A stretch of 20,596 nucleotides of DNA from a virus, in the IMG/VR virus record IMGVR_UViG_3300042881_003994, positions 1 to 20,596 of that record. One strand, 5' to 3'. The position numbers and the translations under genes are program-made. Shown here in pieces: positions 1 through 20,596 of this stretch (positions within the stretch are counted from its first letter, which is position 1; each line of letters begins with the position of its first letter). The notes under the pieces were generated by a model. It had not been told where the DNA came from, ran no database searches, and saw only the letters and a list, made by a program, of their open reading frames with translations.

Positions 1-348
1 GACCCGATCTACGGGAGTGTTCCCTTGAATTCAGACATTGCCGTAAACCTTGAAAGCGCAAGCGCGGCCTTTCCCATTAGGATGTTTACGGATGACGATT
101 TATGGCGATACACCGAAGAGAACAATGTCCCTATCCACCACACCAGATATGTGAAGGAGAATGGTAAGTGGAAGGAGCGCGAGGATAAGAGCATGAATCC
201 AGACTATTTCTCGGCTTGCACGGCCTGTATGAGCAAGTCTTCACCCAATTCTGTTCCGTGCCCAAAGATGGGTGGGGCTCTGGTTAGCAATGTTTCAGAG
301 CAACTTCGTTGGGCTGCTAGAATGGACCCAGTTTACATGAGGCAGTAA
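1..348 (+). CDS. PAPS-reductase-like protein, C-terminal part (5' end outside window)
   Basis: The reading frame is open from base 1, so the gene begins upstream of the window; the TTG at 25 is probably an internal codon. The visible 115 residues contain a segment PIRMFTDDDLWRYTEENNVP followed by a Tyr and later a CTAC cysteine pair and another Cys-Pro. This order (W/F...DDxWxY...NxxP...Y...CxxC) resembles the C-terminal part of phosphoadenosine-phosphosulfate reductase-like proteins of the adenine-nucleotide alpha-hydrolase family, which occur in many phages. The nucleotide-binding N-terminal SGGxDS motif would lie outside the window and cannot be checked. The family can serve sulfate assimilation or sulfur transfer, for example to DNA or tRNA; which one applies here is unknown. 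It lies 13 bases before the next + strand gene. Confidence 0.55.
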   Translation, partial: DPIYGSVPLNSDIAVNLESASAAFPIRMFTDDDLWRYTEENNVPIHHTRYVKENGKWKEREDKSMNPDYFSACTACMSKSSPNSVPCPKMGGALVSNVSEQLRWAARMDPVYMRQ

Positions 349-361
349 CAACACTATTTTT

Positions 362-1942
362 ATGATTGGAAGCTCCGTAAATCCCGCCCTAGGTCGCATT
401 GACTACTCCCCCATTACACAGGGGGCGCAATCTGCTGCACAAAGCATCCAAGCAGGCGGCCAAGCATACGGCCAAATGTTCGCCAATCTTGGCCAACAAA
501 TCGGTAGTGGTATCCAGAACTATCAGAAGAATAAAGAGGAGCGTGATTTTTTTGAGACAGCCGTAAGAAGCAAGATGGGTGAGGCGATTCAGTCCATGAA
601 TCAATTTAGGGCTAACCCAAAGCTCTATGGTAATAAGGCCCCGATTCGTCCTGAGATGCTGGAAAGCCTATCCGTTGAAGACATTCCAAAGGTGTCTATT
701 GGTAAGCTAAAGTCATACGCTAATGAACTTGATGGCATCCTTCAAAAGTCCCGTGGGGCTTTGGCTGAGGCTAATGCAATTCGTCAGGCCGAGCGTGACA
801 TTTCAACCATTGCAAACGATAAATTCTTGAGTCAGGCTTTTTCTTCAACCCAAGGAATGCAGGTTCCGGCAGGGGTTAGCACAACCGTTAAGACAACATA
901 TCCAACCCCAACCAAGGAAGAGGGTCGAGCCAATCTTGCTCGTCTTAGCTACGGTAAAGCAGTGGAGGAGGGTGGCGTTGTTCCCGGTGTTAAATTTAAT
1001 TTGCCACAATCTAAAGCTGTTCCAGAGGGTGTTAAACAATTTATTATAGTCAACCCGGTAACTGGAGCAGCTCAGTTAAACAATGACATTGTAAATAGCT
1101 TTAACAAAGAATATGAACAGAAGTTAAATCAGGTTAAAGTCCTTGAGGGGATTGTTAAGAATGAAGCAAGACCTGTTTACGGAATGAGCGGAACATATAC
1201 GCCACAAGTCACTGGTTCGCGCCCATTAAGCTCTGCTGAAAAGGTTGCATCCAACAATCTTTACACTAACGCTCAGTCGGAACTTTTGCGTTTTGCTGAA
1301 ACCAAAAAGACAATTGATGAGGCTCAGAAGTTTGTTGCCAAGGATGCTCAGGGCGCGACTCCCGCTGAAATTAAAACATTTGTCTCCAAAGACCCCAATC
1401 TCACCCCACTACAATCTGCCTCATTTGAGTTGGTTACAAAGCCCGAGTTCCGTAATGCCACTGCTCAAGAAAAAACCGATAAAGTTCTTAATGAATACCT
1501 CAAACAAGGCGGAGAACTATCTCTTGAGTTCTTGGCTAAAGTTAAGACTGCATTTAAGACTGATGTTGAGAAAATTGATTTGGGCGGCGGTTTAACGGCC
1601 ATTACTTTTGGAAATAGCATTCAAGTTATTGATGCCAATAAAAATAATAAACCCGTTCCGCTTGGGGAAATAAAGAAATTTGAGCAAGATAACTATCAGG
1701 TGCTTCTCAACAAAGCGGCTAGCACCTATCCTTCTTGGGACAAGGTTCCAGATCAATACAAGGAACTGCTGGCTAGTTTAACAGCGGTGTATGGCGGTAA
1801 AGATTATTCGGGTATGGCAATGTCTCCAGTTGTTGCCTTTAATAATCGACGTGAAGCACTTCGCGGCACACCATCTCCAGCAGCTCAAAACCCAATGCTG
1901 TCTCCTCCGAGCGGATTTACTCTTACTCAAACCCGGCGATAA
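362..1942 (+). CDS. probable virion internal/structural protein, 526 aa
   Basis: I do not recognise a named family. The N-terminus is rich in Gln, Gly and Ala (residues about 10-50: repeated AQ/GQ/IG steps). A charged, probably helical stretch follows (about 55-140), and the rest is Lys/Asn/Gln-rich without cysteine clusters. The C-terminus is Pro/Ser-rich. The ATG at 362 has no strong Shine-Dalgarno sequence, just an AT-rich leader. It is followed after 3 bases by the 1137-aa gene, so the two are probably co-transcribed. A mid-sized Gln/Ala-rich protein directly before a very long one recalls the internal core (ejection) protein pair of T7-like podoviruses; this is an inference from size, order and composition only. 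Confidence 0.55.
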   Translation: MIGSSVNPALGRIDYSPITQGAQSAAQSIQAGGQAYGQMFANLGQQIGSGIQNYQKNKEERDFFETAVRSKMGEAIQSMNQFRANPKLYGNKAPIRPEMLESLSVEDIPKVSIGKLKSYANELDGILQKSRGALAEANAIRQAERDISTIANDKFLSQAFSSTQGMQVPAGVSTTVKTTYPTPTKEEGRANLARLSYGKAVEEGGVVPGVKFNLPQSKAVPEGVKQFIIVNPVTGAAQLNNDIVNSFNKEYEQKLNQVKVLEGIVKNEARPVYGMSGTYTPQVTGSRPLSSAEKVASNNLYTNAQSELLRFAETKKTIDEAQKFVAKDAQGATPAEIKTFVSKDPNLTPLQSASFELVTKPEFRNATAQEKTDKVLNEYLKQGGELSLEFLAKVKTAFKTDVEKIDLGGGLTAITFGNSIQVIDANKNNKPVPLGEIKKFEQDNYQVLLNKAASTYPSWDKVPDQYKELLASLTAVYGGKDYSGMAMSPVVAFNNRREALRGTPSPAAQNPMLSPPSGFTLTQTRR

Positions 1943-1945
1943 TTT

Positions 1946-4900
1946 ATGCAAATCACAGCTCCTTCTGGTCGGACTTATCAATGGAACAAGCCCACTGAGC
2001 CAACCAAGGAAGATTACGATGCTTTGCAACGCTATGATGATTCATTAAGCAATGCAAAGCCTGAACAATCTGGCCTTGGTCAAACTGCTGCTGACATAGG
2101 CATTGAGGTAGGGCTTGGTATTGGTGGTCAAGTAGCCGGGGCTGCTCTTGCTCCTCTTACGGGTGGGGCTTCCATTCCTGTCCTTGGTGGTATAGGCGCG
2201 GGCATTGGTAATACACTTGTTCAGAAGGGCCAAATTCAGCGTGGTGAACGTCCCGACTTTTCATTTGGAGAACTAGCTTCTGCCATTGGGCTTGGTGCAA
2301 TTCCCGGTGGTAAGGCTGCTCAAGCTGGCGGAAGTGTTTTAAAGAACATGGGTATGCGTGCAGCTCAAGGTGCTGGTGTGGCTGGAGCTGGAGAGATTGC
2401 TAAGGTTGCTATTGACGAAAAACGGCTTCCAACAGTTGAGGAGTTTTCCAAGGCTCTTGCTGGTGGTGCAGTGGTTGGCGGTGCGTTGGGTGGCTTGGAA
2501 CAGTCGATTACAACCCGTTTAACGAACAATCCCTTGTTTCGGGAGCAACGGATAGGGTCGCCAATAATTGATGCCTTAAAACGCATTGACGGCGATAAGA
2601 ACGCTATTTCTGAAGAAGGCCGAATTCTAGTAGCTGAATTGGAAAAGAAACTTGGCGGCGTTAAGGATGCCACCGTTCGTGCCGATCTCAACTTCAAGAT
2701 AAAAAAAGTGCTGTCTGGGGAGCTTAATCAAACAAACATTCCAGAAGACTTTGCAGCAACCACTATGGCTCTTCGCCAGACCATTGATGATGCTACGGGT
2801 AGGCTCAAGGAACTTGGCGTGGTGGAACCGGGCGATGCCTTGTATAACACGATGACCAATAACGAGGGAAGCTACATCCGTCGTGCGTATAAAATCTTTG
2901 CCGTTCCCGGCTGGAAGCCAAGCGAAACATCGTTTAACAAGTGGGTTACGCAGAATGTTGAGAATGATATGCGAGATTGGTCGGGTCTTAAAACAACCAA
3001 GCTCCTTAGTGTTAAGGATGCTAACGATCAGATTGCCGCCGAACGCGCCAAGTTAACTCAAAAATACACGAATGCGGCCAATGAACTGTTAGACAGGGAC
3101 AATGCTGCTGCGTTTATTACTCAGGGTAGAATCTCCACCAACTCTGGCATATTCAAGAAACGCAAGAACATTGACGAAGCCACCCGAGAGTTGCTTGGCC
3201 AGATTCAGGACCCTGTTTTCCTTGCTAGCGAAACGCTCAATCGCATGACAAACACGGAGGCAACCTACAAAGGGCTCAGCGAGGTGAGCCGTATTGGTTT
3301 GGCTTCGGGTATATTCAGAAGCAACGCATCACTCCCCGGCGATGTGATGATTGCTCCAAAGGGCAACAAGCTCAATCCAATGAGCGGTTTATACACAACT
3401 CCAGAGTTTAAGAAAGCATTCGATCAATACACAACGAATGACCTTGGGCCAATTATGAGCAAAATGAGTGGGCTTGCTGTGCTATCTAGCGCGGCTAAAA
3501 TCCCAAAGACTCTTGGCTCCTTGAAGGGTTGGGCGTCTAATTTGTGGGGCGGCTCGCTAGACGTAATTGCTCAGGGCCATGGCCTTGAGATGCTTAAGAC
3601 TGGAAACTATGGTCAAGCTGCAAGAAACGCTGGCTATCAACTTGGGCTAATTAAACCGGATGGTTCAATTGCAGCTAAAGAGGCACAAGATTTTTACAAG
3701 GGAATGCTTAGGGAGAGGCTCATTCAACCCAACATTCAATTTGCTGACTTCCTCAATACCTTCAGGATTGCTGAGGGTGAAATTAAAAATCCGCTTCTTG
3801 CGAAAGCTGCAAGTAAAGCAAAGTCTGGATTGAGCACGGTAGGCAAGTTCTACTCCATGCCTGAGTCTTCAGCAAAGGCATTTAACCTTGCGGGAGAAAT
3901 CAATGATTTGAGACAAGCCTATCCCGGTATGTCAAAAGATGAGTTGTTCAGCAAGGCGGCAGAGCGTGTCCGCATGACCACTCAGGACTACGACAGCTTG
4001 CCGCAAGCTATCCGCAACTTCTCTTCTGTTGGGTTCTTAGACCCATTTGTTGCCTACACTGCTGACCGGTTCCGCGTTGTTTACAACACCTACAAGTTGG
4101 CGTTGCAAGACATCAACAGTGGCAATCCAGCATTGCGTGATGCAGGGATAAAGCGCATGACTGCAATGACCACAACACTGGGGGCTGCTGGTGCTCTTGG
4201 ATTGAATACCGATCTTTCCAAAGAAGAAGAAGCAGCGGTAAGGAATCGGCTACCGGAATGGGACAAGGATTCTTTCATTAAGATTAACAAGGCGGACGAC
4301 GGTTCATACACCTACACCAATCTTAACTACAACATACCCCACACGTCCGTGATGGAGGCCGCGTTTGCTGCTCTCAACCAAGAGAACCCGCAGGATGCGA
4401 TGAAGAAATTCATCTCCGTTGCAAGCAAACAAGCCTTTGGCCAAAACCTTTTGCTTGCTCCACTAACTGAGGTTTACACGGGTAAGACCGGTAGGGGAGT
4501 TCCAATTAGCAGCGAGAACGACCCCGATTACAAACAGTTTGCCGACAAGTCAATATACTTTTTGGACAGCGCATTTACACCACTGGTAATCAAAGAAATC
4601 AACAAGGGCTATCGCGCACTTAAGGCTGAAGAAACTGGCGTTAAACCCTCTAGTCCAAATGCCACAAAGATTGACGACATCTTGTTGTCCAATCTTGCTG
4701 GTATCCGCATTCAGCGTGTCAATCCAAAGGAGCAGATGAAGTTTCAGGCTGCTGGATTCTCCCGTGATTTGGTCAACGATCAAATTGCTTTCTCTTCCGA
4801 GAAGCGCAGAGCCCTTGATGAAGGAGAGACGGCTAAAGCATTTGATAGGTTCTCTGGTCGCTACAAATCTACCTACGACAAGGTTGCGGGCGTTGTTAGC

Positions 4901-5359
4901 GATGCTCGCGTTCTTGGCCTTACAGACGACGAGATTGCTAGGACGCTCAAAGATGGGCGGGTTCCCACCGCTATTGCTCTTGGTGCAATTAACGGAACCT
5001 ACGTTGCGCCTGAGCCCGACAACGAGAACTCACCCAAGATGCTTTACGAAAAGATTCAGGCATTACCAAAGGGCGAGCAGGAGCGGGCGTTGCGTCAGCT
5101 CATTTCACAGAAGCCTGACATTGGTAAGAGTCTAGTGTCTCGCTTTAGGCAGGATGTTAGAAACGAAGCACTCAACATTGGTGAGATGGACAAACTGCTC
5201 TTGGCTCAGTCCGCTGAGGACGGGGAGCGAGCCATGTTTATCAATCGCAAGCTGGCCACAATTCAGGAAGACTACAAGAAACAAATCTACCTGAATGACT
5301 TGCGTAAGAAGAAAATTTTAACCCCTCAAGTTGAAGTCCAGATGATTGCTTACAGGTAG
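1946..5359 (+). CDS. large virion protein, possibly internal/ejection protein, 1137 aa
   Basis: A 1137-residue protein, the longest in the window. Residues about 48-105 form a Gly/Ala-rich hydrophobic region (IGIEVGLGIGGQVAGAALAP and on). More Gly/Ala-rich patches follow to about residue 180, and a further small-residue hydrophobic patch (TLGAAGALGL) lies near residue 750. The remainder is charged and probably helical, with few cysteines. Such N-terminal membrane-active glycine-rich blocks are common in phage proteins that are ejected with the DNA and insert into the cell envelope. No lytic transglycosylase or peptidase motif was visible. It starts 3 bases after the previous gene's stop and ends 1 base before the opposing minus-strand gene, closing the late block. 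A minor structural or tape-measure-like role is an alternative. Confidence 0.55.
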   Translation: MQITAPSGRTYQWNKPTEPTKEDYDALQRYDDSLSNAKPEQSGLGQTAADIGIEVGLGIGGQVAGAALAPLTGGASIPVLGGIGAGIGNTLVQKGQIQRGERPDFSFGELASAIGLGAIPGGKAAQAGGSVLKNMGMRAAQGAGVAGAGEIAKVAIDEKRLPTVEEFSKALAGGAVVGGALGGLEQSITTRLTNNPLFREQRIGSPIIDALKRIDGDKNAISEEGRILVAELEKKLGGVKDATVRADLNFKIKKVLSGELNQTNIPEDFAATTMALRQTIDDATGRLKELGVVEPGDALYNTMTNNEGSYIRRAYKIFAVPGWKPSETSFNKWVTQNVENDMRDWSGLKTTKLLSVKDANDQIAAERAKLTQKYTNAANELLDRDNAAAFITQGRISTNSGIFKKRKNIDEATRELLGQIQDPVFLASETLNRMTNTEATYKGLSEVSRIGLASGIFRSNASLPGDVMIAPKGNKLNPMSGLYTTPEFKKAFDQYTTNDLGPIMSKMSGLAVLSSAAKIPKTLGSLKGWASNLWGGSLDVIAQGHGLEMLKTGNYGQAARNAGYQLGLIKPDGSIAAKEAQDFYKGMLRERLIQPNIQFADFLNTFRIAEGEIKNPLLAKAASKAKSGLSTVGKFYSMPESSAKAFNLAGEINDLRQAYPGMSKDELFSKAAERVRMTTQDYDSLPQAIRNFSSVGFLDPFVAYTADRFRVVYNTYKLALQDINSGNPALRDAGIKRMTAMTTTLGAAGALGLNTDLSKEEEAAVRNRLPEWDKDSFIKINKADDGSYTYTNLNYNIPHTSVMEAAFAALNQENPQDAMKKFISVASKQAFGQNLLLAPLTEVYTGKTGRGVPISSENDPDYKQFADKSIYFLDSAFTPLVIKEINKGYRALKAEETGVKPSSPNATKIDDILLSNLAGIRIQRVNPKEQMKFQAAGFSRDLVNDQIAFSSEKRRALDEGETAKAFDRFSGRYKSTYDKVAGVVSDARVLGLTDDEIARTLKDGRVPTAIALGAINGTYVAPEPDNENSPKMLYEKIQALPKGEQERALRQLISQKPDIGKSLVSRFRQDVRNEALNIGEMDKLLLAQSAEDGERAMFINRKLATIQEDYKKQIYLNDLRKKKILTPQVEVQMIAYR

Positions 5360-5360
5360 G

Positions 5361-5600
5361 CTACTCTACCGGCTCCATCGCGTTAATCCCGTTCCCGCTC
5401 AGGTAGAATTGGAGGCCGCAATTGGCTCCTCCCACCACTTCACAATGGGCGGTCATTTCTTCGTTCACCCCCATCATCCTGAACTTGTAGTGTTTAGGTA
5501 GCTCCATGAGCCTCTTGTCGTCCAATTGAACTAAGACGCTTACCTTTTCTGGTAGGTTCTTAAACCAATAGAGCGGGTCGTTGGAGGATAGGTTGTTCAT
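5361..5600 (-). CDS. small hypothetical protein, 79 aa, behind a structured leader
   Basis: Seventy-nine residues with no family I recognise. It starts MNNLSSNDPLYWFKNLPEKV and is mixed alpha/beta in character, ending acidic. Unlike most genes of this operon it is not start/stop-coupled to the gene before it. It has its own leader of about 160 bases and a proper Shine-Dalgarno GGGAG (5608-5612), seven bases before the ATG. That GGGAG lies at the edge of a long predicted helix (see leader entry), so translation may be conditional. It is the last gene of the minus operon and converges head-on with the late + strand block, leaving one base between the two stop codons. Confidence 0.75.
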   Translation of the reverse strand: MNNLSSNDPLYWFKNLPEKVSVLVQLDDKRLMELPKHYKFRMMGVNEEMTAHCEVVGGANCGLQFYLSGNGINAMEPVE

Positions 5601-5735
5601 AAATTAGCTCCCATCTGCACCTAGAAGCATTGCTGCTTTCACGGATGAACCCGACATTCAGTGCAGACAGGATTTTGTGAGGGAGGCTCAAACTCCCATC
5701 TTCAGGATTGCCCCCACCTCGTCAGATGGGTAGCC
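5601..5735 (-). promoter_or_regulatory. structured RNA leader, possible riboswitch-like or autoregulatory element
   Basis: Read on the minus strand, 5660-5671 (CCTGTCTGCACT) pairs without interruption with 5610-5621 (GGTGCAGATGGG): 12 pairs, four of them G-U. That helix runs into the Shine-Dalgarno GGGAG of the 79-aa gene. Inside it is a hairpin AAGCA-GCAA-TGCTT (5625-5638), which has a GNRA tetraloop, plus a weak CGG/CCG hairpin (5642-5653); together they would form a three-way junction. Upstream, CCCATCT (5724-5730) is complementary both to AGATGGG at 5695-5701 and to AGATGGG at 5610-5616, so two mutually exclusive folds are possible. This is my pairing by eye. No known riboswitch consensus was matched. 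Confidence 0.5.
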
Positions 5736-5759
5736 CTGAAATGTTATTCTTTAACACCA

Positions 5760-5993
5760 TCACAAAGGTTTTTTGGCGTGACGGTAATAAGTGCCTCTTT
5801 TCCCGTCGGCGACAACTCCTGCTTTCTTCTCTAGCGCACCTAGGGCAAGCCAAGCCTCAATTCGTGAGCGGGCTGTGGTTCTAGGGCATTTGTAGTTGTC
5901 TATGAAATCTTGCATGGAAAACCATCCGTCCTTACGGGAAACGGTTTCTTCTGCCATTAGCTTGTCCATCTCAGACCAAGGGTTGGTTTTCAT
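5760..5993 (-). CDS. small winged-helix-like DNA-binding protein, 77 aa
   Basis: The order 'SMQDFIDNYKCPRTTARSRI' then 'WLALGALEKK' then 'GKRGTYYRH' reads as a helix-turn-helix (about residues 25-45), a third helix ending in LGALEKK, and a beta-wing ending in TYYR. This is the typical layout of small phage winged-helix regulators or DNA-bending proteins. The start ATG shares its first A with the TAA stop of the phosphoesterase gene (TAATG), so translation is likely coupled. The fold is inferred from sequence pattern; target and role are unknown. Confidence 0.7.
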   Translation of the reverse strand: MKTNPWSEMDKLMAEETVSRKDGWFSMQDFIDNYKCPRTTARSRIEAWLALGALEKKAGVVADGKRGTYYRHAKKPL

Positions 5994-6724
5994 TAGTAGG
6001 TTTTTATGTTTGTGGGAGCGCGAAATTTGCCGTTGATGCCGCGCACTTGAAAGATGGAATAGCTTCCGTCGTCTTCTACCCAGCCATACACCCAGCCGTG
6101 ACTCCAGCGGAGTTTGCCGGTTTTACGGTTGGCGTAGCCGGGGTTGAGGTCGCACAGACAGCCTATGCAGCGGGCTTCCTGTGGCTTTAGACCGGGGGTT
6201 TGGTAGGACTCTATGCTGTGGCAGTGGCCGAAAACTACGTTGCCGTAGATGCGGGAGTGGGAGGCGCAAGCTGACATTCCCGTGTGGAAGCCGTGAACTA
6301 CGTTCAAATGGCCAATAGAAACAACCCCTAGGCGGCTATCGTAGGGGATTAGGGAGGCTTTGTTCCTCTTTGCCACCATTTGTATGTCCTTAACCATTCT
6401 TTGCCCCAAATCGGCTTTAACGGCATCTGTGGACTCAGCCAAGTCCCATGCTCTTACGTCGTGGTTGCCTAGCATTAGGGTGTTTTCCTTGCCTCCCTTG
6501 AAGAAGGAGTCGGCAAATTTTGCCCCTACGTCAAAGTCGTCCCTCATGCTTACAGACCGATCTTCTTCTGACGCTCCCTGACGGATGGCTGAGAAATCCC
6601 ATAGGTCGCCTGCAATGATGCGTATCTCGGGGTTGAAGTCTTTGGTGAAGGCTAGGGCGGCGGCACAGGCTTGAGGGTCTGCATGGTTGCCGTGAATGTC
6701 TGCGACTATGACGAATTTCTTCAT
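5993..6724 (-). CDS. calcineurin-like metallophosphoesterase, 243 aa
   Basis: All family metal-binding blocks are present in order: DIHGN (residues 9-13), GDLWDF (39-44), GNHD (86-89), HGFH (144-147) and GHCH (166-169). This defines a two-metal phosphoesterase; members cut phosphodiesters or phosphomonoesters, and phage members are often thought to act on nucleotides or nucleic acid ends. The substrate cannot be told from sequence. I start the gene at the ATG at 6724, right after the HNH gene's TAA (one base between), which puts MKKFVIVADIHGN at the N-terminus as is usual. A TTG at 6754 with AGAGGAA upstream would add ten residues, but that purine stretch is explained by codons of the HNH gene. 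Followed by a TAATG overlap with the winged-helix gene. Confidence 0.9.
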   Translation of the reverse strand: MKKFVIVADIHGNHADPQACAAALAFTKDFNPEIRIIAGDLWDFSAIRQGASEEDRSVSMRDDFDVGAKFADSFFKGGKENTLMLGNHDVRAWDLAESTDAVKADLGQRMVKDIQMVAKRNKASLIPYDSRLGVVSIGHLNVVHGFHTGMSACASHSRIYGNVVFGHCHSIESYQTPGLKPQEARCIGCLCDLNPGYANRKTGKLRWSHGWVYGWVEDDGSYSIFQVRGINGKFRAPTNIKTY

Positions 6725-6725
6725 G

Positions 6726-7085
6726 TTATTTGAGTTTAGCAGCTTTGCGGACAAGTCTTTCCTCTGAGGTCTTAACCGAATGACAGGCTACACAAAGGGC
6801 TTGGTAGCCTTCCTTCTCCACAAACAAGCGTTCAATGAAGCTATCCCAGCTCACCCAGCCTTTAACAGGGTCAACTACGGGGTGGATGTGGTCTATCTTT
6901 ATGTCCTTATTCCCTACACTCTTTGAGCACAGGGAACAGGTGTATGTGTTTCTGGCAGTCCTAGCGTTTTTCTTGGAAGTAAACTTAGGAGCCCAACGAG
7001 ACGAAGCCCTACGCAAGGCAGAGGTGATGAAGCTCTTCTTGCGAGCCGCAGTCCATTGTCCATTGCAGTAGGGCTTGTCATTCAT
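6726..7085 (-). CDS. HNH endonuclease, 119 aa
   Basis: A zinc-ribbon HNH nuclease: C50-x2-C53, then D65-H66-I-H68 as the catalytic DH, then C98-x2-C101-H102. The N-terminal 45 residues are strongly basic (RKKSF, RRASSRW, KFTSKK, RTARNT), suiting DNA contact. Start ATG overlaps the upstream stop as ATGA (7082-7085). HNH nucleases in phages act as homing enzymes, as packaging nicking partners, or in recombination and replication. Its position inside a coupled replication operon, rather than interrupting a gene, makes a functional replication or recombination role more likely than a free-standing intron endonuclease, but that is inference. Confidence 0.9.
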   Translation of the reverse strand: MNDKPYCNGQWTAARKKSFITSALRRASSRWAPKFTSKKNARTARNTYTCSLCSKSVGNKDIKIDHIHPVVDPVKGWVSWDSFIERLFVEKEGYQALCVACHSVKTSEERLVRKAAKLK

Positions 7086-7570
7086 TGTTTATCGGTTGCT
7101 TTGCCGGTTAGCACTTTAATGATTTCTTCAGCTGTTTTCTGAAACGAGGGGTAATTCAGAACACTAAAACTCTTACCGTGTTTAGCGATGAACCACTCCC
7201 AATCCTTCTTCTCCTCGTCTGACAAAACAAGTTTTACAGGCTTAGCCTCACAAGCTTCTGCAATGATGGTAATAAGATCATCCTCCATTGAGATTGCGGC
7301 GGCGTGGATAGCCACCTTATCCGGCACTATTTCCTGACGAATAGATGTGCATCCATCCTCTATTTTAATGAGCCAAAACCCCTCTCCAAGCCCATCAAGG
7401 GCATAGGGGTCGTTAACTCTGACAAAACGCTTCCCGTCTTTACGGTAGAGTTTCTGGTTTTCTCTGCGAGCTGCGAGCGCGAGCGGGTGGTCGGTTTGCC
7501 ACCGATAACGAAGCTCAGCTTGTAAGCGTTTGCATTCTTCTTTGAAGTAATCTCGATCTTGTGTTTTCAT
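7082..7570 (-). CDS. hypothetical protein, 162 aa
   Basis: Not recognised. The N-terminal 40 residues are highly charged and helical (RDYFKEECKRLQAELRYRWQ), followed by a beta-rich middle with Y-R-K-D-G-K-R-F-V-R-V and G-E-G-F-W-L-I-K-I. An acidic helical region (AAAISMEDDLITIIAEACEA) comes next, then a Lys/Glu-rich C-terminus. No catalytic motif or cysteine pattern is seen. It ends in an ATGA overlap with the HNH nuclease. Its start is immediately preceded by a strongly folded stretch (7590-7678), which might control it or encode a 47-codon peptide whose stop also overlaps this ATG. Confidence 0.75.
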   Translation of the reverse strand: MKTQDRDYFKEECKRLQAELRYRWQTDHPLALAARRENQKLYRKDGKRFVRVNDPYALDGLGEGFWLIKIEDGCTSIRQEIVPDKVAIHAAAISMEDDLITIIAEACEAKPVKLVLSDEEKKDWEWFIAKHGKSFSVLNYPSFQKTAEEIIKVLTGKATDKQ

Positions 7571-7710
7571 AGGTTAAAACAGACCCCGCCGCATGGAAGG
7601 GCCGGAAATTTCCAGCACCCTAAGCGTCCATGCGCTGTGTTCAGGCTTTCGCAACCCATTGGGAAGCTATACTCCTGAGACTCGGCTTGCAATAGCACGG
7701 GGAAAATCAT
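7567..7710 (-). CDS. possible small protein, 47 aa, ATGA-coupled at both ends
   Basis: An open frame of 47 codons fills the gap between the 61-aa and 162-aa genes exactly. Its ATG overlaps the upstream stop as ATGA at 7707-7710, and its TGA overlaps the downstream ATG as ATGA at 7567-7570. This is the same arrangement used by almost every neighbour. The peptide starts MIFPVLLQAESQEYSF and has a Cys- and Gly-rich C-terminal half; no family is recognised. Against it being a gene, the same bases form a long, nearly perfect hairpin (7590-7634), so the region may instead be a structured leader. It may be both. Confidence 0.4.
   Translation of the reverse strand: MIFPVLLQAESQEYSFPMGCESLNTAHGRLGCWKFPALPCGGVCFNL
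7590..7678 (-). promoter_or_regulatory. two-hairpin structured RNA upstream of the 162-aa gene
   Basis: On the minus strand, TCAGG (7674-7678) pairs with CCTGA (7641-7645) around an inner CCC/GGG hairpin. Directly after it, CGCATGGA (7627-7634) pairs with TCCATGCG (7590-7597), AGGG (7618-7621) with CCCT (7598-7601), and CTGGA (7611-7615) with TCCGG (7602-7606), closed by an AATT loop. The 3' side of this second hairpin is paired without a gap (17 pairs), while the 5' side has bulges of 5 and 2 bases. No T-tract follows, so it is not a terminator. It lies about 20 bases before the ATG at 7570. Confidence 0.45.
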
Positions 7711-7892
7711 ACGCTTTCTAAGGCGAAAATTAGGGCAATCTCTTTGCTCTGAGCGTCAGTAAATCCAGCCAGCCCGTTGTTCCATTGCCATCTCCAGAGT
7801 TCGCCATCTTGCCACAGCTTTAGTCTAAACCCCATGCCGGAGAGCAGGGAGGCTTTAGCTTGAAGGATGGCGTAGGTGCGGGGTTGGTTCAT
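7707..7892 (-). CDS. small hypothetical protein, 61 aa
   Basis: Sixty-one residues, tryptophan-rich in the middle (LKLWQDGELWRWQWNNGLAGF), with no family I can name. A hydrophobic C-terminal helix (EIALIFALES) is too short and too polar to be a secure membrane segment. The ATG overlaps the upstream stop as ATGA (7889-7892), and its stop overlaps the next possible start in the same way, which supports it as a real gene in spite of its size. Confidence 0.65.
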   Translation of the reverse strand: MNQPRTYAILQAKASLLSGMGFRLKLWQDGELWRWQWNNGLAGFTDAQSKEIALIFALESV

Positions 7893-8548
7893 GGCGTGCC
7901 TTTCATGGCCGCGTCGATGGCGTCACGGAATGTTTCTGGGTTGAATGATTCGGTGGCCGGAGAATCAAACCATGTGTCGGAAACGGCCAACCAATCCAGC
8001 CGCGCTTTATCCCTCTGAAGCTCCGCGTTCTTTAGCCTGAGCTGTTCATATTTCCCAAGCTCTCCATGCCCATGTTTAATGGCCGCGAGTTCGCTTTCAA
8101 GGCGTCCAAGTTTTCCCAATAGGTCAGCTTCTCTTTCCCCAGACATACCAAGCAGACGGGCTTGCTCCTCAATTTCGCTAATCAAGTCAATCTCACGGTC
8201 GTCGCGGGACATGAGGAGTAGCTTTTGCCAATAGGCGTTGTCGGCCTCGGCTTTCTCGGCGCGGGCGATGGCCTTAGAGAGCGGCGTGCCTGTGGCGTGG
8301 TTTATTGCACCTTCAAGGTAGCGTATCCTGTCGGCTTGGTTGCCGATCTTCGTTGTTAACCGCTCCACCTCGGCGCGGAGGCGGCGTCGGTCCGCATCTG
8401 CACCAAAGCGCAATCTTTCGGTTTCGGCCAGTTCGCGTTCGAGGGTGCGGGCGAACTCAGGCCAAACAATATCCACCCCGTTCATTGGATAGAGTTCGGC
8501 GTCGGTGCGCGGTGTGTAACTGGTTTTGGGTTGGTCGGGTGGGTTCAT
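7889..8548 (-). CDS. coiled-coil phage protein, 219 aa
   Basis: It opens with the phage-typical phrase YTPRTDAELYP...VWPEFARTLERELAE. A long heptad-like coiled coil follows (about residues 30-185, many Glu/Arg/Leu), and the C-terminus is KARLDWLAVSDTWF...FRDAIDAAMKG. The 'TPRTDAE', 'FARxLERELAE' and 'RDAIDAAM' blocks recur in many phage and prophage proteins of unknown function. It may be a structural or scaffolding-type oligomer; no enzymatic motif is seen. The leader AATAAATAAAAAC before the ATG lacks a Shine-Dalgarno sequence, as in several other uncoupled genes here. Confidence 0.8.
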   Translation of the reverse strand: MNPPDQPKTSYTPRTDAELYPMNGVDIVWPEFARTLERELAETERLRFGADADRRRLRAEVERLTTKIGNQADRIRYLEGAINHATGTPLSKAIARAEKAEADNAYWQKLLLMSRDDREIDLISEIEEQARLLGMSGEREADLLGKLGRLESELAAIKHGHGELGKYEQLRLKNAELQRDKARLDWLAVSDTWFDSPATESFNPETFRDAIDAAMKGTP

Positions 8549-8552
8549 GTTT

Positions 8553-8810
8553 TTATTTATTAAAACTAGCTATCACTGTGTTACCTAAGAACATTACTGC
8601 TGCGTTTATGTGTTTGCATCTGGTGCGTTGAGGGTTGCCGTATTCCACCACTGTCTTTGTCCGGTCCCATTCCTTCTGGCATCGAGTCATAAAGTCGGCG
8701 CAATTACAAGCTCCGTTTGGACAATTCTCGTCTAGCTCAATGGTGTATTTTACGTCCCGGTCGGCGGATTCGCATTCTATCTGCGAGCGTCCAATCAGTT
8801 CACACTTCAT
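8553..8810 (-). CDS. SWIM-type zinc-finger-like small protein, 85 aa
   Basis: The protein carries C35-N-C37 followed after 27 residues by C65-K-H67. This C-x-C...C-x-H pattern is the SWIM zinc-binding motif, found in proteins that bind DNA or other proteins. The middle contains C44 and basic residues. I start it at the ATG at 8810 (MKCELIGRSQ) because that ATG lies at the end of the 59-aa gene before it (11-base overlap). An in-frame ATG at 8855 would add 15 residues inside that gene. It is 4 bases before the coiled-coil gene's ATG region in the opposite reading sense of the operon (its stop is at 8553, after the 8548 start), so it precedes that gene in transcription. Confidence 0.7.
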   Translation of the reverse strand: MKCELIGRSQIECESADRDVKYTIELDENCPNGACNCADFMTRCQKEWDRTKTVVEYGNPQRTRCKHINAAVMFLGNTVIASFNK

Positions 8811-8979
8811 GGCCGGTGTCTGGAATGTAGTGTTCCAATTCGTGAATGCGGGCAATGTTGAGGAGAGCGATAGAGCCCTTTTCCAGCCTTACAAGTGCGT
8901 TGTAAAGATCAGTGGGGTTCTCCGAATGGATGCAGTCCCCGAGCATATGGTTGATTAGTTGGTCAATTTTTGGTTTCAT
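8800..8979 (-). CDS. small hypothetical protein, 59 aa
   Basis: A 59-codon frame beginning MKPKIDQLINHMLGDCIHSE and ending in HELEHYIPDTGHEV. It looks like a compact helical acidic protein; no family is recognised. Its ATG overlaps the HNH gene's stop as ATGA (8976-8979), and its 3' end overlaps the start of the SWIM-like gene by 11 bases. The middle (LYNALVRLEKGSIALLNIARIHELEHY) is a plausible pair of helices. The coupling at both ends is the main support. Confidence 0.7.
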   Translation of the reverse strand: MKPKIDQLINHMLGDCIHSENPTDLYNALVRLEKGSIALLNIARIHELEHYIPDTGHEV

Positions 8980-9293
8980 AATAGGTAGCCTTGTTCCCTA
9001 GCCCAGCTAGGGTGGTTGTGTATGTTAGTGTGGCAGGAACGACAGGTTTGCAGCCATGTCGTTGTTTCGTTGGTCTTAGAGCCTCGGCCTTCTTTGTGGT
9101 GAATGTCCGTGGCTGGTTGGTTGCATATGGCGCAGAAGGGCGACTCCTTCAGGAAAATGCGCCTCAGTTTGGTGTATTCCTTGTTCCTTGCCGATTGCTT
9201 GGAGCTTACTCGTTTCAGCCCCTTGCTCTTCTTCTTCTTCGGCAAGAAGTAGTTTACGCTACTCGCGGGTCGTAATTGTTCTGTCGCCGCCAT
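8976..9293 (-). CDS. HNH endonuclease, 105 aa
   Basis: A second small HNH nuclease, distinct from the one at 6726-7085: C54-x2-C57, then D63-I-H65-H66, then C84-x2-C87-H88 with IHNHP following. This matches the 'CxxC...HHK.GRG...CRSCH..IH' style of phage HNH proteins. A Lys-rich stretch (PKKKKSKGLKR) precedes the domain. I take the ATG at 9293, which overlaps the RecB-like gene by 40 bases; a GTG at 9308 is the alternative. Its stop overlaps the next ATG as ATGA. Two different HNH genes in one replication operon suggest separate tasks in recombination, nicking or packaging. Confidence 0.88.
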   Translation of the reverse strand: MAATEQLRPASSVNYFLPKKKKSKGLKRVSSKQSARNKEYTKLRRIFLKESPFCAICNQPATDIHHKEGRGSKTNETTTWLQTCRSCHTNIHNHPSWAREQGYLL

Positions 9294-10072
9294 AAACGTG
9301 TGAGGCACAGGAAGTCTTTGTAGGACTCCATTAACGCTTCTCGGTCATACTTCACTACGTCAATGCGTCCCGGTTCGGTGGTGGAGATGTAGATGTTCAT
9401 GCAGAGAGCATCCGTGAAGAACAGGTCTTGATAGTGGGCGATGTAGTAGGCCGCAAGTTGCATAGGATGAGTTTCACTGGGGAAGATGGGTTCTTCCGGC
9501 TTCGTCCGCTTGCTCTTCCAGTCCAAGATGCCTTTGCCGTAGGGCGATTCAAACACTACGTCCGTAGTCCCTGCGTAGCCTTGCGTGGCGTTTACAAGAA
9601 CAGTTTCGGCCTTTACTACTTTGATGGACAGACTTTCCAACTTGGCAAAGGCTGGTTCTACTAGCTCAGACAGCATACAGCTACGCTCCTCGTTCAATGC
9701 TACCTCGTGATCGAAGTATTCTTGACCCTTCAGCTTGCCCTCAATGGCCGCGTGAATGGTAGTGCCAAGATCGGCTGCGCCCATGCCATCCTGCTTGGAC
9801 TTCTCCAGCATATTCCTAACGTAGTCCCCCATCTCCTCGCCGGGGTGTGGAGGCATCTGGAAGCAAGTTTCGGCCACCTTGCTCATCTTCCAGCGTTCTA
9901 GGCCGGGGCTTGCCAACATCTTCGTGTAGGCTGTAACTGAGGGCAGGAGCTTCTGCTCCCGTGCGTCCTTTAAGTTGGTCGGTCTCGTGGGGTTCTTGGC
10001 CCCCTTCTTTGTGGCCTGCGTGTGACAGGCTTTGCCGTCGAGTGAATACCAGTGTCCAGATTCTGTGCTCAT
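9254..10072 (-). CDS. RecB/Cas4-like PD-(D/E)XK nuclease, 272 aa
   Basis: The motif order fits the RecB-family exonuclease fold: LPSVTAYTKML (43-53), LGTTIHAAIE with H107 (102-111), E156, then Y-A-G-T-T-D171 and GILDWKSKR with D184 and K186, then a Gln (HPMQLAAYYIAHY, about 207-217). Such proteins cut DNA ends, usually 5'->3', and in phages serve recombination or degradation of host DNA. No four-cysteine iron-sulfur cluster of true Cas4 is evident. I start at the ATG at 10072 because it makes an ATGA overlap with the previous gene; a longer form would begin inside that gene. Neighbours are SSB-like and DnaB-like genes, supporting a replication/recombination role. Confidence 0.85.
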   Translation of the reverse strand: MSTESGHWYSLDGKACHTQATKKGAKNPTRPTNLKDAREQKLLPSVTAYTKMLASPGLERWKMSKVAETCFQMPPHPGEEMGDYVRNMLEKSKQDGMGAADLGTTIHAAIEGKLKGQEYFDHEVALNEERSCMLSELVEPAFAKLESLSIKVVKAETVLVNATQGYAGTTDVVFESPYGKGILDWKSKRTKPEEPIFPSETHPMQLAAYYIAHYQDLFFTDALCMNIYISTTEPGRIDVVKYDREALMESYKDFLCLTRLWRRQNNYDPRVA

Positions 10073-10308
10073 TTCTTGCCCTCCCGTGCGGCTAGCATTG
10101 CGTCGGCAATTTGAAAACATTGTTTGGCTTGGTCTTTGCACGAAATTTCACAAGACCACGGCATACCTGCCAACGCCTGACCTGCTAGGTAGTCGCGCAG
10201 GGTCATGCCACCAAGCCCGTATTCTTGCGAGGACATTGGCATTCCATCGGCCTGCCTTGTAAACATAGGCGAGGGAAACGCCGGTCCTCCGTCGTTAGTG
10301 GTTTTCAT
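10069..10308 (-). CDS. conserved phage protein of unknown function, 79 aa
   Basis: It begins with NDGGPAFPSPMF and contains GMTLRDYLAGQALAGMPW and FQIADAMLAAREGK. This 'GGPAFP...G-M-T-L-R-D-Y-x-A-x-Q-A-L...ADAMLAAR' arrangement is a widespread small phage/prophage protein that I recognise by sight, but its function is not known to me. ATGA overlaps at both ends (10069-10072 and 10305-10308) fix the start and stop within the operon. Confidence 0.85.
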   Translation of the reverse strand: MKTTNDGGPAFPSPMFTRQADGMPMSSQEYGLGGMTLRDYLAGQALAGMPWSCEISCKDQAKQCFQIADAMLAAREGKK

Positions 10309-10481
10309 GGTTGTTTGTTTTTTTCTAGGTCTGCTGAGATTTCTTTACTAAGAGCCGCAAGTTTTTGCAACTGCTCATGGAGCACATCGACTCCCTGTTC
10401 TTTTCCGTAAAGCCCTACAAACTCACAGGCTCCTAAGAGTCTGCCTAGAGAGTGGGCCATTAAGTAGTCGTTTTTGTTCAT
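10305..10481 (-). CDS. small helical hypothetical protein, 58 aa
   Basis: Fifty-eight codons starting MNKNDYLMAHSLGRLLGACE, predicted almost fully helical, with a heptad-like second half (VLHEQLQKLAALSKEISADLEKN). No known family. The stop overlaps the next ATG as ATGA. It starts after an 80-base spacer, with an AT-rich leader (CTTAAATAAAC) and no Shine-Dalgarno sequence. The amphipathic pattern suggests a small oligomer. Confidence 0.7.
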   Translation of the reverse strand: MNKNDYLMAHSLGRLLGACEFVGLYGKEQGVDVLHEQLQKLAALSKEISADLEKNKQP

Positions 10482-10561
10482 GTTTATTTAAGTGACCGCG
10501 TATTTTCGCACGCCCACGGTCGGGCTCGGAGGGTCTGGTTTACGTCGATACCGGCGACAAA

Positions 10562-11116
10562 TTAGTAAGGCTGTTCTTCGGAGGTCTCAATGACATCTTC
10601 TGGAGCCAAGTTTCCAGATTGGAGCTTCTGGGCTAGCCGGATGAGCATGGATGCGGTTTGCCACAATGAGTTCTCGTCGATATGGACACCACTCGGAATA
10701 AGGATATCCACAGCCTTGTTGATAGCCATGCCTACCGTTACGCCCTCAATCCGGCTGCTTTGGGTGTATGGTGTGGGCATTCCCGTAACGGTTGGGGCGG
10801 GCGCGGATTGCGTTGCCTCGCCTACTGGACTTATAATTGACTTATCCCCTAGACTTACTTGCGGCTTCCCTTGGAAGTCGTCGCCGCGCTTGATGCCCAT
10901 GCCGCCGAATTTAACGAGCTTACCTTCCAGCGGGCTGAGATCGCGGGAGAACGAGGTGGCGGAGACTTCTACGCCATCCCCTGACAGGTTGGCTTTGTAG
11001 AAAGTCTTGCCGGTTTTCGTGCTCACGGCTTTGCAGCCGCTCACATTTGCTTGGAAGGTGCCGGAAAAGAAAGTTCCCGGTGCCGTGTTCGCTAGTTCTT
11101 GGAGTGTCTTATTCAT
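10562..11116 (-). CDS. probable single-stranded DNA-binding protein (SSB-like), 184 aa
   Basis: Residues about 15-95 alternate short beta-like stretches with glycines (FFSGTFQANVSGCKAVSTKT, FYKANLSGDGVEVSATSF, GKLVKFGGMGI, VSLGDKSII). This suggests an OB-fold. A Pro/Thr-rich linker and a helical region (GMAINKAVDILIPSG..., about 125-165) follow, and the C-terminus is acidic and ends in a Pro-aromatic pair (ETSEEQPY), as SSB tails do. It sits between the helicase side and the RecB-like nuclease. The function is inferred from fold pattern, tail and context; a direct SSB family match was not confirmed. Its ATG overlaps the previous gene's stop by 8 bases. Confidence 0.6.
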   Translation of the reverse strand: MNKTLQELANTAPGTFFSGTFQANVSGCKAVSTKTGKTFYKANLSGDGVEVSATSFSRDLSPLEGKLVKFGGMGIKRGDDFQGKPQVSLGDKSIISPVGEATQSAPAPTVTGMPTPYTQSSRIEGVTVGMAINKAVDILIPSGVHIDENSLWQTASMLIRLAQKLQSGNLAPEDVIETSEEQPY

Positions 11117-11381
11117 TGTTTTTTAGGTTCTTGAGTTCTTCGCAGATTCTACGAAAAGAGTTCTTGGCTTGTTGGCTGGTGATACCCAGCTCAGCGTAAA
11201 TGGCTTCCCAAGGGCAACCTTGGAGGCCGCGCCTGTATTCATACATCTCGTCACCGTCAACGATGTGGCCTACCTCTGGGTGGTCAACGAGCATGAAGTC
11301 GCCGTCAATATGGCAGTAGTCCGTGGGGAGAACAGTCTCCCCGATTCCTAGCAGTCGTGTGTTGTCTATATTTATGTGCAT
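11109..11381 (-). CDS. small protein with C-terminal helix-turn-helix-like segment, 90 aa
   Basis: The ATG at 11381 (MHINIDNTRLLG) sits 5 bases after the stop of the 57-aa gene and is preferred over the GTG at 11408, which lies within that gene. The middle is acidic (DYCHIDGDFMLVDHPEVGHI). The end (CPWEAIYAELGITSQQAKNSFRRICEEL) has the spacing of a sigma-like helix-turn-helix. It may bind DNA or regulate the operon; no family is certain. It overlaps the SSB-like gene by 8 bases. Confidence 0.65.
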   Translation of the reverse strand: MHINIDNTRLLGIGETVLPTDYCHIDGDFMLVDHPEVGHIVDGDEMYEYRRGLQGCPWEAIYAELGITSQQAKNSFRRICEELKNLKNNE

Positions 11382-11386
11382 CTGTT

Positions 11387-11560
11387 TTAGGTTTCGTGGA
11401 ATATCCACGTTGTTTCTTTATCTACCCGAAGCACCGAGAAAGGCCTATTGATTAACTCCTGTCGAGCTATTTCTTCTTTTTTTTCTTCAACTTTTGCAAC
11501 TGGCTTCTCGGTAGCCTTTTCTATGCTAATTTCGTTGCCGAAAAGATCGTATTGCTTCAT
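11387..11560 (-). CDS. small protein with N-terminal clamp-binding-like motif, 57 aa
   Basis: It starts MKQYDLFGNEISIEKATEKP. The QYDLF at residues 3-7 fits the bacterial sliding-clamp binding pattern (Q-x-x-L-F), here almost at the N-terminus. The rest is Lys/Glu-rich and probably disordered or helical until a hydrophobic end (FSVLRVDKETTWIF). The ATG overlaps the helicase stop as ATGA (11557-11560); a longer frame from 11581 would begin inside the helicase gene. Positioned between helicase and SSB-like genes, it could be a clamp-binding helper of replication. That role is inferred from one short motif. Confidence 0.7.
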   Translation of the reverse strand: MKQYDLFGNEISIEKATEKPVAKVEEKKEEIARQELINRPFSVLRVDKETTWIFHET

Positions 11561-12816
11561 GCCTGTTCCTCGAAAAACCAAGTGTGGGGAGCGAAGTATT
11601 TGATGCGAGAATAGGCCAGTGGTCCATCCCTGAGCTTCAGTTGGAGAAGTTCGTAGTCATAGGTCGATTGCCCTAGCTCCTGCACGTTTCCAGTGTGGCT
11701 CTTGCTGGGCCGGTGGAGCGCAATGACTCTGTGCGCGTCCTCCTCAATAGACCCAGCATCACGGAAGTCGCTCCTAGTTGGCGCACGATCTTCCCGTTCG
11801 TTGGAGCGGTTGAGTTGAGCCGCGACCATTAACACGCATCCAAGGGTTTTGCGGAGCGGTATCATGGCTTTAGACAACTGCCCCATGCGTTCGTAGGCTG
11901 AGCCATCGGTGCCCCTGATTAGCCCGAGGTAGTCAATGATTACTAGCTGAGGCTTCCAGCTTGCGGCCAATAGACGACAGCGAGATTCGATTTGGCCAAC
12001 AGTCATATCCTTGTCGAACACTCGGAGGTGTTGCTCCCCTAGTCGCTTTAGGGCTTTGAAATACTCCTGCTGCCTATCGCTCATCTCTTGGTTGATTTGC
12101 CGCAAATTCACCTTGCTGCGCTGTCCCGCGATTTGCTTAACGACAGCCCCGGCTGATGTTTCCAACGTAAAGTAGGCCACTCGAAGCCCCCGGTTGAGGT
12201 TGTGGCTGGCAATTTGGCTCATAAACGACGACTTACCTATCGAAGTCCGCGCCCCCACCACCACATATTCATGCGCTTCCATAGGCGAAGCCAACTTATC
12301 GAAGCTAGGCAGGCCGGTGGTTACTAGGTCGCGGTTGTCCCGAGTCCCCGCAATTTCCTGTTCAGCCCAAAGTTTAACCTCAGTGATCAGTTGGGTAAGA
12401 CTCGGAGCCTCCGATTCTGTGGGTTTTAAGTGGGTTTGCAGCCCTTCCACGAGTGTTGACACCTCCTCAGCCTTCCCGCCCCGTAAAACGCACGCAATCG
12501 TGTCCTGTAACGCTGGTTTAAGGGTGGCCAACTGTCCCTCCCATATCAGGCTTTTAAGGGCTTTACGTCCGGTGACTGAGCTTTGGCAGGCTTTCTCCGC
12601 CGCAAATAGCTCATCCGCTGGGCACTTATCGCCCAAAGCTAGGTAAACTGAGTTGCAATCTGTGAGTTGAGCCTTGCTTCTCAGCCCCACAAGGGTCTGC
12701 CAGAGGGTGCGGTGGGCGTTGCCGAACGCCGCGTTCGATAGTCCCTGCGCTATGCCATCGTCTATGAGTTCGGGGCAAGCTAGGCAAGCCCCTATGAATA
12801 TGCTTTCTTTGTTCAT
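11557..12816 (-). CDS. DnaB-type replicative helicase, 419 aa
   Basis: The RecA-like core is clear. Walker A is GARTSIGKS (residues 188-196), the catalytic-type FTLE is at 216-219, and Walker B is LVIIDYLG (291-298). AQLNR (333-337) and FRDAGSIEEDA (351-361) match the H3 and H4 DnaB motifs. The N-terminal 100 residues fit the small helical DnaB primase/loader-binding domain (CPELIDDGI, FGNAHRTLWQ). It would unwind DNA at the phage fork, 5'->3' as in the family; no phage primase gene was recognised in the window. ATG is coupled to the preceding AEACG-family gene (ATGA, 12813-12816). Confidence 0.95.
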   Translation of the reverse strand: MNKESIFIGACLACPELIDDGIAQGLSNAAFGNAHRTLWQTLVGLRSKAQLTDCNSVYLALGDKCPADELFAAEKACQSSVTGRKALKSLIWEGQLATLKPALQDTIACVLRGGKAEEVSTLVEGLQTHLKPTESEAPSLTQLITEVKLWAEQEIAGTRDNRDLVTTGLPSFDKLASPMEAHEYVVVGARTSIGKSSFMSQIASHNLNRGLRVAYFTLETSAGAVVKQIAGQRSKVNLRQINQEMSDRQQEYFKALKRLGEQHLRVFDKDMTVGQIESRCRLLAASWKPQLVIIDYLGLIRGTDGSAYERMGQLSKAMIPLRKTLGCVLMVAAQLNRSNEREDRAPTRSDFRDAGSIEEDAHRVIALHRPSKSHTGNVQELGQSTYDYELLQLKLRDGPLAYSRIKYFAPHTWFFEEQA

Positions 12817-13133
12817 TTGTCATCCTCCCATAACCCTAATGTTTCAAGAAAAGCGCGAGCCCGTTGGGCGGCGGTTGCCGTTTCCGGCCAACACCCTGCG
12901 ACTGTGCAAATATTGCGCAAAATTGAGATATAACCCTGTTTGTCTCTAACACTGAGAGTGTTCTCCGCCTCGTGCATGGCATTGAGGTCGGTGAGGTAGT
13001 CGGGCAATGCAATCCAGTCGTCAGCATAACCACATCCCTTGAAGCGGGCTTTGGGATGCACTCCTTTCGTGCCTTTAACGTCTGTCCATCCACACGCTTC
13101 CGCGATGGCGATTCGTTGTTTTTCTTTGTTCAT
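12813..13133 (-). CDS. AEACG-family small phage protein (paralog 1), 106 aa
   Basis: It begins MNKEKQRIAIAEACGW and contains LPDYLTDLNAMHEAENTL and TAAQRARAFLETLGLWEDD. This 'RIAIAEACG...PDYLxDLNAMxEAE...AAQRAxAFLxTxxxWE' layout is a small phage family that I know only as hypothetical. A second copy lies at 13835-14179; the two share the N-terminus, the DYLxDLNAM block and the C-terminal AAQRA helix but differ in the middle. Both are ATGA-coupled. The role is unknown; the position directly before the helicase suggests a replication or DNA-processing accessory function. Confidence 0.85.
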   Translation of the reverse strand: MNKEKQRIAIAEACGWTDVKGTKGVHPKARFKGCGYADDWIALPDYLTDLNAMHEAENTLSVRDKQGYISILRNICTVAGCWPETATAAQRARAFLETLGLWEDDK

Positions 13134-13420
13134 TTCTTTATTTTGTAGCTAACATTATCTAACGTGGGTGAGTGATTGTCTTTGTTGGCCTTAACCAAAC
13201 GATCAACAGAGGGCAGGCTTAGGCTGTGTATCTTACACAAATCTTTACGGCTAAGCCCCTTTCGCCAGTCTTGCACAACGGCTAAAGCTTTCTGGGCATC
13301 AATCCTAGGCCGTGAGGCAAACTCCCGGCTCTTACCCTGTGCAATGGGGTTGTCCGCAAATCGTTTGTAGTATTTTCCCATCAAAAATCTGACGGAAGCC
13401 ATCGTTTCTGATATGTTCAT
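13130..13420 (-). CDS. small helix-turn-helix protein, 96 aa
   Basis: The ATG at 13420 (MNISETMASVRFLMGKYYKR) makes an ATGA overlap with the previous gene and is preferred over the in-frame ATG at 13447, which lies inside that gene. The middle is basic (SREFASRPRIDAQKALAVVQ). The segment GLSRKDLCKIHSLSLPSVDRLVK looks like a helix-turn-helix (about residues 55-77). The end is polar and basic. It is likely a DNA-binding protein; target unknown. It is one of a run of small DNA-binding-like proteins ahead of the helicase. Confidence 0.7.
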   Translation of the reverse strand: MNISETMASVRFLMGKYYKRFADNPIAQGKSREFASRPRIDAQKALAVVQDWRKGLSRKDLCKIHSLSLPSVDRLVKANKDNHSPTLDNVSYKIKK

Positions 13421-13656
13421 AGAGGTTTGACTCCGTTCTTTCGGCAATGCACTTGGATTGCGGCCCTACTTACGCCTAGCTCCTTACCGATTTGCTTAAT
13501 GGGCATACCACTTTTTCGCATTTCGAGAATAGCGAAAATCGTTTTGGCTGAGAGCTTGTTCGTTTTCCGGTCTTCTTCAATTGGTCCCCCACCCTCGCGC
13601 ATAAGGCGCGGGGCATGGCGAAAGATTAGGTCTAGGCATATACTTGCTGTGCTCAT
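13417..13656 (-). CDS. small helix-turn-helix protein, 79 aa
   Basis: The C-terminal half reads LSAKTIFAILEMRKSGMPIKQIGKELGVSRAAIQVHCRKNG. This matches a resolvase/Hin-type or sigma-type helix-turn-helix, with IGKELGVSRAAIQVHCRK as the recognition unit. The N-terminal 35 residues have no clear motif. No recombinase catalytic domain is attached, so it is more probably a small regulator or accessory DNA binder. ATGA overlaps exist at both ends (13417-13420, 13653-13656). Confidence 0.8.
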   Translation of the reverse strand: MSTASICLDLIFRHAPRLMREGGGPIEEDRKTNKLSAKTIFAILEMRKSGMPIKQIGKELGVSRAAIQVHCRKNGVKPL

Positions 13657-13838
13657 CGTGGTCCTTCGTTTAGATAGGTTTCGGTAGCCAATGTGTCGTC
13701 GTGATTCATGCGGTCTAGCTCGGTCTGTATCTCACTTATCAGATTTTCCAATGGACCACCAAATCCGTTCCCGTGATCTTGCCATAAAATATCTAGCGCG
13801 GAAGATAAATGGTTTTTTAGTTGGTCGCGTGTGCTCAT
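13653..13838 (-). CDS. small hypothetical protein, 61 aa
   Basis: It begins MSTRDQLKNHLSSALDILWQ and is acidic and helical, with a Gly-rich turn (DHGNGFGG) in the middle. No family is recognised. The ATG at 13838 overlaps the stop of AEACG paralog 2 as ATGA; the in-frame ATG at 13853 lies inside that gene. Its own stop overlaps the next ATG in the same way, so it is well supported as a gene despite its size. Confidence 0.7.
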   Translation of the reverse strand: MSTRDQLKNHLSSALDILWQDHGNGFGGPLENLISEIQTELDRMNHDDTLATETYLNEGPR

Positions 13839-14179
13839 GCTTCCTCCTCCCATTTGTCAATCGTGCGAAGAAAAGCCTCGGCGCGTTGGGCGGCAGTGGC
13901 GTGGACGATAGCGCATCGCATCTCGGGTTGGCCGTGCGCTAACCATAGCCATCCGCGAAAGGCGGCTTCTCTATCGTCCCGCAACACTTCCTCCGCCTCA
14001 TTCATCGCGTTGAGGTCGTGGAGATAGTCGGGGATAAACACTAATTCACCGTTTTCAAATCCAGTGAATCCATGTACATCTCCGCCCTCTTCTTCGTATT
14101 CTTTAATCCAGCGATTATCGAATGGGCCTACAATCCCGCACGCTTCCGCGATGGCGATACGTTGTTTTTCAGGTTTCAT
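13835..14179 (-). CDS. AEACG-family small phage protein (paralog 2), 114 aa
   Basis: It starts MKPEKQRIAIAEACGIVGPF at the ATG at 14179, which overlaps the preceding stop as ATGA; the longer frame from 14242 lies inside the preceding gene. It shares the PDYLHDLNAMNEAEEVL block and the HATAAQRAEAFLRTIDKWEEE end with the paralog at 12813-13133, but carries a different acidic insert in its middle (KEYEEEGGDVHGFTGF). The two copies flank three small genes, two of them helix-turn-helix-like. Likely origin is duplication within the phage lineage; function unknown. Confidence 0.85.
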   Translation of the reverse strand: MKPEKQRIAIAEACGIVGPFDNRWIKEYEEEGGDVHGFTGFENGELVFIPDYLHDLNAMNEAEEVLRDDREAAFRGWLWLAHGQPEMRCAIVHATAAQRAEAFLRTIDKWEEEA

Positions 14180-14409
14180 TTTGTTTTGTTTTGGTAGAGG
14201 TAGTGTCTTGCTAGGTGGAGCGGTGCTCCGTGGTCTCGGCAAAGCTCTCGAAGCGTTTTCTGTGCTTTGAATAGGTCCGCCACTTTCATTGCGGCCCAGC
14301 CTCTCTTGGTAGGCAATCTATTTCTGGTCTTAACGACTGTTTCTTTAGGCATTAAGACGGTTTGGGCATTATCAATGCCTGTTTGTTGAGGTGTTATTTC
14401 TTGGTTCAT
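14176..14409 (-). CDS. small basic protein, possible DNA-binding, 77 aa; first gene of the replication operon
   Basis: The first 22 residues are polar and probably flexible (MNQEITPQQTGIDNAQ). A basic region follows (VVKTRNRLPTKRGWAAMKVAD), then a helical end (LFKAQKTLRELCRDHGAPLHLARHYLYQN) with helix-turn-helix-like spacing. It is the first gene after the 480-base gene-free stretch and starts the coupled series. Its leader carries a strong stem with five Ts (14424-14445) only 15 bases before the ATG and has no Shine-Dalgarno sequence, so its expression might be controlled there. Confidence 0.65.
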   Translation of the reverse strand: MNQEITPQQTGIDNAQTVLMPKETVVKTRNRLPTKRGWAAMKVADLFKAQKTLRELCRDHGAPLHLARHYLYQNKTK

Positions 14410-14423
14410 GTTTAAATGAGGCG

Positions 14424-14445
14424 AAAAACCCCCTTTAAGGGGTTT
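14424..14445 (-). terminator. terminator-like hairpin in the leader of the replication operon
   Basis: On the minus strand the order is AAACCCC, loop TTAAAG, GGGGTTT, continuing as TTTTT then CGCC. A 7-bp stem followed by a T-tract is the form of an intrinsic terminator. It lies only about 15 bases before the ATG at 14409, so it would stop transcripts before the operon or act as an attenuator. A similar hairpin at 14704-14717 lacks the T-tract. Confidence 0.55.
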
Positions 14446-14703
14446 CCCGCATTTTTGTTTCTTGTTTTGACGCCGCTACGCAATTCGCGGCTAGGTAAGC
14501 TCCCCGGCGATAGACAAAAGAGGGTTCCATGGGCCAAAGGGCTTAGAGGCTTTTTCCCGCTCGCTGATTCCCTTAAAAGTATCAAGGTTTCGGAATTCCG
14601 TGCTCCCCGTGTGATGAGCAAAAATATGGGCCCCATGCCAGCAGTCTCGATCCCTAAAGTTGACTGATGGGCTTAATGGAAATTCCTAGCGAACTGAGTG
14701 TGT

Positions 14704-14717
14704 CCCCGCTTAAGGGG
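14704..14717. repeat. small hairpin, CCCC-GCTTAA-GGGG
   Basis: The stem CCCC/GGGG with loop GCTTAA repeats the pattern of the hairpin at 14429-14442 (CCCC-CTTTAA-GGGG). Both read ACCCCTTAA on the minus strand. No T-tract follows this copy. The pair may be operator sites or an RNA signal; with four base pairs it could also be chance. Confidence 0.35.
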
Positions 14718-14771
14718 TCCGGTGGTAGTTGCCTTATACGCCCCCGGAACGGTGCGCTTCTTTTTCTGGGC

Positions 14772-14808
14772 AAAAAAGTGCCCCAAGGTGGAACAAGCAC
14801 CAAGGGGC
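14772..14808 (-). terminator. intrinsic terminator of the lysis-side operon
   Basis: On the minus strand, GCCCC (14804-14808) pairs with GGGGC (14780-14784) and GGTG (14798-14801) with CACC (14787-14790) across a symmetric TT/TT internal loop, with loop CTTGTTC. After AC the sequence continues TTTTTT. A GC-rich stem followed by six Ts fits Rho-independent termination, 80-110 bases after the stop of the 112-aa gene at 14890. Confidence 0.7.
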
Positions 14809-14889
14809 GTTCTTAGAAGATTCCGTCTCACTCAGACCGGAAAATAGAAAGTGTCCTTTAAGCTCTTGTTCAGCTACCTAACGAGTGGA

Positions 14890-15225
14890 TTATACCATAG
14901 GTTCAGTGTCAAGTGGTTTGAATGGCACTTTCGCGCTTTGTTTGTAAATGGCGTCCATTGCCGATTCAACGTCCGCAATCTCTTTCGTGGTTAGACTCAC
15001 TCCCTTCTTTTCGTCTTTTGTCTTTTGGTAGATTTCCGCCTCTACCATGCAAGACTCCAGCTCCCGCTCCACCCATGCCCTGAACGCTTTTGGATCAGTT
15101 ATGGTGAGGCCGGGAGCATCTCTCCAGCAGAGGGTGCGGAGCGTGCCCTGAAGCATCCCCGCGTAGTAGCTTGTGCAAATGTTACGTTGGTAAAGGTCTG
15201 CCCTGAATTCGTTATTTGTGTCCAT
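14890..15225 (-). CDS. hypothetical protein, 112 aa, last gene of the lysis-side operon
   Basis: It starts at the ATG at 15225 (MDTNNEFRADLYQRN), 16 bases after the stop of the 36-aa membrane protein; the longer frame from 15261 lies inside that small gene. It is mostly helical, with two Cys-containing hydrophobic stretches (NICTSYYAGMLQGTLRTLCW) and a Lys/Glu-rich middle. No transmembrane segment or catalytic motif. Function unknown. An A-rich leader (AAAATAAACAAAAC) without Shine-Dalgarno precedes it, and a good terminator follows. Confidence 0.7.
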   Translation of the reverse strand: MDTNNEFRADLYQRNICTSYYAGMLQGTLRTLCWRDAPGLTITDPKAFRAWVERELESCMVEAEIYQKTKDEKKGVSLTTKEIADVESAMDAIYKQSAKVPFKPLDTEPMV

Positions 15226-15241
15226 GTTTTGTTTATTTTGA

Positions 15242-15352
15242 TTATTTATCCCAATGATCATCGTCTTCGTCGCGCCAGATCAACCAAAAAAGGATGAACG
15301 GGGCGATGAGAACGAGGGCCAAACCGAGGCCGAGAAGGTTGCTGGCGGTCAT
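15242..15352 (-). CDS. tiny single-span membrane protein, 36 aa, holin/lysis candidate
   Basis: A 36-codon frame: MTASNLLGLGLALVLIAPFI followed by LFWLIW and then an acidic tail RDEDDDHWDK. Residues 5-26 form one strongly hydrophobic helix, enough to span a membrane. The ATG overlaps the stop of the RHH-like gene as ATGA (15349-15352). It lies two genes downstream of the secreted lysozyme. Phage lysis cassettes place holins, pinholins or spanin-like small membrane proteins next to the endolysin, so this is a good candidate for one. No family match is claimed. Confidence 0.7.
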   Translation of the reverse strand: MTASNLLGLGLALVLIAPFILFWLIWRDEDDDHWDK

Positions 15353-15585
15353 AATTGTGTTGTTTCGTGCTGTTTTGCTGAGTTATCGGGCAGAGGTTTA
15401 CCGTTTACCGGAAGCCGGAAAATAAAAGCCCCTTCCCCCCGCATGGCATGATCGAAGAGTGCGTCAATCGACTCGCCTATGGGGGTTCCGTAGGCCGTGC
15501 GCCACGCTCTGAGACTGGCTAGGGTGCGAGGGTTAACTAGGCCGACAAGCCTCACCTTGGGCAGTCTATAGGGCTTAGGCGTCAT
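15349..15585 (-). CDS. ribbon-helix-helix-like protein, 78 aa
   Basis: From the ATG at 15585 (MTPKPYRLPKVRLVGLVNPR) the protein has a short basic strand (KVRLVGLV), then two helices (PRTLASLRAWRTAYG, then TPIGESIDALFDHAMRG). This is the strand-helix-helix layout of CopG/Arc-type dimeric DNA-binding proteins. The tail is polar. The start is set by an ATGA overlap with the 28-aa membrane peptide; longer frames from 15609 or 15702 run through that peptide or the lysozyme. It may regulate the lysis operon, or it may simply be linked to it. Confidence 0.65.
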   Translation of the reverse strand: MTPKPYRLPKVRLVGLVNPRTLASLRAWRTAYGTPIGESIDALFDHAMRGEGAFIFRLPVNGKPLPDNSAKQHETTQL

Positions 15586-15668
15586 CGCAGAAGCCTCACC
15601 GCGAGGCATAGGACTAGCGCGCCGATGCTTAGAAGGCAAAGCGCGGCGTTGAGAATGAGTCTTGTCAT
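15582..15668 (-). CDS. tiny single-span membrane peptide, 28 aa, holin/lysis candidate
   Basis: Twenty-eight codons: MTRLILNAALCLLSIGALVL and then CLAVRLLR. Almost the whole chain is one hydrophobic helix bracketed by Arg residues (R3 and R25, R28). The ATG overlaps the lysozyme stop as ATGA (15665-15668), and its stop overlaps the start of the RHH-like gene in the same way (15582-15585). The exact fit of both junctions, the perfect membrane-span composition and the place right behind a signal-peptide lysozyme argue for a real gene, possibly a holin or pinholin. It lies opposite a longer out-of-frame ORF that I consider a shadow. Confidence 0.65.
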   Translation of the reverse strand: MTRLILNAALCLLSIGALVLCLAVRLLR

Positions 15669-16051
15669 AGGTGTTTTTTGATTTTTGACCAGTAGCGATC
15701 AAGGTTGAGTTTCTTTTGGCCCGTTGCTTTCATGGCGTTCGGTCCGCCGTTCCAAATTCGGGCTTTTACCTCGTCGCTTTTTCCCTTGCCATAGTGGTTA
15801 ACGTAAAGTTGAAAGATCGCCTTCGATTTTTCAACATCGAATCGGTCGTTCAACGTGTAACGAGTCCCTGCGAATCGGTTAACGTCCCGCACGGTTATGG
15901 CCCAAATCTGAGCTATTCCCGCCGCACGTCCGCCATCCCCTACGGCAAGCGGGTTTCCCCCGCTTTCGACACGGCAAACAGCCTCCCATAGCCCCGCCCT
16001 TACGGGCAGGGCAGACACGGCAAGGCATAGGATGAAGAGAGCGCGTTTCAT
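15665..16051 (-). CDS. secreted lysozyme-like / lytic transglycosylase (endolysin), 128 aa
   Basis: Residues 1-19 are a signal peptide: basic MKR, hydrophobic ALFILCLAVSAL, then PVRA before Gly, a typical signal peptidase I site. The mature part starts GLWEAVCRVESGGNPLAVGD with E29 in the V-E-S-G-G-N-P context of SLT/lysozyme-fold enzymes. AAGIAQIW (43-50) is the 'GLxQ' block and IWNGGPNAMK (99-108) the late Asn-Gly block. It would cleave peptidoglycan; the signal suggests Sec export, so lysis may not need a large-pore holin. Neighbouring tiny membrane proteins support a lysis cassette. ATGA overlap with the upstream gene. Confidence 0.88.
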   Translation of the reverse strand: MKRALFILCLAVSALPVRAGLWEAVCRVESGGNPLAVGDGGRAAGIAQIWAITVRDVNRFAGTRYTLNDRFDVEKSKAIFQLYVNHYGKGKSDEVKARIWNGGPNAMKATGQKKLNLDRYWSKIKKHL

Positions 16052-16320
16052 GCGAGAGCCCCTTTCACGTCCGCCATCGTAAGTTTGCCCTTCATTACTC
16101 CGAACTTGTCAGAATAAAGCCCGCGCAACCATAACCGGGCGTTGGCGTCGGGCAAACCTCTTTCTCTGTTTACGTTTTCGTTAAATGAAGGGGCATTTTT
16201 TATGCCGCTATCCTGCGAGCGGTTAAACGCGGCAAGATTTTTGGCGTTCACATCAAAAGTCACGGAAGCGGGGAAGCCAAGGGCAATTTTGGCGTTGGTG
16301 TTTACGAGAGTGATTTTCAT
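16048..16320 (-). CDS. small hypothetical protein, 90 aa
   Basis: It starts MKITLVNTNAKIALGFPASV at the ATG at 16320 (ATGA overlap with the preceding stop; an earlier in-frame ATG at 16371 is inside that gene). The N-terminal half has beta-strand character, then an Asn-rich polar stretch (FNRSQDSGIKNAPSFNENVN), then a helical end (MKGKLTMADVKGALA). Not recognised. It lies immediately upstream of the lysozyme gene. Confidence 0.7.
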   Translation of the reverse strand: MKITLVNTNAKIALGFPASVTFDVNAKNLAAFNRSQDSGIKNAPSFNENVNRERGLPDANARLWLRGLYSDKFGVMKGKLTMADVKGALA

Positions 16321-16577
16321 GCGTTGCCCTCCGCTTTGCTTATAACTGAACCAATTCGGGCGCGAATCCATTCAGGGGATTCCCCGGCGTTCGCGTAAAC
16401 CAATTGCAAGGCCGCAAGCAATTCGGGCGCGGACGCAACCAATCGCATATTCGCAACGTTGGTGTCTTTAAAATTGGTTACGAATCTGCAAGAGGCAACA
16501 GTTTCGCCTAATGGCCCGTAAACAAGTTCCCCCGGCGCGTAATGCCAAGGCCCCGGTGTGTGTGTGTGTGTTTTCAT
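16317..16577 (-). CDS. HTPGPW-family phage protein, 86 aa
   Basis: It begins MKTHTHTPGPWHYAPGE, continues with YGPLGETVASCRF and NMRLVASAPELLAALQLVYA, and ends ARIGSVISKAEG. This 'HTPGPW...A-R-L-x-A-x-A-P-E-L-L-x-A-L...AIxKAEG' pattern is a very common small phage protein whose function I do not know. The repeated TH codons give a GT/AC dinucleotide run (16556-16570). It is the first gene of the lysis-side group, preceded by a strong hairpin (16595-16621). Confidence 0.85.
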   Translation of the reverse strand: MKTHTHTPGPWHYAPGELVYGPLGETVASCRFVTNFKDTNVANMRLVASAPELLAALQLVYANAGESPEWIRARIGSVISKAEGNA

Positions 16578-16594
16578 AGGTGTTCACCCCAAAG

Positions 16595-16621
16595 GCCCGC
16601 CCCCAACTAAGGGGAGCAGGC
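16595..16621 (-). promoter_or_regulatory. hairpin between the antirestriction gene and the HTPGPW gene
   Basis: On the minus strand, GCCTGCTCCC pairs with GGGGGCGGGC (10 pairs, two of them G-U) around a short loop. It is followed only by CTTTGG, so it is a poor intrinsic terminator on this strand. Its position, about 20 bases after the ArdC stop and 18 before the next ATG, suggests an attenuator or mRNA end-protecting hairpin. Confidence 0.45.
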
Positions 16622-16644
16622 TTTTGATTGGGTTTGAAGGTTAA

Positions 16645-17517
16645 TCAATCGGCGTGCGTTTCCATCTTTCCGAGGATGAAATCGGCGGCCCTTTGTCCCT
16701 GCGCGGCGGCGTGAATTACCAATTTGGCATCCTCTTTCAACTGCTTTAGCCAACCTTGAATGTAAGAGGCGGATGCGGGCAGGGTGTTGTCAATCCCCGA
16801 AACAGCGCAGAGGAACGCCGCCCCCATTTCCGCAACCAACTCCTCTTTTGCGTAAGTTTCGCCGCCAAACGCCGCAACCTCCGCAACGCCTTTCCGGTTC
16901 AACCGACTTTCGTGCCCCGTTGCGTGCGCTAGTTCATGGAATAGGGTTGAATAATAATTCCCCGACGTGTCAAACGTCTCCGCTTTTGGCATTTGAACGC
17001 TATCCGTTGATGGGCGGTAATAAGCCCTATCCCCGCCGTGTGCCAATTTGGGAGCCCTTGGCATATTAGAAACAATCTTTTCCGCCTCTGCTACGGGGTT
17101 GAACGCCGTTCCTTCGATCTTTTCCGCCGCCCATTCTATGCCCTCGCACTGTTCAACGTTGAAAACCGTGTAATACTTTAGGAAAGGGATTTTCTTCGGC
17201 TTGCCGGTAGCGTCCTTTTCTGTTTTGCTATCAACCCAATTCCAAAACACTACCGGCGTTCCCTTCTCCCCTTTCCGCACGCTTCCATTTAGTTCGGCGG
17301 CTTGTTTGTAAGTGAGCCAAAACGGGCAAGAATAAGGGGAAAAGGATAGCAGAAACCAATTTATGCCCCGGTAGGATTTGCGGCTTCCAAAGTTTGCAGG
17401 GTTGCCGCCGTTTTGCGCTTTCCAAGGTTTGCGCCAAGGAACCGTCCCCGCTTCTAATTGGGAAACGATGCGTTCCGTGATTATGCTATAAACGTCTTTC
17501 TTTTCTTCCGTCTTCAT
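16645..17517 (-). CDS. ardC: ArdC-like antirestriction protein, 290 aa
   Basis: The N-terminal part (about residues 8-125) has the features of the ArdC single-stranded-DNA-binding domain: VYSIITERIVSQLEAGTVPW, then RKPW, then YRGINWFLLS, then FWLTYKQAAELNGSVRKGEK. The C-terminal part is a zinc-metallopeptidase-like domain with FHELAHATGH (HELAH 194-198, third His 202) and EELVAEMGAAF (225-235). This is the two-domain layout of the ArdC family, known for protecting incoming DNA from restriction. It lies among the early minus genes nearest the control region, fitting early protection of phage DNA. The leader has ACAGGAAACACAAACACAA before ATG, related to the shared leader of the four genes before it. 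Confidence 0.92.
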   Translation of the reverse strand: MKTEEKKDVYSIITERIVSQLEAGTVPWRKPWKAQNGGNPANFGSRKSYRGINWFLLSFSPYSCPFWLTYKQAAELNGSVRKGEKGTPVVFWNWVDSKTEKDATGKPKKIPFLKYYTVFNVEQCEGIEWAAEKIEGTAFNPVAEAEKIVSNMPRAPKLAHGGDRAYYRPSTDSVQMPKAETFDTSGNYYSTLFHELAHATGHESRLNRKGVAEVAAFGGETYAKEELVAEMGAAFLCAVSGIDNTLPASASYIQGWLKQLKEDAKLVIHAAAQGQRAADFILGKMETHAD

Positions 17518-17574
17518 TTGTGTTTGTGTTTCCTGTCAATTAAGAGGCAATCGCGCCCCCTTTCAATGCCTCAT

Positions 17575-17622
17575 CCCCGCCCCTTGGAAGGAGGCAGGGC
17601 AAAGGGGTTTGAGTTTGCGGGG
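17575..17622 (-). promoter_or_regulatory. nested GC-rich hairpin after the 69-aa gene
   Basis: Directly after the TAA of the 69-aa gene, the minus strand reads CCCCGC ... CCCCTT ... AAGGGG-CGGGG, giving stacked stems CCCCG/CGGGG and CCCCTT/AAGGGG. No T-tract follows. The sequence resembles the hairpin at 18146-18188 (shared CCCCGC, GGCAGGG, GTTTGCGGGGTGTT-type blocks), so the two may be copies of the same element. Confidence 0.4.
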
Positions 17623-17625
17623 TGT

Positions 17626-17835
17626 TTATCCCTGCGCCAATTTAAACCAAGCAAGGCCAAAGTCGGCACAATAGGATTTAGCCTGCGCCATTGAACGAAA
17701 TCCGTTGAGTAATTGGGCGCGCTGATTGGGGGGAATATCGCCGGGAGCAACAAACACAACGCAAGCAACGCGAAGACCCTTGCGGTAGATCAAAGCGGAA
17801 CGCTTATCACTTGGAGAAATAGCTGAAGTAATCAT
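17626..17835 (-). CDS. small hypothetical protein, 69 aa
   Basis: It begins MITSAISPSDKRSALIYRKG. The middle is hydrophobic (LRVACVVFVAPGD), followed by a helical end (QLLNGFRSMAQAKSYCADFG). No family recognised. It has a good Shine-Dalgarno-like AAAAGGAAA seven or so bases before ATG, within the leader repeated ahead of its neighbours. A 65-codon out-of-frame ORF overlapping it is considered a shadow. The gene is short and early; such phage genes often code for host-takeover proteins, but nothing here proves that. Confidence 0.65.
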   Translation of the reverse strand: MITSAISPSDKRSALIYRKGLRVACVVFVAPGDIPPNQRAQLLNGFRSMAQAKSYCADFGLAWFKLAQG

Positions 17836-17858
17836 TTGTTTTCCTTTTCTGTTTTGGG
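17836..17858 (-). repeat. repeated leader, copy before the 69-aa gene
   Basis: Minus strand reads AACCCAAAACAGAAAAGGAAAACAA before ATG. It fills the 23-base gap between two genes completely, so it is a shared ribosome-binding leader rather than an own promoter. Confidence 0.7.
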
Positions 17859-18104
17859 TTATGCTGAATAAACCGTAAAATAAGCGTTTCCGCCCGTTGT
17901 TTCGTTGCGCCCCGTGGAATAGCCGAGAAAAGCAGAAAACTCCCCAACCGAATTATCCTGCGACCAACTCCCGAGCGTGCAAGTGCGAGCATATCCGCCC
18001 TTGCCGTAGGTTTTGCGTGCCTTGCGATCCGCAAAGATTTGCGCGGCTTCTTTCATGGATTCGGCCACCACATCGCGATGCCCTTTTGAGCTATAAGTTT
18101 TCAT
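17859..18104 (-). CDS. small hypothetical protein, 81 aa
   Basis: It begins MKTYSSKGHRDVVAESMKEA, with a basic helical region (AAQIFADRKARKTYGKGGYA) followed by a Gly/Ser/Thr-rich, beta-like end (GSWSQDNSVGEFSAFLGYST and so on). Not recognised. It starts behind the repeated leader with AAAAGGGAAAA as Shine-Dalgarno. Other frames over the same bases are shadows; this one has the leader, the ATG spacing and the balanced composition of a gene. Confidence 0.7.
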   Translation of the reverse strand: MKTYSSKGHRDVVAESMKEAAQIFADRKARKTYGKGGYARTCTLGSWSQDNSVGEFSAFLGYSTGRNETTGGNAYFTVYSA

Positions 18105-18131
18105 GTGTTTTCCCTTTTCTGTTTTGGTTGC
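18105..18131 (-). repeat. repeated leader, copy before the 81-aa gene
   Basis: Minus strand: CAACCAAAACAGAAAAGGG followed by AAAACAC and ATG. It is the best-preserved copy of the leader that also precedes the 69-, 66- and 73-aa genes. Confidence 0.7.
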
Positions 18132-18145
18132 TGTTCAGCCTAAAA

Positions 18146-18188
18146 CCCCGCCGAGTGTCGGCAGGGTTGGGAGTTGGGAGTTGCGGGG
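18146..18188 (-). terminator. terminator-like hairpin after the 66-aa gene
   Basis: Immediately after the TAA of the 66-aa gene, the minus strand has CCCC (18185-18188) pairing with GGGG (18146-18149). Inside is GCCGA-CAC-TCGGC (18150-18162), flush against the outer stem, and TTTTA follows. The T-run is short, so it may terminate partially. The + strand of the same piece carries four G-runs (18164-18188), a possible G-quadruplex in the template strand. Confidence 0.45.
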
Positions 18189-18190
18189 TG

Positions 18191-18391
18191 TTATGCGGGT
18201 TTCCCTTCTATCGCTACGGCACCGCGACGGATTGCGCTTTCGCCTAAAGCTCGCATTAACGCGCTCGCATAAGACTGCGATTGCGCCACCCAATCGCCGC
18301 AAAAGCGAACGACAAATCGGGCATCTTGATAGCCGCAAAACTCTTTTGTAATGGTGTAACGTTTATCGGAACGCACGGGATGTTTTTTCAT
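18191..18391 (-). CDS. small hypothetical protein, 66 aa
   Basis: It begins MKKHPVRSDKRYTITKEFCG, with RFVVRFCGDWVAQSQSYASA in the middle and a helical, basic end. It looks like a compact alpha/beta protein; no family is recognised. It starts behind a variant of the shared leader (AAAACAGGAAAAACACATC before ATG). It is followed at once by a terminator-like hairpin. Confidence 0.65.
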   Translation of the reverse strand: MKKHPVRSDKRYTITKEFCGYQDARFVVRFCGDWVAQSQSYASALMRALGESAIRRGAVAIEGKPA

Positions 18392-18419
18392 GATGTGTTT
18401 TTCCTGTTTTGGTTTCTGT
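18392..18419 (-). repeat. repeated leader, variant copy before the 66-aa gene
   Basis: Minus strand: AACAGAAACCAAAACAGG then AAAAACACATC and ATG. It shares CCAAAACAG and GGAAAA with the other copies but lacks the AAAAG middle. It fills the whole gap between the two genes. Confidence 0.6.
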
Positions 18420-18641
18420 TTATTCGCAAAGAAAAGTATATTCGGCTACGTCTCCCGCAAGGGTTCCTGCGTCGTTGCGGTGCGAAAAATAGCTTTCGCC
18501 ACAATCAACGCAACTCCCACCCGGATTGCGGGCAAGCCAAGCGTCGCAGGCTTGCTGGTCTTCGTCCTCCAATCCGCTTGCGTCTCCGTTAATCAAATAA
18601 CTCGCCCAATAAGCGGGCAAAATATAGGTTTCTGTTTTCAT
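18420..18641 (-). CDS. conserved small mobile-element protein (DUF6926-like), 73 aa
   Basis: It begins MKTETYILPAYWASYLINGD. The blocks PAYWASYLINGDASGL, ACDAWLAR, GSCVDCGE, YFSHRNDAGTLAGDV and YTFL in this order are those of a small protein common on conjugative plasmids and phages; I recall it as DUF6926, from memory and not checked. Its function is unknown. It is often near antirestriction genes, which fits the ArdC-like gene four genes downstream. It is the first gene of the minus-strand early group next to the control region, so it would be among the first expressed. Confidence 0.8.
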   Translation of the reverse strand: MKTETYILPAYWASYLINGDASGLEDEDQQACDAWLARNPGGSCVDCGESYFSHRNDAGTLAGDVAEYTFLCE

Positions 18642-18665
18642 TTGTTTCCCTCTCTGTTTTTTGGT
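18642..18665 (-). repeat. repeated leader, copy before the 73-aa gene
   Basis: Minus strand: ACCAAAAAACAGAGAGGG then AAACAA and ATG. It is the first copy of the leader and carries a strong GAGAGGG Shine-Dalgarno. Confidence 0.6.
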
Positions 18666-18752
18666 GCCGTCGCGGTGTGCGTTGGCTATGTGGGGAGAAT
18701 GGGGATTGATTCACGAAAGTCGATTCTTTTTATTCGTTTTGTATAAGTTAGT

Positions 18753-18774
18753 TTGCAAGTCGCTACGCTTGCAA
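18753..18774. repeat. inverted repeat TTGCAAG / CTTGCAA
   Basis: Perfect 7-base arms separated by 8 bases (TCGCTACG). The centre-to-centre distance of 15 bases is near one and a half helical turns. It could be a dimer-binding operator for the minus-strand early promoter, or a hairpin; on the + strand a run of six Ts begins 14 bases after it. Confidence 0.55.
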
Positions 18775-19013
18775 CGGTTTGCGCGTTGTTTTTTCCACCG
18801 AATTTGCGGCCACTAATCCCTCACACCGTAAGAACAGAGCAAACAGAGAGCAGGGAGCCCGCATAAAGGAAGAGAGCCAACGCTAGGTTGCCTGCCTGCC
18901 TTGCTTCATCTCGCCCCGCCGTTCTAATCGCCCGTAATGCATTCACCTCCCTTACGCGAAACCCCTTCACGCGGTCGCTACCTTGCTACCAGGTCGCTGA
19001 GATTCAGTCTCAA

Positions 19014-19074
19014 TAGGCTATAGGCTAGGCTACTAGGCTACTAGATCGCGCTAGGCTACTAGGCTAGGCTAGGC
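19014..19074 (+). repeat. TAGGC iteron-like array with a 16-bp perfect direct repeat
   Basis: Eight TAGGC copies begin at 19014, 19021, 19026, 19034, 19052, 19060, 19065 and 19070, mostly joined as TAGGCTA(C). Within them the 16-mer CTAGGCTACTAGGCTA occurs twice exactly (19025-19040 and 19051-19066), 26 bases apart, separated by CTAGATCGCG. CTAG occurs six or more times here, a tetranucleotide that is rare in many bacterial genomes. Confidence 0.85.
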
Positions 19075-19128
19075 GCGGCCCGTAAGCCCAACGGATAGAC
19101 CTAGCCGCAAGCCTCACGCCTACCCATA

Positions 19129-19164
19129 GGGGGGGGAGGGGGGTCGGGTTCGGGGGGGGTGGGG
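19129..19164 (+). repeat. long G-runs, strong G-quadruplex candidate
   Basis: G-runs of 8, 6, 3, 8 and 4 are separated by A, TC, TTC and T. This satisfies the four-runs, short-loops rule for intramolecular G-quadruplexes. Such tracts may also be assembly-sensitive homopolymers, so exact run lengths are uncertain. Confidence 0.8.
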
Positions 19165-19165
19165 T

Positions 19166-19263
19166 TATTGTAATTGGTCAGAACGCCCCCATAAAAAAAT
19201 ATTACAAATGGTCCCTTATGAAAGGAGGGAATATTGTAAATGGTCCTTCCTAAAAGGAGAGAC
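19166..19263 (+). repeat. three TATTRYAAWTGGTC repeats, two of them in a 32-bp tandem unit
   Basis: The 14-mer family begins at 19166, 19200 and 19232, spaced 34 and 32 bases. Copies 2 and 3 extend to a 32-base unit with 24 identical positions, each ending in CCTT...AAGGA that can pair as a short stem. Spacing near three helical turns places the copies on one face of the DNA, as for protein-binding iterons or operators. Confidence 0.75.
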
Positions 19264-19268
19264 GGGAA

Positions 19269-19303
19269 AACATAGTTGAATAATACATTGAAACATAGTT
19301 GAA
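19269..19303 (+). promoter_or_regulatory. paired operator-like 12-mers upstream of the nuclease/terminase promoter
   Basis: AACATAGTTGAA occurs exactly at 19269-19280 and 19292-19303, 23 bases apart. The second copy ends 8 bases before the -35 box at 19312. Direct repeats in this place are typical activator sites. Confidence 0.7.
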
Positions 19304-19311
19304 CAAATGTC

Positions 19312-19341
19312 TTGACAGAAATTTTGGGAGCTGGTTACAAT
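19312..19341 (+). promoter_or_regulatory. sigma70-type promoter for nuclease-terminase genes
   Basis: TTGACA (19312-19317), 18 bases, TACAAT (19336-19341). The -35 box is perfect and the -10 box differs from TATAAT at one position. Transcription would start near 19348, about ten bases before the ATG at 19359. The small palindrome ACGCAAGCGT (19346-19355) lies across the predicted start. Confidence 0.75.
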
Positions 19342-19358
19342 CCATACGCAAGCGTAAG

Positions 19359-19727
19359 ATGAATATCAACAGTAGTCCTTCCAACCGAAGCTTGTTAGCT
19401 TTAAGGCGAGGTGTGCTTATCGCCAAAGCTACTAAGGCAGAGCTTTACGTTAAAGACTTGCTTGATAGTATTGGTGAAGACTATTGCTTTCAGAAAGGTT
19501 TCTGCACGTCTAACAAGCATTTCATTGTTGATTTCTACTTTAAGCGTCGCAAGAAGTTGTGTCTTGAGGTAGATGGCGGCTATCACGATGATAGTGAGCA
19601 AATGGCGTATGACAGTCGTAGAGACTACTTCCTATCAGCTATCCGTGGATTTCGCGTTAAACGCATCACGAACGATGTTGCGCTTGCCTTAGATGAACAA
19701 TCGTTACTAGCATTGATTTCACAATGA
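19359..19727 (+). CDS. DUF559/Vsr-like PD-(D/E)XK endonuclease, 122 aa
   Basis: The layout is that of the small Vsr-like nuclease fold: E28 in ATKAELYVKDLL, then FIVDFYF with D58, then CLEVDGGYH with E70, D72 and H76, then D85-S-R-R and GFRVKRITNDVA. These are the core D...ExD/H residues of DUF559-type proteins. I start at the ATG at 19359. The longer frame from the TTG at 19299 would read through the promoter, so it is unlikely. Downstream it couples to the small-terminase gene by ATGA (19724-19727). The position at the head of the packaging genes suggests a role in genome cutting, nicking or host DNA defence, but none is shown. Confidence 0.85.
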   Translation: MNINSSPSNRSLLALRRGVLIAKATKAELYVKDLLDSIGEDYCFQKGFCTSNKHFIVDFYFKRRKKLCLEVDGGYHDDSEQMAYDSRRDYFLSAIRGFRVKRITNDVALALDEQSLLALISQ

Positions 19728-20218
19728 GCATAGAAAATATCAGCCCCGTTCTATTGTCCTCCCTAGTGGACAGTGATTGTCGCACCCTAGAGGCAAGGGA
19801 GCCGACGAAGGCTATGCTGTGCTTGGAGCAACTGGCGGAGGGGAATACGTGGGAAGAAATTGCTGAGGCTACGGGATTCTCGTTCAATCAGATTAGTAAG
19901 GTGAAGGCGCGGCATGAGACAGCCATTGAGGTGAGAAGGAAGCAGCTGGCGGCTGATGGGTTTGAGATGGCAGAGGGACTAAGGTTGTTAGCTAAACAGA
20001 AGCTAGAGATGCTGGCGAACAACCCAGATGCTTTGGCTAAGGTGAACATTCGGGATTTGGTTCTTTCCTATGGGATAGCCGTAGATAAGGGTATGCAGGC
20101 TCTAGGGGAGAACAAGGTGGTGGTGGAGCATAAGGCCGGGAAGCCTAGCTTGGAGGATGCTATGAAGGCTATAGCAGATGCTAGGGCCGCGCTTCAGAAG
20201 GAGGCTATCAGCATATGA
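19724..20218 (+). CDS. terS: terminase small subunit candidate, 164 aa
   Basis: Residues about 40-66 (GNTWEEIAEATGFSFNQISKVKARHE) form a helix-turn-helix DNA-recognition unit. A long helical region (about 67-135) suited to oligomerisation and an acidic/basic tail follow. Small terminases have this plan: N-terminal DNA binding, central oligomerisation, C-terminal contact with the large subunit. It is immediately before and ATGA-coupled to the large terminase gene (20215-20218). The call rests on layout and place, not on a family match. Confidence 0.75.
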   Translation: MSIENISPVLLSSLVDSDCRTLEAREPTKAMLCLEQLAEGNTWEEIAEATGFSFNQISKVKARHETAIEVRRKQLAADGFEMAEGLRLLAKQKLEMLANNPDALAKVNIRDLVLSYGIAVDKGMQALGENKVVVEHKAGKPSLEDAMKAIADARAALQKEAISI

Positions 20219-20596
20219 TTTGGAGGAAACACGCCATTCTCGCGCCACCAACCAATGAGGAGATGGCGCAAATGCAGCCGGAAGTTCTGGCTAGTCTCTA
20301 CGACATCTACCATCAAGCCATTGAGAATAGTGTGCGCGACCCTTACAGGTATGGGTTCAAGCTACCTCACTGGAAGAAGGCAGAGGAGTTGTTAGAGTCT
20401 TTCAATGAACTACTTGTGAGCGGCGGCAATAGATCGTCTAAGACGACGTGGGCAGCGACAGCCGTAGTTAAGGCTGCAATGGACAATCCCGGTAGTGTGA
20501 TTATGTGCTTCGCGCAGAACGCAGACGTGTCTATTCGCCAGCAACAATGCGCCATTTACGATGCTCTCCCTGAAGAGCTTAGAAAGAAAACCCTTA
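20215..20596 (+). CDS. terL: terminase large subunit, N-terminal part (runs off window)
   Basis: The visible 127 residues run from MIWRKHAILAPPTNEEMAQM to the window end without a stop. They contain Walker A SGGNRSSKTTWAA (G70-G71-N-R-S-S-K76-T77), the usual 'GGNRSxKT/S' form of phage large terminases, and an upstream adenine-side region PYRYGFKLPHWKKAEELL. This motor packages DNA into the prohead; the nuclease domain would lie outside the window. ATGA overlap with the small-subunit gene. Confidence 0.9.
   Translation, partial: MIWRKHAILAPPTNEEMAQMQPEVLASLYDIYHQAIENSVRDPYRYGFKLPHWKKAEELLESFNELLVSGGNRSSKTTWAATAVVKAAMDNPGSVIMCFAQNADVSIRQQQCAIYDALPEELRKKTL

Follow-up and report, generated by a model that had tools for sequence, protein, structure and literature searches.

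Gene arrangement at the locus

The window analyzed here, by which the whole stretch of 20,596 bases is meant, is an IMG/VR virus record derived from an uncultured tailed phage of ~38 kb that belongs to a family of uncultured freshwater phages. On the minus strand of the window four genes lie head to tail in the order lysozyme (15665..16051, 128 aa), a single-span membrane peptide of 28 aa (15582..15668), a 78-aa protein with two predicted helices that is labeled RHH-like (15349..15585), and an ORF encoding a 36-aa membrane protein with the acidic tail DEDDDHWDK (15242..15352). Each of the three junctions is a 4-nt ATGA overlap. Both this arrangement and the description of the two tiny proteins as one hydrophobic span with charged ends had been given in an earlier note on this DNA, and both were recovered. 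The block is embedded in genes of the same strand. Upstream are small ORFs, of which a co-directional 90-aa ORF (16048..16320) overlaps the lysozyme start by 4 nt, and a gene for an ArdC-type antirestriction protein (16645..17517; PF08401/PF18818, phrog_7245). Downstream are a conserved ORF beginning with MDTNNEF (14890..15225), which is the next co-directional gene and has homologues in the same downstream position in G001–G008, an exonuclease gene, and the gene for a DnaB-like helicase (11557..12816; phrog_19) that was used as backbone marker for the tree described below. The structural genes are found on the plus strand, opposite to the block. Within the upstream region, the gene at 16317–16577 begins with a CA-repeat (read as HTHTHT…), the length of which varies between relatives, and slippage at this repeat could turn the gene on or off.

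Relatives were collected from viral contigs, with the sequences of all four proteins of the block as queries, which gave about 40 related contigs that reduce to 27 distinct cassettes carrying the 28-aa gene. To look for a host, 84,980 bacterial and archaeal genomes were scanned twice, and neither the RHH-like protein nor the lysozyme had a relative there; the search for cultured relatives of the RHH-like protein returned none. Judged by the backbone, phage C75C1 (terminase 44%) comes closest, and among its small proteins, read by eye, there was no matching cassette and no obvious endolysin. Scans for promoters and terminators gave no clear excess over shuffles, so these scans offer no evidence on the timing of the block.

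The tiny reading frames are conserved genes

In every one of the 27 distinct cassettes the 28-aa frame is open, and its overlap with the gene that follows is always exactly 4 nt. The changes it has accumulated are overwhelmingly synonymous, with a pN/pS of 0.15 in the main group (21 unique sequences) and 0.14 in a divergent group (5 sequences), and in cassettes where it follows a different gene it often carries a Shine-Dalgarno sequence (ggagg) of its own. The corresponding pN/pS values are 0.23 for the RHH-like gene, 0.26 for the lysozyme and 0.34 for the acidic-tailed class to which the 36-aa protein belongs. As the frame is kept and the pN/pS ratios are low and comparable to that of the lysozyme, the 28-aa and 36-aa ORFs are protein-coding genes, in line with the earlier proposal that both are real and conserved, and all four overlapping genes of the block are under purifying selection. 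Neither tiny protein has a match above noise in Pfam or PHROGs, i.e., no known family in these collections holds them. Ordinary gene calling would miss proteins of this size, although no gene of the block is under tighter constraint than that for the 28-aa peptide.

Every relative for which enough sequence is available has, downstream of the RHH-like gene, an acidic-tailed, single-span protein of 36–45 aa. It occurs in several sequence types that share an architecture of a span, aromatic residues, Arg or Lys and an Asp/Glu-rich end, and it is present with or without the signal peptide, the 28-aa gene or the lysozyme. The acidic-tailed protein is thus the universal small protein of the family and the 28-aa peptide is not universal. 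Relatives with an intact lysozyme and both small frames broken, which the earlier note had named as the case that would speak against its proposal, were not seen, because relatives that lack the 28-aa gene keep the acidic-tailed membrane protein.

The lysozyme and its exchange for another membrane peptide

The lysozyme matches the Pfam SLT family (PF01464) with 26.2 bits against a cut-off of 21.3, and its whole domain aligns with i-type lysozymes at 1e-10 to 6e-8 (8bbu at 1e-10, also 3ab6). Glu29 in the first helix and the NGGP region, aligned with 8bbu and 3ab6, are invariant in eight relatives. On the basis of these alignments the protein is assigned to the SLT/i-type (destabilase) family. 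A relative is found in Cellulophaga phages, where its annotation reads destabilase-like lysozyme; the catalytic domain is of the same sequence family as those of 8bbu, 3ab6 and the lysozyme of Cellulophaga phage Calle_1. In Calle_1 the annotation shows no tiny membrane ORFs next to the lysozyme gene, unlike the window with its Sec-type leader and four-gene overlap. Tiny membrane ORFs behind homologous lysozymes, for which the earlier note had suggested a search, are rare in distant phages with related lysozymes; as few small membrane ORFs accompany the gene at such loci, their linkage to it is peculiar to this group of phages.

Read by eye, the leader of the window's lysozyme, MKRALFILCLAVSALPVRA, looks like a cleavable Sec-type signal (LAVSALPVRA/ARA), which supports the claim of a Sec-type leader. 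A second lysozyme type (PPESFF; L031, L033, L036, and L051) has GAA at this position, so that both types carry, by eye, a Sec-type leader with an A-x-A-like end. Because the ARA/VRA before GLWEA at the end of the leader looks cleavable, the lysozyme is not a clear SAR endolysin; it would be exported by Sec, lose its leader and then cut peptidoglycan. In L031, L033, and L036 the middle part of the lysozyme differs while the start and the C-terminus are common with the first type, and these lysozymes are domain-level recombinants.

The slot before the 28-aa gene is occupied by the lysozyme in 20 of the 27 cassettes and by a peptide called MKSLF in the other 7; none has both and none has neither. 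MKSLF is a membrane peptide unrelated to the lysozyme, with 36 codons (38 in one case), located directly before the 28-aa gene, and it has a pN/pS of 0.34 and no family match. A dedicated search found it in nine contigs. A profile search of 19 records matched the lysozyme in 14, with no second lysozyme match in the same record among the lysozyme phages, and gave no match in G004, G006, G007, G008, and G009, all of which are MKSLF records. One contig that seemed to hold both cassettes (IMGVR_UViG_3300020042_011731, L204) is a chimera in which two related genomes are joined head to head, with a separate DnaB in either half, and is probably an assembly artefact; its halves were therefore counted apart. 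As the 20 and 7 cassettes share ancestry and are not independent counts, the exchange was judged on a DnaB tree of 25 sequences, where the MKSLF rows do not form one clade (AU p 0.009) and four changes between lysozyme and MKSLF are placed, at least two of them forced by well-supported branches. The swap is hence polyphyletic and has occurred repeatedly, as if the slot met a needed function.

The MKSLF genome G004 (38,064 bp) is nearly complete: it is close in size to its relatives of 38.2–39.0 kb and, judging from the gene order of G002, seems to lack no more than part of a tail gene. Among its 39 larger proteins no peptidoglycan hydrolase was recognized, either in the full set of 22 families matched in Pfam, in the 25 NCBIfam families listed out of 26 matched, or among the PHROG matches listed (25 of 46 families). 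One may ask whether, in some dsDNA tailed phages, MKSLF together with the 28-aa and acidic-tailed peptides alone would lyse the host without any peptidoglycan-cutting enzyme, a proposition that we regard as very doubtful. Single-gene lysis proteins (Sgl), known from ssRNA (and ssDNA) phages, are small membrane proteins that need no endolysin to bring about lysis (PMC10229422). MKSLF, being a small membrane peptide, is a possible analogue, and it differs from Sgl in coming from dsDNA tailed phages, in having no family match and in that its role in lysis is putative. G004 and G007, both MKSLF phages, carry an ArdA antirestriction gene (L122:18126–18641 in G004) where the window and others have ArdC.

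Partners of the 28-aa peptide

The lysozyme gene overlaps the 28-aa gene in 6 of the 27 cassettes, is located 161–1057 nt upstream of it in 14 and is absent in 7, and in relatives variable small ORFs are inserted between the two. The 28-aa gene is locked instead to the RHH-like gene, its constant partner (4-nt overlap in 27/27), so the view of the 28-aa gene as the specific companion of the lysozyme had to be given up. Some relatives have a lysozyme but no 28-aa gene (L016 and L062), and a third group (L016, L054–L062) has the RHH-like protein without the 28-aa gene; part of this group has a lysozyme without leader. In L054–L061 genes for an amidoligase and a class II glutamine amidotransferase are found between the leaderless lysozyme and the RHH-like gene. 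The DnaB of L060 and L061 is 98% identical to that of the window, which indicates that the whole accessory block has been exchanged.

The motif AWR..YG.P.G...DA...H of the RHH-like protein is conserved in 19 aligned relatives, and its core (AWR, YG.P.G, and DA) is common to all groups. The protein has no match in Pfam or PDB; hits of its profile to capsid proteins in PDB are at chance level and were discarded. The AF2 model is poor (pLDDT 54), with helices at 19–32 and 36–48 and no confident strand, and "RHH-like" is kept as a lead.

It is conceivable that the 28-aa peptide and the RHH-like protein form a unit of their own, i.e., a toxin-antitoxin or self-regulated toxic-peptide pair in which a tiny membrane-depolarizing peptide would be combined with a DNA-binding regulator and which would sit in the lysozyme operon by chance. 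The overlap in 27/27 cassettes with the RHH-like gene, compared to 6/27 with the lysozyme, favors this, and in size and charge the peptide resembles membrane-active type I toxins. Against it, RHH-like genes occur without the 28-aa gene in the third group, the RHH fold is weakly modeled, type II antitoxins neutralize soluble toxins, and no toxin-antitoxin or defense family was matched in Pfam, PHROGs or PADLOC; such a pair is consequently considered improbable.

The invariant polar residues of the 28-aa peptide (R3, N7, S14, C21, and R25) fall at 300–340 degrees on a helical wheel, on a 40-degree face of the helix. Of 80,730 possible choices of five positions only 9 give so narrow a face and, as the set was chosen after looking, this suggests an interacting or pore-lining face without proving it. 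The polar face on the helix, along with the presence of two proteins of one span each in the operon of a lysozyme with a Sec-type leader, speaks for the earlier idea of a pinholin pair, in which the 28-aa and 36-aa proteins would be effector and inhibitor that control the lysozyme. The leader, however, looks cleavable, leaving no clear SAR endolysin for a pinholin to release, of the two small genes only that for the 28-aa peptide is dispensable, and the RHH-like gene lies between them, all of which makes this pairing highly improbable.

Possible function of the block

The block is best explained (probability about 0.45) as a translationally coupled module for attack on the cell envelope, for which we infer lysis as the most likely purpose. 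In such a module the acidic-tailed protein, oriented N-out, C-in as predicted from its charge pattern, would be the central membrane component, allowing the attack or setting its time, like a holin or the releasin of phage Mu. The 28-aa peptide, with its one polar helix face, may oligomerize in the membrane as an accessory factor that is pore-forming or modulating, and would be made in step with the RHH-like protein, which in turn may regulate the block or the 28-aa peptide. Both tiny proteins are small membrane proteins with at least one span that are encoded together with a lysozyme, the features looked for in a holin or pinholin. Neither matched a holin family in Pfam or PHROGs above noise; as holins are a functional class, the missing family match does not exclude holin function. 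In the nearly complete genome G002, the 28-aa, the 36-aa and a late 132-aa protein are the only conserved small hydrophobic ORFs that are not antisense-like, so that the block holds two of the three membrane-protein candidates. The 132-aa membrane protein is encoded on the late strand (L122:3953–4351 in G004, also in G001–G003, G005, and G007; phrog_6637), is conserved at 96–99%, and is an equally good holin candidate.

Counting against lysis is the location of the block on the replication strand between the antirestriction genes and DnaB, away from the structural genes, as are the frequent distance of the 28-aa gene from the lysozyme, its absence in L016 and L062, and the rival 132-aa holin candidate. 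Of the lysis cassette proposed earlier, the lysozyme with two small membrane genes stands, in a position unlike that of classical late lysis genes. The same location fits an early host-takeover or superinfection-exclusion block, which would alter the envelope early in infection, e.g., to block a second phage, and would leave lysis to genes elsewhere, perhaps to the 132-aa holin candidate. The block shares strand and neighborhood with the ArdC/ArdA antirestriction genes and lies upstream of DnaB; its accessory surroundings are hypervariable, and a conserved late membrane protein does exist. On the other hand, there is no recognizable endolysin elsewhere in G004 among the Pfam, NCBIfam and PHROG families listed, the lysozyme phages have no second lysozyme match in the same record, and strand and gene order alone do not give the timing. 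An early role is on balance unlikely, though it deserves to be taken seriously, and attack on the envelope in the service of lysis remains the preferred reading.

Among the closest known systems is that of phage 21, where S21 and R21 are a pinholin and a SAR endolysin; S21, about 70 residues long, spans the membrane twice and is encoded in a late lysis cassette. The block resembles S21/R21 in that a small hydrophobic peptide shares one operon with a lysozyme predicted to be Sec-exported, and differs in that its peptides are single-span, only 28 and 36 aa long and encoded on the replication strand. The gp22/gp25 pair of phage Mu consists of a SAR endolysin and a releasin, i.e., an exported endolysin without a holin, where gp25 (99 aa, DUF2730) releases the SAR endolysin (PMC9239132). 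Like gp25, the acidic-tailed protein would span the membrane at its N-terminus, expose almost nothing to the periplasm and end in an acidic tail in the cytoplasm, a likeness of architecture only; unlike gp25, its tail is about 10 residues, the accompanying lysozyme has a leader that looks cleavable, and no sequence relation was found, with no Pfam match to DUF2730 in the block.

The ingredients, an exported lysozyme and a small membrane protein, are thus known; new are the size of the peptides, the coupling to an RHH-like gene and the exchange of lysozyme for MKSLF. If the tiny proteins act in lysis, they would add very small membrane-active factors to the means of lysis, and the exchange would be a natural experiment that shows if tailed phages are able to do without an endolysin; if they act early they would represent a new kind of envelope-directed accessory block beside antirestriction genes.
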